From assembly GCA_016432585.1 (NCBI GenBank), contig CP066696.1, forward strand, positions 824,113-888,112: 64,000 nucleotides of DNA, in the 5' to 3' direction. A model generated the notes under the pieces. That model was given only the letters and a program-made list of their open reading frames with translations, had not been told where the DNA came from and did not search any database. Shown in pieces: positions 1 through 64,000 of this stretch (its first letter is position 1; each line of letters opens with the position of its first letter). Origin of the DNA: Candidatus Saccharibacteria bacterium. GTDB taxonomy: Bacteria > Patescibacteriota > Saccharimonadia > Saccharimonadales > Saccharimonadaceae. A program made the translations under genes and the position numbers.

Positions 1-169
1 TTGTAATCACGCCCACCTCGAGCATATTTGAAAGCTCACGACGCACAGAGTTAATCTGCTCATCGATAAGTCGAGTTATCTCGCGGACATAAAATGCTTT
101 TCCTGGATTGTTCAGGAATAGATGTAGCAATTTCACCCTCGTTTTTGATCCAAATAGTGCGTCAATCAT
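1..169 (-). CDS. Partial winged-helix (ArsR-like) transcriptional regulator
   Basis: Only the first 56 residues lie in the window; the gene runs off its left edge. The ATG at 169-167 opens a frame starting MIDALFGSKTRVKLLHLF and continuing through FYVREITRLIDEQINSVRR. This is the pattern of a winged helix-turn-helix DNA-binding domain: a short strand, helix 1, then a recognition region with an SVRRELSNM-type helix. It lies 34 bp downstream of miaA on the same strand and may be the last gene of the thrS-miaA run. No ligand or partner domain can be seen because the C-terminus is missing, so the regulated genes are unknown. Confidence 0.6.
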   Translation of the reverse strand, partial: MIDALFGSKTRVKLLHLFLNNPGKAFYVREITRLIDEQINSVRRELSNMLEVGVIT

Positions 170-203
170 ATGTTTTCTAGAGTAACTTTCGTGTTCTATA
201 ATA

Positions 204-1097
204 TCATGCTTTATCTGCTTTAGCGAGAACCTCTGTAAGGTACTCTTTAGCCTTGGACAGGTCGCACCATTGTATATAAGAATTGCGGCGCATCCAAGTA
301 AGTTGGCGCTTTGCCAGGCGCCAATCAGACGTAGCAAACTTTTCTTTTGCGTCTGCAAGACTAATGTTACCCGCGATGTACTCGCGAATGATCGGATAGA
401 TATTCCCCGTCATTGCTTCACTTTCCCAGCCATATTTTTTGCCCAACAAAATAGCCTCATTTACAACATCATCGTTAAACATTTGTTCGGCCCTATGCTT
501 AATTCGTGTTCGTAGAATTTCCCTATCCGTTGCTATTCCTACAATAATGCTTGTGCTTATGGGTTCGCTCCTTCTCTGTGACACAACTCCATTTTTTTCG
601 ATAGCACGAATAACGTACCGTTTGTTTTGTTTATTTTCGGGTAGTTCTATGTTGTGTTTAATGCAATATTTATGCAGCTCATCGATCGACATATTATCCA
701 AATCACTCCGCATAGTGTCGTCGTGCGGCGGACCAAATTGGTAGTCGAAAAGAACAGCATCCGCATACAGCCCAGTACCCCCCACAAGAAAAGGTATGTG
801 TCCTCTTTTGCGTATCTCATGTATTTTTTCTTCTGCGTATTTTTTAAAATCCACAACAGTATACCGCTCGCCCGGCTCAACTAAATCGAGCCCCCAATGA
901 GGAACCCTTGACTGCTCTTCGATAGTCGGCTTCGCGGTTCCTATGTCGAGCCCTTTATAGATACTACGCGAATCGGCGCATATTATCTCGCCCTTAAATC
1001 GTTCGGCGAGCTCGATAGCGAGCGCCGTCTTGCCGCTCGCCGTAGGGCCAACAATTGCGACAAGCGGAAGCTCACTATCTAGATACTTGGCTTCCAT
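204..1097 (-). CDS. miaA: tRNA dimethylallyltransferase MiaA
   Basis: Transfers a dimethylallyl group to N6 of A37 in tRNAs that read codons starting with U, stabilising codon-anticodon pairing in the cytoplasm. The 297-residue length is typical. The N-terminus carries the P-loop GPTASGKT (about residues 17-24), followed by the DSRSIYKGLDIGTAKP substrate-binding stretch and the VGGTGLYADAVL motif, all hallmarks of the family. The start overlaps the end of the upstream alkyltransferase-like gene by 19 bp, so the two are probably translated together. It sits at the end of the run thrS - ATL - miaA, which would place it under the thrS T-box leader if no internal promoter exists. Confidence 0.95.
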   Translation of the reverse strand: MEAKYLDSELPLVAIVGPTASGKTALAIELAERFKGEIICADSRSIYKGLDIGTAKPTIEEQSRVPHWGLDLVEPGERYTVVDFKKYAEEKIHEIRKRGHIPFLVGGTGLYADAVLFDYQFGPPHDDTMRSDLDNMSIDELHKYCIKHNIELPENKQNKRYVIRAIEKNGVVSQRRSEPISTSIIVGIATDREILRTRIKHRAEQMFNDDVVNEAILLGKKYGWESEAMTGNIYPIIREYIAGNISLADAKEKFATSDWRLAKRQLTWMRRNSYIQWCDLSKAKEYLTEVLAKADKA

Positions 1098-1393
1098 CGA
1101 TGCTCCTCAAAATTATCAACAATAAAATTCGTACAAGTTAGCCCTTCGGCACGAAGTAGCTGCTCTTGCACCTCCCGTCCACCATGAAAACCTGAGGCGA
1201 GCCCACCAAATCTGTTCACAAGACGGTGCCACGGGAGTTCAGTCGGTCCATAATGAGCAATTCCGCCCACGACACGAGATGCATGCGCATGCCCTGCTAG
1301 ACCAGCAAGGTCACCATAGGTTGTCACCTGGCCTTCTGGTACTTGCGCCATAAGATCGCAGACGCGTTTTTGAAAATCGCTCTGAATACCCAT
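1079..1393 (-). CDS. Alkyltransferase-like (ATL) DNA-binding protein
   Basis: A 104-residue protein equivalent to the DNA-binding domain of O6-alkylguanine-DNA alkyltransferase. The helix-turn-helix (TTYGDLAGLAG, then ASRVVGGI) is intact. The active-site PCHR of true alkyltransferases is replaced by PWHR at about residues 53-56, so the methyl-accepting cysteine is absent. Proteins of this ATL class are known to bind O6-alkylguanine, flip the base and hand the lesion to nucleotide excision repair. The gene starts 3 bp after the thrS stop and overlaps miaA, so it belongs to the same operon. It should not remove alkyl groups itself; that role is inferred from the missing cysteine. Confidence 0.88.
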   Translation of the reverse strand: MGIQSDFQKRVCDLMAQVPEGQVTTYGDLAGLAGHAHASRVVGGIAHYGPTELPWHRLVNRFGGLASGFHGGREVQEQLLRAEGLTCTNFIVDNFEEHRWKPSI

Positions 1394-1396
1394 AGA

Positions 1397-3205
1397 CTAG
1401 ATCTCTTGGAGATACTTCGCAAGATCACCGAGCGCGATCTTTTCTTCACCCGATTGGGTACGGACACTCACTTCGCGTGTCTCTTTATCTTTTGGACCTA
1501 CAATTAACTGCACTGGTATCTTCCAGGCTGTTGCCTCGCGAATTTTTTTGCCTAGCGATTCGTTACGATCGTCTCTGCTAAAGCGTATTTCGTTAAAGCG
1601 TACCGGAGTCATAAGAACCGTGTCTCGAAGCACTTGTTCAATTTCGGCAACGTAGTCGAGAACTGTGTCATTGATAGTAAGAATACGAACTTGTTCTGGA
1701 GCGGCCCACAATGGAAACCAGCCTGCTGTATGTTCGATATAGATACTAAGGAATCGCTCAATAGAGCCAAGCAAAGCACAGTGGATCATAATCGGACGCT
1801 GCTTAGTACCATCCTCGGCGGTGTACTCAAGACCGAATCGCTCCGGCTGGGCGTAATCTAACTGGACAGTTGCAAGCTGCGTTTTGCGCCCAAGGGCGTC
1901 GGTCGCCATAAAGTCCATTTTTGGACCATAAATAGCCGCCTCACCAATACCTATCTCGTACTCAAGGCCAAATTTTTCAGCAAGAGAGTGGATTGAGTTT
2001 TGCGCACTCTCCCACACCTCGGGCGATCCAAGATAATTATCGGCATCGTCGCGGAACGAAAGTCGAAGCGATAGCTTGAGACCAAGTAACTCGTACATCT
2101 CCTGTGCACTAGCGATGAGCTCAGAGAACACCCCCTCAACCTGCTCTTCAGTACAAAATACATGAGAATCGTCTTGCGTGATTGCGCGAACGCGGTTCAA
2201 TCCACCAAGCTCTCCGCTTTTTTCATCACGGAAAACAGATGTAGTTTCAAGATATTTCACAGGCAGTTCGCGGTAGCTACGTGGGCGTGCGGCAAAAATC
2301 TGCGTGTGATGTGGACAGTTGACCGGCTTTAATGCTAACTCATCACCAGATTCGGTCGAAGTAAAGCGAAGTAACTCCGGAAATTTCTCGAAGTGTCCAG
2401 ATGTCTTATAAGTATCGAGCTTCGCGATGTGAGGAATCCACACCTTCTCATAGCCATTGCGAATACGATAGCTCTGCGCAAGGTCGTTTATCTTATCACG
2501 CAGTACCGTGCCCCTAGGCGTAAACATAGGGAGTCCCGCGCCGATAAGCTGAGAGCTTGTAAAAAGATCGAGCTCCTTGCCAAGTTTACGGTGGTCGCGA
2601 AGTTTCGCTTGCTCTATCATTTCAAGATAGTTATCGAGTTCTTCTTGCGTTGGAAAAGCTACGCCGTAAAGACGCTGCATTTGAGGATTTTTCTCATTAC
2701 CTCGCCAATAAGCACCCGCTACACGTAAAAGCTTGAAGGCTCCAACGTCCTTGGTGTTTGCAACATGTGGACCACGGCAAAGATCGGTGAAATCACCATT
2801 TTTATAAAATGACACTTCACTAACTGCAGCGTCGCCTTCTGCGATCGTTCCAAGTTCATCGGCGTCAAGATCTTTAGCTACTGTAGTCCCGGAGCGCTTA
2901 AGGTCGTTGAGAAGCTCTTCTTTGTATGGCTGCCCACCTTCCTTCGCCCACTCAATAGCCTGGTCGACAGGCATAGTAAAGCGCTCAAAATCTTGACTCT
3001 CGCTAATGATGCGGCGCATTGTTTTTTCGATTTTACCAAAGTTAGCCTCAGAAATCTTTTGATCGCCGAGGTCGATATCATAATAGAAGCCGTTTTCTAC
3101 CACCGGCCCAATTCCAAATTTCGCTTCTGGCCATAGGCGCTTTACTGCTGCCGCCGTAACATGAGCCAAACTGTGTCGCATTGCGTGTAATTGTTCGTCG
3201 TTCAT
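1397..3205 (-). CDS. thrS: Threonyl-tRNA synthetase lacking the TGS domain
   Basis: Charges tRNA-Thr with threonine. At 602 residues it is shorter than the usual 640 because it opens directly with the editing-domain motif HSLAHV (about residues 11-16); the N-terminal TGS domain is missing. The editing domain is followed by the class II catalytic core: the VNCPHH motif and DDSHVFC, plus IHCALLGSIERF, supply the zinc ligands Cys, His and His, and a C-terminal anticodon-binding domain closes the protein (RILTINDTV onward). The ATG at 3205 is preceded by a clear AAAGGAG site, and a T-box leader ends just upstream, so the short N-terminus is unlikely to be a start-site error. Regulation by uncharged tRNA-Thr is expected. 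Confidence 0.95.
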   Translation of the reverse strand: MNDEQLHAMRHSLAHVTAAAVKRLWPEAKFGIGPVVENGFYYDIDLGDQKISEANFGKIEKTMRRIISESQDFERFTMPVDQAIEWAKEGGQPYKEELLNDLKRSGTTVAKDLDADELGTIAEGDAAVSEVSFYKNGDFTDLCRGPHVANTKDVGAFKLLRVAGAYWRGNEKNPQMQRLYGVAFPTQEELDNYLEMIEQAKLRDHRKLGKELDLFTSSQLIGAGLPMFTPRGTVLRDKINDLAQSYRIRNGYEKVWIPHIAKLDTYKTSGHFEKFPELLRFTSTESGDELALKPVNCPHHTQIFAARPRSYRELPVKYLETTSVFRDEKSGELGGLNRVRAITQDDSHVFCTEEQVEGVFSELIASAQEMYELLGLKLSLRLSFRDDADNYLGSPEVWESAQNSIHSLAEKFGLEYEIGIGEAAIYGPKMDFMATDALGRKTQLATVQLDYAQPERFGLEYTAEDGTKQRPIMIHCALLGSIERFLSIYIEHTAGWFPLWAAPEQVRILTINDTVLDYVAEIEQVLRDTVLMTPVRFNEIRFSRDDRNESLGKKIREATAWKIPVQLIVGPKDKETREVSVRTQSGEEKIALGDLAKYLQEI

Positions 3206-3227
3206 TGCTCTCTCCTTTTTTAGTAAT

Positions 3228-3406
3228 TAAAAAAACATGCGATGACTGATTTTAATAAGAATTAAATTCATATATCGCATGTCTCGGACCCTTGCGGGCG
3301 GTTCCACCGGACTTCCTGATCTGTTCAGGCGCTCAAGATACAACGTTTCGTACGTCGCAACACCCACGGAACTCGACGGATGGTTAGACCGTGTCATCGT
3401 TCACCC
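3228..3406 (-). promoter_or_regulatory. T-box riboswitch leader of thrS
   Basis: Read on the minus strand, the leader has a stem III hairpin CCUGA/UCAGG (3315-3329). It is followed by an antiterminator (3281-3312) in which GUC-CGG pairs with CCG-A-GAC and ACC pairs with GGU around a UGGA bulge, the tRNA-acceptor-binding signature. A competing terminator follows: 9-bp stem ACATGCGAT/ATCGCATGT (3274-3282 with 3235-3243) and a run of T (3228-3235). The bulge UGGA would pair with a tRNA ending UCCA, and the tRNA-Thr at 6497-6572 has exactly a U discriminator. The only threonine triplets on the 3' side of stem I are ACG. Stem I itself is short and its specifier loop was not resolved. Uncharged tRNA-Thr should favour read-through into thrS. 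Confidence 0.85.
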
Positions 3407-3409
3407 TGT

Positions 3410-3462
3410 ATCATACAACAAATAGTACGGTTATTGCAACGCCCGCCCCTGTCTGGTATGAT
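3410..3462. promoter_or_regulatory. Divergent promoters sharing one palindromic -35 box
   Basis: The hexamer TTGCAA at 3434-3439 is its own reverse complement. To the right, 17 bp away, lies TATGAT (3457-3462), positioned to start tRNA-Val. To the left, 18 bp away on the minus strand, lies another TATGAT (3410-3415), positioned to start the thrS T-box leader near 3404-3406. The spacings are canonical for a sigma-70-type holoenzyme in both directions. Confidence 0.7.
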
Positions 3463-3474
3463 GTGTGGAGCTGA

Positions 3475-3551
3475 GGGCGATTAGCTCAGCTGGCTAGAGC
3501 GCCACATTGACGTTGTGGAGGTCAGAGGTTCGACTCCTCTATCGCCCACCA
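3475..3551 (+). tRNA. tRNA-Val(GAC)
   Basis: The cloverleaf is complete. The acceptor stem GGGCGAT pairs with ATCGCCC; the D-arm is TAGCTCAGC...AGAGC; the anticodon stem CCACA/TGTGG encloses loop TTGACGT, giving anticodon GAC (valine); the T-arm carries GGTTCGACTCC; the discriminator is A and the 3' CCA is encoded. It is driven by the rightward promoter of the shared -35 box, starting about 6 nt upstream. Confidence 0.96.
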
Positions 3552-3677
3552 AAATGAAGATCACCATTGAGGGTGATTTTTTATTTCCACATGCCTTATG
3601 GAGTTTTCCACGTTGTTTAATACCCTATCCAGCCTACGCATATCACATATATGGTATAGTGAGCGAACTAGCGACAG

Positions 3678-3706
3678 TTGACATTTTATTATGTTTATGC
3701 TAATAT
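3678..3706 (+). promoter_or_regulatory. Consensus promoter for a leaderless micro-gene
   Basis: TTGACA (3678-3683), a 17-bp spacer ending TATGC, and TAATAT (3701-3706). The -10 ends exactly 6 nt before the ATG at 3713, so transcription should begin at or within a base of the start codon. The promoter at 46249-46277 is built almost identically (TTGACA, 17 bp ending TTTATGC, TAATAT, then 6 nt and ATG). Confidence 0.8.
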
Positions 3707-3712
3707 CTAGAT

Positions 3713-3832
3713 ATGGCTAAAGATAGTACCACCACACCATCAGCCCTAGAAAAGTACCATTTGTCTTTCGAATACGATATTTCCTGGAAAGACGCTAAAA
3801 AAGCTATTCGTATTCGTACGCACAAAGACTAG
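3713..3832 (+). CDS. Predicted 39-residue leaderless microprotein
   Basis: An ATG at 3713 opens 39 codons (MAKDSTTTPSALEKYHLSFE onward, ending IRIRTHKD) closed by TAG at 3830-3832. It has no Shine-Dalgarno site. A consensus promoter lies exactly at the distance expected for a leaderless mRNA, and a strong intrinsic terminator follows 24 bp after the stop, so the transcription unit appears dedicated to this one short frame. The product is soluble, with a charged helix-prone C-terminal half and no Cys. I do not recognise a family; a leaderless small RNA is the alternative, but the ATG at the expected +1 favours a protein. Confidence 0.6.
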   Translation: MAKDSTTTPSALEKYHLSFEYDISWKDAKKAIRIRTHKD

Positions 3833-3856
3833 CTTTTCTATACGCTTATTATCCGA

Positions 3857-3888
3857 ATACCTTCGACATTGTTCGAAGGTATTTTTTA
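3857..3888 (+). terminator. Intrinsic terminator after the microprotein gene
   Basis: Inverted repeat ATACCTTCGA / TCGAAGGTAT with a short loop, followed by TTTTTTAT on the plus strand. Confidence 0.85.
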
Positions 3889-3951
3889 TCCCCTGTTTTT
3901 GGTTATGTTTTTCCACTAGTATTTTTAATAGCCGTATGTCAATATATAGAC

Positions 3952-4419
3952 ATGTTTTGCATAAATTGTTTTCACAAGAACACCACGGTCGCCAATACTC
4001 GGCCAAATAAAAAACAACCCCAGATTTGGCGCCGTCGACATTGTAGCGAGTGTGGTGCGACGTTCACAACTTACGAGCGACCCTCTCTAGCTGATAATAA
4101 GCCCGTTATACAACCATCCGGCGAAGAGGTCTCGTTTAACCTGGGTAAACTTATCCTTAGCATTGCTAAGGCATTCACTCATGCTCCAAAAGAGGCGGAG
4201 CTCAATTCTTACTGGCTTGCACAGACTGTAGAAGATACTTTATCGACCGAACAGAAGGTTGTAACAACCGAGGATATAGAAGCCACTACACACGCTGTAC
4301 TACAGCGCTACGACGAAATGGCGGCAATACAGTACGCAGCGCAACACCGGCTTATTTCTTCAGTGAGACGGCGTGGGCGGCCTTCTCTGCGCGAGCACGG
4401 GCCACGGAAGCATGCGTAG
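3952..4419 (+). CDS. nrdR: Transcriptional repressor NrdR
   Basis: Zinc-ribbon/ATP-cone repressor that senses ATP/dATP and represses ribonucleotide reductase genes. The 155 residues (family about 150) carry two zinc cysteine pairs, CINC at residues 3-6 and CSEC about residues 31-34, then an ATP-cone with FNLGKL. The start is set by a TATGT-CAATAT -10 ending 6 nt before the ATG, with no SD, suggesting a leaderless message. Its last 68 bp overlap, tail to tail, the end of the glycosyltransferase gene on the other strand; both proteins have plausible C-termini. No nrd genes are in the window, so its targets must lie elsewhere. Confidence 0.9.
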   Translation: MFCINCFHKNTTVANTRPNKKQPQIWRRRHCSECGATFTTYERPSLADNKPVIQPSGEEVSFNLGKLILSIAKAFTHAPKEAELNSYWLAQTVEDTLSTEQKVVTTEDIEATTHAVLQRYDEMAAIQYAAQHRLISSVRRRGRPSLREHGPRKHA

Positions 4420-6025
4420 CTTTCTCGGTAACATCGAACTTGTCGAGATACTTTCCCAGCAATAAATGTGTTTGTGCATTAAATGCGGAGGCAGCGCTGT
4501 ATACGATTGCAGTAACGGGCATAAGACCCCACTGAAGGATCATTCCGACCGTGCGACGCCTTTTATACCTAGCAGGTCGCGGCGGTAGCATCTTGAAGCC
4601 CAGGAATACGGTGATAAGCAAACCAATCATTGCAACGCGCTGAACGCCGCTAATTACCTCTGGCAATTGGTGAGCGGCTATGTCGCGCGCAGCTTCGCTG
4701 TTAATAAGAAGTGGAACCCATCCACCAACAGCTACCAAGATTGAAATACTGGCAAGCGTAACGTGACCATCGATCAGCCTAAAGAGGCGTGCGAGACCGG
4801 CACCGAGCGGCACCTGGCGATGTTTAGTAAGAATACGGGTTGCAACATAAGGAATGTCGGACGCACCGTATGCCCAGCGACGCAGCTGCTTGAATTGAGC
4901 CTTTAAGGTTCGCTTGTAGGTATCGGCAAGCACGGCGTCTTGATAGATCGGCACGTAGATTGGCGTGACTGAATAGTCCCCTTTAAAATGGAAATAACTA
5001 CGCCAGTACTGATGGCCGTCCTCCACAATCGAGCGTGAGCTCCAGAAATTCATCTCGACAAGCGCATCCATAGGTTGAGAATGCGAGGCAAAGTTACGCA
5101 GCGTATGAGGACGCATGGAGCTGATGATATTCCAGAAAGAGTTACCTGTCGCGAGCACTCGCATAGGTGCAGGGACATCCCAAATATTGTTCAAAAAAAG
5201 TGACACCGGCTGGTACGCAAGTTTCTTGCGGTCTTCGTGAATAATATACTCGTAAGCGACATAGTCGAAATACGATGCATGCGGCCTATTGTCACAGTCA
5301 AGCGTCGTGATAATCACGTTTTCATAAGGAATACTCTGCTCTTTAATCCATTTTTTAAGGAACTGGCCCGCATAATTGATGTTACCGCCCTTGCCCACAA
5401 CCTCGTTTGGCATGTCACTAGGGTGCTTCGTGATATGAAAGGCTTTGAATTTACTACCATATTTTTTTTGAAGCTTTTTTGCCGTCGCTTCGATGCCTGG
5501 CCCACCCCGTTCCTCGTACGTAAAGACGATGATGAGCTGATCGTTGTTGTATGTCGTATTAAGGACCGATTGTATTGTCGGCTCTATAACTTCGTAGGAT
5601 TCATTATAGGCTGCGATGATTACCGCGTGATAAAGGCTTGAGGGCTTGGGAAATTTTGCTTCGTTAGTTGCTATAACGTGAAGGTTTTCTTTATGTTCTT
5701 CAAAACCAAAGCCACCCGAATGAACTTTTTGCTCTTTTTCAAGACTCTCCCTTGGGGTTTCCAGCTGCTCCAGACGCGCATGCCAATTGACGTTTTGCGC
5801 CCTATCGAGACGGTTTCTCCCCGTAATTGTATGAACGGCGATACCAACAGCCTTCACGAGGACAGTAATGATAAGCAAAAGAAGATATACCGCTGCCGCA
5901 AGCGGGCTCACAATTGACAGTACGACGAGCAGTATAAGCATACCGTAGCTCAAAAGCGCAGGCAGCATTTCAAAAAAGCGATATGATTTTGTTCGTTTTC
6001 CCAGGGGTAGTTCAAGATCGGCCAT
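4352..6025 (-). CDS. Membrane family 2 glycosyltransferase
   Basis: A 557-residue processive-type GT2 enzyme. Two hydrophobic segments lie near the N-terminus (about residues 25-65) and several more after residue 420. The cytosolic catalytic domain shows VIIAAYNES, TLDCDNRP (the divalent-metal aspartates), IVEDGHQYW (catalytic ED) and QFKQLRRW, the QxxRW motif of cellulose/hyaluronan-synthase-like enzymes. It probably builds or exports a surface polysaccharide from nucleotide sugars; the sugar cannot be told from sequence. It follows a three-helix membrane protein by 3 bp on the same strand and overlaps nrdR at its 3' end. Confidence 0.85.
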   Translation of the reverse strand: MADLELPLGKRTKSYRFFEMLPALLSYGMLILLVVLSIVSPLAAAVYLLLLIITVLVKAVGIAVHTITGRNRLDRAQNVNWHARLEQLETPRESLEKEQKVHSGGFGFEEHKENLHVIATNEAKFPKPSSLYHAVIIAAYNESYEVIEPTIQSVLNTTYNNDQLIIVFTYEERGGPGIEATAKKLQKKYGSKFKAFHITKHPSDMPNEVVGKGGNINYAGQFLKKWIKEQSIPYENVIITTLDCDNRPHASYFDYVAYEYIIHEDRKKLAYQPVSLFLNNIWDVPAPMRVLATGNSFWNIISSMRPHTLRNFASHSQPMDALVEMNFWSSRSIVEDGHQYWRSYFHFKGDYSVTPIYVPIYQDAVLADTYKRTLKAQFKQLRRWAYGASDIPYVATRILTKHRQVPLGAGLARLFRLIDGHVTLASISILVAVGGWVPLLINSEAARDIAAHQLPEVISGVQRVAMIGLLITVFLGFKMLPPRPARYKRRRTVGMILQWGLMPVTAIVYSAASAFNAQTHLLLGKYLDKFDVTEKATHASVARARAEKAAHAVSLKK

Positions 6026-6028
6026 ATA

Positions 6029-6403
6029 TTAAAGGAAGGCAACCTTAAGTACCGACCATGCGATAAACCAAGCAATAATAACAAGAAGAAGACTGAGCCA
6101 TACGAACGCAAGAGCGATCTCTCGACGACCCTGCAAGTATAATTTAGCGACCAGCGCCGTATGAGTAACGGCAACAATGATACCAAAGATGATAAATGAC
6201 ACAAGATAGTACCATTTCTCTCTGTAAAAGCTCGTCTCGCCAAACGCCGTATAATGAACGGCTACCTGTAGGTCGCTTGGACGAAGAGACGTGCCTACGT
6301 ACACACTATATGCGAGGCAGAAGATAATAAATACAATGATCAGTACCGTCATAAGACGATCTGAGAGGATTGGTTTGATAGAGTTAAATAGATTCGTTTT
6401 CAT
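6029..6403 (-). CDS. Small membrane protein upstream of the glycosyltransferase
   Basis: 124 residues with three predicted membrane helices (about residues 17-37, 66-88 and 97-120) and short charged connectors. No family is recognised. It is separated by 3 bp from the GT2 gene, so a partner or accessory role in polysaccharide synthesis is inferred. The ATG lies 10 nt after the encoded CCA of tRNA-Gly with no promoter between and no SD, so its mRNA is probably released by tRNA 3'-end processing with almost no leader. Confidence 0.7.
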   Translation of the reverse strand: MKTNLFNSIKPILSDRLMTVLIIVFIIFCLAYSVYVGTSLRPSDLQVAVHYTAFGETSFYREKWYYLVSFIIFGIIVAVTHTALVAKLYLQGRREIALAFVWLSLLLVIIAWFIAWSVLKVAFL

Positions 6404-6413
6404 AATTTATACC

Positions 6414-6488
6414 TGGTGCGGGTACAGAGAATCGAACTCTGCTCTCAACCTTGGGAAGGTTGCATATTAACCACTATACGATACCCGC
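6414..6488 (-). tRNA. tRNA-Gly(CCC)
   Basis: On the minus strand the acceptor GCGGGTA pairs with TACCCGC. The anticodon stem CAACC/GGTTG encloses TTCCCAA, giving anticodon CCC. The T-arm has GTTCGATTC; the discriminator is A and the CCA is encoded. It lies 8 bp after tRNA-Thr on the same strand, so the two are co-transcribed. Confidence 0.94.
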
Positions 6489-6496
6489 CTGGATCA

Positions 6497-6572
6497 TGGA
6501 GCCGCTGTCCGGATTTGAACCGGAGACCTACGCTTTACGAAAGCGCCGCTCTACCAGCTGAGCTACAGCGGC
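6497..6572 (-). tRNA. tRNA-Thr(CGT)
   Basis: Acceptor GCCGCTG / CAGCGGC, D-arm GTAGCTCAGCTGGTAGAGC, anticodon stem GCGCT/AGCGT with loop TTCGTAA (anticodon CGT, reads ACG), T-arm GGTTCAAATCC and encoded CCA. The discriminator base is U, which matches the UGGA bulge in the thrS T-box. A -10 TATAAT sits at 6590-6595 on the minus strand for the Thr-Gly pair. Confidence 0.94.
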
Positions 6573-6632
6573 ACAGGTGGATCCTTGATATTATATCACT
6601 CCACCACCTTAAATTAAAAGGTATCAAAAGAG

Positions 6633-6661
6633 TTGCCACGGAGGCGAAAAACTGCTATCAT
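6633..6661 (+). promoter_or_regulatory. Promoter of tRNA-Asp
   Basis: TTGCCA (6633-6638), a 17-bp spacer, then TATCAT (6656-6661), about 23 bp upstream of the mature tRNA 5' end. Confidence 0.65.
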
Positions 6662-6684
6662 GTGGGAAGCTGAAAAGCGAGTGT

Positions 6685-6760
6685 GCGCTCGTAGTGAAGG
6701 GGTTATCACGCCTCCCTGTCACGGAGGAGATCGCCGGTTCAAATCCGGTCGAGCGCGCCA
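6685..6760 (+). tRNA. tRNA-Asp(GTC)
   Basis: Acceptor GCGCTCG/CGAGCGC, anticodon stem CCTCC/GGAGG around CTGTCAC (anticodon GTC), T-arm CCGGTTCAAATCCGG, discriminator G and encoded CCA. Confidence 0.95.
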
Positions 6761-6773
6761 AGTGAAATTATAT

Positions 6774-6805
6774 AAAAGAAATCTCATTCGAGATTTCTTT
6801 TATTT
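6774..6805. terminator. Bidirectional terminator between tRNA-Asp and the SOD gene
   Basis: AAAAGAAATCTC, loop ATTC, GAGATTTCTTTT: a 12-bp perfect stem with T-runs on both strands. It serves the converging tRNA-Asp and superoxide dismutase transcripts. Confidence 0.88.
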
Positions 6806-6814
6806 TATTCTGCC

Positions 6815-7417
6815 CTACTTCGCAACGTCATCGTAACGGCTAGTCACAAAGTCCCAATTTACGACATTCCACCATGACTTCACGTAATCATCACGCTTGT
6901 TCTTGTAATCTAGGTAGTAGGCATGTTCCCATACATCAAGACCAAGTAACGGCGCATCAAGACCTTGCATAATAGGCGTGTCCTGATTTGGCGTTGTGAT
7001 AATTTCGAGATCAGGCTGCAACCATGCCCAGCCGCTACCAAATACTCCGAGTGATTTAGTTGTAAATTCATCAACGAAACCTTGAAAACTTCCGTATTTC
7101 TCGTTGATTTTGACTGCTAATTCCCCCGTTGGCTCACCGCCGCCATCAGGAGACATCCACTGCCAAAAAAGTGTGTGGTTGTAATGGCCACCACCATGGT
7201 TGCGAACCGCCATGCGCACCTCTTCTGGCAACCCAGAAATATCCGTCAGAAGACTTTCGAGCGGCCTGTCTTTGAGCGCCGGCGCAGCATCGAGTGCCGC
7301 GTTCAACTTATCGACATACGCCTGGTGATGTTTGTCGTGATGGAGCTTCATGATGTCTCCGCTGATATATTTCCCTAATTGATCGTATCCATACCCTAAG
7401 TCTGGCACTACGTACAT
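6815..7417 (-). CDS. sodA: Superoxide dismutase (Mn/Fe family, Mn-like)
   Basis: Disproportionates superoxide to oxygen and hydrogen peroxide. The 200-residue protein has the four metal ligands in order: His in KLHHDKHH, His in HYNHTLFW, then Asp and His in DVWEHAYY. The glycine-rich GGGHYNHTLFW and the later NQDTP place the second-sphere Gly and Gln as in manganese or cambialistic enzymes rather than strict iron enzymes. The ATG is preceded by AAAGGGGG. It follows the foldase gene by 13 bp and is the last gene of that short operon. No signal peptide is visible, so it acts in the cytoplasm. It implies exposure to oxygen. Confidence 0.94.
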   Translation of the reverse strand: MYVVPDLGYGYDQLGKYISGDIMKLHHDKHHQAYVDKLNAALDAAPALKDRPLESLLTDISGLPEEVRMAVRNHGGGHYNHTLFWQWMSPDGGGEPTGELAVKINEKYGSFQGFVDEFTTKSLGVFGSGWAWLQPDLEIITTPNQDTPIMQGLDAPLLGLDVWEHAYYLDYKNKRDDYVKSWWNVVNWDFVTSRYDDVAK

Positions 7418-7430
7418 AAACTATCCCCCT

Positions 7431-8489
7431 TTATTGTTGCGTTTGATCCTCTACGGTTGGAATAAAGATGTATTCATTAATTTTGTTGTCTTTTTTTAGC
7501 TGGGCAAGTTTTTCGGTAAACGCCGTAAGCGGGACGCGCAAATACTCATAACTCACCTGTGTTGCATTTTTCTCTATAAGACGAACAAAGTAGTACCCGT
7601 CACCTGTTGTCGTTTTGATAACGGGCGATATAGCCCCTTTTTCGAGTTGAGCAGCAGCCACACTGAGTCCACCGTCGCGGTTCGTCCGAGGCACAAGACC
7701 CGAGGTTCCAAGAGTAATCGCAGAAGCACCCTCGCCGCCTAACTGTGATGCAACTTTATCGAACGAGGCACCTTTGGCTTGCAGTAGTTCGGCTGCCTGC
7801 GCTTGTCGTTCTTTTGCCTTTGCGTCGATAGCATACGCGACATCCTGGCGAATTAACTTGTTTCTCGCGTCTTGGCGGTATTCGCTAGCGCTCCAGCCAA
7901 GAATACTTAATGCCGATGCATCGTATGTTTCCTGAGAGATACGACCATTCGCTGTATTGCGGTCGTTGTCGATAACTTCATCAACACGGCTTTCGTCGAC
8001 AGTGATAGCAAGTTCACGGGCTAACTTAGCTGCATAGGTATCAGCAATAACCGTATCCATAGATTTGCGCTTAATGTAATCAAGCTGACGCTTGCCGTCT
8101 TCGCTTTCTAAATTAATTTGTTCACTCGACTGTAGGTAATGTGCCGAGCTGTTAAAGTACATTAGATAGTCGCCGTAGCGAACAGACTCGCCGTCGACAG
8201 AAGCAACAGGAAGCGGCAATACGCGAGTCACTCGATAAAAGAACGTGCTAGTATTTTGGACAGGATAGAGCTGCCACCAGCCAATCCCCGCAATAAGAAC
8301 GAGTGCACCAACCGTTACTAAGATGGTATTGATAACAAGGCGGTGCCTCGCATATTGCATAGGATACTTGAAGCGGCGTCCACCCGCTAAAATACGCTCG
8401 CGATGCTCTGCAACAGTTTCGTTGGTAATGCGCGTTGGAATAGCTGTTTTGCTAGCTTTTTCACGCCGCTTAAACTGTAGTTTCTTCAT
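7431..8489 (-). CDS. Membrane-anchored SurA/PrsA-like foldase (parvulin)
   Basis: 352 residues: a basic cytoplasmic stretch, one membrane helix (about residues 52-73), then an extracytoplasmic SurA-N-type chaperone region (VASVDGESVRYGDYLMYF, with conserved helical repeats) and a divergent parvulin prolyl isomerase domain near residues 230-320 (FDKVASQLGG, LGTSGLVPR, GAISPVIKTTTGDGYYFVRL). It probably helps fold exported proteins at the outer face of the membrane. The start overlaps the upstream PH-domain gene by 20 bp, and superoxide dismutase follows 13 bp downstream, so the three form an operon beginning behind tRNA-Arg. Confidence 0.82.
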   Translation of the reverse strand: MKKLQFKRREKASKTAIPTRITNETVAEHRERILAGGRRFKYPMQYARHRLVINTILVTVGALVLIAGIGWWQLYPVQNTSTFFYRVTRVLPLPVASVDGESVRYGDYLMYFNSSAHYLQSSEQINLESEDGKRQLDYIKRKSMDTVIADTYAAKLARELAITVDESRVDEVIDNDRNTANGRISQETYDASALSILGWSASEYRQDARNKLIRQDVAYAIDAKAKERQAQAAELLQAKGASFDKVASQLGGEGASAITLGTSGLVPRTNRDGGLSVAAAQLEKGAISPVIKTTTGDGYYFVRLIEKNATQVSYEYLRVPLTAFTEKLAQLKKDNKINEYIFIPTVEDQTQQ

Positions 8490-9012
8490 AATCTCCTTGC
8501 TGGTCTGTCATTGCTGCAGACACTGCGTCCTGAAGCTTGTTATAGATTTTATCAGGATGCTCTACCTTATTGATAACAAGGTCTCCGACGAAAGTTTGAA
8601 TGACAATAGTGCCAAAACCAAATATTTCGCCAGATAGTCCGGGTATATTATAGCTTATGTTTTGGATCTTTGACAGCCGCAGCTCGACCACGTCTTTACC
8701 AAAGAAGCCGTGCTGGGTTATCTGACGAAGCCGCTGGTCGGTAACGATGTAGACCGTAAAATACCACATAATAAAGTGATACGAGAACAGGATAAGGCCT
8801 ACCAAAAGCCCGGCAATCGGCAGCAAGAAAAGTTCGAGTGTCGTTTGCCAGATAAGCGGTGGAATAGACGAAATCGCAAAAGGTATAAGAAGAAGATAAA
8901 ACCCCTTCCTCATTGCGATGATATGCCGACGAAAGACAAACAAAAGGACTTCGCCGTCACGTTGCCCGTCGAAATCAAGCTGTGGAGTGTCTTCTTTGGC
9001 TTGTTTTGTCAT
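8470..9012 (-). CDS. Bacterial PH-domain membrane protein
   Basis: 180 residues. Two hydrophobic segments (about residues 38-58 and 62-85) are followed by a bPH-type domain with YIVTDQRLRQITQHGFFGK and VELRLSKIQNI, the usual signature of YdbS/YdbT-like proteins. The role of this family is poorly known and thought to be membrane-associated. The ATG lies only 5 nt after the encoded CCA of tRNA-Arg, without a promoter or SD in between, so the message is presumably freed by tRNA processing with a 5-nt leader. It overlaps the foldase gene by 20 bp. Confidence 0.8.
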   Translation of the reverse strand: MTKQAKEDTPQLDFDGQRDGEVLLFVFRRHIIAMRKGFYLLLIPFAISSIPPLIWQTTLELFLLPIAGLLVGLILFSYHFIMWYFTVYIVTDQRLRQITQHGFFGKDVVELRLSKIQNISYNIPGLSGEIFGFGTIVIQTFVGDLVINKVEHPDKIYNKLQDAVSAAMTDQQGDYEETTV

Positions 9013-9017
9013 AATTT

Positions 9018-9094
9018 TGGTACCCCGGGCAGGAGTCGAACCTGCAACCTTTTCCTTAGGACGGAACTGCTCTATCCAATTGAGCTACCGAGGC
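9018..9094 (-). tRNA. tRNA-Arg(CCT)
   Basis: Minus-strand cloverleaf: acceptor GCCTCGG with CCGGGGT (two wobble pairs), D-arm GTAGCTCAATTGGATAGAGC, anticodon loop GTCCTAA (anticodon CCT), T-arm GCAGGTTCGACTCCTGC, discriminator A and encoded CCA. A -10 TACAAT lies just upstream, right after the ndk terminator. It is the first element of the PH-foldase-SOD transcription unit. Confidence 0.92.
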
Positions 9095-9114
9095 TTACTT
9101 GTAGTTATTGTAAC

Positions 9115-9146
9115 ACGAAAATAGCAACACGACGGACCGTGTTGCT
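9115..9146 (-). terminator. Intrinsic terminator of ndk
   Basis: 9-bp stem AGCAACACG / CGTGTTGCT (9123-9131 with 9138-9146) followed on the minus strand by ATTTTCG, 21 bp after the ndk stop codon. Confidence 0.75.
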
Positions 9147-9166
9147 ACCTCTGTCGAATTCACACT

Positions 9167-9676
9167 CTAGCGAGTGAACTTTTCGTGAAGCGCCTGATAC
9201 TCGTAAATCTCTGTATCTGAGAACCAGTGAGCAATCTCTTGCTCGGCTTCATCAGCGTCACCAGATGCGTGAATAAGGTTTGGAATGCCCTTATCGGCAT
9301 CGTCGGCATAGCCAAAGCTCATGTGCGAGTAATCGCCTCGAATCGTACCAGGCAACGCAGCTTTTGGCTCTGTTGGACCGACAAGCTTGCGCACTAGCGC
9401 AACAGCTTCGACTCCTTCAAATACCATAGCAATCACCGGACCCTGGATCATCATCTCGAGAGTCACGCCAAACGCGTGCTCGCCACGTCGAGTAACCATT
9501 TTGCCGATTTCTTCGTAGTGCTTGTAGTAGTGCTCTTTGTTCGGTGCGATCATTTTTGTTGCAACGATCTTAAGACCAACACGCTCGAATCGGCTAAGGA
9601 TCTCGCCTACCAAGCCTCGCTGAACGGTGTCAGGCTTAAAAACCACCAATGTTTTTTGGACGCTGTTTGAACTCAT
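9167..9676 (-). CDS. ndk: Nucleoside diphosphate kinase
   Basis: Balances nucleoside triphosphate pools by phosphate transfer through a phosphohistidine. From the ATG at 9676 the protein has 169 residues, longer than the usual 140-150, with extra residues in the YYKHYEEIGKMVTRRGEHAF region. The N-terminal TLVVFKPDTVQRGLVGEIL and the catalytic NLIHASGDADEAEQEIAHWF segment are clear. This start is preferred over an upstream in-frame ATG at 9718 because an AAGGAG lies 4 nt before it, and a TATAAT -10 with a short leader lies between the two. Confidence 0.94.
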   Translation of the reverse strand: MSSNSVQKTLVVFKPDTVQRGLVGEILSRFERVGLKIVATKMIAPNKEHYYKHYEEIGKMVTRRGEHAFGVTLEMMIQGPVIAMVFEGVEAVALVRKLVGPTEPKAALPGTIRGDYSHMSFGYADDADKGIPNLIHASGDADEAEQEIAHWFSDTEIYEYQALHEKFTR

Positions 9677-9746
9677 ATATCTCCTTACGGGTTTACAATT
9701 TATATCTATTATACCCATACATGCAAATCTAAGCTATGCTAAGAGT

Positions 9747-10661
9747 ATGTATGTGAGCGAATTAATCCTCGACTATATCGAGCACCTTGAGGTAGAGGGT
9801 GGCCGATCGGCAAAAACAGCAGAAAACTACAAGCTGTATTTAGAGCGTTTCGTAGAATTCACAAATGATATAACCGTTGGTAAAATTACATCGGAAGTCA
9901 TTCGCAAGTACCGTCTCTGGCTTAACCGTTACAAAAATGACAACGAAGATGAACTTGCAACGATTACCCAAAGCTACCATCTTATCGCCCTCCGCGGTTT
10001 TTTGACCTATCTATCAAAACGAGATATTCCGAGCCTTAGTCCCGAGAAGATCGAATTGCCAAAAGTTTCGCGCAAACAAGTTACCTTCCTCCATTATGAT
10101 GAAGTAGCGCGCATGCTTGATGTCATACCGCTCGACAGCGAACAAGGGCTTCGCGATCGCGCCATAATTGAGCTTCTGTTTTCGAGTGGGCTTCGTGTGT
10201 CCGAGCTTGTAAACCTGAACCGCGACCACGTTAATACAAAGCGACGCGAGTTTATGGTCCGCGGAAAAGGCCAAAAGGATCGCCCTGTATTTATTGGCGA
10301 AGCCGCAGCACTGAGGGTTGAAGATTACGTATCCGCACGCCTCGATAATCTCCCCCCACTTTTCCTTGGGTATAGCCGCAATAATATCTCGAGCAACACT
10401 GGCGACTACCGCCGATTAACTGCTCGAAGTATCCAACGAATCATCTCTAAATATTCTCGCCTGGCCGGAATCACCAAACATGTCAGCCCTCACACGATGC
10501 GACATAGTTTCGCAACGGACCTTCTAATGAACGGCGCGGACATTCGCAGCGTTCAATCAATGCTTGGTCATAGCAATATTAGCACCACACAGGTGTATAC
10601 CCACGTTACCGACGAGCATCTTCGCGAAGTGTACGAAAAGTTTCACAGCGACACTGAGTAA
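9747..10661 (+). CDS. Xer-type tyrosine recombinase
   Basis: 304 residues. An N-terminal SAM-like core-binding domain (YIEHLEVEGGRSAKTAENYK) is followed by a catalytic domain carrying the R-K-H-R-H-Y set: Arg in SSGLRVSELV, Lys in VRGKGQKDR, His and Arg in SPHTMRHSFATDLL, His in LGHSNISTTQ, and the nucleophile in VYTHV. It probably resolves chromosome dimers at dif; no other mobile-element genes are nearby, so an integrase role is less likely. The -10-like TATGCT ends 6 nt before the ATG and there is no SD, consistent with a leaderless mRNA. It converges on the pilus cluster, with 5 bp between stops. Confidence 0.9.
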   Translation: MYVSELILDYIEHLEVEGGRSAKTAENYKLYLERFVEFTNDITVGKITSEVIRKYRLWLNRYKNDNEDELATITQSYHLIALRGFLTYLSKRDIPSLSPEKIELPKVSRKQVTFLHYDEVARMLDVIPLDSEQGLRDRAIIELLFSSGLRVSELVNLNRDHVNTKRREFMVRGKGQKDRPVFIGEAAALRVEDYVSARLDNLPPLFLGYSRNNISSNTGDYRRLTARSIQRIISKYSRLAGITKHVSPHTMRHSFATDLLMNGADIRSVQSMLGHSNISTTQVYTHVTDEHLREVYEKFHSDTE

Positions 10662-10666
10662 TAGAT

Positions 10667-11860
10667 TTATGGCGTACAGGTTGAAGTACCGCTATACCCA
10701 GATTCGGCGTCTGTAATTGTAAAGTTCTTACAAAGATTTCCCTGCATATCGATAGCAGCCTCTGGATAAGTGAAATCACCCTTTAACTCTACGCGCGCAC
10801 TGATACGCCGGAACATATCGTTTGCACGACCCGTAGAGTCAATCTGTGGCTGAACCCCATTAAACTGCACGTAATTGTTACCGTTCTTTAGGCGCAGGCT
10901 AAAGTGAGCGCCGTTATATAACGCACCCAAATGAAGATATGCGTTACGATTCGCAACATCCCCGTCCCGCGGGTTTGGAAGTGTGATCGTTACCGTACAA
11001 GCGTATTCGCCATCTACAAAGCTAGTATTGCAACGAACTTGCTGAGGCGCGTTAGAGGGACTCCGCCTTGCATCGAGTGCAAAACTTTTATTCACTAGTC
11101 CTGTCGCCGAGGGATAGAGGAAAAGCGTGTTTGCATTGCTTCTGTTCCCCGCTGCGCTGTCGTCGAAATCATCCAGCTGGAAACTGTCGCCAGTTTGTAT
11201 TAGTTGCGCCCGAAGAAGTGACGGATAATTAAATTGCCATCTACTCCCCACTGGAGGTAAGCTGACATCGGCACCGGTCGTAGGAAAGCCGATCGTTGGA
11301 CTTGTTGTCGTTGCCGAAATATCCTCGCGGCTAAACCAACTTATCTCGACGCTATTAAAGTTACTAACACCGGTAATCGGAATAATATCCGAACCGTTCA
11401 GCGCAATCTGACCTTTGTAATCATCTGTATTAATACCGACCTTTACGCAGGTATACGCCTGATCGAGCTTCGATGCGTTGTCGGTGTCGCTTTGTTGGAT
11501 GATCGTTTCGTCGTTATCCTCCCCAACAATACCTGCACGCGCAAGTGTATCGCAGCTTGTTTCGGAGCTTCCAGGCGCTACTGTAAGTGCCGTTGCGATC
11601 GTTGCACAGTTCACCGTTGGGGCGGCTGTACCATTACGACAGGCCTGATCAAGCAAGAGAAGCCTCTTGGCGTCTTCTACGCCCGCCTGAGCTGAGTCAT
11701 ACGCACTTTGAGAGAGGTCACTTGAAGTCGCCTGCTGTTGATCTTTCACCATCAACTGCACAAAACCTACAGTAACCACCGTCATAAGGAGCGCTGCAAA
11801 TATAACAACAAATAGCGATACAGCCCCTCGCTCATTTGATTGTGAAATAAATCGTTTCAT
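10667..11860 (-). CDS. PilX-like minor pilin / pilus assembly protein
   Basis: 397 residues. The N-terminus NERGAVSLFVVIFAALLMTV resembles PilX/PilK proteins: a short positively charged leader, Gly-Ala junction and a hydrophobic helix without the usual Glu5. The helix runs into a stretch beginning SQSAYDSAQAGVEDAKRLLLLD, typical of the PilX N-terminal domain. The rest is a Ser/Thr/Asn-rich extracellular domain with about eight cysteines. It is the last gene of the pilus cluster, 3 bp after a PilW-like prepilin. A role at the pilus tip or in priming assembly is inferred from the family. Confidence 0.75.
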   Translation of the reverse strand: MKRFISQSNERGAVSLFVVIFAALLMTVVTVGFVQLMVKDQQQATSSDLSQSAYDSAQAGVEDAKRLLLLDQACRNGTAAPTVNCATIATALTVAPGSSETSCDTLARAGIVGEDNDETIIQQSDTDNASKLDQAYTCVKVGINTDDYKGQIALNGSDIIPITGVSNFNSVEISWFSREDISATTTSPTIGFPTTGADVSLPPVGSRWQFNYPSLLRAQLIQTGDSFQLDDFDDSAAGNRSNANTLFLYPSATGLVNKSFALDARRSPSNAPQQVRCNTSFVDGEYACTVTITLPNPRDGDVANRNAYLHLGALYNGAHFSLRLKNGNNYVQFNGVQPQIDSTGRANDMFRRISARVELKGDFTYPEAAIDMQGNLCKNFTITDAESGYSGTSTCTP

Positions 11861-11863
11861 TGT

Positions 11864-12580
11864 TTATTGGCCTCCTGCTTTATTGCCTGCGCGTGCGATT
11901 ATATCGAATTGGTTTACTGAACAATAATTTTCATTGCCAACCCCAGATGATGGCGGCTTACATGACGCATCGTTTGTCGTTAGCTGCTGACGATCATTTG
12001 TGCCAATAACCATCGAAATAGCATAAATTGCCTGATTAGTGTTGGCATCACTGGATGTCTGGGTCACGGTAAATTTATGAACGACAAGATCGCGGTCACC
12101 GCTTGAAAGTAGATCGGTCGTGTTAGCACGAACAATCGGAAGTGTTGGATCGGCGCAAAGCGACGCGCTAGCATCGGCAACCTTTACAAAGCGCACTGGG
12201 GTGTTGTCGGTGTATCTGTTGAACACTGCCGGTGCACCCGCTCCGCCAGCCAGAGCCTTGCCGTAGTTCCATGCATACGTATAACTTCCGATACATAGTC
12301 TTCCACCCCCGTCGCGAACGACGTAGCGAGATGTCGCCGTTGCTGGCGAAGCATCGACCTTTGGTGTTACGTCAAACGGGCTTGCAGACGCGATGGTTCG
12401 TTGCAATTCGTTCGTTAAAGCGCGTCCACCTTGGTTAACCTCACGTAGCGTAATTCCCTTAGTGTAGATATTACTTATTTGAATAGTTGTCATAGCAATC
12501 GCAACAAGAAGAATCGCAATAAACGTCATGGCGAGCATTAACTCAATCAACGTAAATCCGCGCTTATTATCGTGGCTCAT
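11864..12580 (-). CDS. PilW-like minor prepilin
   Basis: 238 residues with a classic class III leader: KRG|FTLIELMLAMTFIAILLV, where the prepilin peptidase should cut after Gly and methylate the Phe, and Glu5 is present. The remainder is a periplasm-type globular domain with a few cysteines, facing outside in a single-membrane cell. It overlaps the upstream prepilin gene by 14 bp. With its neighbours it should form the initiating minor-pilin complex of the type IV pilus. Confidence 0.85.
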   Translation of the reverse strand: MSHDNKRGFTLIELMLAMTFIAILLVAIAMTTIQISNIYTKGITLREVNQGGRALTNELQRTIASASPFDVTPKVDASPATATSRYVVRDGGGRLCIGSYTYAWNYGKALAGGAGAPAVFNRYTDNTPVRFVKVADASASLCADPTLPIVRANTTDLLSSGDRDLVVHKFTVTQTSSDANTNQAIYAISMVIGTNDRQQLTTNDASCKPPSSGVGNENYCSVNQFDIIARAGNKAGGQ

Positions 12581-13205
12581 ATAACCTCACAATCGTTCCC
12601 ATCGTCATTGGTGCAACATTTCCTGGACCAAGCCAACATGCGCGAATATGAAAATCGACAAAACCAGGACCGTCCGGATTTGTCGACGGAACTGATTCGA
12701 TCCATAGCCCGAACGCTTGATTGATGCTTGAGTCGCTGTTGTATGCAACCTGCGCAAATGGAGGAACTGAACCGTCCGCCGGAGCCGTCATGGTTGGCGT
12801 TGAGTTCCATACGGTTGCAGTGCGGGCATTGAGAATAAATGGACGCTGACCCGGAGTTGTTGTCGGACAAGACAACCCTACAGTGTCGCCGAATACCGAA
12901 GCGCCAGTCGCACCCTTTCCTGTTATTGGATCGGTCATTTTCACCCACTCGGCCGCAGTACCAGTTGGGGCTGCGCCACTTTTTTGGTAATTGGCAACAT
13001 ATGATTGATGAATGTACCGTATGGCCTCTGCCTGCGCATCGATTTGTTGACGAACGAGCGTAATTTCAAGTGACCGTTGCGCCGTTGATGTACCTTGATT
13101 CATTATAGTAAGACTTCCTACCGCCACCATAGCAAATATTGCAACTGCAAAAAGAACTTCAATTATCGTATCGCCACGCTCTTGCTGACGCTCGTTTAGT
13201 CGCAT
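12567..13205 (-). CDS. PilV-like minor prepilin with Asp at +1
   Basis: 212 residues. The leader ERG|DTIIEVLFAVAIFAMVAVG has the Gly and Glu5 of a prepilin but an aspartate instead of the usual phenylalanine at +1. This change is seen in some minor pilins and may affect N-methylation. A globular region with Cys pairs follows the N-terminal helix. It overlaps the genes on both sides (10 bp with the upstream prepilin, 14 bp with the PilW-like gene), indicating translational coupling. Confidence 0.8.
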   Translation of the reverse strand: MRLNERQQERGDTIIEVLFAVAIFAMVAVGSLTIMNQGTSTAQRSLEITLVRQQIDAQAEAIRYIHQSYVANYQKSGAAPTGTAAEWVKMTDPITGKGATGASVFGDTVGLSCPTTTPGQRPFILNARTATVWNSTPTMTAPADGSVPPFAQVAYNSDSSINQAFGLWIESVPSTNPDGPGFVDFHIRACWLGPGNVAPMTMGTIVRLYEPR

Positions 13206-13939
13206 ATTGACTCCGTCTCTTTCGGAATCTGAATAGCACTTTGGTTGGTCGCGTAAGCGTCAATCCTAACACTTAACCTGTCACCTACAAATGAGCCTAT
13301 CTCTGCATTCATACAAAGCTCCCTGCGCTGGCTCATATTCGCGACTGTCATCAGCGAAGCAAGATTCGTCTGCACCCCCTCCGCCGTAAAGGTAAGAACC
13401 GTGCCACTAAGTGGTGACCGCAAAATAAGTATCGTCAACGACATTGGCGTCGATGTGTTTTGACGCACGACCTGAGCCCCCCAACTTACCTCTGTTTCAT
13501 CTTGATCTATTGGCGAAACGGCAAGACGGTAGTTTGACGTCAGTTCGGCAAGATCACTTGACGCTTCGGCAGCTCCCGGCGTGCGGTACCCTACCACATT
13601 CGCACCCTTCACTATTTTTCCCGTCGCATCAATCGTCACGTAGCGTCCTAGCATAACGCATTCACTCGTGCCACGAGCATCACCCGCAGCCATGCTTACT
13701 TCGACAATATTGCCGTTAGCGTCACATGTCCACATTTTTTCCCTACTATTAATAACATTCGTTACTTCGCTATATTGCTGCTGAACGTATGATTTTAGCG
13801 TATTGACGCTATCACGATACCGCTGCTGGCCTATCGCCACCCCAGAGCCGACCAAAATAGCCGCGGCCATCAGTCCGGTAACGGCAAGAAAAAGCATAAC
13901 TTCAATGATCGTAAAACCGTTTTCTGTCTTGATGCCCAT
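13196..13939 (-). CDS. Minor prepilin
   Basis: 247 residues. The N-terminus KTENG|FTIIEVMLFLAVTGLMA is a textbook prepilin cleavage and assembly helix with Glu5. The extracellular part contains cysteines near residues 73, 92, 228 and 246 that could form two disulfides. It is the first of three consecutive overlapping prepilin genes downstream of pilD. Its exact counterpart (FimT, GspH or PilE-like) cannot be set from sequence alone. Confidence 0.8.
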   Translation of the reverse strand: MGIKTENGFTIIEVMLFLAVTGLMAAAILVGSGVAIGQQRYRDSVNTLKSYVQQQYSEVTNVINSREKMWTCDANGNIVEVSMAAGDARGTSECVMLGRYVTIDATGKIVKGANVVGYRTPGAAEASSDLAELTSNYRLAVSPIDQDETEVSWGAQVVRQNTSTPMSLTILILRSPLSGTVLTFTAEGVQTNLASLMTVANMSQRRELCMNAEIGSFVGDRLSVRIDAYATNQSAIQIPKETESICD

Positions 13940-13979
13940 TTGCGCTAATTATAGCATAAGTGCTTTGTGCCGATAAGTC

Positions 13980-14861
13980 TTAGTAAATCGAGAGTGTAAA
14001 ATACCAATCAACGACATACTGCCCTGCAAGCGCAGCAAATACACCACCGACAATTAAGAGCGGTCCGAATGGCACGCGTGTTTTTCGGGTGATCTTTTTG
14101 GCAAGCATACCAGGTATAACTAAAAGACAGCCTACAAGGTTAGCTGCGAACAGTGCTATAAATGCAAGCTGCCAATCAGCCAGCAAAAGTGCCAAACCCA
14201 ATCCCAATTTCACATCACCAAATCCAATCCATTGCCCTTTTGAGACCACCCATAGTAGGAGATAAAGACCGCTAAGGATTACCGTTGCCGAAAAAACATT
14301 GAGCAATGTTCCGACGCCATCTGGTGAATCGAGAAAAATGAGAAACGAGACCAGTGATCCGACCGCAATTAATGGAAATACGATAGTATTCGGCAACAGG
14401 AACCATTTGAGGTCGTAGACAAACAAGATAGCCAGAAGCACGCAACTAACAAGCCAAAGGATAAACTGCATGATATCCGCGGTTGACTCAAGAGGTATTG
14501 GCCATAATGCGTATGAGGCAACAAACAGCAGTGCCACACCTATCTCGATAAGCGGCTCAAAGTAACCGATCTTCCGGTGGCAATAGCGACACTTACCGCC
14601 AGTACTTGCCCAGCTAACAAGCGGAATAAGGTCGTACCATGCAAGCGGGTGGTTACAGTGAAGACACTGTGATCTATCGCTCGTAAAAGTCGTCTTGGTA
14701 AGTGGGAGTAGCGTGGTGTACTCCTTACTGTTCACCTTTTCGCCCGCAGCCCTGTCCTCTACAAGCTGGCGTCCTCGAAGGCGCCATACGCTCGCTCCCG
14801 CAAAGCTTCCCATAGCAAGTCCAATAATCGCAAGAGCCCCGTAGATAAGTAGTTGTTCCAT
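13980..14861 (-). CDS. pilD: Prepilin peptidase / N-methyltransferase PilD
   Basis: Membrane aspartyl protease that removes prepilin leaders and methylates the new N-terminus. 293 residues from the ATG at 14861. It shows the N-terminal SFAGASVWR stretch, the two zinc-binding CxxC pairs (CLHC and CRYC) around residues 70-100, and the catalytic aspartates in VYDLKWFLLPN and GFGDVKLG, set among about eight membrane helices. A TATGAT -10 ends 7 nt before this ATG and overlaps an alternative ATG at 14873, so the downstream start is preferred and the mRNA should be leaderless. Confidence 0.92.
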   Translation of the reverse strand: MEQLLIYGALAIIGLAMGSFAGASVWRLRGRQLVEDRAAGEKVNSKEYTTLLPLTKTTFTSDRSQCLHCNHPLAWYDLIPLVSWASTGGKCRYCHRKIGYFEPLIEIGVALLFVASYALWPIPLESTADIMQFILWLVSCVLLAILFVYDLKWFLLPNTIVFPLIAVGSLVSFLIFLDSPDGVGTLLNVFSATVILSGLYLLLWVVSKGQWIGFGDVKLGLGLALLLADWQLAFIALFAANLVGCLLVIPGMLAKKITRKTRVPFGPLLIVGGVFAALAGQYVVDWYFTLSIY

Positions 14862-14891
14862 AAGCACTATCATACCTTAAAGCGTCAGAAA

Positions 14892-14922
14892 CAAAAAATC
14901 CCAGTCAGAAACTGGGATTTTT
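14892..14922 (-). terminator. Terminator after the major pilin gene
   Basis: Stem ATCCCAGT/ACTGGGAT flanked by A- and T-runs, loop CAGAA; on the minus strand it ends in TTTTTT, 14 bp after the pilA stop. It separates pilA from the pilD promoter. Confidence 0.88.
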
Positions 14923-14935
14923 AAGTATTTAGTCG

Positions 14936-15409
14936 CTAGTTGTTAACACAGGCAACACCACCACCTTCAAGCTTGAAGGAGAGCGCTACTTTGTTTGCAC
15001 CAGCCGCAACAACACTTTCACCGTCACATGTTGAGCTTGTGTGGACGTAGATAATGTTACTGAGCGTTGTTGGAGTAGTGCGGTTTGTACCCTGGTAGCT
15101 AAACGAATAATCACCTTGCGAAGGATCAGTAAACGTGTCACCCCCTACCGTCAAGTACTGATCACGAATCGTACTGTTCCACGCTGCACTCGTAGCGCCT
15201 GGAAGTCCGTTTCGGTTGTTCGACTGATAGTTGTTGATTGCTGTCTGAGCACGACTAAGGTCGTTCTTGCGCTGTTGGTCACGTTGACCACGCTGCAATG
15301 CAGGAAGCGCGATAAATACCATCAGGAAGATCAGACCGGCAATTGCCAGTACCAACACGACCTCGATAATCGTGAAGCCCTTTTCTTTATTTTTCTGTTG
15401 TACGTTCAT
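14936..15409 (-). CDS. pilA: Type IV pilin (probable major subunit)
   Basis: 157 residues. The leader MNVQQKNKEKG is cut before FTIIEVVLVLAIAGLIFLMV; Glu5 is present. The short globular domain ends with a Cys-bounded region (STCDG...GGVACVNN), resembling the D-region loop of major pilins. A good AAAGGTGG ribosome site, its own terminator and its compact size suggest high expression and the main-subunit role, in contrast to the longer prepilins downstream. It follows pilC by 83 bp. Confidence 0.88.
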   Translation of the reverse strand: MNVQQKNKEKGFTIIEVVLVLAIAGLIFLMVFIALPALQRGQRDQQRKNDLSRAQTAINNYQSNNRNGLPGATSAAWNSTIRDQYLTVGGDTFTDPSQGDYSFSYQGTNRTTPTTLSNIIYVHTSSTCDGESVVAAGANKVALSFKLEGGGVACVNN

Positions 15410-15492
15410 AAAATCTATTCCACCTTTCTATGAACAGGTTATTTGTTGCGCAAAACGCTTACGTTAATAGTACCTCAGTCGCGCGTGGTTGT

Positions 15493-16704
15493 CTATATAT
15501 TTATTCCGTTTACCAAGCTGTAGATTGGCAGCAAGATAGCACCAACCATACCACCTGCAACTACAGCAAGCACCACCATTAGGATCGGCTCAATCGCCGT
15601 CGAAATCGCCTTAATTTCTTCGTCGAGCTCGTCTTCGTAAACCTGGGCTGTCTTACCCATCATTTCATCGATCTTACCCGATTGTTCACCGATTTTAATC
15701 ATTTGCGGTACAAGTGGCAAAATATAATCTTCTGGCTGAAGTGCTGTCGAAAGCGCCTTACCGCCTTTCACCTTTTCAGCGGCCCTATCGATACTTCGTG
15801 AAACGATCGAGTTGTTAACCGATTCGCTAGTAATTCGCAGCATATCAAGCATCGCCACACCGGTCGAAAGCAGCGTCTGCCCCGTTCGGGCAAAGCGCGC
15901 CATATACAGCTTACGGAACATCCGACCGAAAAGTGGAACATTCAGCTTGAACGTATCTTTGTACTTGATACCACCCTCTGTCTTGAGATACTGAAGTAAA
16001 AAGTAGACGCCTACGCCAACCACGATAATAACCAGCCACCAGAACTGAGCAAAGAAGTCTGCAGCCGAGACCATAATCTGGGAAAGAAGCGGAAGCTCCT
16101 TTTTAAGGTCGTGATAAAGCTTTTCTACCTGCGGCACCACTGTAAAAAGCATGAATGCCATAACGCCAAAGATAACGACTAAAACGATAATCGGATATGT
16201 TAATGCGCCTTTAATTTTACTCATGGTAGCGGCATCTTTTTCTTGCTGGGCTGCGATACGAATAAGCGACTCGTCGAGCGTCCCTGAAACCTCACCAGCT
16301 GCAATAAGCGCCAAGAACACTTTATCGAATACTTCGGGGTGCTTTGAAAAAGATTCTGAAAGCGATTTACCACCTTCTACCGAGGCGACAATATCCTCTA
16401 CGACCCCTTGCAATCGCTTGTTGTCGGTTTGTTCCATAACCGTATGAAGACTTTGCGAAAGAGGTAGACCCGCTCCAATAAGCGTGGCGAGCTGACGCGT
16501 AAAAACAATCCTATCCTTGGTAGTAATTCGATTTGTAAGGCGACCAAAAAAACTGCCGTTTTCATCGATTTCCTGAATATCAAGCGGCGTAAATCCCTGT
16601 GCCATAAGTAGCTTGGCGGCTGCATTTTCAGAGTCGGCCTGAACAGTTGCTTTAACGATCTTATTCGTTGAGGCATCCTTTGCTTGATAGTTAAATTTCT
16701 TCAT
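15493..16704 (-). CDS. pilC: Type IV pilus inner-membrane platform protein PilC
   Basis: 403 residues. It has two T2SSF domains, each a cytosolic helical bundle (FTRQLATLIGAGLPLSQSL and the repeat FARTGQTLLSTGVAMLDMLR), and three membrane helices near residues 170-195, 220-240 and 370-395. PilC sits in the membrane and couples the PilB and PilT motors to pilin insertion and removal. It lies 1 bp after pilT, so pilB-pilT-pilC are one unit. Confidence 0.95.
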   Translation of the reverse strand: MKKFNYQAKDASTNKIVKATVQADSENAAAKLLMAQGFTPLDIQEIDENGSFFGRLTNRITTKDRIVFTRQLATLIGAGLPLSQSLHTVMEQTDNKRLQGVVEDIVASVEGGKSLSESFSKHPEVFDKVFLALIAAGEVSGTLDESLIRIAAQQEKDAATMSKIKGALTYPIIVLVVIFGVMAFMLFTVVPQVEKLYHDLKKELPLLSQIMVSAADFFAQFWWLVIIVVGVGVYFLLQYLKTEGGIKYKDTFKLNVPLFGRMFRKLYMARFARTGQTLLSTGVAMLDMLRITSESVNNSIVSRSIDRAAEKVKGGKALSTALQPEDYILPLVPQMIKIGEQSGKIDEMMGKTAQVYEDELDEEIKAISTAIEPILMVVLAVVAGGMVGAILLPIYSLVNGINI

Positions 16705-16705
16705 T

Positions 16706-17776
16706 CTAGCCTCTCATTAACCTTTCGAACTCGCTGAGATCGACTGCGAAGTTTCGAGCTTCGTCGTAGGTAACAGTACCGCTTTGAATAAGGCTAACAA
16801 GCGTGCGGTCCATTGTTTGCATTCCTTGGTCGGCGCCAGTTTGAATAACAGCGTCGAGCTGGTGTGCCTTGCCTTCACGAATAATATTGCGCACTGCTGG
16901 GTTTGCCACCAACACTTCGGCGGCTACCACTCGCCCACCACCGATTGCCGGCACCAATCGCTGAGAACAGATTGCCATGAGGATATTCGAAAGCTGTGCG
17001 CGAATCTGGGGTTGTTGGTGTGGAGGAAATACGTCGATCATACGGTCGATAGATTGCGCGGCACTGTTGGTGTGAAGTGTTGCAAAGACAAGGTGTCCTG
17101 TCTCGGCGATAGTAATGGCCGCCGAAATCGTTTCAAGGTCACGCATCTCACCAATAAGAACGACATCTGGGTCTTGGCGAAGGCTCGATCGAAGTGCCGC
17201 CGAGAAGCTGTAGGTATCGTAGTGAACCTCTCGCTGCACGACAACTGATTTTTTTGACTTGTGCGTAAACTCAATCGGGTCTTCGATAGTAATAATGTGA
17301 TCGGCGCGCTCGCTGTTAATCTTATCCACAAGCGCTGCAAGAGTTGTGGATTTACCTGATCCCGTTGGGCCCGTAACAAGAACTAGTCCACGCGGATAGT
17401 CGGCAAAACTCATAACGACCGGCGGCATACCTAATTCGGTTACTGATTTGATTTCGTTTGGAATAAGGCGCAGTGCCGCAGCCAGATTACCTCGTTCGTG
17501 AAAGGCATTCACACGGAATCGACCAAGCGTACCAAAAGCAAAGCTAAAGTCGAATTCCTTGTCTTTCATAAGAATCTGCTGCTGATCTTGGTCGAGGATG
17601 GCAAACACCAGCCCCTCTACCGCAGGCTCATCTAAAGGATCGTAGCCGGCGATTGGCGCAAGACTTCCATCGACGCGAAGCATCGGCGGCAACCCAACTT
17701 GCAAGTGAAGGTCAGACGCACGTTTTTTAACAACTTCCTCGAGCAGTACTTCGATTCGTAGTTCCTGATTATTCAT
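16706..17776 (-). CDS. pilT: Pilus retraction ATPase PilT
   Basis: 356 residues. It opens with the PilT-type N-terminal domain (KKRASDLHLQVGLPPMLRVDG) and continues with Walker A GPTGSGKST, the Asp box, Walker B (LIGEMRD) and the His box (HLVFATLHT). It also has a SQRLVPAIGGGRVVAAEVL segment typical of PilT. It depolymerises the pilus and powers twitching. Its presence next to pilB argues for a retractable pilus rather than a secretion pseudopilus. Confidence 0.95.
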   Translation of the reverse strand: MNNQELRIEVLLEEVVKKRASDLHLQVGLPPMLRVDGSLAPIAGYDPLDEPAVEGLVFAILDQDQQQILMKDKEFDFSFAFGTLGRFRVNAFHERGNLAAALRLIPNEIKSVTELGMPPVVMSFADYPRGLVLVTGPTGSGKSTTLAALVDKINSERADHIITIEDPIEFTHKSKKSVVVQREVHYDTYSFSAALRSSLRQDPDVVLIGEMRDLETISAAITIAETGHLVFATLHTNSAAQSIDRMIDVFPPHQQPQIRAQLSNILMAICSQRLVPAIGGGRVVAAEVLVANPAVRNIIREGKAHQLDAVIQTGADQGMQTMDRTLVSLIQSGTVTYDEARNFAVDLSEFERLMRG

Positions 17777-17789
17777 TTCTCCACCCTTC

Positions 17790-19553
17790 TTACGCTATAT
17801 CTGCGGCTACGCGGTTTACTTCTTCTATCGTGGTAAGGCCTTGTAGCGCCTTGAGGTAACCGTCTTGTCGCATTGTAATCATTCCCTGCTCAATCGCCTT
17901 GCGTTGGATTTCGTTGCTGGTTGCGTGTGCGACGATAAGGTTTTGGATTTCTTCTGTTACATCCATCACCTCGTAAAGTCCGGCACGGCCAGCGTATCCT
18001 CGCGGCGTTTGAGGGGTATCTTTACCCTTGACTAAAGTATAAGCGCTTTGACCACTTAACGGCAAGTCCTTATAGCCTAAATCTTCAGAAACCCTTGCGA
18101 CGTCGGCTTTCGTTTTCGGCAGAAGATGCCCCACGGTAGCCATAATATTCTGCGTTTCGATAGGATTCGACAGATAGCTGTCTCGTGCTGGGGCAACACG
18201 GCGCACCAGTCGCTGACCAATAATTGTATTCACCGTACTGGCAATAAGAAACGGCTCAACACCCATATCAAGCAAACGCGGCAACACGCCGGCAGCCGAG
18301 TTGGTGTGCAGCGTGCTAAACACAAGGTGTCCAGTAAGAGCCGCTTGCACGGCAAGACTTGCCGTTTCGGAGTCACGAATCTCACCCACCATGACAACGT
18401 CGGGGTCCTGACGCAGGATAGAGCGCAGGCCATTAGCAAAGGTAAGCCCCACCTCGGCATTTACCTGAATCTGGTTGACGCCATCCATTTTGTACTCAAC
18501 CGGATCCTCAAGCGTCACGATATTAACCGTATCGTTCTTAATTTCTTTGATAAGCGCGTAAAGGCTGGTCGACTTACCCGAACCGGTAGGTCCAGAGGTA
18601 AGAATCATTCCGTTTGGATGTTTAATACCCTTGCGAATCGTCCTAAGGGCACGGCCCGCATACCCCATCTGCTCGATATCAAAACTGTTACCAGATTTAT
18701 CGAGAAGACGAATAACCACCTGCTCACCCCAAACAACCGGACTAATTGCAATACGAAGGTCAACTTCTTTTGCAGCAACTTTAACAGTGAACTGGCCATC
18801 CTGCGGGATACGATGTTCGTCGATCTTAAGATTAGAAAGAATCTTTATACGACTCACCAGCGCTGGTTCGATTGATTTTGGCAGCTGCATAATTTCACGA
18901 AGCACGCCGTCGACACGTACGCGGATTTTGAGCGTTTTTTCAAGCGGCTCCACATGAACATCACTTGCTCGTGATTTCACGGCATACTCTAAAATCGTGC
19001 TAAGAGCACGACTAATCGGCGAATCCTGAACGATCGTTTTGATATCACCGCTGCTCGCATTTTGCGCCTCTTGCTGCGATACCTCGGCCGCCTCGCCCAC
19101 GCTGGAAAGGTCGGTGCGATATTGGTCGAGAACATGACGCACACCCGCTTCAGACGCCATAAATACCTTTATAGGACGCTGGATACGGTTTGCCAGGTAG
19201 TCAACCGCCTGAACATTGTTCGCATCGATCATTGCAACGGCAAGACGGTTTTGCACCTCTGCAAGTGGCACGGCCATGAAACGCTCGGCGATATCCTCGG
19301 GAAGCAGCGCCAAAACGTCTTGATCGATAATACTGCTACTAAGATTTACATACGGCACGCCCGAAACCTGCGCAATTGCATGTGTTAGTAGTTCGTCATC
19401 AACAATTCCCTGCTCGGTAAGGACCGCAAGAAGCGGCTTATTCGTCTTTGCGGCGTCATCTTCAGCGTTACGAAGAATATTCTCAGCAACAAGACCCTCC
19501 TCTGTTAGAAGGGTAATGAGCTTTTCTTGGATGTCGTTAGTAAGAAGCGCCAT
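17790..19553 (-). CDS. pilB: Pilus extension ATPase PilB, cysteine-free variant
   Basis: 587 residues. An N-terminal T2SSE domain (first 150 residues) is followed by the hexameric ATPase core with Walker A GPTGSGKST, Walker B (VMVGEIRD) and the His box (HLVFSTLHTNSA). In most PilB/GspE proteins a tetracysteine zinc site lies between GQRLVRR and GYAGRAGLYEV. Here the corresponding positions are Ala/Arg and Thr/Pro, and the protein contains no cysteine at all. The fold of that loop must be held without zinc. It polymerises pilin with PilC. It sits 13 bp upstream of pilT. Confidence 0.94.
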   Translation of the reverse strand: MALLTNDIQEKLITLLTEEGLVAENILRNAEDDAAKTNKPLLAVLTEQGIVDDELLTHAIAQVSGVPYVNLSSSIIDQDVLALLPEDIAERFMAVPLAEVQNRLAVAMIDANNVQAVDYLANRIQRPIKVFMASEAGVRHVLDQYRTDLSSVGEAAEVSQQEAQNASSGDIKTIVQDSPISRALSTILEYAVKSRASDVHVEPLEKTLKIRVRVDGVLREIMQLPKSIEPALVSRIKILSNLKIDEHRIPQDGQFTVKVAAKEVDLRIAISPVVWGEQVVIRLLDKSGNSFDIEQMGYAGRALRTIRKGIKHPNGMILTSGPTGSGKSTSLYALIKEIKNDTVNIVTLEDPVEYKMDGVNQIQVNAEVGLTFANGLRSILRQDPDVVMVGEIRDSETASLAVQAALTGHLVFSTLHTNSAAGVLPRLLDMGVEPFLIASTVNTIIGQRLVRRVAPARDSYLSNPIETQNIMATVGHLLPKTKADVARVSEDLGYKDLPLSGQSAYTLVKGKDTPQTPRGYAGRAGLYEVMDVTEEIQNLIVAHATSNEIQRKAIEQGMITMRQDGYLKALQGLTTIEEVNRVAADIA

Positions 19554-19564
19554 GTCCCAACGCC

Positions 19565-19798
19565 CTACTGACTACCCTGTGTTTTACCACCGATAATCAC
19601 TTCAACCGTCGGGTTGATAGCATTAGAATTAAACACGGTCGTATCCGGCTGTACGATATCTGTCGTAATCGCTTCGGTTGTTTTTACCTTAACGGATTCG
19701 TTTTGAACATCGCCGATAACTGCTTTCGCAACAAAGTACGCAATCAGCACGCTCATCGACGCAATCAAGATAATCATTGCTACATCAGATTTTTTCAT
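19565..19798 (-). CDS. Small membrane-anchored pilus protein (PilP position)
   Basis: 77 residues with one N-terminal membrane helix (about residues 6-28) and a short polar extracellular tail. It overlaps the PilO-like gene by 4 bp (ATGA) and lies 11 bp before pilB. No family is recognised. Its place after pilM-pilN-pilO is where pilP stands in other clusters, but PilP is a lipoprotein that contacts a secretin, and neither a lipobox nor a secretin gene is present here. Confidence 0.65.
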   Translation of the reverse strand: MKKSDVAMIILIASMSVLIAYFVAKAVIGDVQNESVKVKTTEAITTDIVQPDTTVFNSNAINPTVEVIIGGKTQGSQ

Positions 19799-20496
19799 GG
19801 CTTTACCAACTTATCTTTTAGTTCAACAGTTTTTGCTGGCTCGTAGAATGCGCGGCCCTCGACAGCCAGCATCAACCTATTTCCTTGCGTTTCAATTGTC
19901 ACCGTTGTAAGGTCGATGGCTCGGATTGATCGCTCTAGTTTCTGCAAAAGAGTCTTTAGGGCGCTTGCATCATTCGCCGAGGTGCTCACAGAGAAACGGA
20001 ATGTGATTTGATTGTTACCTTCTGCACCTTCAACAACCGACGCGTCCTGAACATTCGAATCGGACTGCGATTCGACGCCCGCTACAGGATCGACGTTCAG
20101 CGATTCAATCGCAAGTGCTGGATCGTTAAGGAACTTTTCTTGCAAAGAGGAGCCGAACGCCGACGAGTTGACGTCTGAAGGAAGTGCATCAAGTACTACC
20201 TGGATCGGCTCGGTTTCGCCCTCGGCCATTGCCGACTTTAGCGCCTCATTAGTGTTAAGCACCCTTACTTCGTCTTTAAGGCTATTAATCACCTCGTTGT
20301 TTTTCGTCAGCGTTGAGGCGGTTTGTGATTTTTCACCAAGAACTTTCTCATTAAACCAAGCCTTCTGTAGAAGAAATAGCGATGCCACGATAGCAAATCC
20401 AACAAGTACCGAAACAGCTGCCACCCATATGAACATCATGCGATTCGCATTGGCAATCTGTTGGCGCTTTCGTAGTGCAGTATCTTGTGTTGCCAT
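19795..20496 (-). CDS. pilO: PilO-like pilus alignment protein
   Basis: About 233 residues from the ATG at 20496 (starting MATQDTALRKRQ). It has a short cytoplasmic head, one membrane helix (about residues 22-42), a coiled-coil stretch (KSQTASTLTKNNEVINSLKD) and a C-terminal ferredoxin-like domain, the layout of PilO. It begins 1 bp after the PilN gene ends. With PilM and PilN it should form the inner-membrane alignment complex. Assignment rests on layout and position rather than strong sequence motifs. Confidence 0.75.
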   Translation of the reverse strand: MATQDTALRKRQQIANANRMMFIWVAAVSVLVGFAIVASLFLLQKAWFNEKVLGEKSQTASTLTKNNEVINSLKDEVRVLNTNEALKSAMAEGETEPIQVVLDALPSDVNSSAFGSSLQEKFLNDPALAIESLNVDPVAGVESQSDSNVQDASVVEGAEGNNQITFRFSVSTSANDASALKTLLQKLERSIRAIDLTTVTIETQGNRLMLAVEGRAFYEPAKTVELKDKLVKP

Positions 20497-20497
20497 G

Positions 20498-21223
20498 TTA
20501 GTTATCCCCCTGTGCGTCGCTCGCCTTTTGCGTAAAGAGGCTTCGCGGCACGCCCTTGAATGAGTCGGTTGCGTTTGTTCGTTCCGGAGCAACAATAGTT
20601 GCGTTTTGTGCCGTGCGGTTAAACAGGAGTTCTGGATACGTAAAGGTTAGCGTAAATCGAAGCACCTTTGCGCCTGTTGCGTCTTCTCCGTAGCTCCTGT
20701 CGCTGTCACCCATGTTTGCTGCAAGCGGAACAGATTGTTCCTGACCATCTTTTGTGAATTTGAACTCTGTTGCCGAGATTGTCTTTTTAAAGACATCGAG
20801 CGCCGGGTAGCCATTGACCGCCTGTGCTTCGATACGGATTGTTTTTGTTGCGGCATCTAGCGAAACATTAGTAATCGCAACGTTGTTTGGCGCCGATGGA
20901 TTTATCGTTGCAAGCACATCGAAGATACGAGAATCGATACTCTTTGCATTGTGCATCTCTGAAAGCTTGCTCAACTGATGCTGAATAGTGAGTGTGTTTG
21001 AAACATCTTCAACGCTCGACAGTTTTTCGCTCTCGCTCTTAATGGTGTTATCGGTAAGAACGCTACGAGCCGTCTGAATACCAAACACCCAGATTGCTAA
21101 AACAACCACCACACCAACTGCCGCCACTCCAACGATAATCGCAAGTGAAATCACACTAGCGCGAACTCGCTGAGCCTTGATCAACTCTTGCTTTACATCT
21201 GGAACTAAGTTGATTTCAATCAT
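20498..21223 (-). CDS. pilN: Pilus alignment protein PilN
   Basis: 241 residues starting with the diagnostic MIEINLVPDVKQEL, the cytoplasmic peptide that inserts into PilM, then one membrane helix (about residues 24-48) and a coiled-coil/ferredoxin-like outer domain. Its ATG overlaps the pilM stop (TAATG), so translation is coupled. It anchors PilM to the membrane and partners with PilO. Confidence 0.9.
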   Translation of the reverse strand: MIEINLVPDVKQELIKAQRVRASVISLAIIVGVAAVGVVVVLAIWVFGIQTARSVLTDNTIKSESEKLSSVEDVSNTLTIQHQLSKLSEMHNAKSIDSRIFDVLATINPSAPNNVAITNVSLDAATKTIRIEAQAVNGYPALDVFKKTISATEFKFTKDGQEQSVPLAANMGDSDRSYGEDATGAKVLRFTLTFTYPELLFNRTAQNATIVAPERTNATDSFKGVPRSLFTQKASDAQGDN

Positions 21224-22269
21224 TACTTATTGCTCCTCATTGCAAGCCCTACCGCGGTCGCGAACTCTGCCGCTATCGTTGCAAGCTGCTGCTGATCAGA
21301 CTGAGGAACGCGTACTTTTTGCCAAGGATTAGCTTGGGCCGAATTGACGCCTGTTTTTGCCGTAACGTAATCGCCAAACTTTGGAATAACACTAGCATAG
21401 CCAGAAAGTAATATACCGCCCACAGGAGTGTTTGGGTAGCGTGTCTGGAAGAACTTGATCGATTTCGTAAGCTCGGCCGCAAATCCTTCGAGAACGCTTT
21501 CTACAGCGTGATACACCTGACCCTCAAGACGGTCTGGCGCTAAACCAAACTTTATAATAAACTGGCGAGCTTGGTCTTCTTGAACGTTGAGGTTTTGTAC
21601 CGCTGCCTTCACAAGCGAGTGGATACCCGTAGGAATCGTACGAACAAGTCGTGGTGAGTCACCATACGTTACAACAAGGTTGGTCGACAATTCGCCAACA
21701 TCGATAATCAAACGCGCATCTTGGATACCGGCTGGAAGCAGCGCGCGAATCATAGCGATAGGATCTGGTTCGGCGGCAATAACGTTCAGCCCTAAGCCCT
21801 CGATAAACTCAAGACGCTCCTCGGCATAGCTATTCGCCGTACTTGCAAGCAGCACTTCTTGCTGCTGCGGGTTATGAGCCGACTGACCCAACAAGACCCA
21901 GTCTACCTTCGCCTCATCGATTGCCATAGGGATATACTGATCGATTTGATACTTGATCGTGCTCTTCAACTCAGCCTCAGCCATTGTTGGAACATCGATG
22001 ACAGTTGTGAATGTCTTTTGCGATGGAAGTCCGATTGCAACGTTCTTCGTCTTAATACCGCTCTGCCCTACGGCGGTCATGATAATTTCACCGAGACGAC
22101 GTTCTGATTCTTTAGAGTTGGCGCTTGTCGTTTTTATGTCGACAGGAGCGTATCCGTAATGGACCAACGACCAATTATCTTGTCCGTTGTTAGTAAGCTG
22201 CACTACGCGCACCGCATTGGTGCCGATGTCCAGTGCAAAAAAGTCGCCCACGCCCTTTAGTAATGCCAT
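21223..22269 (-). CDS. pilM: Actin-like pilus protein PilM
   Basis: About 348 residues from the ATG at 22269. It is an actin/FtsA-like ATP-binding fold: FFALDIGTNAVRVVQL at the N-terminus, RLIIDVGELSTNLVV in the middle and GGILLSGYASVIPK as the adenosine motif. It forms a cytoplasmic ring binding PilN. A TATAAT -10 (22280-22285) overlaps an alternative ATG at 22281 and lies 10 nt before the chosen ATG, giving a leader of only a few nucleotides. A TTGCCT -35 sits 18 bp upstream inside an inverted repeat, so pilM can be transcribed separately from the surface-protein gene before it. Confidence 0.92.
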   Translation of the reverse strand: MALLKGVGDFFALDIGTNAVRVVQLTNNGQDNWSLVHYGYAPVDIKTTSANSKESERRLGEIIMTAVGQSGIKTKNVAIGLPSQKTFTTVIDVPTMAEAELKSTIKYQIDQYIPMAIDEAKVDWVLLGQSAHNPQQQEVLLASTANSYAEERLEFIEGLGLNVIAAEPDPIAMIRALLPAGIQDARLIIDVGELSTNLVVTYGDSPRLVRTIPTGIHSLVKAAVQNLNVQEDQARQFIIKFGLAPDRLEGQVYHAVESVLEGFAAELTKSIKFFQTRYPNTPVGGILLSGYASVIPKFGDYVTAKTGVNSAQANPWQKVRVPQSDQQQLATIAAEFATAVGLAMRSNK

Positions 22270-22295
22270 ATTGTCTTTCATTATACATAAGCGGC

Positions 22296-22321
22296 ATCAC
22301 TAAAGGCAAGGCTTTAGTGAT
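22296..22321. repeat. 10-bp perfect inverted repeat between surface-protein gene and pilM
   Basis: Arms ATCACTAAAG (22296-22305) and CTTTAGTGAT (22312-22321), loop of 6. It lies just after the stop of the upstream gene and covers the -35 region of pilM. It lacks a T-run on the minus strand, so it may be an operator or a weak terminator. Confidence 0.7.
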
Positions 22322-22331
22322 AAAACGCCTT

Positions 22332-24311
22332 TTAGAATCGCGGAGGAAGCTCGACCGAGTGAACTGTTTGCGCCTTACTGCTGCCCGACGCCTGAAGTCG
22401 CGCCCATAAGAACGCATCCGCACGCAAATTGAATCGCTCTGCTGGGTCCCCAGACTGTGCGCCCGTACCAGAGCCCGCCGTGCGGTTAAGAAGTAGCCTG
22501 TTTGTCACCACCGGACCATTTACTTCAAGTCTTGCGTTACATTTTGCAGACGTAAGCAATCCAGTAAAGTTTGAGCAGGTGTTAACCGTACCACTCGCCA
22601 CTAGCCATGCATCAACTCGCGTAGCTGCAGAGCGAATATTTATATTGTTTGCGATTATGACAATTTGCGGAATATCATTCACACTGTTCATATTCGCACT
22701 CGTATAGCGAATACTGTTCGAAATAGTAACCGTACCCGTCGCAATAACGACCACCGACCTTCCTACGGGCAGCGTCCCGCCCGTGATCGTTAGGTTTCCT
22801 GCAGTATGCACCAAAATAGGATCGTCATTATCGTAGGCAAGCGAATTGATATTAACGCTACCGCTCACCGGCGTACGGTTTTGTATCGTTCCAAAGTATG
22901 CCGCAATAGCAGGCACGGCTCTAAAATTGGCTGCAGTCGTATACTGACCAAAGGCATCAGCGCCCGACGCGTCCTCATTCGCAAAGGTTAACCTGCTCCA
23001 AGCCGCTTGGTTATTGTTAGTCTGGCTCGACAAACCTGATCCCGAGGCAAATCGACTGTTCGTTCCTATCGAGAACGCCCCATATTCTACCCAGCTACCA
23101 AAAGTTCTTGTAGTGCCGCTGATATCTTTTACGCTCGTGCTTGTCTCGATCTTTCCACGTACCGAAACATCTCCGCCCCAAATCTGTACTTTTGGCTTTT
23201 TTCCTACAACAGTACAAATAGGCTTCGAGTGTGCCCAGCGCGTATCAGTCACCCTACGTGGCTGAACCGACAGTGCAAAACAAACACGCGTACCAACGTC
23301 TAAATCGCCGACATCTAATCCACTTATTGATGGTCGAAGATTTTGCGCCGGAACACCAAGGTTAAAGACACCCCTCCCTTTGGCTACGTTCTTACAATCC
23401 GCAACAGCACTATTAAAGTAATTACCCGTCGCGGCACCACCGTTGCTTTGACATGGCGCCGTTGCCGACACAGTGCCGTTTTGACTCTCTGTTGGGGCTA
23501 ACTGCCCCGGTTCTACCGTAATCTGTGTTATTTCCCACTGTGTGGAATCACTCGCTCGGTCGCCTTGATTGTCTACCGTTCCCGAAACCGAAACTTTGCT
23601 TCCCGCCTCTATAGTCGTTGGAGAAATGCCTGTTATATGGGGCGTGAGCGTGTAGTTGCTGGCCGGCGGAAGTCCGGTCGAGCGCCCCATCGGGTTTGCA
23701 CATCGCCTCAAGATTTGATAGATGATATTGTTATTATAATCTCGAATCGTAATACCGGCTTCATTTTTTGCCTCTTGGTAAAATGCATCGTCATTATTGG
23801 TACCGTCTTGAATAAATCCATTATCCTGACCTTGCCAATAGGTATTAATCGAAGCGCTGACATTCCCGCTCCAACTAATCTTGCCCGCCGCATCTAGTCC
23901 ACGCAGCCGATCACGCAGTTCGAGCCACTGCGCATTCGACACCGTTCGTCCTACGCCGGGAGCATTGCCGCTCATCATTGTGTTATAAATAAACGCCGCA
24001 CCGGTCCTTCGCTGATTTGAACCGCTACCATATGCGGCACGCAGCAAATTATACAAAGAATCGGCGCTTCGAATAGTTGCCGCCGGAAGGGCCTGATCAT
24101 TACTAATCGTTGGCAGCACATAGTGACCACCGCGGTCATCGACATTACTAAAGTACCCCCTAAAACAGGTTCGTCCGTGAACCGTGCCTGTATAGCAAGC
24201 CGCCTCTGCGACATTGTAGTAGACAATCGTAAAGCTAGCGATCGACACAACAGCCAGTAACGCATAATGAAACACTCTTAGAGATCGAAAATATGAAACA
24301 ACGCTATTCAT
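22332..24311 (-). CDS. Large exported surface protein of the pilus cluster
   Basis: 659 residues. A hydrophobic helix (about residues 15-38, ending VAEAACYTG) acts as signal or anchor. It is followed by a Cys-containing N-terminal region, an Ig-like/CARDB-like segment (ITGISPTTIEAGSKVSVSG) near residue 235, and a Thr/Ser/Asn-rich C-terminal half with repeated short beta-strand patterns (GNLTITGGTLPVGRSVVVIA, TVTISNSIRYT), suggesting a parallel beta-helix. Its ATG overlaps the stop of the TPR gene by one base. Location at the head of the pilus operon suggests an adhesin or tip component that contacts the host cell; this is inference and no specific family is recognised. Confidence 0.7.
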   Translation of the reverse strand: MNSVVSYFRSLRVFHYALLAVVSIASFTIVYYNVAEAACYTGTVHGRTCFRGYFSNVDDRGGHYVLPTISNDQALPAATIRSADSLYNLLRAAYGSGSNQRRTGAAFIYNTMMSGNAPGVGRTVSNAQWLELRDRLRGLDAAGKISWSGNVSASINTYWQGQDNGFIQDGTNNDDAFYQEAKNEAGITIRDYNNNIIYQILRRCANPMGRSTGLPPASNYTLTPHITGISPTTIEAGSKVSVSGTVDNQGDRASDSTQWEITQITVEPGQLAPTESQNGTVSATAPCQSNGGAATGNYFNSAVADCKNVAKGRGVFNLGVPAQNLRPSISGLDVGDLDVGTRVCFALSVQPRRVTDTRWAHSKPICTVVGKKPKVQIWGGDVSVRGKIETSTSVKDISGTTRTFGSWVEYGAFSIGTNSRFASGSGLSSQTNNNQAAWSRLTFANEDASGADAFGQYTTAANFRAVPAIAAYFGTIQNRTPVSGSVNINSLAYDNDDPILVHTAGNLTITGGTLPVGRSVVVIATGTVTISNSIRYTSANMNSVNDIPQIVIIANNINIRSAATRVDAWLVASGTVNTCSNFTGLLTSAKCNARLEVNGPVVTNRLLLNRTAGSGTGAQSGDPAERFNLRADAFLWARLQASGSSKAQTVHSVELPPRF

Positions 24312-24853
24312 TAGTTCCCTCCCTCAAGTTCGGCAATGATTCCCTTGTAATACTCGGTATCTTCATCCCAAAATGGATCTGTCTTATCGATATGCTCGAG
24401 CGCCTTTTTGTAATACTCCAGTGCAAGCGGCGTATTCCCCATCTCTCGCGCAATCTGGCCAACAAACGCAGCGCTATCCGAACTCTTCGCTATATCATAG
24501 GCAGCAATCGCAGCGGGCAACGCCGCATCTTTTTTACCGTTGTTGTATAGAATTGTTGCTTTTTCAGAGTGGTAGGTAATTTTTTCTGCCGGATCATCCG
24601 TTTCTTCGATTGCCTTATCAATCAGCTTGATTCCAGCGTCAAGATCGCCATCGTATACGAGCTTGTTTGCCTCGTCGGCCTTTGCATCGGCGGGTGTCTG
24701 GTCAAGAACCCCGCTCGTGTCATCTTGCTTATCGGGCTGAACTTGTGGCTGAGCACTCTGCTGACTTAAGATATATGCGGCTGTCGCACTTGCGCCAATC
24801 ACCACCAGGATAATACCTGCAAAAATAATGTATTTCTTCTGGGGCATCCGCAT
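24311..24853 (-). CDS. Membrane-anchored TPR protein, first gene of the pilus cluster
   Basis: 180 residues. One N-terminal membrane helix (about residues 8-29), a Gln/Pro/Asp-rich linker, then two to three tetratricopeptide-like repeats (EANKLVYDGDLDAGIKLIDK, KATILYNNGKKDAALPAAIA, IAREMGNTPLALEYYKKALE). Likely a scaffold outside the membrane for pilus assembly, comparable in layout to PilF/PilW-type TPR pilotins but without a lipobox. Its promoter has TTGCGC (24918-24923), an 18-bp spacer ending TATGC and TAATAT (24894-24899), with about 40 nt of leader. Confidence 0.72.
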   Translation of the reverse strand: MRMPQKKYIIFAGIILVVIGASATAAYILSQQSAQPQVQPDKQDDTSGVLDQTPADAKADEANKLVYDGDLDAGIKLIDKAIEETDDPAEKITYHSEKATILYNNGKKDAALPAAIAAYDIAKSSDSAAFVGQIAREMGNTPLALEYYKKALEHIDKTDPFWDEDTEYYKGIIAELEGGN

Positions 24854-24893
24854 AATTTTTAATAGCCTTTTTATAGATAGTATTACTGCCGTT

Positions 24894-24923
24894 ATATTAG
24901 CATAAGAATTAAAGTGTGCGCAA
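24894..24923 (-). promoter_or_regulatory. Promoter at the head of the pilus cluster
   Basis: Minus-strand TTGCGC, 18 bp ending in TATGC (extended -10), then TAATAT. The extended TATGCTAATAT core is the same as in the promoters at 3701 and 46272. Confidence 0.68.
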
Positions 24924-24975
24924 TCTACTTAAGCCCCAACCCACCATAAAATAGCCCACAACGCGCAGTTAAGCC

Positions 24976-25623
24976 CTACTGGTTGTAGCCCCAGTCCTTT
25001 TGCCACTGCATCATTTGAACAATTTCTTTACTCTGCGCTGCAACGATAGCCCTTGTCAGGTTTTTGACTTCTTGATGGTTGGCGTTTACTGTGCCGGGTG
25101 CCGCCATGTCAATTGCCGACTGGTGATGCATAATCATCTGTTCGATAAAAACCTTATCGAAATCATCACCTGTCTTACCCCTAAGTTCAGCCGCCATACC
25201 CTCCATCTCATCCATCATGCCCATTGCGCCATGGTCCATCATAGTATCACCGCTCGTCGACGGATAGCCCCACTCTTTTTGCCACGCCATCATCTCTGAA
25301 ATTTCTTTTTCTTGAGCCAAAATGATGTCATTCGCCATGTCCTTTAACTCTTGGTGCTTGGCATTTCTCTGAGCTAGTTTTGCCATATCAACAGCACCTT
25401 GGTGATGCGCTATCATATTAGCAATGAAGCTTCGGTCATATATCTCACCGGTCATTTCAGCGTACTGCCTATACATAGACGACGTCTTATCCACCTGACT
25501 ATCGGCAGCGGGCAGCTGGACACTTACACTTCTAAAAAGCGAGTCTCGATAAACGAACACAATAGTAGCCAGCGCCAATATTGCCACCACAATAACAGTT
25601 ATAATTTTAGTTTTTTTACTCAT
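24976..25623 (-). CDS. DUF305-family exported His/Met-rich protein
   Basis: About 215 residues from the ATG at 25623, which has GAGGAG 7 nt upstream. An N-terminal membrane anchor (about residues 5-25) precedes two copies of the DUF305 ferritin-like helical unit: MIAHHQGAVDMAKLA with a following MAWQKEWGY, and MIMHHQSAIDMA with MQWQKDWGY. A Met/His-rich linker (DTMMDHGAMGMMDEMEGM) joins them. DUF305 proteins are often found with copper-handling genes, and this one is the distal gene of the YHS/CopB/CsoR-type module, so extracellular metal binding is likely. Confidence 0.82.
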   Translation of the reverse strand: MSKKTKIITVIVVAILALATIVFVYRDSLFRSVSVQLPAADSQVDKTSSMYRQYAEMTGEIYDRSFIANMIAHHQGAVDMAKLAQRNAKHQELKDMANDIILAQEKEISEMMAWQKEWGYPSTSGDTMMDHGAMGMMDEMEGMAAELRGKTGDDFDKVFIEQMIMHHQSAIDMAAPGTVNANHQEVKNLTRAIVAAQSKEIVQMMQWQKDWGYNQ

Positions 25624-25672
25624 CGCAAAACTCCTCAAGATTATTCATTAGTTACTTCTAAAGTAGTAAATC

Positions 25673-26044
25673 TCAAGCGCGAAAAACGGCAAAAGCGATA
25701 TAGGCCGAAAGACCGCCCGGTGGCGGTTCTCGTTCTATTGCCAAGTGAGCTTCTTGACTATGCTGCTTTTCAAGAGCAGCCAGTGACGATGATTGGAATT
25801 GTATATAAAACGGTGGTTGAGGCTCATCGTCATCATTCTCGTCAGTTTCCCTAAGATAGTCGTCTTTGCCTGGCGCCGTTAAAGCACAGGCCGTGAGGCA
25901 GCTCGACAATGAACTCACGTCGTGTTTTACGCCACCCGGTACATGACTCGTTTGCGGAAAGACGCATGCATGAACCCCAAAAGCATACACCATCAAAAGT
26001 GCTATCGAGAAGAATGAACCAACTTTTCGTAGCACCTGACTCAT
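25673..26044 (-). CDS. Small exported Cys/His protein of the metal module
   Basis: 123 residues with an N-terminal signal or anchor (FFSIALLMVYAFGVHACVFP), several Cys and His residues (HAC, SSCLTAC, KQHSQEAH) and an acidic patch (ETDENDDDEP). No family is recognised. It is placed between the YHS-oxidoreductase and DUF305 genes, so a role in extracytoplasmic metal handling is inferred. A TAAAAT -10 ends 7 nt before the ATG at 26044 without an SD, so it may also have a leaderless transcript; an in-frame ATG at 26052 is the alternative start. Confidence 0.6.
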   Translation of the reverse strand: MSQVLRKVGSFFSIALLMVYAFGVHACVFPQTSHVPGGVKHDVSSLSSCLTACALTAPGKDDYLRETDENDDDEPQPPFYIQFQSSSLAALEKQHSQEAHLAIEREPPPGGLSAYIAFAVFRA

Positions 26045-26081
26045 AATTACCATTTTACTGCATTTCTCATTATGAGTCGGG

Positions 26082-26996
26082 TTAGTAGGTATTTTCTGTA
26101 TAGTGCGGGAAAAAATCTTGATGGAGATCGCTCTCCGATAACCCCTCATCCATTAACGCCCGACCAAGCGCCTCAACCATTGGCTCTGGACCCGAAATAT
26201 AAATTTGCGACATCATAAAATCCGGCACAAGCTCTCTCAGCTTTTCAACATTAAGTTGCTCACCAATAACGTACCGCACAGAAAATTCCGAATGGCGCTT
26301 ACTGGCTTCATCAAACTCAGCCTTAAACGGCAGATCATCGGTTCGACCATTATAAATAAGGGTCGCCGAAACCGATTGTCCACTGCCAATACGCGCTTTT
26401 ATCATGCTGTAAAAAGGCGTAATACCTATACCACCGGCTACAAAAACAAGAGGATTTTCACTCTCTTGCCAGATGAAATCACCGTCTGGCCGTTCAATCA
26501 ACCGCACTTTTTCACTCACCGTTATTGCCGCCAACGCCTGCTTGAACGTCGTGCCGGTCACACGGGTAGTAATCTGAAGAAACCCGTCGCTCGGTGTCGA
26601 TGAAATCGTAAACCATCGCTTCGTACCTTCACTATCTGGGCTATCATGAGGAATTTCGACGCGGATAAACTGCCCAGGTATCCAAGACAACGGCCGATCC
26701 GACACAAAACGAAACGCCCATATATTATCGACAAGATGTTCTTTTTCTTTTAGCGTGAGACTACGAGCGTCGTGCGATTTATGAGCATATTTTTCAGGGT
26801 TTTCATCGAACAAATGAACGCAAGTACCGCAGCAAAAGTAAATTCGCTTACCGTTATAGTCCCTGAAGTGTTCCAGCTTTTCGGCTTCCGCCGTATCGAT
26901 GACATCGCCAGTTACCGGACAAAAAGCTAAGTGGTCGGGTGAAATGTCAGTCCGCTCCGTATCGAGATAGTGGTGTTTGTGTTCATTACTTTCCAT
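26082..26996 (-). CDS. YHS-domain / ferredoxin-reductase-type oxidoreductase fusion
   Basis: 304 residues in two parts. Residues about 25-70 form a YHS metal-binding domain with CPVTGDVID and FCCGTCVHLF. Residues about 80-304 form an FNR-like flavoenzyme: KRWFTISSTP (FAD-binding RxxS type), then GGIGITPFYSMI (NAD(P)H pyrophosphate binding) and ISGPEPMVEALG near the C-terminus. There is no 2Fe-2S domain, so the electron acceptor may be the metal held by the YHS domain. It sits 12 bp downstream of the CPH-type ATPase gene, with an AGAGAGG ribosome site. A role as NAD(P)H-dependent metal reductase feeding the exporter is inferred; the fusion is unusual. Confidence 0.85.
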   Translation of the reverse strand: MESNEHKHHYLDTERTDISPDHLAFCPVTGDVIDTAEAEKLEHFRDYNGKRIYFCCGTCVHLFDENPEKYAHKSHDARSLTLKEKEHLVDNIWAFRFVSDRPLSWIPGQFIRVEIPHDSPDSEGTKRWFTISSTPSDGFLQITTRVTGTTFKQALAAITVSEKVRLIERPDGDFIWQESENPLVFVAGGIGITPFYSMIKARIGSGQSVSATLIYNGRTDDLPFKAEFDEASKRHSEFSVRYVIGEQLNVEKLRELVPDFMMSQIYISGPEPMVEALGRALMDEGLSESDLHQDFFPHYTENTY

Positions 26997-27008
26997 AAAT
27001 ACCTCTCT

Positions 27009-29126
27009 TTATAATTTTACTCGTCGTAAAAGCTGTGCATTAATAGCAACGATTATCGTCGAGAGCGACATTAAAACCGCCCCGAGCGCCGGTGAAAGAA
27101 CAAAACCAAACGACCAAGCAACACCCGCCGCTAGCGGAATCGCCAACGCGTTATAACCCGTTGCCCATGCCAAGTTTTGGAGCATTTTACTGTACGTTCG
27201 CTTCGAAAGCGTTACGATTTTTGCCACGCCCCGCGGGTCGCTGCTAGCCAGGACGATTCCTGCTGATTCGATCGCAACGTCCGTGCCAGCGCCGATCGCA
27301 ATACCTACATTCGCCTGCGTCAGCGCAGGTGCATCGTTAACGCCATCACCAACCATTGCCACGCGGCTCCCGTCAGCTTGTAATTTTTTGACTGTTTCAG
27401 CCTTGTTCTCGGGTAACACCTCGGCAAAATATTCCTTAATGCCAAGTTCTTTAGCAACCCATGCCGCCACACCTTTGCTATCGCCCGTTAGCATCGCAAC
27501 TCGTTTACCCATGCCATGTAGCTGTGCAACCGCCTCTTTCGACTCTTCGCGAATAACATCGGCAAGCATAATCATCCCAAGTACATTTTTGTCTTCAATA
27601 ACATAGACTACTGTTTTTCCATCGTCCGAAGCCTCACTCGTTGTTTTTCGCAACTCACCATCAAGCTCAATTGCAAGCTCTTCTAGTAGTCGCGGCCCAC
27701 CAACGTACACATATTTTTCGTTCGCCTTAGCCCGTACACCACGGCCCGAGAGTGCCGAAAAGTTGGTAACGCGAGTTTCCGGTACATTTTGGTCGCGCGC
27801 ATACCGAACGATCGCCATAGCGATCGCGTGCTCCGATTCACTCTCCAGAGCCGCAGCAAGGCTTACTACCCGGCTCTTATCTTTGGCGACAATATCAACG
27901 ACACCCTGCTCACCTTTCGTTAGCGTGCCGGTTTTATCAAACAAAACGACGTCGATATTTCGCGCCGATTCCAGCGCCGTGCGTTCACGCACCAGTAAGC
28001 CTTTTTTAGCGGCAAGCGTTGTCGAGATAGCCGTGACGAGTGGAATCGCAAGACCGAGGGCATGAGGACAGGCAATTACCAGTACCGTCACAACACGTTC
28101 AAAAATAAACCCCGCCGATTCGCCGGCCCACCACCAGCCAATCGCCGTCAATAATGCCGCACCAAGCGCAATGAATGTAAGATAAAACGCCGCTCTGTCT
28201 GCTAAAATTTGCGTTTTTGATCTGCTCGTCTGAGCTTCCTCGACAAGTTTCATAATACCCGCAAGCGCCGTATCACCACCAATTTTTGTTATTTCAATAG
28301 TCAACGCTCCACTAGTGTTGATCGTGCCCCCAATAACTTCGGCGCCAACAACCTTTTTCACCCGCTTCGACTCACCCGTTAGCATCGACTCATTAACCTC
28401 AGACTCGCCCTTAACAACTTTTCCATCGACCGGCACCGCCCCACCAGGACGCACCAATACCACGTCGCCCACCTTCAACTCTTTTATGGTGACCGTTTGG
28501 CTTTTGCCATTTTTTACCAGCTCCGCCTCATCGGGAAGCAATTTTGCCAGCTCATTAAGAGCACCTTGGGCGTTTTCAACCGACGCCATCTCGAGCCAAT
28601 GACCGAGCAACATGATCGTCACTAGCGTTGCAAGCTCCCACCAAAAATCCATGCCACTCACCAGCCTAAGCGTTACGAGCGCACTATAAATAAATGCGAC
28701 GGTAATTGCCATAGAGATTAGGGTCATCATGCCCGGCTGGCGTGCCGCAATCTCTGCCTTGGCACCTTTTAGGAACACTAAACCGCCATAGAAAAAGATA
28801 AGTGTCCCAAATACAGCTGGGATATATTCGCTACCCGAAAACATCAACTCAAAACCAAGCCACCCCTGAACAGTATGCGAAAATAGCAAAGCCGGAACTG
28901 TAAAAAGTAAGCTCAGCCAAAACTTATTCTTAAACATATTGGGGCTGTGCCCAGCATGCTTGTCGTGTTCGCGATGCTCTGAACTAACACTAATTTTCTC
29001 CAGCGCCATGTGACATTTTGGACACACGCCAGGCTTGTCTGATACTACCCCAGGATGCATAGGGCAAGCATACTTCACCTTCGTCTGTTCATTTATCTCG
29101 CCGCCATCGTGTCCGTGGTGTTCCAT
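27009..29126 (-). CDS. copB: P1B-type heavy-metal ATPase, CPH class (CopB-like)
   Basis: 705 residues. The N-terminus has a heavy-metal-binding unit YACPMHPGVVSDKPGVCPKC. The membrane part contains CPHALGLAIPL, the CPH motif of CopB-type copper or silver pumps. Cytosolic domains show MLTGESKRVKK (actuator), FDKTGTLTKG (phosphorylation) and GDGVNDAPAL (hinge). It exports Cu or Ag, using ATP, across the cell membrane. Its ATG overlaps the repressor stop by 1 bp and has AGGAG upstream, so it is under the operator at 29419-29435. The metal is inferred from the CPH motif and was not tested. Confidence 0.92.
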   Translation of the reverse strand: MEHHGHDGGEINEQTKVKYACPMHPGVVSDKPGVCPKCHMALEKISVSSEHREHDKHAGHSPNMFKNKFWLSLLFTVPALLFSHTVQGWLGFELMFSGSEYIPAVFGTLIFFYGGLVFLKGAKAEIAARQPGMMTLISMAITVAFIYSALVTLRLVSGMDFWWELATLVTIMLLGHWLEMASVENAQGALNELAKLLPDEAELVKNGKSQTVTIKELKVGDVVLVRPGGAVPVDGKVVKGESEVNESMLTGESKRVKKVVGAEVIGGTINTSGALTIEITKIGGDTALAGIMKLVEEAQTSRSKTQILADRAAFYLTFIALGAALLTAIGWWWAGESAGFIFERVVTVLVIACPHALGLAIPLVTAISTTLAAKKGLLVRERTALESARNIDVVLFDKTGTLTKGEQGVVDIVAKDKSRVVSLAAALESESEHAIAMAIVRYARDQNVPETRVTNFSALSGRGVRAKANEKYVYVGGPRLLEELAIELDGELRKTTSEASDDGKTVVYVIEDKNVLGMIMLADVIREESKEAVAQLHGMGKRVAMLTGDSKGVAAWVAKELGIKEYFAEVLPENKAETVKKLQADGSRVAMVGDGVNDAPALTQANVGIAIGAGTDVAIESAGIVLASSDPRGVAKIVTLSKRTYSKMLQNLAWATGYNALAIPLAAGVAWSFGFVLSPALGAVLMSLSTIIVAINAQLLRRVKL

Positions 29127-29407
29127 TACCTACTCCTTATATTATTTAGCTCATACAACTGCGAGAGTTCGGCCAATGCTTTCTTTCTTTGCGTTTCATC
29201 TCCCGAAGCCATCATTTCCTGGATATGTGTCGCGATATGGTTCTCAAGCACGAGCTTGTTCAGCGATGCAAGCGACTTTTGAATAGCCAAGCTCTGCGTT
29301 AAAATGTCCATGCAGTACGCATCCTCATTGATCTGTTTTTGCAAACCCTTAAACTGACCTTCTATAATCTTCGCCCTGTGTACTGCTCGTTCTTTGACCG
29401 TCTTCAT
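29126..29407 (-). CDS. CsoR/RcnR-family metal-responsive repressor
   Basis: 93-residue all-helical tetrameric repressor: KIIEGQFKGLQKQINEDAYC on helices 1-2, then LNKLVLENHIATHIQE. The metal residues read Cys in DAYCMDIL and His-x3-His in NHIATHI. Copper CsoR proteins carry Cys-His-Cys here; this one matches the Cys-His-His of nickel/cobalt RcnR more closely, although it sits with a CPH-type ATPase. The ATG is 6 nt after a TATACT -10 and has no SD. The repressor should bind the GC-tract palindrome inside its own promoter and release it on metal binding. Confidence 0.88.
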   Translation of the reverse strand: MKTVKERAVHRAKIIEGQFKGLQKQINEDAYCMDILTQSLAIQKSLASLNKLVLENHIATHIQEMMASGDETQRKKALAELSQLYELNNIRSR

Positions 29408-29413
29408 AAGACA

Positions 29414-29443
29414 AGTATATACCCCCAGGGGGTATTATGGCAA
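29414..29443 (-). promoter_or_regulatory. Metal-module promoter with operator inside the spacer
   Basis: Minus strand: TTGCCA (29438-29443), 18-bp spacer, TATACT (29414-29419). Within the spacer lies the perfect palindrome ATACCCCC-A-GGGGGTAT (29419-29435), the G/C-tract type bound by CsoR/RcnR proteins. Repressor binding would block polymerase directly. Confidence 0.85.
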
Positions 29444-29484
29444 TACTATTAAAATAACAAAGCCATCTCTGTTATACTGATACT

Positions 29485-30564
29485 ATGAGTTCACTTCAAA
29501 TTGCGATCGTCGGGCTACCGAATGTCGGTAAATCCACCTTATTTAATGCCCTTACCAACAACAGTATATTGGCTGCTAACTACCCTTTTGCCACTATCGA
29601 GCCAAACACAGGTATCGTACCTGTGCCAGATTCGCGCCTGCAAAAACTTGCCGATATTTACGGCAGTCAAAAAATTCTTCCCGCAACGGTAACTTTTGTT
29701 GATATTGCCGGTCTTGTTGCCGGCGCAAGCAAGGGCGAAGGCTTGGGCAACAAATTTCTCGCGAACATTCGTCAGTGCGACGCGATCATTCATATTGTGC
29801 GCGCATTCGAAAACGACGATATCGTTCACGTTGCAAACCGTATTCACCCTGCAAACGACATCAGCGTTATCAACACCGAGCTTATCCTTGCCGACCTCCA
29901 GACAATCGACAGTCACCTGCCTAAGATGATCAAAGAAGCCAAAGCAAAGCCCGCGCTACGCCCTGCAATTGAATACGTTCAGTCTCTGCGCGAAATTCTT
30001 GAGTCTGACAAGCCGCTTTCAAGCCTCCCGTCACTGAATCACGAGTATATCGCCGAGCTGCACCTCCTTACGGCAAAGCCAGTTATCTACGCATTTAATG
30101 TCGACGAAGACACGCTTTCAAACGATACCCGCAAAGCTGAACTAAGCGAGTTAGTTGCGCCAAACAAAGCCGTGTTCGTATGCGCCAAACTAGAAGACGA
30201 ACTAAAAGGTCTTAATTCGGCCGACGCCGAAGAACTACTGCAAAGCTACGGTGTTACCGAAACAGGCCTTAGCCAACTTATAAACGCAGCTTACGATACG
30301 CTTGGCCTACAAAGCTACCTTACCGCCGGTCCAAAAGAAGTCCGTGCCTGGACAATTAAAAAAGGCTCCACCGCTCCGCAAGCTGCCGGTGTTATTCACA
30401 CCGATTTCGAGCGAGGGTTCATTGCCGCGCAAGTGGTAGATTTCGATGACCTCGTTGAAGCTGGTTCTGAAAACGCAGCTAAATCCGCCGGCAAAATGCG
30501 CACCGAGGGAAAAGAATACGTTATGCAGCCCGGTGATATTGTTGAATTTAGATTTAACGTTTAA
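29485..30564 (+). CDS. ychF: Ribosome-associated GTPase/ATPase YchF
   Basis: 359 residues, family-typical. It has G1 [15 protein letters not shown]3 [20 protein letters not shown], an altered G4 consistent with ATP preference in this family, and a C-terminal TGS domain ([22 protein letters not shown], ending GDIVEFRF). It binds ribosomes and takes part in stress and translation control. A TATACT -10 ends 6 nt before the ATG and no SD is present, indicating a leaderless transcript. Its end overlaps the converging kinase gene by 11 bp. Confidence 0.95.
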
Positions 30565-31087
30565 TCTTGCAAATGGAAAGAATTTCGTCGACTACCTCGT
30601 TTAGCGGGCGCGTCGAATCAACAATCTGCGCGCCAAGCTTCACGTAGGCTTCTTCGGCGGTCTCCTGCCACTCTAGTACGTCACGAAGCTCGTGATCGAG
30701 CTTACCGTAGCTATTATTAGGCCTGTCACGCAGTCTTTGAACAAGCGTTGCTTTGTTAATCGACAAAGCAATCACTTGTGAAAATAAACCCCAAAACTCA
30801 TCATCATTCGAAACGACGCCACACAAAAATATGGGCTTGTCCTTTGCACGATCACGAAGCTCTTCAACCGCCTCCCGCGGCACCTTCCACGAGTGTGCTC
30901 TGCGCCATTGCTCCGTTCGCACGCTCGACGGAACGTCATTTCCTACGTTCTCGCCTGTTTCGTTGTGGTAAAAGGCAGCAAGATTATCCTCGTCGGTGCC
31001 AAACGCCTCAAAACCTCGTCGGCGTAGCTCATCTTTTATAGTGCTTTTGCCAGCGCCGGCTATGCCCGTTATGTAAATCAATGACAT
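30554..31087 (-). CDS. P-loop nucleotide kinase-like protein
   Basis: 177 residues. Walker A GIAGAGKST near residues 8-16 and a LID-like RLRDRPNNSYGKLDHE region resemble the adenylate/shikimate kinase group. The substrate is not evident. The ATG overlaps the tlyA stop (TAATG), so it belongs to the serine-hydrolase - tlyA - kinase operon. It resembles the short AAA-type kinases commonly annotated only as hypothetical P-loop proteins. Confidence 0.75.
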   Translation of the reverse strand: MSLIYITGIAGAGKSTIKDELRRRGFEAFGTDEDNLAAFYHNETGENVGNDVPSSVRTEQWRRAHSWKVPREAVEELRDRAKDKPIFLCGVVSNDDEFWGLFSQVIALSINKATLVQRLRDRPNNSYGKLDHELRDVLEWQETAEEAYVKLGAQIVDSTRPLNEVVDEILSICKIKR

Positions 31088-31815
31088 TATTTCTTTACCT
31101 TTTCTAGCAGATAAAATCGTTCTTGATTACCCTTCGCACCCGAAACGTCGCTGTCTCGCTTGTCTTTTACTACAAAATACTCACGCGACCAGTTCTCGAA
31201 ATCGCGCAGAATCTGACGTCGCACGGCATCGTTTTTTATGATACCCTTATTCGTTTGGTCTCTGCCCGCCTCAAACTGTGGCTTTAACATCGCAGCAATC
31301 TGCGTTGTATCCTTTACTAAAAAATTAGCAAGGTGCGGCAGAATTTCGCGCAGGCTAATAAACGAAACGTCGATAACAATAATATCCGGCTTGTCGTCGG
31401 GCAGGTAAAAATCGCGGATATCCGTTTTTTCGTGAAGCTCGATTTTTGGGTTACCTCGAAGGCTCGGGTGAAGCTGCTCGGTACCTACATCTACCGCGTA
31501 CACTTTTTGTGCGCCGTTTCGCAAAGCATAGTCGGTAAATCCGCCCGTGCTACTCCCCACATCTAGCACTGTTTTGCCGCGAAAATCCAGGTGCAGTAAT
31601 TTTGCAACGCTTTCTAGCTTAAGCCCCGCCCGGCTAACATATTGTTCTTTGGCGGTCATTTTAATTGCCGCGTCTTCTCGAACAAAATGTCCAGGCTTGG
31701 TAATTACCGTGCCGTCCACCGTCACTTTCCCTAGTTTTACCCAGGTTTCGGCTTGCGAGCGGCTTGTGGCAAGCCCGCGCTTTGTCAGTTCAATATCGAG
31801 TCGCTGTTTTGTCAT
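31087..31815 (-). CDS. tlyA: TlyA-family rRNA 2'-O-methyltransferase
   Basis: 242 residues from the ATG at 31815. An N-terminal S4 RNA-binding domain (RLDIELTKRGLATSRSQAET) is followed by an FtsJ-like methyltransferase with VLDVGSSTGGFTDYAL as the AdoMet site, VYAVDVGTEQL and IIVIDVSFISLREILP. Homologues methylate ribose in 16S and/or 23S rRNA. The start ATG overlaps the stop of the upstream serine-hydrolase gene (ATGA), which favours this start over longer versions. Confidence 0.9.
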   Translation of the reverse strand: MTKQRLDIELTKRGLATSRSQAETWVKLGKVTVDGTVITKPGHFVREDAAIKMTAKEQYVSRAGLKLESVAKLLHLDFRGKTVLDVGSSTGGFTDYALRNGAQKVYAVDVGTEQLHPSLRGNPKIELHEKTDIRDFYLPDDKPDIIVIDVSFISLREILPHLANFLVKDTTQIAAMLKPQFEAGRDQTNKGIIKNDAVRRQILRDFENWSREYFVVKDKRDSDVSGAKGNQERFYLLEKVKK

Positions 31816-33599
31816 GGGTACATTATTCTTTCTACTTCGCGGGTCACCGCGGCAATTGCGGCGTATGATTGGCCTTTTGTCATTACTGTCATGATATACG
31901 TGCCGCGTTTGTGCTGCACAATTCCAGTATCGTGCACGTAATCCCACAGAAACCCTACTTTATCATGAACCACCCCTGTACTACCAGTAGGAATGCCGTA
32001 TCGGTATGGGTGACGCCCCAATGAGTCTAGCAGGCGCGCACGATTTGCCCCACTTACAAGCGATCCATTATTAAGGCCGGTCATATATTTTGTTAAGTCT
32101 GCGGCGGTCGTTTGGTTTGCACCACCAGTTGTAAATGACGTCCCCTTACTAAAACCACGCGCATAAATAAATTTATTAATATACTCGCGTCCAAACATGG
32201 CAATCCATTTCTCGGCACATGGGTTTGTCGAGGCGACGGTCATACGTTCAAAACAACCAGCAACGGTCGTATCGAGCATAGGGTCAGTCCATTTGATTTC
32301 ACCTTTGTCGATACGGTCAAACAGCACAAGCGCCAAAAACAACTTGTACGTGCTCGCGCTTGGGATACTTTCGGTCGCCCGCGCGTTAACTTTCCACTTC
32401 TCGCCGGTAAGTTGCTGAATCGAGATGTGCATATTGCGCGTCCGTGCCGTGTCGTTTGCATACGCCTGAAGTCCCGCTTCGGTGGCGGTGTACTTGCTAT
32501 TATAAATAACGCTCGGCTTCAAAGTTATAAACGACGCCGTTAGCTTGATCTCCTTTGGCTCCGCCTTCAAAAGCGCAGCACTCAACTCTTTTATAAGCGC
32601 ATCGCTATTTATTGCCCGGCCAGACTTGCCTGTCGTACGCCCCGTTTCGCGGCCGTCAACAATTGTGATATTCGTTTGCCCCGCAGCTGTTCCAACTTTT
32701 TTATTCAACCCCGCGATATACGATTTAACCTTCAGCTTGTCTACCTTTAGTGTCACCTGCCCTTTTTTATCAGTACTGAGCAATATCCACGACGCCACTT
32801 CGTCTTTGCTTGGCAAAAAACGTTCGTTATCAGCCGTAATGGCAACCGTGTGAGCCAATGCCGCCTCTGCCTGGCCACGTACCTGCTCTAAGTCTTCCGA
32901 TCCCAGTTCGGCAGGCACGCGCTCTGCAGGCACCGAAATAACCGTCGTGCGCCCTAGAATAATCGGCGCAACGCTTACTACCTCTAAAAGCTCTTTACTT
33001 GAGACTTCGCTCCCCTCAACCGCCTCCGACGCGACAACTCGTCCTTTATCAAGAGCAAGCCGTGCATTCGTTGGCGCAAAGCTCAGTTCCTTACTTACCG
33101 TATCAATAAACTTTGTAAATTGAGCGCTCGTAAAATACAGATCAGCTGTCGAGATTTGCGCGGGCTGCCACAAAATAGACCCCGGAATAAACCGTTGCCA
33201 TAACTCGTAATCACGCATTCTTGTTATCATTCGCTCCGTGTCAGGCTCGGCACCAACCGTTTTTATATCAAACTCTTCCGTTTTATCCGCGCCCACAACA
33301 AGTTTTATCCGTGAACTATTGAACGCTTCTTCAATAGCCTTTGCCGATTCGTCGTACGTCGCAAACGGCAGTGTTTTACCAGGTATACTTGCAAGCGGCA
33401 ACGCCCTATCACGCGGATATGCAAGCTGAACCCCCACGATCAAAACAAGAACAACGCCAAGAATCCACAAAAACACCCTGTGGTGCTTTTTCTGTGGCAC
33501 ATACGGCCCATAATGCACGGCAAAACGAGCCCTCAGTGTTTGATTGGTTTTACTCTGTTGGGGTTTTTCTTTTTTTGCAGCTTTTTTAGCTGTAACCAT
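31812..33599 (-). CDS. Anchored class A beta-lactamase-fold serine hydrolase with VanW/PG-binding region
   Basis: 595 residues. A basic N-terminus and one membrane helix (about residues 42-62) lead to an extracytoplasmic region resembling PG_binding_4 / VanW-type domains (residues about 90-370). The C-terminal third is a class A beta-lactamase fold: SASTYK (SxxK near residue 413), STN (the SDN position) and DKVG (KxG). It may act on peptidoglycan or peptides; antibiotic hydrolysis cannot be claimed. TACAAT ends 6 nt before the ATG, without an SD, so the operon message is probably leaderless. Confidence 0.8.
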   Translation of the reverse strand: MVTAKKAAKKEKPQQSKTNQTLRARFAVHYGPYVPQKKHHRVFLWILGVVLVLIVGVQLAYPRDRALPLASIPGKTLPFATYDESAKAIEEAFNSSRIKLVVGADKTEEFDIKTVGAEPDTERMITRMRDYELWQRFIPGSILWQPAQISTADLYFTSAQFTKFIDTVSKELSFAPTNARLALDKGRVVASEAVEGSEVSSKELLEVVSVAPIILGRTTVISVPAERVPAELGSEDLEQVRGQAEAALAHTVAITADNERFLPSKDEVASWILLSTDKKGQVTLKVDKLKVKSYIAGLNKKVGTAAGQTNITIVDGRETGRTTGKSGRAINSDALIKELSAALLKAEPKEIKLTASFITLKPSVIYNSKYTATEAGLQAYANDTARTRNMHISIQQLTGEKWKVNARATESIPSASTYKLFLALVLFDRIDKGEIKWTDPMLDTTVAGCFERMTVASTNPCAEKWIAMFGREYINKFIYARGFSKGTSFTTGGANQTTAADLTKYMTGLNNGSLVSGANRARLLDSLGRHPYRYGIPTGSTGVVHDKVGFLWDYVHDTGIVQHKRGTYIMTVMTKGQSYAAIAAVTREVERIMYP

Positions 33600-33621
33600 A
33601 ACCCCATTGTAACACTAGCGA

Positions 33622-34182
33622 TTATTTTTTACGTTCGCGATATTCGCCGGTAGTTGTATCAACAGATATAATGTCGCCTGTCTTAATAAATGCTGGAACT
33701 TTTACAACTAGCCCAGTTTCAAGCGTCGCGTCTTTTAGGACACTACTTGTCGTGTCACCCTTTACGACATCTTCAGAATACGTCACCTCTAGGTAAACAT
33801 TCTTCGAAAGTTCAACGTTAATAACACGGTCGCCAAAGAATTGCAGGCTAAGCATGTCACCCTCTTTTAGGTAGCTTGCGGCCGTATCAACAATATCCGC
33901 ACCAAGCTCAAATTGCTCGAACGTCTCTGGGTCCATAAAGAAAAAGTTATCGGCATCGGCGTACAAATACTGAACAGTTTTGTTGCTCACCTCGGCACGC
34001 TCAATTTTATCCTGGCCTTTAAAGGTCTTAGGAATAACACTACCATCGATAAGGTTTTTCAACTTAACGTTCACGATACTTCCGCCGCGGCCCATTACCT
34101 TTTGCGAATACTCGATAACGCGAAATGGCTTGCCGTCAATTTGGCAAACAACGCCTTTTTTTAGATCTGTTGGCTGATACAT
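33622..34182 (-). CDS. efp: Translation elongation factor P
   Basis: 186 residues in three beta-barrel domains (KOW-like, OB, C-terminal SVLKDATLETGLVVKVPAFI). It relieves ribosome stalling at proline runs. The modification loop reads KVMGRGGS, with arginine at position 32 rather than lysine. Arg32 is the residue rhamnosylated by EarP in some bacteria; earP is not in the window. The ATG at 34182 has AGGAG upstream, and a shorter or longer start is not supported. It follows rpsR by 79 bp. Confidence 0.94.
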   Translation of the reverse strand: MYQPTDLKKGVVCQIDGKPFRVIEYSQKVMGRGGSIVNVKLKNLIDGSVIPKTFKGQDKIERAEVSNKTVQYLYADADNFFFMDPETFEQFELGADIVDTAASYLKEGDMLSLQFFGDRVINVELSKNVYLEVTYSEDVVKGDTTSSVLKDATLETGLVVKVPAFIKTGDIISVDTTTGEYRERKK

Positions 34183-34261
34183 AATAAATCTCCTAGGGTA
34201 ATTGGTGTTTAGAAATGCTTCGCAGCGCACAAAACTTATGCGCTGCAGAGTTTTCTAAATG

Positions 34262-34462
34262 TTAGTTAGATACAACAAATGGAAGTAGTGCCAAGTGGCG
34301 TGCACGCTTGATAGCAACTGCTAGCTGGCGCTGCTGTTTTGCGCTTAGGCCAGTTTTTGCAATCGGCTCAATCTGGCCGTACATGTTGATAAATCGCTGC
34401 AACGTTTTAACGTCTTTATAGTCAAAGTAAGCAGGCGTATCTTTCTTAAATCGTTTCATCAT
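34262..34462 (-). CDS. rpsR: Ribosomal protein S18
   Basis: 66 residues (second ATG one codon in is possible). [19 protein letters not shown] and [25 protein letters not shown] are the conserved S18 core that binds S6 and 16S rRNA. AGGAG lies 8 nt before the ATG. It is third in the usual rpsF-ssb-rpsR order, 18 bp after ssb. Confidence 0.95.
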
Positions 34463-34480
34463 TATATTTTCTCCTGGTTC

Positions 34481-34930
34481 CTAGAAAGGAATTTCGCTTA
34501 AATCAATAGGTTTGTCGTCGATATCTTCAATAACAACGTCGTCAGATTTTTTGTTCTGAGCACCCGAGTTATTGTTCGAGTAGTTCGATGATCCGCCGGC
34601 GTTATCGCCGTTCGGGCCATCAAGGAAAGTAACATCGGTCGCAACAACCTCAACTTTACTGCGCTTTTTGCCGGTTTCTTTGTCGTCCCAGCTATCTTGG
34701 CGAAGGCGTCCCTGCACAAGGCAGCGACGACCCTTTGAAAGATACTGGCTAACAAGTTCGCCAAGCTTTTCCCACGCAGTCACGTCGAAGAAATCAGCTG
34801 CGTCCTCTTGGCCGCCGCGATCAACCGCAATACTAAAGCTTGTGATCGTCTTACCTGTTGTTGTGGTGCGTACTTCTGGGTCGCGGGTAAGGCGTCCCAT
34901 TAAAATCACTTGGTTGATGCTTTTGGCCAT
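34481..34930 (-). CDS. ssb: Single-stranded DNA-binding protein
   Basis: 149 residues. The OB fold (SINQVILMGRLTRDPEVRTT to the LVQGRLRQDSWDD region) covers the first 105 residues. A Gly/Asn/Ser-rich linker and an acidic tip ending DDKPIDLSEIPF follow, the peptide that recruits replication and repair proteins. It lies 6 bp after rpsF. Confidence 0.96.
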   Translation of the reverse strand: MAKSINQVILMGRLTRDPEVRTTTTGKTITSFSIAVDRGGQEDAADFFDVTAWEKLGELVSQYLSKGRRCLVQGRLRQDSWDDKETGKKRSKVEVVATDVTFLDGPNGDNAGGSSNYSNNNSGAQNKKSDDVVIEDIDDKPIDLSEIPF

Positions 34931-34936
34931 AATTCC

Positions 34937-35284
34937 CTACTCCTCTTCTTTTGTTTCGTCAGATGCGCTTGCTTTTGCTTCTTCTAGCGCTTTGCGTCCC
35001 TTTTCGTCAACGGTGACAAGCAGGTAGCGTAGTACTTCGTCGGTGATGTTCAGCGTGTTGCTGATTTTTAGTGGTGCGTCTGCTGGAAGTTTTACGTCCA
35101 TGTAGACATACACGGCAAACTCTTCACGTTTGATACTGTAGGCAAGTTTCTTTTTACCCCAGTTGTCTTCTTTGGTGATTTCACCGCCGGCGTTCTTGAT
35201 AATATCGCGAACTTTGGTAAGTGGAGTCTCGAGGTCAGCCTCAAGATCCGGGTGAATCAGAACGGTTAGTTCGTATTCTTTCAT
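34937..35284 (-). CDS. rpsF: Ribosomal protein S6
   Basis: 115 residues starting MKEYELTVLIHPDLE, with the S6 ferredoxin-like core (NWGKKKLAYSIKREEFAVYV) and an acidic Glu-rich C-terminus. GAGGAGG lies upstream of the ATG. It is the first gene of rpsF-ssb-rpsR and is divergent from pheA. Confidence 0.96.
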   Translation of the reverse strand: MKEYELTVLIHPDLEADLETPLTKVRDIIKNAGGEITKEDNWGKKKLAYSIKREEFAVYVYMDVKLPADAPLKISNTLNITDEVLRYLLVTVDEKGRKALEEAKASASDETKEEE

Positions 35285-35393
35285 AGATTTCCTCCTCTGG
35301 AATCCATTTTGGATGCTTATATCTGGTATAAGCCGAGTTGATAACCTATGTATTATACCTTAGTTTTGCCCTGTCGTCTAGGGGTGAGCGTGG

Positions 35394-35399
35394 TACAAT
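35394..35399 (+). promoter_or_regulatory. -10 box for leaderless pheA
   Basis: TACAAT ends 7 nt before the GTG at 35407. There is no good -35 and no ribosome-binding site, so initiation at or next to the GTG is likely. Confidence 0.6.
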
Positions 35400-35406
35400 A
35401 GAGCGC

Positions 35407-35949
35407 GTGCGCATAGCAATTCAAGGAGAAATCGGCTCATTTCACGAGGCTGCCGCCAAACAATGGTTTGGCGATGGTTGCCACATCGTGCCCCAAGAGA
35501 CATTCATGGGTGTCTTCGAGGCGCTAAGAACAGGCGACGCCGAGGCAGCAGTCGTTGCTATCGAAAACTCAAATTACGGACCAATTGCCGAATCCCTACA
35601 GCTTTTAAAGGCCTACAACTATCCCGTTATCGGCGAAGTTTCACTTCCGGTCCACCAACAGCTTATTGCGCTTCCCGGTGCCACTCTCGCAACAATCTCA
35701 TGCGTTTATTCACACCCCGTGGCGCTCGGACAATCGAGCGAATTTCTCGATGCCCATCTTCCTCATATCAAGAGAACGGAGTATTTCGATACTGCAGCTG
35801 CAGTCCGCTACATAAAAGACTTGGGCGATCCTACCTGTGCAGCCATTGCTAGCCAAGGGGCCGCCGCGATCTACCAACTTCCTATTCTGGCCACTAACAT
35901 AGAAACCGACAAAACAAATGTTACGCGGTTCGCCGTCCTGCAACCCTAG
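35407..35949 (+). CDS. pheA: Prephenate dehydratase catalytic domain
   Basis: 180 residues from GTG (RIAIQGEIGSFHEAAAKQWF). It has the PDT fold with AVVAIENSNYGPIAESL and ends at the catalytic TRF motif (NVTRFAVLQP). The regulatory ACT domain that normally follows is absent. It would convert prephenate to phenylpyruvate, yet no other aromatic-pathway genes are in the window, which is striking for a presumed auxotroph. The GTG start fits the -10 spacing; an upstream ATG at 35338 lies before the promoter. It converges on ftsK with a 4-bp overlap. Confidence 0.88.
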   Translation: MRIAIQGEIGSFHEAAAKQWFGDGCHIVPQETFMGVFEALRTGDAEAAVVAIENSNYGPIAESLQLLKAYNYPVIGEVSLPVHQQLIALPGATLATISCVYSHPVALGQSSEFLDAHLPHIKRTEYFDTAAAVRYIKDLGDPTCAAIASQGAAAIYQLPILATNIETDKTNVTRFAVLQP

Positions 35950-38162
35950 GTCGCAAGGTCGTCGAGGCTGCTAATAAGCACTTCTCGTGGCCGTGAGCCG
36001 TCTGCTGCGCCAATAACACCCTGCTCTTCCATCTGCTCGATAATACGTGCCGCGCGGGCGTAGCCTATGCGCAGGCGTCGTTGCAACAGGCTGGTGCTTG
36101 CCTTGCCGCTTTCAACCACACAGCGGATCGCGTCTTTATACATGTCGTCGTCTCCACCGCTATCAAAGTCCATTACCACACCGCCGCGGCCATTAAGCTG
36201 TACCGGTTGCGAAACGATCTCGTCGTTATACTGAGGTGCCGACTGCATGCGCAGGTGATCAGTAATTTTGCCCACTTCTTCATCCATCACCCAGGCGCCC
36301 TGAATACGTTTTGGCTTGCTCATGCTTGGGGTCAAAATCAGCATGTCACCCTGCCCCAAAAGCTTTTCCGCACCCGCTTGATCCAGGATTGTACGGCTGT
36401 CGATTTGTGATGCAACCGTAAACGCGATACGCGCCGGAATGTTCGCCTTGATAAGACCGGTAATAACATCAACACTTGGGCGCTGCGTGGCAAGCACCAG
36501 GTGAATACCCACAGCACGAGCTTTCTGTGCCAAGCGCACAATAAGCGCCTCTACGTCGCGCGCAGCAACCATCATAAGGTCGGCTAGCTCGTCGATAACA
36601 ATCACAATGTACGGCATCGCACCATCATCTACTTGGTGCTCATTGCCGTCTTCGTCTGGAACAGACAGCTTTTTATTGCCAGATTGAATTTTTTGGTTGT
36701 AGCTTTTAATGTCGCGAATTTTCTCTTCGGCAAGCAGCTTGTAGCGACGCTCCATTTCGTTCACCGCCCACTTTAGAGCGCTAATCGTCTTGTCCGGCTC
36801 GGTAATAACAGGTGTTAGCAGATGCGGAATATCCTCGTACGGTGCCATTTCAACCTGCTTTGGGTCAACCAGAATAAGTTTCATATCACTTGGACTGTTG
36901 CGGTACAAAAGACTCGTTAACAGTGTGTTGATCATAACCGACTTACCACTACCTGTTTGACCAGCGATCAGAAGGTGTGGCATTTTATTTAGCTCGCCCA
37001 CAACTGCCTCGCCCGAAATATCTTTACCAATAGCAAAGGCTAGCGGCTCGTTATTCGTCTTCCACTGCTTCGATGTCAGGACACCGTGCAGGCGCACGTC
37101 GGCCGCTTTGCGGTTTGGCACCTCGATACCCACAGCGCGCTGCCCTGGAATAGGCGCCTCGATACGAAGGCTTTGCGCAGCTAGGTTAAGGGCAATGTTC
37201 GTTTCAAGCGCGGTAATACGCGTTAGTTTTACGCCACTTGGCGGTCGCAGCGTGTACTGCGTTACCTTTGGCCCGATATTCGCGCCTTCCATGCCAACTT
37301 CGATGTTAAATTCGGCAAGCGTATCGCGAATCGTTTGCGCGTTCTGCTGAACGTCACCAGCATCGGCCGGCGATTGCTTTTTCTCAAGGAGATCAACGCT
37401 TGGCGGTTGCCAGTTAGGGTCGCTAACGGCCACAAGCGCCGCCTGCTCTTCAGCTACCTTGTCTTGCTTTATACTGCCGCGAAGGCTCGAAAGATGCGCA
37501 CCTTTTTTACCCTTGTCGTCTTGGTCGAGAGTTGGAACACCAGCATTAAGCTTTAGTTCGCCAATTGCGTGGTGTTTTGGTACGTCGGCGGCAGCCGCTT
37601 GGCGCATAACCTTTACGTTTTCGTCTAGGTCACTACTGTCGCGGCGCGCGAATTCCCATATTTTTTTAATAACGGTAATCGGCGAAACCCGAAGAACAAA
37701 TAATGTCGTCACTAAAATAAGAAGAACGTAGATAAACGCCGCAACACCACTGTCGACAAGCGAAAGCATGCCACCGTTTACAAGCCGCCCCACAAAGCCG
37801 CCCGTCGCCTCGCCAGCCTCGTTTTTCATAAGACCAAAAAGGCCAGCAAACCACACTATCAAAAGTGCAGTCGCCAAGCGCACAACAAATGGAAGCCGAT
37901 TGTTTTCGGCCCGAAAAATCTCAACGGCAACATACACGAAAAGAAGTGGAACCACGTACACAGCGTAACCAATAGTACTAAGAGCGCTTGCGTGCAGCCA
38001 CTCTAATATCGGCCCACCTGCCCCAAACCATGCGATCACCAGTAGTAGCGAGACGGCAACAAGGAACACCGCGCCTACCTGCGCCCAAAATCCCGTCGGC
38101 AAGCTATGCTGAGCGGACGTTTGCTGTTGCTTTTTTCGCGATGATTTTCGTTTCTTTGCCAT
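35946..38162 (-). CDS. ftsK: DNA translocase FtsK/SpoIIIE
   Basis: 738 residues. Four N-terminal membrane helices (within residues 25-165) and a short linker lead to the RecA-like motor with Walker A AGQTGSGKSVMIN and Walker B VIVIDELADLMM. A C-terminal winged-helix gamma domain (SLLQRRLRIGYARAARIIEQ) reads chromosomal orientation sequences. It pumps DNA at the division septum and would activate the Xer recombinase found at 9.7 kb. TATAAT lies 10 nt upstream of the ATG, giving a leader of only about 3 nt. Confidence 0.95.
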   Translation of the reverse strand: MAKKRKSSRKKQQQTSAQHSLPTGFWAQVGAVFLVAVSLLLVIAWFGAGGPILEWLHASALSTIGYAVYVVPLLFVYVAVEIFRAENNRLPFVVRLATALLIVWFAGLFGLMKNEAGEATGGFVGRLVNGGMLSLVDSGVAAFIYVLLILVTTLFVLRVSPITVIKKIWEFARRDSSDLDENVKVMRQAAAADVPKHHAIGELKLNAGVPTLDQDDKGKKGAHLSSLRGSIKQDKVAEEQAALVAVSDPNWQPPSVDLLEKKQSPADAGDVQQNAQTIRDTLAEFNIEVGMEGANIGPKVTQYTLRPPSGVKLTRITALETNIALNLAAQSLRIEAPIPGQRAVGIEVPNRKAADVRLHGVLTSKQWKTNNEPLAFAIGKDISGEAVVGELNKMPHLLIAGQTGSGKSVMINTLLTSLLYRNSPSDMKLILVDPKQVEMAPYEDIPHLLTPVITEPDKTISALKWAVNEMERRYKLLAEEKIRDIKSYNQKIQSGNKKLSVPDEDGNEHQVDDGAMPYIVIVIDELADLMMVAARDVEALIVRLAQKARAVGIHLVLATQRPSVDVITGLIKANIPARIAFTVASQIDSRTILDQAGAEKLLGQGDMLILTPSMSKPKRIQGAWVMDEEVGKITDHLRMQSAPQYNDEIVSQPVQLNGRGGVVMDFDSGGDDDMYKDAIRCVVESGKASTSLLQRRLRIGYARAARIIEQMEEQGVIGAADGSRPREVLISSLDDLAT

Positions 38163-38242
38163 AGTTGTTTTTATTATAAGCGCTTTCGCTTCAGATTGAC
38201 ATCTTATACTATAGCAAAAATTACAATATTTTGCAAATGCGC

Positions 38243-38542
38243 TTATGGCTTTTGCGTTACTTCTTGAACAACAGCCAATTTGGCCTCTTTGCGGTACTTA
38301 ACAATAAGCGTTACCATAAGTGCATAGAAGCCAAGCCACACGACGCTAACCGTTGCGTAAAGCGGGTCGCTGATAGTAATTGCATAAAGAACCGCGACGC
38401 CCTGAGTAACAAGCCAGATAACCCAGGTAGAAAGACTGAACTCGTCGGACTGTTTTGTTTGGGTAAGTTTACGCAGCTGAGGAAGACACGCATAGATAGC
38501 GACAGTGGCGGCAAGTGCATACAATAAGTGAATGATAGACAT
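38243..38542 (-). CDS. SemiSWEET/PQ-loop small membrane protein
   Basis: 99 residues with three membrane helices and a PQ-loop motif (CLPQLRKLTQTKQSDEFSLSTW). This matches the half-transporter SemiSWEET fold, which dimerises to carry sugars in some bacteria. The substrate is unknown. It is transcribed alone from TTGACT-17-TTAAAT on the minus strand and lies 80 bp before ftsK. Confidence 0.78.
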   Translation of the reverse strand: MSIIHLLYALAATVAIYACLPQLRKLTQTKQSDEFSLSTWVIWLVTQGVAVLYAITISDPLYATVSVVWLGFYALMVTLIVKYRKEAKLAVVQEVTQKP

Positions 38543-38572
38543 ATTTTTTGTTTTTGATTAGTTTACATATTT

Positions 38573-38601
38573 ATTTAAGCATAAGAATTATAATAAGTCA
38601 A
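38573..38601 (-). promoter_or_regulatory. Promoter of the SemiSWEET-like gene
   Basis: Minus strand TTGACT (38596-38601), 17-bp spacer ending TATGC, TTAAAT (38573-38578). The leader is about 25 nt. Confidence 0.68.
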
Positions 38602-38609
38602 TATCCACA

Positions 38610-38646
38610 CTGGGTCACGACGCACACGTAGCACGTCGTGACCCAG
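38610..38646. repeat. 13-bp perfect hairpin downstream of the orphan G+C-rich gene
   Basis: Arms CTGGGTCACGACG (38610-38622) and CGTCGTGACCCAG (38634-38646). It follows the stop of the gene at 38663-39094 by 16 nt on the minus strand and abuts the -35 of the next gene. There is no T-run, so it could be a 3'-end stabiliser, a Rho-type stop or an operator. Confidence 0.75.
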
Positions 38647-38662
38647 CCAGAACCGTGAGTGT

Positions 38663-39094
38663 CTACGACAACTCGGACGCGTCAAACGGAATGAATACCA
38701 GTCCGCCCTGCGTGATCTCGAACACTCGGTGCAGCGACAGGAATTCTCGCGTCGCAGATCGATCGCCTTGGCTTGGCTCGCGAACAGGGTGTACGCCGAT
38801 CAGCACCGCCCCGGAGCCAAGATGGCGACGGGAAAGCTTGCGTAGGCGCTGCGTGTCGAGAGACACGGCGAACCGCAGATCTCCAGACCGTCCCTTGTTG
38901 ATTCGCTCTTCGAACGCCAGCCGGAAATCTTCCCGTCGCGCCTCGCTCGCGAGCAACACTCGCATGAGCGACTTGGGGCCGACACGAGATCGGAATTGAA
39001 CATTGGCCGAGCTGTCGTAGTCGGTGCCGTACAGTTGAAGGAAGTCCCGGGCGATATGATCGACCACCCGTAACTCTGCTGCAAGCAGCGCCAT
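38663..39094 (-). CDS. Orphan G+C-rich protein of unknown function
   Basis: 143 residues, starting MALLAAELRVVDHIARDFLQ from the ATG at 39094, which has GAGGTG upstream. It is soluble, rich in Arg and Leu, with an N-terminal helical half and a C-terminal half of short strands (GAVLIGVHP, GGLVFIPFD). I recognise no family. Codon third positions are mostly G or C, unlike its neighbours. It has its own TATAAT (39134-39139) just after the RNase J terminator and its own 3' hairpin. Acquisition from a G+C-rich donor, perhaps the actinobacterial host, is an inference. Confidence 0.7.
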   Translation of the reverse strand: MALLAAELRVVDHIARDFLQLYGTDYDSSANVQFRSRVGPKSLMRVLLASEARREDFRLAFEERINKGRSGDLRFAVSLDTQRLRKLSRRHLGSGAVLIGVHPVREPSQGDRSATREFLSLHRVFEITQGGLVFIPFDASELS

Positions 39095-39141
39095 GACGCA
39101 CCTCACAAAAATAGACAACAGTTCCAACGAGAGATTATAGC

Positions 39142-39171
39142 AAAAACATCCGCTTATTAGGCGGATGTTTT
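39142..39171 (-). terminator. Terminator of RNase J gene
   Basis: AACATCCGC / GCGGATGTT stem with T-run on the minus strand, 9 bp after the RNase J stop. The -10 TATAAT of the next gene (39134-39139) follows immediately. Confidence 0.85.
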
Positions 39172-39179
39172 GTTGCGTT

Positions 39180-41321
39180 TTAGTAAGCGCGAGTGTCTGG
39201 TCGGACTTTTGGCTCAACCACTTCCGTGTCGGGCACTTGGCGCGGCGGGAAGTTTTTTGGCTCGGCTTTTGGTACGACGTACGAATTGCCCTTACGAGGC
39301 TCGCCGGCATTTTGCGCCTGGCCACCCTGCTGGCGGTTCTGGCCACCACCACCGCCACCAATTTCGTTGATCACAGGGATAACGATTGGGGTTCGACGGG
39401 TTTGGTCGTACAAAATATGTGTGATCTCGTCTTTGAGTTCTTTCTTGATAACATCAAGATCGACACGCTTGCCGCCAAAACTGCGAGCAACCTTTTGCTT
39501 TAGATACTGACGAATCGTCCCCATAAGCTCTTCGCTGTCACGAAGATAAATGAAACCTCGTGAAATGATGTCCGGGCTTGTCATAAGGCGACCGCTACCG
39601 CGGGCAACCGTAAGAACAACCACAAACATACCTTCGTTGCTCATGTGGATACGATCTTTTAGAACAACCTCGGACACAACTGCGCCACTGTCGTCGTACA
39701 TAATACCGCCAACAGGGATTCGGCCAGCCTTACGCGCGCCATCGGCATCGATTTCGATAACATCACCGCTGTCACAGACAAAGATATTGCTGCGTGGGAT
39801 ACCACCTTCTTTTTCAGCAAGTTCGGCGTTGTGGTGCAACATATGGAACTCACCGTGAATCGGTAGGTAGTATGTTGGGTTTAGTGCGCGGATAAGCTTT
39901 ACGTGATCGTCGTAGTAACCATGACCACTCATGTGAAGTGGACCGACGCCAGTAAGGTGTGATTTGCCATTTTGAATAACTTCACTTCCCTCTCGCATAA
40001 GACCATCAACCGTACGAACAACGTACTTTTCGTTACCAGGAATTGGGTTTGAGCTAAATACGATAACATCTGAGTTCTTGATCTTGATGAACTTGTGCGA
40101 GCCGCTTGCCATACGGTTAAGTACAGCGTTAAACTCACCCTGCGAACCAGTACAAACAATCGTTACTTTGCCGTCTGGCAACTTAACAACGTCTTCCATT
40201 TTGACCACAACGTCTTTAGGAATCTTGATAACGCCAGCACGAAGCGCAACCTCAAGGTTTTGAATCATGCTGTAGCCGGCAAACGCAACCTTGCGGTCGT
40301 GTTTTTTAGCCTCTTCTAGAATCACCTGCATACGGTGAATCTGCGATGAGAAACAGCTAAGGATAAGGCGTGAGTTTGGATATTTCTCCATAACCTGACC
40401 CATGCTGTGCTGTACGTCGAACTCGCCGTGCGTGTGCGTACCCTCTGACTCACAGTTGGTCGACTCGTTCATGAGCATAAGAATGCCTTCTTTGGTGGCA
40501 ATCTCGGTCATGCGGTCGAGGTCGAACTTAACGCCGTCGACAGGGTTTTCTTCAAAACGCCAGTCACCAGTGTCGATAAGAACACCGACAGGCGTGCGAA
40601 CAACAACTGCCGTCGCGTCTGGAATAGAGTGGTTAACACGCACAAGTTCAATCGAGAATGAATCACCAAGCTGCACGCGCTCGTGAGTTTCTGGGTTCAT
40701 TTCGTTATATGGCGGTTCGTAGCCAGTTGTTGATTCCTCGAGGGTTCGCTGCACCATGCCCAGTGTAAACTTACTGCCGTAAACAGGCGCGGGAATACGG
40801 TGCGCAAAGTGGCGGAATGCCCCAATATGGTCGAGGTGTCCGTGCGTAAACACAATACCGCGAATTTTGTGCTTGTTTTCTTCGAGGTATGTAATATCAG
40901 GGGTAATGTAGTTGATTCCTGGGTAGTCAGAGCCCGGGAAAAGGAATCCACAGTCGATAACAATAATGTCGTTGTCGTATTCGATCGCCATCATGTTTTT
41001 GCCGATACCCATTTCACCAAGTCCACCAATAGGAATAACGCGCAGTACTGGGCGCGGTGCGCGTGGGCGCTTTGGCTGGTCGGCAATACTGAATTGACGC
41101 CCCTGGTAGCCGTTATAGATAGATTTGTTTACCGGCACGTTTACCATGTGTTGTGAGGCACGGGCGTTTACGTTTTCGCTAGTTCGGCGCTGTGCGCGGA
41201 ACACTTCACCCTTGCGAGTTGTCGTGCTATTGAGCACTGTATTGTTAGATTTTGGCCGTTGTTGCATAGGCCGTTTATTTTGGTCGTCACCCTGGACGTT
41301 ACCAAGTCTTCGTTGTCCCAT
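39180..41321 (-). CDS. rnj: Ribonuclease J
   Basis: 713 residues, longer than the usual 550-560 because of a disordered N-terminal extension of about 90 residues and a Gly/Gln/Arg-rich C-terminal tail (GGGGGQNRQQGGQAQNAGEP). The metallo-beta-lactamase core shows VFTHGHLDHIGAFRHFAHRI and later metal ligands, with the beta-CASP domain between. It performs 5'-3' exonuclease and endonuclease decay and maturation of RNA. With PNPase in the same window it provides core RNA turnover. The low-complexity ends may bind RNA. Confidence 0.95.
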   Translation of the reverse strand: MGQRRLGNVQGDDQNKRPMQQRPKSNNTVLNSTTTRKGEVFRAQRRTSENVNARASQHMVNVPVNKSIYNGYQGRQFSIADQPKRPRAPRPVLRVIPIGGLGEMGIGKNMMAIEYDNDIIVIDCGFLFPGSDYPGINYITPDITYLEENKHKIRGIVFTHGHLDHIGAFRHFAHRIPAPVYGSKFTLGMVQRTLEESTTGYEPPYNEMNPETHERVQLGDSFSIELVRVNHSIPDATAVVVRTPVGVLIDTGDWRFEENPVDGVKFDLDRMTEIATKEGILMLMNESTNCESEGTHTHGEFDVQHSMGQVMEKYPNSRLILSCFSSQIHRMQVILEEAKKHDRKVAFAGYSMIQNLEVALRAGVIKIPKDVVVKMEDVVKLPDGKVTIVCTGSQGEFNAVLNRMASGSHKFIKIKNSDVIVFSSNPIPGNEKYVVRTVDGLMREGSEVIQNGKSHLTGVGPLHMSGHGYYDDHVKLIRALNPTYYLPIHGEFHMLHHNAELAEKEGGIPRSNIFVCDSGDVIEIDADGARKAGRIPVGGIMYDDSGAVVSEVVLKDRIHMSNEGMFVVVLTVARGSGRLMTSPDIISRGFIYLRDSEELMGTIRQYLKQKVARSFGGKRVDLDVIKKELKDEITHILYDQTRRTPIVIPVINEIGGGGGGQNRQQGGQAQNAGEPRKGNSYVVPKAEPKNFPPRQVPDTEVVEPKVRPDTRAY

Positions 41322-41461
41322 TATTTTTGTATATACCTTTCTTAGAGTATTTTTTCAATTTGTTAGTTACAAAATCATAAGCTGCAAACATAGTCGCTAG
41401 ATCAAATGTGTTTGCGTTCGTAGTGGTTACAGTATAGCAAAAAACTTGCACTGATGCAAGT

Positions 41462-42073
41462 CTACCTCTGTTTTTCGGTGTGATTCTCGTCATTTTTAAT
41501 GAGTTCAATAATACGTGGCACGCCCATAAAATCTTCGATCAGCGTTCCCCGTAGTCCACCATTATAAAGCGCGGCAGCCGGGTGATATAGCGGAACAATG
41601 ACCAGCTTTTCGTTGCCGAACTGAACGCGCTTTGCTTGGCCGTGAATCTGGCTTATTTTCATCTCCGGCAAAAAATATTCCATACTGTGACGCCCCAGCG
41701 TAATCACCACTTTTGGCTGAATAATTTGCAGTTGCTTTACCAGATACGGCCAAAACGCCTTCTTTTCCTCGGGCAGTGGATCGCGATTATTTGGTGGGCG
41801 GTATTTTACGATATTCGTAATATAGACGTCGCTTCGCTCCATGCCCGCCTGCGCCAGCATTTCGTTTAAAAACTTACCGGCAGCACCCACGAACGGCAGC
41901 CCCTGTTCATCTTCGTTTTTGCCAGGCGCCTCGCCAATAAACACAATCTCAGCATTTAAGTTGCCGTCGCCCATAACAAGATTTGTCGCCTGCGAGGCCA
42001 GATCAGCGCAGATATTCTTTTCTATAATATCCGTTTTGAGCGTATCGAGCTGAGTCTGTTTTTTGTCATCCAC
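41462..42073 (-). CDS. Family 4-like uracil-DNA glycosylase without Fe-S cysteines
   Basis: 203 residues from GTG. Motif 1 GEAPGKNEDEQGLPFVGAAG and the downstream YHPAAALYNGGLR motif define the UDG family 4/5 fold. Family 4 enzymes hold a 4Fe-4S cluster with four cysteines. Here the second pair is Tyr and Phe/Trp (IVKYRPPNNRDP; KAFWPYL), and in the first pair only Cys22 remains. The protein has that single cysteine. It should still excise uracil from DNA, but cluster-free; this is inference from the alignment I made by eye. Confidence 0.85.
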   Translation of the reverse strand: MDDKKQTQLDTLKTDIIEKNICADLASQATNLVMGDGNLNAEIVFIGEAPGKNEDEQGLPFVGAAGKFLNEMLAQAGMERSDVYITNIVKYRPPNNRDPLPEEKKAFWPYLVKQLQIIQPKVVITLGRHSMEYFLPEMKISQIHGQAKRVQFGNEKLVIVPLYHPAAALYNGGLRGTLIEDFMGVPRIIELIKNDENHTEKQR

Positions 42074-42163
42074 TATATATACAGAATAGCACTACTTTTT
42101 GCATGGACCAACGCTTCGCACCCAGCCCTACATTTAAACTAAAAATATGATATAGTATGTTCA

Positions 42164-42179
42164 ATGTCAGAAATGACAT
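42164..42179 (+). repeat. Hairpin with GAAA tetraloop in the yidD leader
   Basis: ATGTCA-GAAA-TGACAT, a perfect 6-bp stem capped by a GNRA-type tetraloop, about 30 nt before the yidD ATG. A -10-like TATAGT lies at 42151-42156. Confidence 0.6.
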
Positions 42180-42210
42180 GCTTCGGTTATATTAGTGCAC
42201 TTGGAGGACT

Positions 42211-42552
42211 ATGGCGAAACTTGCCATATGGTTCATCCTGCTCTACCAAAAATGGGTGAGTCCACGACTCCCCTATGGTGTTTGCGAGATGAACCCAAGC
42301 TGTAGCCAATACGGACTGCAGTCGTTCCAAAGGTTTGGGTTCTTCAAGGGAATGAGCCTGACCACCAGGCGACTCTTCCGCTGCGGAAATCCGACAGACC
42401 GCCATCGCTCCTTCAGGGACAAAGTGGTTATCTGTTTTTGGACGCTCGACTGGATCCTGAACTGCATTGTTCGAGGTCGACAACACCAGGCTACAAAAGC
42501 TGTCAAAAAGCTCACCAACGATCCTGTTCCCAAGTTTTACGAAAGGAGGTGA
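42211..42552 (+). CDS. yidD: YidD-family membrane protein insertion efficiency factor
   Basis: 113 residues. WFILLYQKWVSPRLPYGVC leads into MNPSCSQYGLQSFQRFGFFK and TTRRLFRCGNP, the three conserved blocks of YidD with its cysteines. YidD is a small membrane-associated protein that helps YidC insert membrane proteins. The usual rnpA-yidD-yidC setting is absent. It starts after a strong TTGGAGGACT site and ends in the codons that form the next gene's AAAGGAGGTGAG site, so the two are coupled. The C-terminal 45 residues extend beyond the core. Codon use is richer in G+C than flanking genes. Confidence 0.9.
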   Translation: MAKLAIWFILLYQKWVSPRLPYGVCEMNPSCSQYGLQSFQRFGFFKGMSLTTRRLFRCGNPTDRHRSFRDKVVICFWTLDWILNCIVRGRQHQATKAVKKLTNDPVPKFYERR

Positions 42553-42557
42553 GAAAG

Positions 42558-42737
42558 ATGGCATGGAAATCCGAAAAGCGCGAAGTTAACGGCTGCCTCT
42601 CCGACGTCAAGACCTTTACGGTCCCGGCAAAAAGAGAGACCGGTGGCTCGTGCGCGATCATCGCGATTATCGGGTTGAGCAGCGTTACCGCTCTCATCGC
42701 CGGCGGTATCACCGCAGTCGCACAAACCTTGGGTTAA
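42558..42737 (+). CDS. 59-residue peptide with Gly-Gly site, paired with yidD
   Basis: The ATG at 42558 is placed 5 nt after the yidD stop and 7 nt after a near-perfect AGGAGGTGA. The first 30 residues are polar (AWKSEKREVNGCLSDVKTFT). A GG follows at about residues 29-30, then SCAIIAIIGLSSVTALIAGG and a short end, a single Gly/Ala/Ile-rich hydrophobic helix with one Cys. This resembles a double-glycine leader plus bacteriocin-like or membrane-active core, but no peptidase-transporter gene is seen nearby. A small membrane protein needing YidD/YidC for insertion is the simpler reading. No family is recognised. Confidence 0.7.
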   Translation: MAWKSEKREVNGCLSDVKTFTVPAKRETGGSCAIIAIIGLSSVTALIAGGITAVAQTLG

Positions 42738-42795
42738 ACCGAGGCACATAGCACCCCCGGTTGGCAGTTGTCGACTGGGGGATTACGACGTCTAC

Positions 42796-42824
42796 TAAAA
42801 ACCTCCGCCGTAGCGGAGGTTTTT
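42796..42824. terminator. Bidirectional terminator between the peptide gene and pnp
   Basis: AAAAACCTCCGC, loop CGTA, GCGGAGGTTTTT: strong stem with A/T-runs on both sides. A second, weaker CCCCC/GGGGG hairpin lies at about 42753-42784. Confidence 0.9.
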
Positions 42825-42830
42825 GCGTTT

Positions 42831-44954
42831 TTACTTTTCGTCAATGTCTTTGAGGCTAAGGCTAAGGCGCCCTCGCTCGTCGATTCCGACAAGCTTTGCC
42901 TTCACAATCTGACCTTCATGCAAGATATCTTCTACCTTCTCGACACGCTCGTTTGAAAGCTGCGAAATATGCACCATGCCGTCGATTCCTGGCAAGATGT
43001 TAATAAACGCACCAAAGTCTTTGATACTAACGACTTTACCCTCGTAAATGCGGCCAACTTCTGGTTCCTCGGTAAGGCTCTTGATCCAGTTGATCGCCTT
43101 TTCGATATTTGCCGTGTCTGAGGCGGCAACGGTAATAAGTCCGTCGTCTTTGATGTCGATTTCGGCACCGGTTTCGGCGGTAATCTTGTTGATTACCTCG
43201 CCGCCCTTGCCTATCACCGCACCAATCTTATCTGGGTTGATTTTAATCTTTTCGATACGTGGAGCGTACGGACTAAGCGTTGCGCGTGGCGCCGCCATGG
43301 TAGTAAGCATGTGCGCAAGAATATGTGCACGACCAGGCTTTGCCTTGGTAAGTGCCTGGCGAAGAATATCAACAGGAAGACCATGAACTTTCATGTCCAT
43401 TTGGATTGCGGTGATACCCTTTTCGGTACCTGTTACCTTAAAGTCCATGTCACCCGCAAAATCTTCGGCATCGGCGATATCGCTCATAACGTACGGCGTG
43501 TCGCCGTCCATCATAAGGCCCATAGCGATACCCGAAACTGGCGCCTTTAGTGGCACACCTGCATCCATAAGGGCAAGCACGCTACTACAGGTAGCGGCCA
43601 TAGATGTCGAACCATTCTGGCTCATGATTTCTGTTACGCTACGGATAGCGTATGGGAATTCTTCTTCGGTTGGAAGCACGGGCATAACTGCGCGTTCTGC
43701 TAGGTAGCCGTGACCGATTTCGCGGCGGCCAGGACCACTAAGGCGACGAACTTCGCCAACTGTGTAACCAGGTGCGTTGTAGTGGTGCATGTAACGGCGC
43801 TCTCCGTCGTTTACTTCCATGGTATCAACCATTTGCGCGTAGCTAAGCGGTGCAAGCGTAACGATATTCATACCCTGCGTTACGCCGCGAGTAAAGAGCG
43901 ACGAACCATGTGCGCGTGGCAAGATACCAACTTCGCTTGAAAGCTGACGGATTTCGTCGAGCTTGCGGCCGTCTGGGCGCGTACCGTTTTCAACGATTCC
44001 CCGGCGAACGTCTTTGTGAAGTGCCATAGTGAATGCTTCGTCGTATTCCCAGCGCAGTGCCGAGTATTCTTCGTGGCCGAATTTCTCTTCCATTGCGGCG
44101 TGAAATTCGTCGCGCATAACCGAAATCATTTCGTTGCGTTCTGGGTACGGACGCTGAAGGTCTTCGCCGATCTTGCCTTTCGTCCATTCATCAACAACTG
44201 CCTGAATCTCTTCGTTTGGCAAGATAAGCTCAACCTCTAGCGGCGTAACGCCAACTTTTTCGACAAGTTCTTTTTGCAAAGCGATTGCTGGTTGCAACGC
44301 CTCGTGCGCCCATGCCAGCGCATCGGCTACAAGATCTTCGCTTACTTCGTTTGCGCCGGCTTCTACCATAGTAATACCGCTGGCAACACCAGCAACAACA
44401 AGGTCAAGAGCGCTTTCTTCGCGCTCGGTAGGCGATGCAAAGGCCTTGAATTCACCGTTTACTTGCGCAACGCGAAGCCCAGCAACGGGGCCATCGAACG
44501 GTGCGCCCGTGAGCATAAGCGCCGTGCTAATAGCGATCATCGCAATAGCATCCGGGCGGAAATCTGGATCCATTGAAAGAACACTCGCGATTGTTTGTAC
44601 CTCTTGGCGGTACCCCTTTGGAAACAGAGGACGAATTGGACGATCGATAAGACGGCCAATCAGAATTGCTTCGTCGCTTGGGCGACCTTCGCGTTTAATA
44701 AAGCGGCTACCGCTTATTTTGCCAGCTGCATACATTTTTTCTTCGTAATCGATAGAAAGCGGAAAGTAATCCATGCCGCTAATGGGCTTCTTACCAACCA
44801 TTGCAGAACCGAGCACGACAGTGTCGCCGTAGGTAACAAGAACGCTTCCATCGGTACGGAATCCAACACGGTTTACCTCTAGGGTAAGTGGTTTTCCGCA
44901 CAGCTGAGTAGTGACAGATAAAATTTCTTTACCTGTCGGGTTAATTGTAGACAT
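42831..44954 (-). CDS. pnp: Polynucleotide phosphorylase
   Basis: 707 residues, family-typical. Two RNase PH domains (first GDTVVLGSAMVGKKP; second TRGVTQGMNIVTLAP, with GRREIGHGYLAERA and the catalytic FKVTGTEKGITAIQMDMK) are separated by an alpha-helical domain. A KH domain (IGAVIGKGGEVINKI) and an S1 domain (GRIYEGKVVSIKDFGAFINI) follow. It degrades RNA 3'-5' using phosphate. AAGGAG lies upstream of the ATG and a long structured leader precedes it, suggesting post-transcriptional control. Confidence 0.97.
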   Translation of the reverse strand: MSTINPTGKEILSVTTQLCGKPLTLEVNRVGFRTDGSVLVTYGDTVVLGSAMVGKKPISGMDYFPLSIDYEEKMYAAGKISGSRFIKREGRPSDEAILIGRLIDRPIRPLFPKGYRQEVQTIASVLSMDPDFRPDAIAMIAISTALMLTGAPFDGPVAGLRVAQVNGEFKAFASPTEREESALDLVVAGVASGITMVEAGANEVSEDLVADALAWAHEALQPAIALQKELVEKVGVTPLEVELILPNEEIQAVVDEWTKGKIGEDLQRPYPERNEMISVMRDEFHAAMEEKFGHEEYSALRWEYDEAFTMALHKDVRRGIVENGTRPDGRKLDEIRQLSSEVGILPRAHGSSLFTRGVTQGMNIVTLAPLSYAQMVDTMEVNDGERRYMHHYNAPGYTVGEVRRLSGPGRREIGHGYLAERAVMPVLPTEEEFPYAIRSVTEIMSQNGSTSMAATCSSVLALMDAGVPLKAPVSGIAMGLMMDGDTPYVMSDIADAEDFAGDMDFKVTGTEKGITAIQMDMKVHGLPVDILRQALTKAKPGRAHILAHMLTTMAAPRATLSPYAPRIEKIKINPDKIGAVIGKGGEVINKITAETGAEIDIKDDGLITVAASDTANIEKAINWIKSLTEEPEVGRIYEGKVVSIKDFGAFINILPGIDGMVHISQLSNERVEKVEDILHEGQIVKAKLVGIDERGRLSLSLKDIDEK

Positions 44955-45083
44955 TAATTGTTTTCTCCTTTTTTGTTCACTCGACTATTATCGGGCGATA
45001 AGTAACGGGTATAGTAATTTGAATCGATAAATTGCTATATCCACCACTTAAGAGCCGCGCCTGCGAGTGATACCTATAGTATA
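44955..45083 (-). promoter_or_regulatory. Promoter and structured 5' leader of pnp
   Basis: A -10 TATACT (45078-45083, minus strand) predicts a leader of about 117 nt. It can fold into nested helices: CACTCG (45064-45069) with CGAGTG (44978-44983) immediately upstream of the ribosome site, GGCG with CGCC inside it, and an inner hairpin TATAG-C-AATTT / AAATT-A-CTATA. Such a leader could serve autoregulation, as in other bacteria where PNPase controls its own message, but the fold here is different and only predicted. Confidence 0.55.
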
Positions 45084-45194
45084 CCGCAAAGTGTCGCCCA
45101 GGCATATTGGTTAAGCTTGAAAAAGTCTCGTTCAATTGTCAAATAACACATGCTATGTGTAGGTTTAGACAAAAATATCTCTTGACGTCAATGC

Positions 45195-45674
45195 TTAGAA
45201 CTTTTCGTTTAACCGTTGGTTTAAGCGTTCTATCCGGTCTTCGACCGTCATTGTCTCGCGAAGCTGCGTCCGAGAAATAGCCGCCGCTGGTGTTATATCA
45301 CGCACATGCAAACTACAGTCGAGATCTTGGCAACATAAAAACGAACGAGATGATTTGTCCGAATCGACGATACTAATAATTGCCGAGTTTGAGCCCCGCT
45401 GCCATGTTGCGCATATATCGCAAATAATCGCTTCTACCCTGCCAGAGGCATTTGCCGTGCGTTTTTGCAATCGGAACGGCAAGATTCGCGTCGCTTCAGC
45501 GCGCGGTATAATCAAAACTCCCTCGGACTTGCTTTTATTCAACACCGCTAGAAAATCACGTTCTTTCCAGTGCGTTATTTCTTCGGGAACAAACCTAAGC
45601 TCGCGCTTAAGGCGCGGTTTTATATTTGCCTGTTTTAGCAGGTCTTCAAGTTCCTGCCGCGATACCGTATGCAT
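45195..45674 (-). CDS. FusB/FusC-type EF-G-binding zinc protein
   Basis: 159 residues. The C-terminal half has the treble-clef zinc pattern of the FBP_C domain: ICDICATW, then FLCCQDLDCSLHVRD. FusB proteins bind elongation factor G on the ribosome and free it when stuck, which can protect against fusidic acid. The helical N-terminal half (VSRQELEDLLKQANIK) fits. It lies 4 bp after the Gre gene. A TACAAT -10 spans the Gre stop codon and ends 6 nt before this ATG, so it may have its own leaderless transcript as well. Confidence 0.78.
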   Translation of the reverse strand: MHTVSRQELEDLLKQANIKPRLKRELRFVPEEITHWKERDFLAVLNKSKSEGVLIIPRAEATRILPFRLQKRTANASGRVEAIICDICATWQRGSNSAIISIVDSDKSSRSFLCCQDLDCSLHVRDITPAAAISRTQLRETMTVEDRIERLNQRLNEKF

Positions 45675-45678
45675 TCTT

Positions 45679-46137
45679 TTATTGTACCTCCTCGATATGC
45701 GTGGTGATATGCCCCACCTGTATCTCAGCCCCTACCTTCTTGCCAATTATCTGTTGCGCAAGGGGCGTATTGCAATTAATAACGATCGCTCCTTGCCAAT
45801 TTTGCCCAGCCCGCGGCGTCCAATCCCCTGCAACAAGATACGCTGCACCATTTTGCAATACCACCCGCGAGCCTATTCCTACCATGCCTTTTCTTGGCTT
45901 GGGTATGGTAAGTGAACTGCTACGCAAAACGTTTCGCAGCTGTTGTAATTCGGCATCTAACACGGATTGCCTGTCGCGAAGCGCATCGAACGGCGCGTTG
46001 TCGTGCCATGTTTCTGAAGATTGATTAAATACCTCGTAAAACTCTGGGCCGAGTGCCTGAATTTCATTTTGTAATTCGGAAATACGCGCCAACGCATACT
46101 GCCGGTCGTCATCTAAAATAACGAGCTCTTTAGCCAT
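45679..46137 (-). CDS. GreA/GreB-like transcript cleavage factor, altered tip
   Basis: 152 residues. An N-terminal antiparallel coiled coil (residues about 5-75) is followed by an FKBP-like domain with VVLQNGAAYLVAGDW and CNTPLAQQIIGKKVGAEI, as in GreA. In GreA the coil tip GDLSENAEY carries Asp41 and Glu44, which place magnesium at the polymerase active site. Here the tip reads ETWHDNAPF, so the first acid is Thr and the second is Asp. Cleavage stimulation may be reduced, or the factor may act differently. AGGAG precedes the ATG, and the leader holds the conserved 45-nt element. Confidence 0.8.
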   Translation of the reverse strand: MAKELVILDDDRQYALARISELQNEIQALGPEFYEVFNQSSETWHDNAPFDALRDRQSVLDAELQQLRNVLRSSSLTIPKPRKGMVGIGSRVVLQNGAAYLVAGDWTPRAGQNWQGAIVINCNTPLAQQIIGKKVGAEIQVGHITTHIEEVQ

Positions 46138-46165
46138 AAGATTCTCCTGTTGTTTATATAAGAAT

Positions 46166-46210
46166 CGCCAGCGGTTCGGCTCGTCCGAACGTGTTGCGAG
46201 CAGAGGATCC
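46166..46210 (-). promoter_or_regulatory. Conserved leader element, copy A (upstream of the Gre gene)
   Basis: Read on the minus strand it runs from GGATCCTCT through the hairpin GTTCGG-ACGAG-CCGAAC to CTGGCG, in the predicted 5' leader of the Gre gene (-10 TATAAT at 46234-46239, ATG at 46137). It matches copy B at 48051-48095 at 41 of 45 positions; all four differences are transitions outside the hairpin stem. The distance to AGGAG is similar in both. Confidence 0.8.
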
Positions 46211-46248
46211 TAAAGAGGATCATAATGATGATAATTATAGCATACAGA

Positions 46249-46277
46249 TTGACAACCCTATGTGTTTATGCTAATAT
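46249..46277 (+). promoter_or_regulatory. Consensus leaderless promoter
   Basis: TTGACA (46249-46254), 17 bp ending TTTATGC, TAATAT (46272-46277); the ATG at 46284 comes 6 nt later. It is divergent from the Gre promoter whose -10 lies at 46234-46239. Confidence 0.82.
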
Positions 46278-46283
46278 ACTAAG

Positions 46284-47402
46284 ATGAAGCCTGTTTTAGA
46301 CTTACCATCACCAAACGAACAGAATGAAAAAATAAACACGCCCGAAACCGAAAAATATCACGATCTTCTTCGCGATAATGCCGAGCAATTCTTAGCTCAC
46401 CCAGCGCTCGAAAAACTCATCGTCGCCTCGGAAGCGCTTGGTCGCCTCACCGATGAAGATATGGCTGAGCTCGTTGCTGCCCGCGAAGCTGGCAAAGCCG
46501 AGTACCTACGCAGCGTAGCGAAACTTGTCCAAAAAGCAATGGACTGGCGAACCGCCCCAGACGGCACAATACTTGAGCGCTGGGAAACTCCTAAAGACAG
46601 TGATTTGCCACCGGAATATTGTGAAGCTATCAAACAAGCCGGTATCGAACTAATGATGAACGACGAAGTGCCCGTCCCAAACAAAAAATTTAGTGTTGGG
46701 GCGGTTTTTGGCGCAACAGTAGTGCCTATCGCTAAACGTACCGACTTCTTCTACGACAGCCTTGAAGATGGCGTGGGTCAGATTGATACTTTAATCAATC
46801 TTGGAGCAGAACGTCCACTGGGTCCAGTAGACCGTAAGAATGCCGAAGCCTACCCCTATGTCAATAATGCCTCTGTCGAAACCGACCTCTTGGATTTAGC
46901 AGCGATTGATTGGTATACACGTCATGGCTACGCCGCCCCAAAGCTCTCGTATTATAGCCGTAGCACCGCCCTACGATGGGGGCCGACTTATGACACCACA
47001 TACAATATTCACACGATCGACGCCGAACAAAGCAGGCCTGATTGGGCACCCGAGATGTCATTCTCGCTTTCGGCCCCCTATGACAAAACTCACCACCCGC
47101 GTGCCAACACAGGAGAAACTCTCGATTTCGCAATGGAGATAACCGAGGTAAAGCCAGGCGACACAATGCTTGTTATTAGCCACCAACCCTACTTATTAGG
47201 GCAGCTTTTTGAGGCGCAGCGCGTCGGAATCGACCATGGCGTCCAGGTTGAAGGGGCTGGTTATGGCAACCTCAACCCTGCCCTTCCCGCAACAGTTTGG
47301 GGCGGCGAGATCGCGAAAGCCGCAACGAAAGCTAACGAGCTACTTGAAGCTATCGCTCAAGCCGAAGCAGCCTCATCTCAAGAGATGCCTCTTGCCGCTT
47401 AG
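46284..47402 (+). CDS. Uncharacterised protein, faintly DUF218-like
   Basis: 372 residues, soluble. The N-terminal third is helical (EKYHDLLRDNAEQFLAHPAL). The C-terminal part contains INLGAERPLGPVDRKNAEAY, ETDLLDLAAIDWYTRHGY, ANTGETLDFAMEI and GDTMLVISHQPYLLGQLFEA, an order of motifs resembling DUF218/YdcF-type proteins. The match is loose and I do not assign a function. It is transcribed from one of the best promoters in the window, leaderless, and its stop overlaps the converging rdgB by 4 bp. Confidence 0.7.
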   Translation: MKPVLDLPSPNEQNEKINTPETEKYHDLLRDNAEQFLAHPALEKLIVASEALGRLTDEDMAELVAAREAGKAEYLRSVAKLVQKAMDWRTAPDGTILERWETPKDSDLPPEYCEAIKQAGIELMMNDEVPVPNKKFSVGAVFGATVVPIAKRTDFFYDSLEDGVGQIDTLINLGAERPLGPVDRKNAEAYPYVNNASVETDLLDLAAIDWYTRHGYAAPKLSYYSRSTALRWGPTYDTTYNIHTIDAEQSRPDWAPEMSFSLSAPYDKTHHPRANTGETLDFAMEITEVKPGDTMLVISHQPYLLGQLFEAQRVGIDHGVQVEGAGYGNLNPALPATVWGGEIAKAATKANELLEAIAQAEAASSQEMPLAA

Positions 47403-47992
47403 GCGGTTTCGCGCAGCCACATAACAAAGCTTTTGTACGCCGATTTTTTGTCTTTTTCGACTCGGTGCAGCGCAAAATCTTCTTCGGTAAACTGGCTATA
47501 TGTCTTTCCGCCAAAGCCCGGAGGCGCGAATATCTTCCACAACGGCGACCATGCGTGTTCATGGTTGTTTTTGTCAATCGTAGTAATGATCTCGCCAACC
47601 GGATCTTGACCATCGAACGTATGAGTAGTGCCGTCCTCATCGACAAATACGAGCGAGCTCATAAAGTATGCACGACGGTCTTTTTTGCCCTCCATAAACG
47701 ACAAGATGCCTTCTATCCCCACTGTTTCAAGCATGTATTTGATATAAGGGCCAGGAAATCCACCAAGAGCATAAATATGAAACGAACTGTCATCAACCAA
47801 TACGGGTTGTTTAACAATTGCATACGCTTGCTTCGCTTTCACGGCGGCTACCTCGGACGCCGTATTCGCCTGCGGCTCGATAAGATCAAGAGATTTTTGA
47901 ACTACTTTTATATCTAAGTCATGTCCTTTCAAATACGCACGAAGCGATGCAACCTTTCCGCTGTTACCCGTTGCAAAGATGATCTCTTTCAT
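47399..47992 (-). CDS. rdgB: RdgB/HAM1-type nucleoside triphosphate pyrophosphatase
   Basis: 197 residues from the ATG at 47992. IIFATGNSGKVASLRAYL is the HAM1 substrate loop, followed by VLVDDSSFHIYALGGFPGPY and YSQFTEEDFALH. It removes inosine/xanthosine triphosphates or other non-standard nucleotides from the pool. TACAAT (48002-48007) lies 9 nt upstream, giving a leader of about 2 nt, and the longer frame upstream is therefore not used. It is divergent from the NUDIX gene, also a pool-cleaning enzyme type. Confidence 0.88.
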   Translation of the reverse strand: MKEIIFATGNSGKVASLRAYLKGHDLDIKVVQKSLDLIEPQANTASEVAAVKAKQAYAIVKQPVLVDDSSFHIYALGGFPGPYIKYMLETVGIEGILSFMEGKKDRRAYFMSSLVFVDEDGTTHTFDGQDPVGEIITTIDKNNHEHAWSPLWKIFAPPGFGGKTYSQFTEEDFALHRVEKDKKSAYKSFVMWLRETA

Positions 47993-48023
47993 AGTGCCAC
48001 TATTGTACCACGGGCACTCATGG

Positions 48024-48029
48024 TATACT
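48024..48029 (+). promoter_or_regulatory. -10 of the NUDIX gene promoter
   Basis: TATACT preceded by TGG (extended -10 type). Predicted start near 48036, placing leader element B and about 95 nt of 5' leader before the ATG at 48130. Confidence 0.6.
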
Positions 48030-48050
48030 TGAGCCATTACGATCCGCGTG

Positions 48051-48095
48051 GGATCCTCTATTCGCAATACGTTCGGACGAGCCGAACCACTGGCG
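48051..48095 (+). promoter_or_regulatory. Conserved leader element, copy B (upstream of the NUDIX gene)
   Basis: Same orientation relative to its gene as copy A: GGATCCTCT, then the GTTCGG-ACGAG-CCGAAC hairpin, then CTGGCG. It ends 34 nt before the ATG, with ACAGGAG in between. UCCU in its 5' part can pair with the AGGA of the ribosome site, a possible sequestration. Confidence 0.8.
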
Positions 48096-48129
48096 CTACG
48101 ACAACTAAAACTAAATTACAGGAGCTCTT

Positions 48130-48585
48130 ATGCAAGTACGACGAGTGGCGACAAGAGGCATTATTTTTAAAGATGGCAAGATGCTTTGCCAGCAGCTTAA
48201 AGCAGGCGACGACAATTCAAAACGCGATTACTGGTGTACGCCAGGCGGCGGCCTCGATATCGGCGAGTCGATCAAAGATGGGCTGTACCGGGAGATGATA
48301 GAAGAAACTGGCATTGCCCCAAAAATTGGCAAGCTTTTATTTATTCAGCAGTTTTCCGAAGACGGCGTTAAAGAACAGATGGAATTCTTTTTTCATATCG
48401 AAAACGCAGAGGATTACGAAGTGATCGACCTTAGCGCCACGACACATGGCGAGTTAGAAATCGAACATGTCGAGTTTGTCGACCCAACAAAACATAATGT
48501 CCTTCCGGCGTTTTTGCAGTCAATGGATATTCAGGCGCATATCGATTCTGGCGATCCAGTACACGTATACTACGAAACACACTAG
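48130..48585 (+). CDS. NUDIX hydrolase
   Basis: 151 residues. The Nudix box GLDIGESIKDGLYREMIEET with the following GI matches GX5EX7REUXEEXGU. It would hydrolyse a nucleoside diphosphate linked to another group; substrate unknown. CAGGAGCTCTT precedes the ATG. Its leader contains the element shared with the Gre gene. It converges on the ASCH gene with a 4-bp overlap. Confidence 0.92.
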   Translation: MQVRRVATRGIIFKDGKMLCQQLKAGDDNSKRDYWCTPGGGLDIGESIKDGLYREMIEETGIAPKIGKLLFIQQFSEDGVKEQMEFFFHIENAEDYEVIDLSATTHGELEIEHVEFVDPTKHNVLPAFLQSMDIQAHIDSGDPVHVYYETH

Positions 48586-48923
48586 ACAATTAGCACGAGC
48601 TCAATACCGATAACGCCAAGTCTCTTTTGGTCACTAGAAGAATAAAACTGTGAGATTTGCGAAAGCAATTCCGCTACGCTCTTCCCGCCGAATTTCTGTG
48701 GGGAGTTACGTGTAAACATGTCTTCGAACGTTTGGTAACGCAAAAGCCCAACCACCCTTGCCTTTACTTGAATTTCAGGTTTTTCCGCGTGCGCAAAAAT
48801 AATTTCATCACCAATAGAAATTTCTTGGCGCTTTGCGTCGTAGAGGCGCGATTCAATCGTTTTGGTGCCGGTGGCAATTGCGTTGAATGGCCGGTCACTG
48901 AGTTTCATAACATGTGTTTTCAT
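48582..48923 (-). CDS. ASCH-domain protein
   Basis: 113 residues. KTIESRLYDAKRQEISIGDE and the strand pattern that follows (IIFAHAEK, VKARVVGLLRY) are the ASCH core, a PUA-like beta-barrel thought to bind RNA or modified nucleotides. A GAGGAC site lies upstream. It follows rpsO after that gene's terminator, and its role is otherwise unknown. Confidence 0.82.
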   Translation of the reverse strand: MKTHVMKLSDRPFNAIATGTKTIESRLYDAKRQEISIGDEIIFAHAEKPEIQVKARVVGLLRYQTFEDMFTRNSPQKFGGKSVAELLSQISQFYSSSDQKRLGVIGIELVLIV

Positions 48924-48945
48924 AGAGAAATGTCCTCAACAAAAA

Positions 48946-48967
48946 ACTCCGCAATTATTTGCGGAGT
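48946..48967 (-). terminator. Terminator of rpsO
   Basis: 9-bp stem ACTCCGCAA/TTGCGGAGT followed by TTTTTT on the minus strand; the left arm includes the last codons of rpsO. Confidence 0.85.
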
Positions 48968-49221
48968 CCGAGGGCGGCGACGGTTGCTTTGTAACCTTCG
49001 AAGTCGTGCTTCTCGAGGTATTTTAGCAAGCGTTTGCGACGACCGACCATCTGAATAAGACCGCGACGAGCCATGTGGTCGTGCTTGTTGGTCTTTAGGT
49101 GCTCGGTAATCTCTTTGATACGGACAGTCAAAACTGAAGCCTGTGCCTGTGGGCTACCGACATCGTTTTTGTGAGTCTGTGTCAAAGCAAGTGCCTTGGC
49201 TTTGTTTTCTGCTGTAATCAT
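48955..49221 (-). CDS. rpsO: Ribosomal protein S15
   Basis: 88 residues from the ATG at 49221; a GTG one codon earlier is the alternative. The sequence shows the S15 helices: VLTVRIKEITEHLKTNKHD and RGLIQMVGRRKRLLKYLEKH. No SD is present; TACAAT (49230-49235) ends 8 nt before the ATG, so the mRNA is nearly leaderless, unlike the usual S15-binding leader. It is not adjacent to pnp here, although the two are neighbours in many bacteria. Confidence 0.94.
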   Translation of the reverse strand: MITAENKAKALALTQTHKNDVGSPQAQASVLTVRIKEITEHLKTNKHDHMARRGLIQMVGRRKRLLKYLEKHDFEGYKATVAALGLRK

Positions 49222-49267
49222 CACGAGATATTGTAACAGAGTTGGAAAAATATTTCAACAGGTACCG

Positions 49268-49984
49268 CTAGCTGCGCCACTCTATCGTAAATCGATAGGT
49301 TTTCGCGGCACCTGGCGCCAGCACCTGATCATTTCCCGGCGTTGATTTTAAAAACGCGTATCCCTCCTTCGTTGGCTCTACGCAAACATATGATCCTAGT
49401 AGGTCCGTCCATATCGCCCAAGCTGTTAAATCTTTCGAGGTAAGTGTTATATGCCGCCCCAAAATTGATAGTTCCTGCTGCCCGCCAAAAATAAATTCGG
49501 TCTCGCCAAGCTCATCGAGTTTCCGCTTTTCGCCGTTAATGCGTACGCCATCGTGGCCGCCACGAGCGGTAAAATACGGGTGAAACCCCGGCGCAAAACG
49601 CAAAGGCTTTACGCCGTTATTTGTTATGGATAGTACGGCTGTTAGCTGGCGGTCTCCTAGCGTGTAGGTAACTGTCGCCTCTGTACCGGCATAGTCGCCG
49701 TCTTCTTTTTTAAGAGTTAATGTCGAAGAATTATCACTTTGCTCTTCAACTTCCCATGTACTCGTGCGTCCAAAGCCATGTTGCTCTAGGCCGCTATCGC
49801 CACCTGGCCCAAAATTTGGCAAGCACACGTGCATGCCACCACGCTTTTTCTGACTTCCATCGGCAGTTTTCAGCAGGCGTGTCGGGAACAAAACGTCGCC
49901 GTTGTCGTCTGATAGATTCGTTAGCCATGCGCCAATCGGATCGATAATCGCCTTCGTTTGCCCATGCCACAGTTCCATTTCCAT
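49268..49984 (-). CDS. Aldose 1-epimerase-like protein
   Basis: About 238 residues; a second ATG two codons in is equally plausible given an AGGAGG upstream. It has the galactose-mutarotase fold: CLPNFGPGGDSGLEQHGFGR with the substrate His and Arg, PGFHPYF with the catalytic His, and a C-terminal Glu-containing CVEPTKEG. This pattern fits the hexose(-phosphate) mutarotase superfamily, sugar unknown. It follows truB by 8 bp, so the two share a transcript. Confidence 0.85.
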   Translation of the reverse strand: MEMELWHGQTKAIIDPIGAWLTNLSDDNGDVLFPTRLLKTADGSQKKRGGMHVCLPNFGPGGDSGLEQHGFGRTSTWEVEEQSDNSSTLTLKKEDGDYAGTEATVTYTLGDRQLTAVLSITNNGVKPLRFAPGFHPYFTARGGHDGVRINGEKRKLDELGETEFIFGGQQELSILGRHITLTSKDLTAWAIWTDLLGSYVCVEPTKEGYAFLKSTPGNDQVLAPGAAKTYRFTIEWRS

Positions 49985-49992
49985 CTCCCCTC

Positions 49993-50652
49993 CTAGTCTT
50001 TGACACCTAAATCACTCAATTTTTTCGCGTCCGCCACCGACCAGTCGTTAATTGCCGTGCGGCGTAGCTGCGTACAGTACGCGCCCGTTCCCAGCGCTTC
50101 GCCAATATCAACAGCAAGACTACGAATGTAGGTACCACTGCTAACATGGGTGCGAATTTTTATATTCGGGTAGTCGTATTCAATAAGATCGAGACTATAG
50201 ACCGTCACGTTTCGTAGTGGGATTTCTACTTCTTGGCCGTCACGGGCGAGCTTGTAAGCACGCTGACCGTTGATTTTGATTGCGCTAAAAATAGGCGGAC
50301 GCTGCGATATTTCACCTGTAAAACGAGCAAGTACATCCATGATTTCGCTTTGAGTTGACACTTTAGAATTGATATCAGTAAGATCCCCCTCTGGATCGCC
50401 CGTCGTACTGGTCTGCCCCAATCGGAATGTCGCCTCGTATACTTTGTCGAGTTTTGTATAATGCCCGGCGTTCTTACATTCCTTCCCTACCACAATAATC
50501 ATAAGACCCGTCGCAAACGGATCGAGCGTGCCGGTGTGACCTACCTTCACCTTTTTGCCTGCTTCGCGGCTAAGAACACGCCTCACGCGCGCTACAACAC
50601 CAAAACTCGTCATCTCGGCCGGTTTGTCAATTAAAAGAATGCCATCTGTCAT
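49993..50652 (-). CDS. truB: tRNA pseudouridine-55 synthase TruB
   Basis: 219 residues, at the short end for the family. GILLIDKPAEMTSFGVVARV opens the protein; VGHTGTLDPFATGLM holds the catalytic Asp; RPPIFSAIKINGQRAYKLAR follows. The C-terminal PUA domain of longer TruB proteins is missing. It makes pseudouridine 55 in the T-loop of tRNAs. TATAAT (50661-50666, minus strand) ends 8 nt before the ATG, so the leader is about 1 nt. Confidence 0.94.
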   Translation of the reverse strand: MTDGILLIDKPAEMTSFGVVARVRRVLSREAGKKVKVGHTGTLDPFATGLMIIVVGKECKNAGHYTKLDKVYEATFRLGQTSTTGDPEGDLTDINSKVSTQSEIMDVLARFTGEISQRPPIFSAIKINGQRAYKLARDGQEVEIPLRNVTVYSLDLIEYDYPNIKIRTHVSSGTYIRSLAVDIGEALGTGAYCTQLRRTAINDWSVADAKKLSDLGVKD

Positions 50653-50660
50653 GTTTATCT

Positions 50661-50668
50661 ATTATACT
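50661..50668. promoter_or_regulatory. Bidirectional -10 shared by truB and the PIG-L gene
   Basis: ATTATACT reads TATACT on the plus strand (50663-50668, 6 nt before the PIG-L ATG) and TATAAT on the minus strand (50661-50666, 8 nt before truB). The two start codons are only 22 bp apart, so the -10s overlap and the two polymerases must exclude each other. Confidence 0.7.
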
Positions 50669-50674
50669 AAATAT

Positions 50675-51361
50675 ATGAAAAAGATTATCTTTGGCGTTTT
50701 TGCCCACCCAGACGACGAGGCATTTATTGCCGCAGGCGCGCTCCTTACCGAAACGCGAGCCGGCGCCGAGCTTCACCTTATTAGTCTTACGAACGGAAGC
50801 GCTGGAGCCAACCCCGATAACTACCCAGATTTGGGTGCAGCACGCCTAAAGGAGTGGCAGAAAGCTGGTGATCTTTTAGGTGCTACTGGTATGCACCACC
50901 TTGGATTTATCGATGGCGAACTGACCAACAAAGATATGATTGAGGCTACTCGACAAATTAGAACAACGATAGAGGATGTCCTTGAAGGAACAACTGAGCC
51001 GTATGAGGCCGAAATTATGACATTCGACCTTACGGGTATTACTGGGCATATCGATCATATTGTCGCCTCACGCGCCGCTAGCCAGGTATTTTATACAAGC
51101 AAACAAACAAATCCGAATATCACCCGCCTGCGCTACGTTTGCCTTCCGCAAAGTATTTACCCTACTGTAAATACCGATTGGATTTTTATGGAACCAGGCC
51201 GTGCGCCTAGCGAAATAAGTGAGACTATCGATGCGCGCGCCCTCCGAGACGATATTTTGGCAGTTATGGGCGCCCACCATTCGCAGCGCAGCGACATGCA
51301 AGCCATGGTAAAAAGCCAAGGCGATAACCTTGGCTTACATTACTTTATCGTTAAGAACTAG
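50675..51361 (+). CDS. PIG-L/LmbE-family deacetylase
   Basis: 228 residues. The zinc motif AHPDDEAFIAAG is at residues 10-21, with GITGHIDHIVASRAA providing the later His ligand. Family members remove N-acetyl groups from sugars such as GlcNAc-inositol or bacillithiol precursors. The substrate cannot be told. Leaderless start (TATACT, 6 nt). Its stop overlaps the converging DHH-like gene by 4 bp. Confidence 0.9.
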   Translation: MKKIIFGVFAHPDDEAFIAAGALLTETRAGAELHLISLTNGSAGANPDNYPDLGAARLKEWQKAGDLLGATGMHHLGFIDGELTNKDMIEATRQIRTTIEDVLEGTTEPYEAEIMTFDLTGITGHIDHIVASRAASQVFYTSKQTNPNITRLRYVCLPQSIYPTVNTDWIFMEPGRAPSEISETIDARALRDDILAVMGAHHSQRSDMQAMVKSQGDNLGLHYFIVKN

Positions 51362-53274
51362 CTTTGACCGGGAATTTTGAACTGAGCTGGGTCATTTGAG
51401 ACCGGCTGAGTTGGCGCGGTTGGCGCCGGAGCCGAAGTTAGCATATCTTCAAGTTTTTCTGGTGGCAATGCACCCATTGGCGCGCCTACCCCGCCCGGTG
51501 CCTGGGGCATAGGTGGCAGGGTTGAAAAATCTGGAAGAGGCGGCATCGGAGGCAATGTTGCCGCAGGGGCCGGAGCCTGCGATGGCAAGGCATCAATAAT
51601 TGCCTCTGGAGGAGGTGTTGGCGTGAACGGCACCGCACCAAATGCAGCATTTACTGCATCACGCGCTTCTTCGTGAGGTGCGCGGTTTTGTTTGTCGAGC
51701 TCTTCAAGAGTTGGCGTTGGAGCTAATGCTGGTGCGGGCGGCTGAATTGGAGCAGCGTAACCTGCAGCAGGCTCATTTACCGTAGGGAGAGTCGATTCCC
51801 TGAATGGATCGACCATAGGAGGATCTTCCTCTTTCTGCGAGGCCGCGTTAAGCGGTGACTGGAACGTAGGCGCACTATTGTCGCCAATGTAGCTATTACC
51901 ACTATTGTGGCTCAGAATCGTTCGGTTGCGGTCGTCCTCGACAGCACGGCGCTTGTCTTCGGCTGCTTGTTCGGTTGTTGCATTAAGCGTCCCCCCCAAG
52001 CTTGGCGCCTGGTCGTCGCCATGCCATTGATCGGTTGCCACTGCTGTAGCGACCGGAGGTGTTGTTGCTTCATTCGGCTTCTGTTCTGCCGCTTCGTTCA
52101 TCTCGGCGTTAGCTTCGGCCAAATCTTTTTGAAGATCTGCTACCGAAGGAGTTGCCGCCGAAGTACCTAGCTGTTTGGCCAAATTTGCCTCAGCGATTTT
52201 GGCCGCTTCTTCCTGCCTTTTGGCCGCCTCTTCTTTTGCGCGCCTGTCCAAGTCGTCTTCGGCCACCTTAGTGGCGTCATCTTGGTTTTCAGCAGCAGTC
52301 TGCTCGGCAACTTCGTCGAGATCACCCTCTTTTTCGTGAGAGATTGTCAAAGAACCGTCATCGGCTTTTTTAGCTGACTTTTCTTCTTTTTTTGCTTCTG
52401 CCGCCTGCTTTTTGTTTAATTTCGTCGATTCACCCTCTGATAGATCGGTTGTACCATCGGAGTTCTTAGTTTCGCTGGAAGTCGCTGCTTGAGTCTCTGC
52501 GTCGGGACCAATAGCATGCGCTTCTTCCAATTTAGATGCAATAAGTTGCTGGTTAGCACCCGCCGACATAAGCTGCGCCGCCATTGTCATAACGCGCGAT
52601 GTCGTGTGGCTGTTGCTAAACCTATCCGTTGCAGCAACAATACCCGTTAGAAATGCCGTGGCAATTTGCTCGTCAAGAAGCCCCTTGTCGCTTTTAAGCG
52701 CTTCGCAAAGACTTACTAGCATTTCGCTGAGGCTACTGGCGTTTTCTTCGCGCCAATCTATCGTGCCAAGTTCACTCTTGTCCGCGCCGGCACTCATTGT
52801 CACCACCGCAGCATCGTGCAAAATCCTGCCATGTGCCGCCAAGGCACCGTCAAGATAATCTTTGTTCTTTACGCCAAGCGCAAGCACCAGCTCTACGTTG
52901 TAGTCACCCTGGCTAAAATCGAGGTCGTCGCTACTGATCGTAGTGCGGTATGGCGTGATAAAAATTTTAACGACATCGCCTTCTACCTTGTAGCGTAGAT
53001 GATCGGCTTTTTCCTTATCGAGAGCGATAATAAAATCACGAAGACTATCGACGGTGTTTTCGAATGTTTTTTGCGGGTCAAGAAACGTAATCGCAGGAGG
53101 AATCGCCCCACTAAACACTGCCGTGGCGTGCTTGTTCATCTTGTTGAGAAGTAGCGTCAAACCTAGCGCCGCACTTAATTCATCTACCGATGGATTAGTA
53201 CTCACGGTGACCAAAATATTGCTATTGCCTTTGATCTTGTCGACGATTTGCTGCTTGGCGCCTGTATCGTTCAT
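51358..53274 (-). CDS. DHH-phosphoesterase-like protein with long disordered tail
   Basis: 638 residues. The first 240 resemble a DHH/NrnA-type domain (NPSVDELSAALGLTLLLNKM; TAFLTGIVAATDRF), but the catalytic His/Asp signature HxNPDxDAxG reads STNPSVDELS, so activity is doubtful. From about residue 270 there is a Lys/Glu/Ala coiled-coil stretch, and from about residue 400 a Pro/Ala-rich disordered tail. No membrane segment is seen. It is transcribed alone, with AGGAACC before the ATG. A scaffold or nucleic-acid-associated role is only a guess. Confidence 0.65.
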   Translation of the reverse strand: MNDTGAKQQIVDKIKGNSNILVTVSTNPSVDELSAALGLTLLLNKMNKHATAVFSGAIPPAITFLDPQKTFENTVDSLRDFIIALDKEKADHLRYKVEGDVVKIFITPYRTTISSDDLDFSQGDYNVELVLALGVKNKDYLDGALAAHGRILHDAAVVTMSAGADKSELGTIDWREENASSLSEMLVSLCEALKSDKGLLDEQIATAFLTGIVAATDRFSNSHTTSRVMTMAAQLMSAGANQQLIASKLEEAHAIGPDAETQAATSSETKNSDGTTDLSEGESTKLNKKQAAEAKKEEKSAKKADDGSLTISHEKEGDLDEVAEQTAAENQDDATKVAEDDLDRRAKEEAAKRQEEAAKIAEANLAKQLGTSAATPSVADLQKDLAEANAEMNEAAEQKPNEATTPPVATAVATDQWHGDDQAPSLGGTLNATTEQAAEDKRRAVEDDRNRTILSHNSGNSYIGDNSAPTFQSPLNAASQKEEDPPMVDPFRESTLPTVNEPAAGYAAPIQPPAPALAPTPTLEELDKQNRAPHEEARDAVNAAFGAVPFTPTPPPEAIIDALPSQAPAPAATLPPMPPLPDFSTLPPMPQAPGGVGAPMGALPPEKLEDMLTSAPAPTAPTQPVSNDPAQFKIPGQS

Positions 53275-53444
53275 TAGTGGTGGTTCCTATTTTTATTTCT
53301 ATCGATTTTGAGTTCACTATACCATAAGTAGTTTACAACAGTCAATTTTATCACTCTTTCTATTTATATCTTCTCTCTTATTGCTTTAATACATAAAAAT
53401 GATATTATAATATTGAAACCTGTGCCTACATAGGAGTTGCCGAC

Positions 53445-53729
53445 ATGGCTGGCAAGCCGCGTGGAATTGACCTCTACTACCACACGGAGGGTGACGGCAC
53501 AGCGGAAAGCCCCGCTGTCGTCGGATTCACCTTCCTGAACGCTCTCGCCGCACCGTCTATCGAGGCGCTCCGCCGCCAACTCCCTTCCAGCGTCGTACTG
53601 GAGCCGAGGGAGAGCAGCGGCAGCTTCAAGATCACCGGTGCCAATCCGGCGATGACGCGTGGCGAGATCACGAGCATCTACTACAAGCTCGTACAGGACA
53701 ACCGCTGGATCAGCACGCATCAGGGCTGA
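53445..53729 (+). CDS. Orphan G+C-rich small protein
   Basis: 94 residues, starting MAGKPRGIDLYYHTEGDGTA. An AGGAGTTG site lies upstream and TATAAT at 53406-53411 provides a promoter. The protein is soluble and mixed alpha/beta, with no Cys. I recognise no family. The reading frame is strongly G/C at third positions, whereas the flanking DNA is A+T-rich. It is closed by a very long G+C-rich hairpin. With 38663-39094 and the yidD cassette it forms a set of compositionally foreign single inserts. Confidence 0.72.
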   Translation: MAGKPRGIDLYYHTEGDGTAESPAVVGFTFLNALAAPSIEALRRQLPSSVVLEPRESSGSFKITGANPAMTRGEITSIYYKLVQDNRWISTHQG

Positions 53730-53739
53730 TCCAGTCCCC

Positions 53740-53797
53740 GCCCACGCTGGGCGCTGACCTGCCGTTCTGGCGGTGTCGGCGCCCGGTGTGGGCTCGT
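53740..53797 (+). terminator. Long G+C-rich terminator hairpin
   Basis: The arms start GCCCAC (53740-53745) and end GTGGGC (53788-53793), with inner pairing GGGCGC/GCGCCC and CTGCC/GGCGG, followed by TCGTTTT. It is much more stable than the other terminators here. Confidence 0.82.
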
Positions 53798-53831
53798 TTT
53801 AATTCACACGGTGTAATACGCCAGTCAACGC

Positions 53832-53860
53832 TTTACAATTTATGCGTTTTCCTCTATAAT
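53832..53860 (+). promoter_or_regulatory. Promoter of rpsT
   Basis: TTTACA (53832-53837), 17-bp spacer, TATAAT (53855-53860). The leader of about 38 nt contains AAAAGGAAA as ribosome site. Confidence 0.8.
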
Positions 53861-53904
53861 CACTTCTTGATTGTATCTATAAATCTATAAGTAAAAGGAA
53901 ACCT

Positions 53905-54327
53905 ATGCCAATCATTAAATCTGCCATTAAACGAATGAAGCAAACTGCGAAGCGTCGCGACCGTAACGTCGGTATCAAGCGCGACATCAAAGAAGCAGTT
54001 AAGGCATTTGTTACTAAGCCAAGCAGCGAAACGCTTAGTGCCGCTCACAGCGAGCTCGACACTGCAGTTAAAAAGAAGCTTCTTAAAAAGAACACTGTTG
54101 CTCGCCGCAAAAGCCAGCTTGCAAAACAAGCTAAGGCTGCGGGCGTAAAGCTTGCACCAGCTAAAAAGACCACAGCAAAGGCAGTTGCAAAACCAGCAGT
54201 CGCTAAAAAGCCTGTTGCCGCTAAAGCCCCTGTTGCAAAAGCTGCCGCAAAGCCAGCAGCTGCTAAAAAAGCTCCAGCCAAGAAGCCTGCCGCTAAAAAG
54301 CCGGCAGCTAAAAAAGCCGAGAAATAA
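53905..54327 (+). CDS. rpsT: Ribosomal protein S20 with a histone-H1-like tail
   Basis: 140 residues against about 87 in most bacteria. Residues 1-85 are S20 (MPIIKSAIKRMKQTAKRRDR and the helical VKKKLLKKNTVARRKSQLAK). The remaining 55 consist almost only of Ala, Lys and Pro in AAKKPA-like repeats, resembling the C-terminal tail of histone H1 and of some mycobacterial nucleoid proteins. Such tails bind nucleic acid in a charge-driven way; a dual role is inference. Confidence 0.93.
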   Translation: MPIIKSAIKRMKQTAKRRDRNVGIKRDIKEAVKAFVTKPSSETLSAAHSELDTAVKKKLLKKNTVARRKSQLAKQAKAAGVKLAPAKKTTAKAVAKPAVAKKPVAAKAPVAKAAAKPAAAKKAPAKKPAAKKPAAKKAEK

Positions 54328-54343
54328 TCTCGCCATTCTCTTC

Positions 54344-54375
54344 AAAAATACGCCGATCATTGTCGGCGTATTTTT
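54344..54375. terminator. Bidirectional terminator between rpsT and holA
   Basis: AAAAATACGCCGA / TCGGCGTATTTTT, loop of about 6; it serves the converging rpsT and holA transcripts. Confidence 0.9.
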
Positions 54376-55285
54376 ATATGTTTGCTATTTTTACAAGCAG
54401 ACGTTCAATAAGCAGCCATGGATCTTCGGCCGACGTTTTCATGCTGGCATCTGCCTCGGCAAATGCCGCACTCACCTTTTTGCCGCCCGCTACCCCAAGC
54501 TTGCCCGCGTACGGCGCCAACTTAGATAGCGCAAATGGATGCGCGCCTAAATCTTTCGCTACTTCGGCCGACGTCCTTCCTTCTGCTACACAAAGCGCAG
54601 CCAGCTGAAAGCCCTGGGTGCCAAGCAGCCCAAATAATCGATACGGATCCTCCGTAAGTTCAAGCGTTGCAAGCATTTTTTTCACTTTTAGCGAATCGCC
54701 CCGAAGCGCCCCTTCGAAAACATTAAACACGTTCTCCATAGGGTTCGCCTCGATAATATCTTCGATAAGTTCGGGGGTTACCGTTTGCATGGCGGCAAGC
54801 TTTTCGAGGGCACGATAGAGAAGCCATTGGTCTACCCCTACCCTTTCAACAAGTAGGCGCATACATTTTTTATCCAGATTAAATCCTAGACTTGCCGCCT
54901 CTTGCTCTACCCATCGCTGGGCCATTAGGCTGTCGCGATCGGTCCATATCTTTGACTCGTAAACTTCGGCCGCTTTTTGCAGCTGCTTATAGGTTTTCGT
55001 GCGTTTGTCGGGCTTCGTTTCTACTAACATCAGGTGAACATCGTCGGTCACCCGCGTTGTCCAATCGCCAAAATCATTCCACAACGTCTTGTTTTCAGAG
55101 AGCCCGCGAATAATCACAAGGCGCTTGCTTGCAAATAGCGTTCCGCCCATCAGAAGGTCAGGCAGCTGTCGCAGTTCGAGCGTCGCGCCGTCAAATCGCT
55201 CTGGTGAACCCTCAAACTCGGCGATAAGCTGCTTTATTTTGCGCTCATTCTCGAAACTATTCTCGCCAGTAATCAGCGTGATCAT
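54374..55285 (-). CDS. holA: DNA polymerase III delta subunit
   Basis: 303 residues from the ATG at 55285. MITLITGENSFENERKIKQL opens an AAA+-like fold lacking a working P-loop, as usual for delta. The C-terminal helical collar contains AENPMENVFN-like (ANPMENVFNVFEGAL) and LYRALEKLAAM stretches. It opens the sliding clamp in the clamp loader. Its ATG overlaps the mutM stop (ATGA), which sets this start rather than the longer in-frame one. Confidence 0.88.
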   Translation of the reverse strand: MITLITGENSFENERKIKQLIAEFEGSPERFDGATLELRQLPDLLMGGTLFASKRLVIIRGLSENKTLWNDFGDWTTRVTDDVHLMLVETKPDKRTKTYKQLQKAAEVYESKIWTDRDSLMAQRWVEQEAASLGFNLDKKCMRLLVERVGVDQWLLYRALEKLAAMQTVTPELIEDIIEANPMENVFNVFEGALRGDSLKVKKMLATLELTEDPYRLFGLLGTQGFQLAALCVAEGRTSAEVAKDLGAHPFALSKLAPYAGKLGVAGGKKVSAAFAEADASMKTSAEDPWLLIERLLVKIANI

Positions 55286-56154
55286 ACGTTTTCCACCTGG
55301 CAGTGTGGACAAATATGGGTACCTCGCCCCGCCGCCTTGAATTTGACTATCGTTTCGCCGCATCGCGGGCACTCTTTACCTTCTCGTCTAAAAACGCGGG
55401 CGAAATCCAGATAACTCCCCCGCTTGCCTTCGGAATTGACATAATTCTTGTCGGTACTGCCACCCTTTTCGATCGCCATGTTCATAACCATTCGAAGTTC
55501 GGTGTATAACTTCTGAAACTCATCATGCGTAATAGTATTTACGAGCCGCTTAGGATGAATTTTGGCTCCCCATAAACTCTCATCGGCATAAATATTGCCG
55601 ACACCCGCAATTACCGACTGATCAAGCAGCGCTGCTTTTATACTGGTTTTCGCGCGCCTCGTAAAACGCGCCGCAAATTCCTCGGGCGTAAAGTCGGCCT
55701 CTAGCGGCTCGGGGCCAACTTTTTTCATAAAATCGAGGTTCTGAACCTCTAGTTTTGGCATCAGTTTCACCCAGCCGAATTTTCGCTGGTCGTTAAAATA
55801 GAGGTGCGAAGTATCGCCAAACGTAAACGTAACGCGAGTCGATTTATCTGGCAAATCGCCAATCAAACTCTCGTTTGGGTGCCCCGCGCCAAACGCCGTT
55901 TCGCCACGAAATACCAACTGGCCGGTCATCTTTAGGTGAATTACCAGCGTGTAATCCGTCGACAAATCGATCAATAATACCTTTGCACGCCGTCGCACAT
56001 CTGTTATTGTCGCGCCTATTAAAAAGCTGCGAACATCGGCGGTCGAATTAGGAAACCCCTTTGGGGTGTCGTGCTCTACCGCTGTTATTTTACGGCCGAT
56101 AATAAGCTTGCTAAGCCCGCGGCGAATCGTCTCTACCTCGGGAAGTTCAGGCAC
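55282..56154 (-). CDS. mutM: Formamidopyrimidine-DNA glycosylase MutM
   Basis: 290 residues. The N-terminal PELPEVETIRRGL gives the catalytic Pro2 and Glu3. The middle has VIAGVGNIYADESLW (helix-two-turn-helix), and a C-terminal zinc finger has CPRC...CPHC with GRGTHICPHC. It removes oxidised guanines and nicks the strand. It overlaps the HAD gene upstream by 8 bp and holA downstream by 4 bp. Unlike dnaG and pilB here, its zinc site is intact. Confidence 0.96.
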   Translation of the reverse strand: MPELPEVETIRRGLSKLIIGRKITAVEHDTPKGFPNSTADVRSFLIGATITDVRRRAKVLLIDLSTDYTLVIHLKMTGQLVFRGETAFGAGHPNESLIGDLPDKSTRVTFTFGDTSHLYFNDQRKFGWVKLMPKLEVQNLDFMKKVGPEPLEADFTPEEFAARFTRRAKTSIKAALLDQSVIAGVGNIYADESLWGAKIHPKRLVNTITHDEFQKLYTELRMVMNMAIEKGGSTDKNYVNSEGKRGSYLDFARVFRREGKECPRCGETIVKFKAAGRGTHICPHCQVENV

Positions 56155-56722
56155 GCCCCGCCTCCAGCAAGCTCATAAGGTCAGCCTCGCATTGTTGGGC
56201 GCTCGCACACACCAATCCGTGCATTCCGATAGCCTTTGCACCATCAACATTCCTCAAGATATCATCGATCATAATACATTCCGACGGCTCTAGTCCTAGT
56301 TTTGCGGCCGCAAGGTGGTAAATATCGGCATTTGGCTTAACCATACCTACCTCGCTCGAAAGAATAACGGTATCAAAAAGCTTCGTTAGTTCGTCTGGCG
56401 TAAAAAGCGTATTTATGCGACCACGCCCCACGTTGCTAAGTAGCGCAATCTTATACTCACCGTGCAAACGGGTAGCCAGCGCAATCACATCTTCGTTGCG
56501 AATACACTGCGCCTGAATAATATCGCGTACTTCGCTCCCTGGCCTATCCAAAAGTATCCCCACTTTATCCACATACTCCTTTTCAGAGAGGTATCCGTAG
56601 TCTGAACTGTGGCTAAGATCATTTAATTCTTGCAGATGCTCAGGCGGTACAATTGAACGAAGGTAGTCTAAACTACCGTGGCACAACACTCCAAAACAAT
56701 CAAAAATAATACCGCGTATCAC
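56147..56722 (-). CDS. HAD-superfamily hydrolase
   Basis: 191 residues from GTG at 56722. Motif I is IIFDCFGVLC (second Asp replaced by Phe, as in the epoxide-hydrolase-N-like/HAD-IA group), motif II ALLSNVGRG, motif III MVKPNADIYHLAAAKL and motif IV CIMIDDILRNVDGA. It is likely a small phosphatase with unknown substrate. TATACT ends 6 nt before the GTG, giving a leaderless message, and this promoter lies inside an 11-bp inverted repeat. Confidence 0.85.
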   Translation of the reverse strand: MIRGIIFDCFGVLCHGSLDYLRSIVPPEHLQELNDLSHSSDYGYLSEKEYVDKVGILLDRPGSEVRDIIQAQCIRNEDVIALATRLHGEYKIALLSNVGRGRINTLFTPDELTKLFDTVILSSEVGMVKPNADIYHLAAAKLGLEPSECIMIDDILRNVDGAKAIGMHGLVCASAQQCEADLMSLLEAGRA

Positions 56723-56742
56723 CTTACTAGTATACGCGGTAT
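56709..56742. repeat. 11-bp inverted repeat around the HAD start codon
   Basis: Arms ATACCGCGTAT (56709-56719) and ATACGCGGTAT (56732-56742), loop 12. It covers the -10 box and the first codons of the HAD gene and sits 4 bp after the stop of the upstream gene. Operator or terminator; no T-run. Confidence 0.7.
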
Positions 56743-56746
56743 GGGG

Positions 56747-57349
56747 TTATAAATCGACTGCCTTAAGAAGGTCTTTGCTTGCAGGGATTTGCTTTAGGAA
56801 TAATCCTTCAACCTGCGAAATACTGGCTTTAAATGAACCTGGCGAACCTTTGCATGTAGAGGTCCAGAGTCGCTTTACGACATTTGTACCCTCAAGCACT
56901 TCGTATTCGTATACCTGGCCAGTCGCACAGATACCACGGGTGTCATCTTTGTCCCCAGTGAGCGCCTCGCCCTTCATGTAGTTTGCCTTGTCGAGTGCGT
57001 AAACGAACTCTTCGTAGGCTTTATTGTTGTTATTGTAACGCTTTGTAGCGATACTGCTTTCTAGGTAGCCTTTATAGGTGGTAAGCGTGCGATTACCAGG
57101 GGTGACGGTAACGCGATACGAGCGAAAGTCTTCATCGGCCACAATCGCACCGCGAACAGTCATACGAACACTACGATCAGAAGATATAGTAAGCAGCGCG
57201 TCGCGCCCAACATCTACCTGCGACTGAGCGGCCGGATCGTCTCCGCCAAAAATAGCACGCCCAACAGATACAAGCGCTGCAATAGCGATCGCCACAACAA
57301 TCAATACAAGAATGACTGGAAAGATTCGAGATCGGTTACCGTTATACAT
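56747..57349 (-). CDS. Membrane-anchored protein of unknown function
   Basis: 200 residues. One N-terminal membrane helix (about residues 9-32), then an extracytoplasmic domain with two cysteines (GICATGQ and TSTCKG) likely to pair. No family recognised. It has a consensus promoter: TTGACA, 17 bp, TTAAAT, then 6 nt to the ATG, so the mRNA is leaderless. Confidence 0.7.
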   Translation of the reverse strand: MYNGNRSRIFPVILVLIVVAIAIAALVSVGRAIFGGDDPAAQSQVDVGRDALLTISSDRSVRMTVRGAIVADEDFRSYRVTVTPGNRTLTTYKGYLESSIATKRYNNNNKAYEEFVYALDKANYMKGEALTGDKDDTRGICATGQVYEYEVLEGTNVVKRLWTSTCKGSPGSFKASISQVEGLFLKQIPASKDLLKAVDL

Positions 57350-57355
57350 GGTTTT

Positions 57356-57384
57356 ATTTAATCACCTTTATGCTTATTTGTCAA
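57356..57384 (-). promoter_or_regulatory. Consensus leaderless promoter (minus strand)
   Basis: TTGACA (57379-57384), 17-bp spacer, TTAAAT (57356-57361), 6 nt to the ATG at 57349. Confidence 0.8.
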
Positions 57385-57461
57385 TTAATTGCGTGCGAAT
57401 ACTCTTTTACTCTACCTAGAATAATACACCACTAAAGTAATTTATTCATCAACAACGTCGG

Positions 57462-60011
57462 CTATAACTCACCCCAGTTTTTGCCAATACCAACATCTAC
57501 CTTTAGCGGGATTTTGAGCTCTGGGTAAATGTTTTCCATGGTATCTTTTAGGATTTCGGCCACTTTTTCGGCGTTTTCAGCTGGGCATTCTACTAAAATA
57601 CTGTCATGCACCTGCAGTACTTGCTCGCCAAGGTCACCTAGGTGCTCATCTACCTTTAGCATCGCCATTTTCATAAGGTCGGCCTCGGTACCCTGAATCG
57701 GCATGTTGGCAGCGGCGCGCTTTGCACCTTCGCGCACCATAAAGTTGCTGCTGTTTACGTCTGGCGTTGGGCGACGACGGCCAAAGTAGGTCTCGACGTA
57801 GCCTTCGTTTTTTGCTTTTTCTAGCGTGTCGTCAATAAACTTGCGGATTGGCGCGCGCAAAGTAAAGTACTGGTCGATAAACGTTTTTGCTTCGGTAAAA
57901 CTCATGCCAGTGGCCGCACTCAACCCGTGAGGACTCATGCCGTAGAGCACGCCAAAGTTAATCACCTTTGCGGCGCGGCGCTGCCCTTTCGTGACGTCAT
58001 CTACTGGCACACCATAGGCTTCGCTGGCGGTTTTTGTGTGAATGTCGATTCCGGTTTTAAAGTCGGCAATCAGCTTTTCGTCACCCGCTAGAATTGCGGC
58101 TAAGCGAAGCTCGAACTGTGAATAGTCGGCGCTAACAAACACCTTGTCGCCATCTGGAATAAAGGCTTCACGAATCTTGCGACCAAGCTCGCTGCGCACC
58201 GGAATGTTCTGCAGGTTTGGATTGGTGCTCGATAAACGACCCGTACTCGCCACGTCTTGGTTAAAGGTAGTGTGAACACGCGACTGGTTATCTGCCTGAA
58301 GTGGCAGCGTATCGATATAGGTATTTTTAAGCTTAGCAAGCTCACGCGTGCGCTCGATTAACTCAACAATTGGGTGTTGGCCGCGCAGCTTGTCGAGTTC
58401 TTTCTGCCCGGTACTGTGCCCTGTTTTACCTTTTTTAATTCCCGCTGTCGGCAGCTGTAATTTGGTAAATAACACCTCTGAAAGCTGCGCCGGACTACCG
58501 ATATTAAACTCGTAGCCAACCATGGCATACATTTCTTGTTCAAGCTTTTTGTGTTCATCGCCAAGCTCCTGGCTCATTTTAGCCAGTAAATCCTTGTCAA
58601 TTTTCAGGCCCTTACTTTCCATGCGATAGAGCATGTATGTCAGCGGAAAATCTAGTTCGTAGGCGACTTTTGCTATCTTTGGCTCAGCCGTAAAACCTTT
58701 CGCCTGTGCCGCGTAAATACTCCAAAGCGACGCCATCACCTGCCCGGCGTTGGTTTCGTCGAGGGCTTCTTCGCCCGCAAGCGCGCCAATCGTACGGTCA
58801 CGCATAAGCGGATCGAGCAAAAAGGCCGCTTGGCGAATATCGTGAATCGTATCAAACCGCACCTCTACGCCCTGCTTGTGCGCCGTGTGGTATGTTTCTT
58901 TTATATCGTAGGCAATAACTTTCACCATTTCGAGCGCGCGCCAAATGCTACTGTCGATATCGGCGAGTGGCGCCACAGCCACCGTCTTTTTATCGAGCGA
59001 AAGCCACACGGTATCGTTTGCAACGTAGAGCAACGCTTCGGCGCCAGCATCGAGCGAAAGTGTTTTTGGCCATTCAACCTCTTTAAGTGCAGGAATTGTT
59101 GGTTCTTTTATAGAATCGAACAGGCTACCTTGCGGAGACTGCTGCATATGCTTTGGCAAGCGACGTAGCAGCGAGGTAAATTCAAACTTTTTTAGCAACT
59201 CGGCGAGTTTTGCCGTATCAAGATCGTGAGCATCCATGTCGTCAAGGTTTAATGGAATCGGCGCATCGCACCAAATTCGCCCCACTTCGCGGCTAAGAAA
59301 TGCCGATTCTTTGCCAGCCTCAAGCTTTTTAGCAACGCTTGGCTTAATATCATCGAGATGCTCGTAGATTCCCTCAAGCGTGGTAAATTCTTGTAGTAAT
59401 TGCACTGCGGTTTTCTCGCCAATACCGGGAACGCCGGGAATATTATCACTGCTATCACCCTTTAGCGCCTTAAGATCAAGTAGTTGATCAACCTTAATTC
59501 CGTACTTATCTTCAAGGTAACTCACATTGAACTGCTCGATATCGGTAAAACCTTTTTTAAGCGCATACACGTGCGTTAGCGGACCAACCAGTTGCAGCAT
59601 ATCGAGGTCACTAGTAATAAGGCAAGTTTCGATATTTTGCGCGCTCGCCTGCTGCGCCAAACAACCCATAATATCATCAGCCTCATAATCGTCCACTTCG
59701 TAGAGCGGCCAGTTACAGGCTTCAAGCAGTTCGTTAAGCATTGGAATCTGCGCAAAAAAATCGTCTGGTGGTGTTTTGCGGCCTGCTTTGTACGTTGGCA
59801 GCAACTCTAAACGGCGGCGGATACTCGTTCCCTTTTTATCCCATGCAACCGCAACGTAATCGGGCTCGAGCTTTTTCATAATCTCGAGAGCAAGACTGGC
59901 AAACCCATACACTCCGCCCGTAGGCGTACCATCACGCAAACTAAGCCCCGGCATGGCGTAGTAGCCGCGGTAAAAGACACTTTTTCCATCGATAACAACA
60001 AGGCGCTTCAT
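57462..60011 (-). CDS. polA: DNA polymerase I
   Basis: 849 residues from the ATG at 60011. It has a 5'-3' exonuclease domain (first 300 residues, GDSSDNIPGVPGIGEKTA), a degenerate 3'-5' exonuclease domain lacking the DxE metal residues (ALLYVANDTVWLSLD), and a polymerase domain with DYSQFELRLAAILAGD, RRAAKVINFGVLYGMSPHGL and LQVHDSILVECP. It fills gaps and removes primers without proofreading. TATACT ends 6 nt before this ATG, which argues against the longer start at 60029. Confidence 0.95.
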   Translation of the reverse strand: MKRLVVIDGKSVFYRGYYAMPGLSLRDGTPTGGVYGFASLALEIMKKLEPDYVAVAWDKKGTSIRRRLELLPTYKAGRKTPPDDFFAQIPMLNELLEACNWPLYEVDDYEADDIMGCLAQQASAQNIETCLITSDLDMLQLVGPLTHVYALKKGFTDIEQFNVSYLEDKYGIKVDQLLDLKALKGDSSDNIPGVPGIGEKTAVQLLQEFTTLEGIYEHLDDIKPSVAKKLEAGKESAFLSREVGRIWCDAPIPLNLDDMDAHDLDTAKLAELLKKFEFTSLLRRLPKHMQQSPQGSLFDSIKEPTIPALKEVEWPKTLSLDAGAEALLYVANDTVWLSLDKKTVAVAPLADIDSSIWRALEMVKVIAYDIKETYHTAHKQGVEVRFDTIHDIRQAAFLLDPLMRDRTIGALAGEEALDETNAGQVMASLWSIYAAQAKGFTAEPKIAKVAYELDFPLTYMLYRMESKGLKIDKDLLAKMSQELGDEHKKLEQEMYAMVGYEFNIGSPAQLSEVLFTKLQLPTAGIKKGKTGHSTGQKELDKLRGQHPIVELIERTRELAKLKNTYIDTLPLQADNQSRVHTTFNQDVASTGRLSSTNPNLQNIPVRSELGRKIREAFIPDGDKVFVSADYSQFELRLAAILAGDEKLIADFKTGIDIHTKTASEAYGVPVDDVTKGQRRAAKVINFGVLYGMSPHGLSAATGMSFTEAKTFIDQYFTLRAPIRKFIDDTLEKAKNEGYVETYFGRRRPTPDVNSSNFMVREGAKRAAANMPIQGTEADLMKMAMLKVDEHLGDLGEQVLQVHDSILVECPAENAEKVAEILKDTMENIYPELKIPLKVDVGIGKNWGEL

Positions 60012-60017
60012 AGTACT

Positions 60018-60039
60018 AGTATACTTCATCTGTTACACT
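60018..60039. promoter_or_regulatory. Compact divergent promoters of polA and the kinase gene
   Basis: Minus-strand TATACT (60018-60023) for polA and plus-strand TGT-TACACT (60034-60039) for the kinase-like gene, 6 and 7 nt from their start codons. The start codons are 35 bp apart. Confidence 0.65.
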
Positions 60040-60046
60040 AGAGATC

Positions 60047-60625
60047 ATGAAACATCACGAAAATGTAAAAATTGTCGCGTTTGTTGGCCTTGCGGGCAGC
60101 GGCAAAAGTACGGCTGTCGACTATCTTACCGAAAAAGGCTATCCAAAAGTTTACTTTGGCGGGATCGTTCTTGAAGAGGTTAAAAAACGAGGTCTCGAAC
60201 TAACGCAGGAAAACGAACAACCAATACGCGAAGAACTTCGCGCCAGCGAAGGCAAAGATTTTGTCGTTCGCCGTATTATTACCCAGGTTCACGACCTTAT
60301 TGTCGCTGGGCAGCACCGAATTGTTGCCGACGGCCTTTACAGCTGGACCGAATACAAAGCACTTAAACACGAATTTCCTGGCGAACTAACAGTTATCGCC
60401 GTCGTTGCACCAAAACATCTGCGTAAAAGCCGCATGGCTAACCGCCCCGTTCGCCCGCTTACTTCAGAGCAAGTCGATCAGCGAGACTGGGCTGAAATCG
60501 AAAATATCGAAAAAGGTGGCCCGATTGCTATCGCCGACCATTACATTATTAACGATGGAACGGTCGAAAAATTACACGAGCAACTCGATAACGAACTCAA
60601 TCATATCGAATTTTACGATCAATAA
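60047..60625 (+). CDS. P-loop kinase, dephospho-CoA/UPF0200-like
   Basis: 192 residues. Walker A GLAGSGKSTAVDYL; a lid-like KSRMANRPVRPL region; EELRASEGKDFVVRRII resembles archaeal UPF0200 nucleotide kinases and dephospho-CoA kinase. The substrate is not known. Likely leaderless (7 nt from -10 to ATG). Confidence 0.78.
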   Translation: MKHHENVKIVAFVGLAGSGKSTAVDYLTEKGYPKVYFGGIVLEEVKKRGLELTQENEQPIREELRASEGKDFVVRRIITQVHDLIVAGQHRIVADGLYSWTEYKALKHEFPGELTVIAVVAPKHLRKSRMANRPVRPLTSEQVDQRDWAEIENIEKGGPIAIADHYIINDGTVEKLHEQLDNELNHIEFYDQ

Positions 60626-60635
60626 GACTGTGAAT

Positions 60636-60666
60636 AAAAAAACCGCCGAATTACCGGCGGTTTTTT
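60636..60666. terminator. Terminator between the kinase gene and rpoD
   Basis: AAAAAACCGCCG / CGGCGGTTTTTT, loop AATTAC; bidirectional. Confidence 0.9.
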
Positions 60667-60675
60667 ATTTAGCTT

Positions 60676-61674
60676 TTAACCTAGATATTCGTGAAGTTTC
60701 TTGGCGTCTTTGTGCTTGCGAAGTTTAGCAAGCGCCTTTGCTTCGATTTGGCGAATACGCTCGCGGGTAACGGCGAATTCCTGCCCTACTTCTTCTAGCG
60801 TGTGGCTTTTACCGTTTTCAAGACCAAAACGCATCTTTACAATTTTTTGCTCGCGATCAGAAAGCGTTGAGAGGATTGACTGAACTTGCTCTTTTAAAAG
60901 CTGGCTCGTTGCCGATTCTTCTGGCGTCGCGCCGTCTTCGTCTTCGATAAAGTCACCAAGAACACTATCTTCGTCTTCGCCGTCGCGGCCAACGCCTGCA
61001 TCAAGACTCGTAATATCCTGCTTGATTTTAATAACGTACTCAACCTTGTCCGGCTCCATCTCGAGCTCTTTTGCCAGCTCTTCGATAGTCGGCTCGCGGT
61101 TAAGTTCTTGGGTCATGCGGCGCTGTGTGCGAAGCAGTTTGTTGATTGTTTCAACCATATGCACCGGAATACGAATCGTACGCGCCTGGTCAGCAATCGC
61201 ACGGGTAATCGCCTGGCGAATCCACCATGTAGCGTACGTACTAAACTTAAATCCTTTGTCTGGGTCGAATTTTTCTACCGCACGCAAAAGCCCGGTGTTA
61301 CCTTCCTGAATAAGGTCAAGAAAATCTAGTCCGCGGCCACTGTAACGCTTGGCGATAGATACCACAAGACGCATGTTCGCCTCGGCCATTTTATCTTTGG
61401 CTTTTTTGTCGCCAGCAACAACTTTTTGCGCCAATGCTAGCTCTTCTTCGGCGTTTAGTAGTGGGATTTTACCAATTTCGCGAAGATACAAACGAACGCT
61501 GTCGTCGGATACGTCGTCGAAATACTGGCCGCTGTTCAGCGTATCAATATCGTCTTCTTCTTCGTCAACGAGCTCATCTAGCGCTGGTTCGTCGAGGTCG
61601 CTAAGGGGGCCACCGCTTGCATCAATCACCTTGTCATCGTCGGATGCTGGTGGAAGGGTTGTATTTTTAGGCAT
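60676..61674 (-). CDS. rpoD: Primary RNA polymerase sigma factor
   Basis: 332 residues. An acidic N-terminal region replaces most of region 1.1. Region 1.2 ([16 protein letters not shown]), region 2 with [12 protein letters not shown] and [15 protein letters not shown], region 3 and region 4.2 ([20 protein letters not shown]) are all intact, so TTGACA/TATAAT-type promoters are expected, matching those seen here. It overlaps dnaG by 8 bp, the common dnaG-rpoD pairing. Confidence 0.96.
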
Positions 61675-63403
61675 TATTTCTCTCCTTAATTAATTGCTCT
61701 CGCAGTTTTGTGGCTTTGTCATCATCACCGATCGCATCGGCTTCTTCGATCTGTTTTTCTAACTGTTGTATTTTGTGGTTTTTTGTTAACATCCTCAGGA
61801 CTTGAGCTGCGGAATCAATTCGTGATTGTTCATTCCAGTACAGTGTATCAACGTCGGGGTTTAATAGTAACATTGTCACATACTTTTCGTGTTCTTGCAA
61901 CTCTGGTGGAATGCCGTCGAGCGGTTTGCCAAGATGTTTCACGATATAGGTCGCCACTGCGCGCTGATCGTCGATAGCAAATATCATGGGATCGACACCC
62001 CTAAATAAATCCTGCACATGAATATCCCGGCACGCAACCGATAGAAGCGACTCTACGTTCTTATCGCGTTTTACCGGCGCAGGTATCTTATATGATGCCG
62101 GTTTTTGCACTTGTTTTTGCGGCTGAGCTTCTTCACGTTTTACCGATTGAAGCTTCGTTTTAATCGCCTCGAGCGACGACCCTGTAATTGCCGCGATCTT
62201 CTGCTCGTAATGGTCACGCTCTACCGCGTCGTTCAGCCCGCGAACAACTTGTAGTGCAGCCGTGGTAAATGCACGCTTACCGCTTGCCGTCGTAATGTCC
62301 TCGCGCTTGCCATATTGCATCAAAATCCAATCAACCGCAGGCTCGGCGGTATCGATAGCTTTCTGCCACAAAGCAGGATCTTTTTGAATGAGTTCGTCGG
62401 GATCTTTAAATCCTTCGGGAAGCGTAATGATCGTTAGCTCTACACCCACTTCGCTCGCAATAGGAATCGCCCGTTCGGTCGCCGCAATACCTGCTTTGTC
62501 GCCATCGAACGCTAGGCGAACATTACCCGTAAGCCGGCGGAGCGCACGCAGGTGGTTTTCGGTCATTGCCGTCCCCGCCGTTGCCACAACACCCAGAATC
62601 CCCGCCTGATGGCTACTGACAACATCAAGATTTCCTTCAACAATCACCGCGTAATCGTTAGTACGGATCGCTTCTTTCGCCTGACTCAAACCAAACACAT
62701 GGCGGCCTTTGTCGTATAAAATCGTCTGCGGCGTATTAAGGTATTTTGGTGCGTTCGGATCGTCGGCGATAATACGCGCCGTAAAGCCAATCACCTGTCC
62801 CGCGCCGTCCATAAGCGGTACTGTCATGCGGCCACGGAACATGTCACCACCAAAACGGTTTGTTAGGCCGGCATCGCTCAGCTCGCTGCGACTAAACCCT
62901 TTTTTAGATAAAAACTGCACCAAAGCATCGCCCGCAGTCGGCGCGTAGCCGATTTTAAAATCCTGTACAATTTGTTTTGAAAGGCCACGCTTTTTAAAAA
63001 CGTATTCCAAGGCATGCTGATTTTTTAACAGGCTGTGCTGATAATAATTCGCAGCCAGTTCATGCGCCTCTAGTAAGCGTTTTTTACGCCGTGCTAGATC
63101 TTGATTGCCTTTAGACTCGTACAGGCTAAGATCGACGCCAGCTTTGCGTGCCAAATGTTCTAACGCCTGACGAAAGTCCATCCCCTCTACTTCCATCACA
63201 AAACTAAAAACGTCACCGCCTTTGTTTGAGGAAAAGTCGTGCCAGATATGTTTGTCGGGGCTCACAAAAAAACTCGGCGTTTTCTCACCGCTAAACGGGC
63301 TAAGCCCCTTAAAGTTACGCCCTGCGCGCTTCAGCTGGACATATTCCCCCACCACATCCTCGATATTGAGGCGCGCGCGTACTTCTTCCTTGGCGTCCTG
63401 CAT
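61667..63403 (-). CDS. dnaG: DNA primase without zinc-binding residues
   Basis: 578 residues. The N-terminal zinc-ribbon domain keeps its shape ([20 protein letters not shown], then [15 protein letters not shown]), but all four ligands of the usual CPFH...CFGC pattern are Ser, Ser, Asp and Ser. The TOPRIM core follows ([26 protein letters not shown]) with a C-terminal helicase-binding region. It makes RNA primers for replication. TATAAT ends 6 nt before the ATG at 63403, so the dnaG-rpoD mRNA is leaderless. Confidence 0.95.
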
Positions 63404-63409
63404 GGTTTT

Positions 63410-63415
63410 ATTATA
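63410..63415 (-). promoter_or_regulatory. -10 box of the leaderless dnaG-rpoD operon
   Basis: TATAAT on the minus strand, preceded by TGA (extended -10 type) and followed by AAAACC and the ATG. Confidence 0.65.
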
Positions 63416-63460
63416 TCACCCTTTACCTCTGTTACCCGCATATGCTTTAATAGAAGCAGT

Positions 63461-64000
63461 ATGTATCCAGACCAAAATCAAAACCAGCCACCAGTTCAAC
63501 CACCCACACAACCTGGGCAGCAACCGCAGTACTCTATCGATTACCTAAATCAAATTGCTCCACCAGCTAAAAAACCCGGCATGAACAACCGAATTTTTAT
63601 TTTTCTTGCTGGTGGTGGCCTGCTACTTGCGGTGATTATTGGATTCTTCTCACTTATCAACAGTGGCACTGGACCAACCGAAAAAATGCAAACCCTTGCT
63701 GCACGCATAGAAGCTCTTCATACCGTCTCTGACAAATCTCAAAAAAATATTCAAAGCGGCGATCTTCGCAGCACGAATAGCAACCTTACCGTATTTCTTA
63801 CGAACGCCTACCGTGACATCGCAGAGCCACTCGACACCAACAATGTCGACATAAAAAACATCGACAAAGAAATCGCTGCCGCCGAAGAGACCGCAGCAGA
63901 AGAGCTAACACAAAAGCTCGAAGATGCCCGGCTAAACGCCGTTTTTGACCGCGTCTATGCGCGCGAAATGGCCTACCAGCTCGATAAAGTTGCTGCCCTT
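63461..64000 (+). CDS. Partial membrane-anchored protein (cut by the window end)
   Basis: 180 residues seen. A Gln/Pro-rich cytoplasmic start (NQNQPPVQPPTQPGQQ), one membrane helix (about residues 46-66) and an extracytoplasmic coiled-coil-like stretch (EKMQTLAARIEALHTVSDKS). No family recognised. TATGCTTTAATAG lies just upstream, so a very short leader is likely. Confidence 0.65.
   Translation, partial: MYPDQNQNQPPVQPPTQPGQQPQYSIDYLNQIAPPAKKPGMNNRIFIFLAGGGLLLAVIIGFFSLINSGTGPTEKMQTLAARIEALHTVSDKSQKNIQSGDLRSTNSNLTVFLTNAYRDIAEPLDTNNVDIKNIDKEIAAAEETAAEELTQKLEDARLNAVFDRVYAREMAYQLDKVAAL

Follow-up and report, generated by a model that had tools for sequence, protein, structure and literature searches.

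Two short inverted copies of one element in the window (the whole stretch analysed here, 64,000 nucleotides from a Candidatus Saccharibacteria genome) are, with high confidence, MDR-NUDIX RNAs that serve as structured 5'-terminal cis-regulatory leaders of the genes following them, a divergent Gre-like factor and a NUDIX hydrolase. This confidence covers the identity of the element and its cis-regulatory nature; the sensing step lies outside it.

The copies lie at 46166-46210 (-) and 48051-48095 (+) and are alike at 41 of 45 nt (91%). As a sequence-only reading of this DNA had described, their four differences are transitions that all fall outside a GTTCGG-ACGAG-CCGAAC hairpin, and each copy stands between a -10 box and an AGGAG site with its ATG. 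A blastn comparison of copy with copy within the genome gives an E value of 2.5e-12, so the match is not due to chance. That reading took the element to be undescribed; however, both copies are recognized by cmscan as Rfam RF02918 (MDR-NUDIX RNA), scoring 67.7 bits before the Gre-like gene and 63.7 bits before the NUDIX gene against a gathering cut-off of 54.9 bits, with E values of about 1e-11 to 1e-10 for each. The window copies are ordinary members of this already catalogued family. The 45-nt extent holds as a core but not as the whole, since the full element is about 60 nt long and includes a second hairpin, P1 (GATCC-loop-GGATC), directly 5' of the core, the 3' arm of which is the first GGATC within the core. 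The principal features are as follows.

46165..46226 (-): MDR-NUDIX RNA (RF02918), leader of the Gre-like gene; cmscan and fold z (about -2.1 to -2.4)
46221-46217/46210-46206 (-): P1 of the Gre-like leader
46190-46185/46179-46174 (-): P2 of the Gre-like leader, with loop ACGAG at 46184-46180 and the outer helix round P2
46234..46239 (-): -10 box TATAAT, from sequence, 7 nt before the Gre-like element
46144..46148 (-): Shine-Dalgarno AGGAG of the Gre-like gene, from sequence
45679..46137 (-): divergent Gre-like factor, 152 aa; NCBIfam greA, AlphaFold2 model and Foldseek
48036..48096 (+): MDR-NUDIX RNA (RF02918), leader of the NUDIX gene; cmscan
48041-48045/48051-48055 (+): P1 of the NUDIX leader
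48062-48065/48093-48096 (+): outer helix of the NUDIX leader, one U.C mismatch
48071-48076/48082-48087 (+): P2 of the NUDIX leader, with loop ACGAG at 48077-48081
48024..48029 (+): -10 box TATACT, from sequence, 6 nt before the NUDIX element
48120..48124 (+): Shine-Dalgarno AGGAG of the NUDIX gene, from sequence
48130..48585 (+): NUDIX hydrolase, 151 aa; Pfam PF00293, 2.2e-12
C1:283010-282952 (-): third genomic copy, before a 586-aa ABC exporter gene
G000:C1:583130-583342 (L176): third protein with a Gre C-terminal domain, 155 aa, its N-terminal half without the GreA tip motif

Alignment and pair counts place the RF02918 features in these copies, namely two hairpins, an outer helix, the ACGAG loop and the CCNCUA joins.

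Target genes and distribution

The source genome is a single contig of 952,504 bases in which searches with RF02918 or with our own model, R1, find exactly three copies. The third precedes an ABC exporter gene that overlaps a second ABC exporter gene, and together the copies mark a set of three genes: Gre-like, NUDIX and ABC exporter. The NUDIX and third copies have the setting known for RF02918, a Saccharibacteria (TM7) leader before an MDR-type exporter or NUDIX gene. The Gre-like target extends the target list of the family and is absent from its name.

Within the same family of genomes, RF02918 matches occur in 78 of 394 (59 above the cut-off), compared to none of 14 control genomes. The set examined closely comprises the RF02918 matches of that family plus four from further families in the order, in all 104 copies from about 80 genomes. 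All 104 have the sense orientation and are followed by a homologue of one of the three proteins, which is an ABC exporter for 62 copies, a NUDIX protein for 32 and the divergent Gre-like factor for 10; the worst blastp E value against the window targets and the third-copy exporter is 2.4e-31. The distance from element to start codon ranges from 18 to 103 nt with a median of about 35-40, and a genome may bear the element before one, two or all three types of target. A sample of 380 genomes across the phylum reveals no spread beyond the order, with matches only in the same family and in one genome of the same order, while an order-level sample gives matches in a few further families. Exact-pattern matches in GTDB fall on contigs labelled Saccharibacteria, Saccharimonadia or just bacterium; a search of phages returned no match. 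The further leader copies that the sequence-only reading had proposed seeking by covariance model exist, and its description of the targets as stress- or polymerase-related is right.

The Gre-like protein is a divergent paralogue. It matches NCBIfam greA at 4.9e-8, below the cut-off of that model, and its AlphaFold2 model (pLDDT 84, weak at the tip) has GreA, Gfh1 and GreB as best Foldseek matches. In 13 homologues, an invariant coiled-coil tip, SETWHDN-P-F, replaces the GreA tip GDLSENAEY, and the source genome also encodes a canonical GreA and the further Gre C-terminal-domain protein listed above. In a sample of 121 genomes the divergent gene occurs in eight, and the element or a remnant of it precedes the gene in all eight. 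For the NUDIX gene, a clear copy is found before about 17 of 30 orthologues and about 13 of 30 are without a strong copy.

Folding, transcription start and variant forms

Across 97 distinct sequences, standard pairs fill 97.0% of pair cells versus 80.9% in shuffles and double-change cells number 218 versus 56, the alignment having been fitted to the structure so that part of the pairing signal is expected. Pairs such as CG/UA/GC/AU in P1 and P2 are beyond what fitting alone gives. Double changes occur in 14 of 15 pairs, making the stem covariation anticipated by the earlier reading strong, and pairing falls to 18-51% when the partner is slid by 1-3 columns. At one pair, U-G is present in 22 sequences and C-A in 3 on the sense strand, which argues that it is the sense-strand RNA that folds. 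Comparative sequence analysis thereby shows a predicted RNA structure of P1 and P2 hairpins with an outer helix round P2; beyond the 15 known pairs, no covarying pair or pseudoknot stands clearly above the null. The covariation in further copies and their leader placement support the cis-regulatory RNA interpretation of the earlier reading.

Of 100 leaders, 70 have a -10 box whose end lies 6-7 nt upstream of the element, compared to about 6 by chance. This fixed spacing suggests that the RNA starts at the element (+1), and the conserved ACUAUGA is probably the 5' end of the message. Several NUDIX orthologues that do not have the element carry, by eye, a -10-like box a few nt before the ATG and seem leaderless, so the element would be an added 5' UTR. 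In many leaders (L084, L098, L102, L109, L122, L135 and L140), a near-fixed strong promoter, TTTTGCATC...TATTATACTATATAAT, is observed upstream of the element.

Both halves of the element contain the repeat A-Y-G-[hairpin]-C-C-N-M-U, each closing on a G-C pair. Of 100 elements, 80 contain at least two such units, versus 7 of 5000 letter-shuffles, a count that speaks to presence and not to the significance of half-to-half likeness given that letter-shuffles lose all structure too. Judging from the sequences, these units and not the ACGNG loop appear to be the most constant part of the element. Five NUDIX leaders (L215, L224, L226, L239 and L242) are without the ACGNG loop and outer helix and keep the units, those of L226 and L242 being off by one or two letters; four of the five are absent from the RF02918 match list. 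With these loop-less leaders as part of its training set, a relaxed model, R2, picked up more ABC exporter leaders, some seemingly with P1 only. R2 matches below about 25 bits, most of which fell within genes or at a distance from the three targets, were discarded except for L281, L282 and L284, which precede ABC exporter genes. In one genus, Gre-like leaders (G094, G133, G160 and G201) retain P2 but have a missing or degenerate P1; the Gre-like leader of one genome, G093, has P1 only. Loop-less and one-hairpin relatives of MDR-NUDIX RNA thus escape the Rfam model and precede the same genes, and some of the single-hairpin forms may be decaying copies.

Mode of action and related systems

With transcription beginning at the element, each such mRNA would carry it as the 5' end. 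There it may sense a signal, for which a small compound that is toxic or nucleotide-like is the likeliest candidate, and could thereby change how translation starts on all three kinds of gene together, those for export, nucleotide cleaning and assistance to polymerase. Possible routes are occlusion, the opening of access upstream of the Shine-Dalgarno site and an effect on mRNA stability. As far as gene annotation alone can indicate, a toxic nucleotide-like or polymerase-directed compound would suit the three targets. The sequence-only reading had proposed that UCCU pairs with the ribosome site, but the pairing of an element with its own Shine-Dalgarno site is no stronger than that obtained with swapped elements, and the base after UCC changes to G or A without a shift in the site. 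Since this pairing is unconserved and a T5 run occurs in only 10 of 80 linkers, the switch probably involves neither a terminator nor a simple anti-Shine-Dalgarno helix. A search for a conserved alternative fold with the Shine-Dalgarno site found none, and so no conserved expression platform; with no clear extra covarying pairs either, the switching step is not seen.

Direct ligand sensing, as in a riboswitch, and a protein-binding leader are close rivals. The former is a serious possibility to which we would give slightly less than even chances, and the existence of one-hairpin variants fits a compact ligand pocket poorly. Under the latter, which is plausible at perhaps one chance in three, a dimeric or multi-site protein would bind the two AYG-[hairpin]-CCNMU units and repress or protect the mRNA. 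The same letters flank both hairpins, elements devoid of the ACGNG loop and outer helix still have both units, and forms with P1 or P2 alone are kept upstream of the same genes, a modular loss that is easier with a repeated protein site than with a single ligand pocket. However, the single-hairpin forms may reflect decay, and the tandem hairpins of guanidine-II also make up a riboswitch (PMC5486947). An element that acts constitutively as a 5'-end stabiliser or translation enhancer, and senses nothing, is improbable: its apparent start at +1 and the unseen expression platform would agree with such a role, but the strict limit to three gene families and the conserved unpaired letters exceed the needs of a plain hairpin, and there are only three copies in the whole genome. 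A 5' hairpin can protect mRNA, which is the general ground for considering this role.

Two further readings carry very little weight. The AUG found at positions 4-6 in 79 of 84 strong copies could open a ribosome-stalling leader peptide at +4, yet this candidate was rejected because the resulting uORFs vary widely in length, between 2 and more than 50 codons; element lengths are also spread over all three frames, and the NUDIX copy of the window has ACG in place of AUG. Palindromic stems near promoters would likewise be expected of a double-stranded DNA operator for a transcription factor, an explanation that is hardly tenable given that the element lies downstream of the -10 box and that its U-G pairs, with compensatory changes at most stem letters, show conservation of pairing and not of stem sequence.

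Among known RNAs, RF02918 shares sequence, structure, taxon and two of three target genes with the window copies; as named and modelled it is without the Gre-like target and the loop-less and one-hairpin variants found here. The family (type Cis-reg) is reportedly due to Weinberg et al. 2017, a work outside the reach of the literature search, which found no paper naming MDR-NUDIX. The Gre-like target, repeated unit and variant forms go beyond the name and model of the family, and no first report is claimed. The guanidine-II riboswitch (mini-ykkC) is similar in its tandem leader hairpins, ACGR-like loop (ACGNG or ACGG in P2 here) and downstream export genes. In contrast to guanidine-II, which requires an ACGR loop in both hairpins and targets SMR pumps, MDR-NUDIX RNA has a P1 without ACGR, its loop variable in length and sequence, and targets ABC exporters. 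The Rfam search of the window copies gave no guanidine-II match and the link is one of resemblance only. The ykkC subtype 2c (d)NDP riboswitches respond to nucleotides in controlling NUDIX hydrolase genes (PMC7266159) and offer a possible model for the MDR-NUDIX signal, but they are unrelated in sequence and architecture and have no Rfam match in the window copies.

What had been taken as an undescribed element becomes a named orphan RNA with better clues: a third target pointing to RNA polymerase, an apparent +1 start and an invariant repeated unit, along with natural variants that separate the essential from the optional parts. These clues narrow the search for the ligand or protein of MDR-NUDIX RNA and provide a rare view of gene regulation in Patescibacteria. 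It is conceivable, if rather unlikely in its entirety, that MDR-NUDIX RNA belongs to a wider family of tandem-unit leaders and that this family defines a Saccharibacteria stress regulon, which brings together a drug exporter, a nucleotide-cleaning enzyme and a specialised Gre-family factor whose tip is unique; the signal would be a toxic compound, perhaps one from actinobacterial hosts or their neighbours that acts on nucleotides or on RNA polymerase.

History of the window copies and their surroundings

The closing pair of the outer helix is G-C in 22 of 28 NUDIX elements versus 1 of 64 others (Fisher 9e-15). It marks the NUDIX class, as expected if each copy passes down together with its gene. 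At this position the NUDIX copy of the window has U.C, and it carries a Gre-type base in an otherwise NUDIX-specific pair. Both window copies also share an extra A, a one-base insertion rare in others, and their likeness is 0.89 compared to a within-genome mean of 0.74. Such features could be taken to favor a mobile repeat or a recent duplication and nothing more, but inheritance with the gene and the sense orientation of every copy before three gene families leave this account next to no credence. The sequence-only reading was correct in doubting a mobile repeat. Its alternative of recent duplication does not hold for the loci, both of which are old; for the copies themselves, the shared insertion and Gre-type base suggest local gene conversion from the Gre copy as the simplest account of their close match.

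In one genome (G036, L069, 4001-4175), the Gre-like gene and the NUDIX gene are immediate divergent neighbours, and two elements stand head to head between them, 56 nt apart; unlike that arrangement, two other genes separate the Gre-like and NUDIX genes in the window. An ORF of 372 aa at 46284-47402 (+), divergent from the Gre-like gene and without a Pfam match, has a TATACT-like box a few nt before its ATG and may be leaderless. Downstream of the Gre-like gene, 45195-45674 (-) encodes an FBP C-terminal treble-clef zinc finger (PF16571). Divergent from the NUDIX gene, 47992-47399 (-) encodes a Ham1/RdgB-type XTP/dITP pyrophosphatase (PF01725, 1.4e-29), a second nucleotide-cleaning enzyme at this locus, whose gene starts about 45 nt away from the element.
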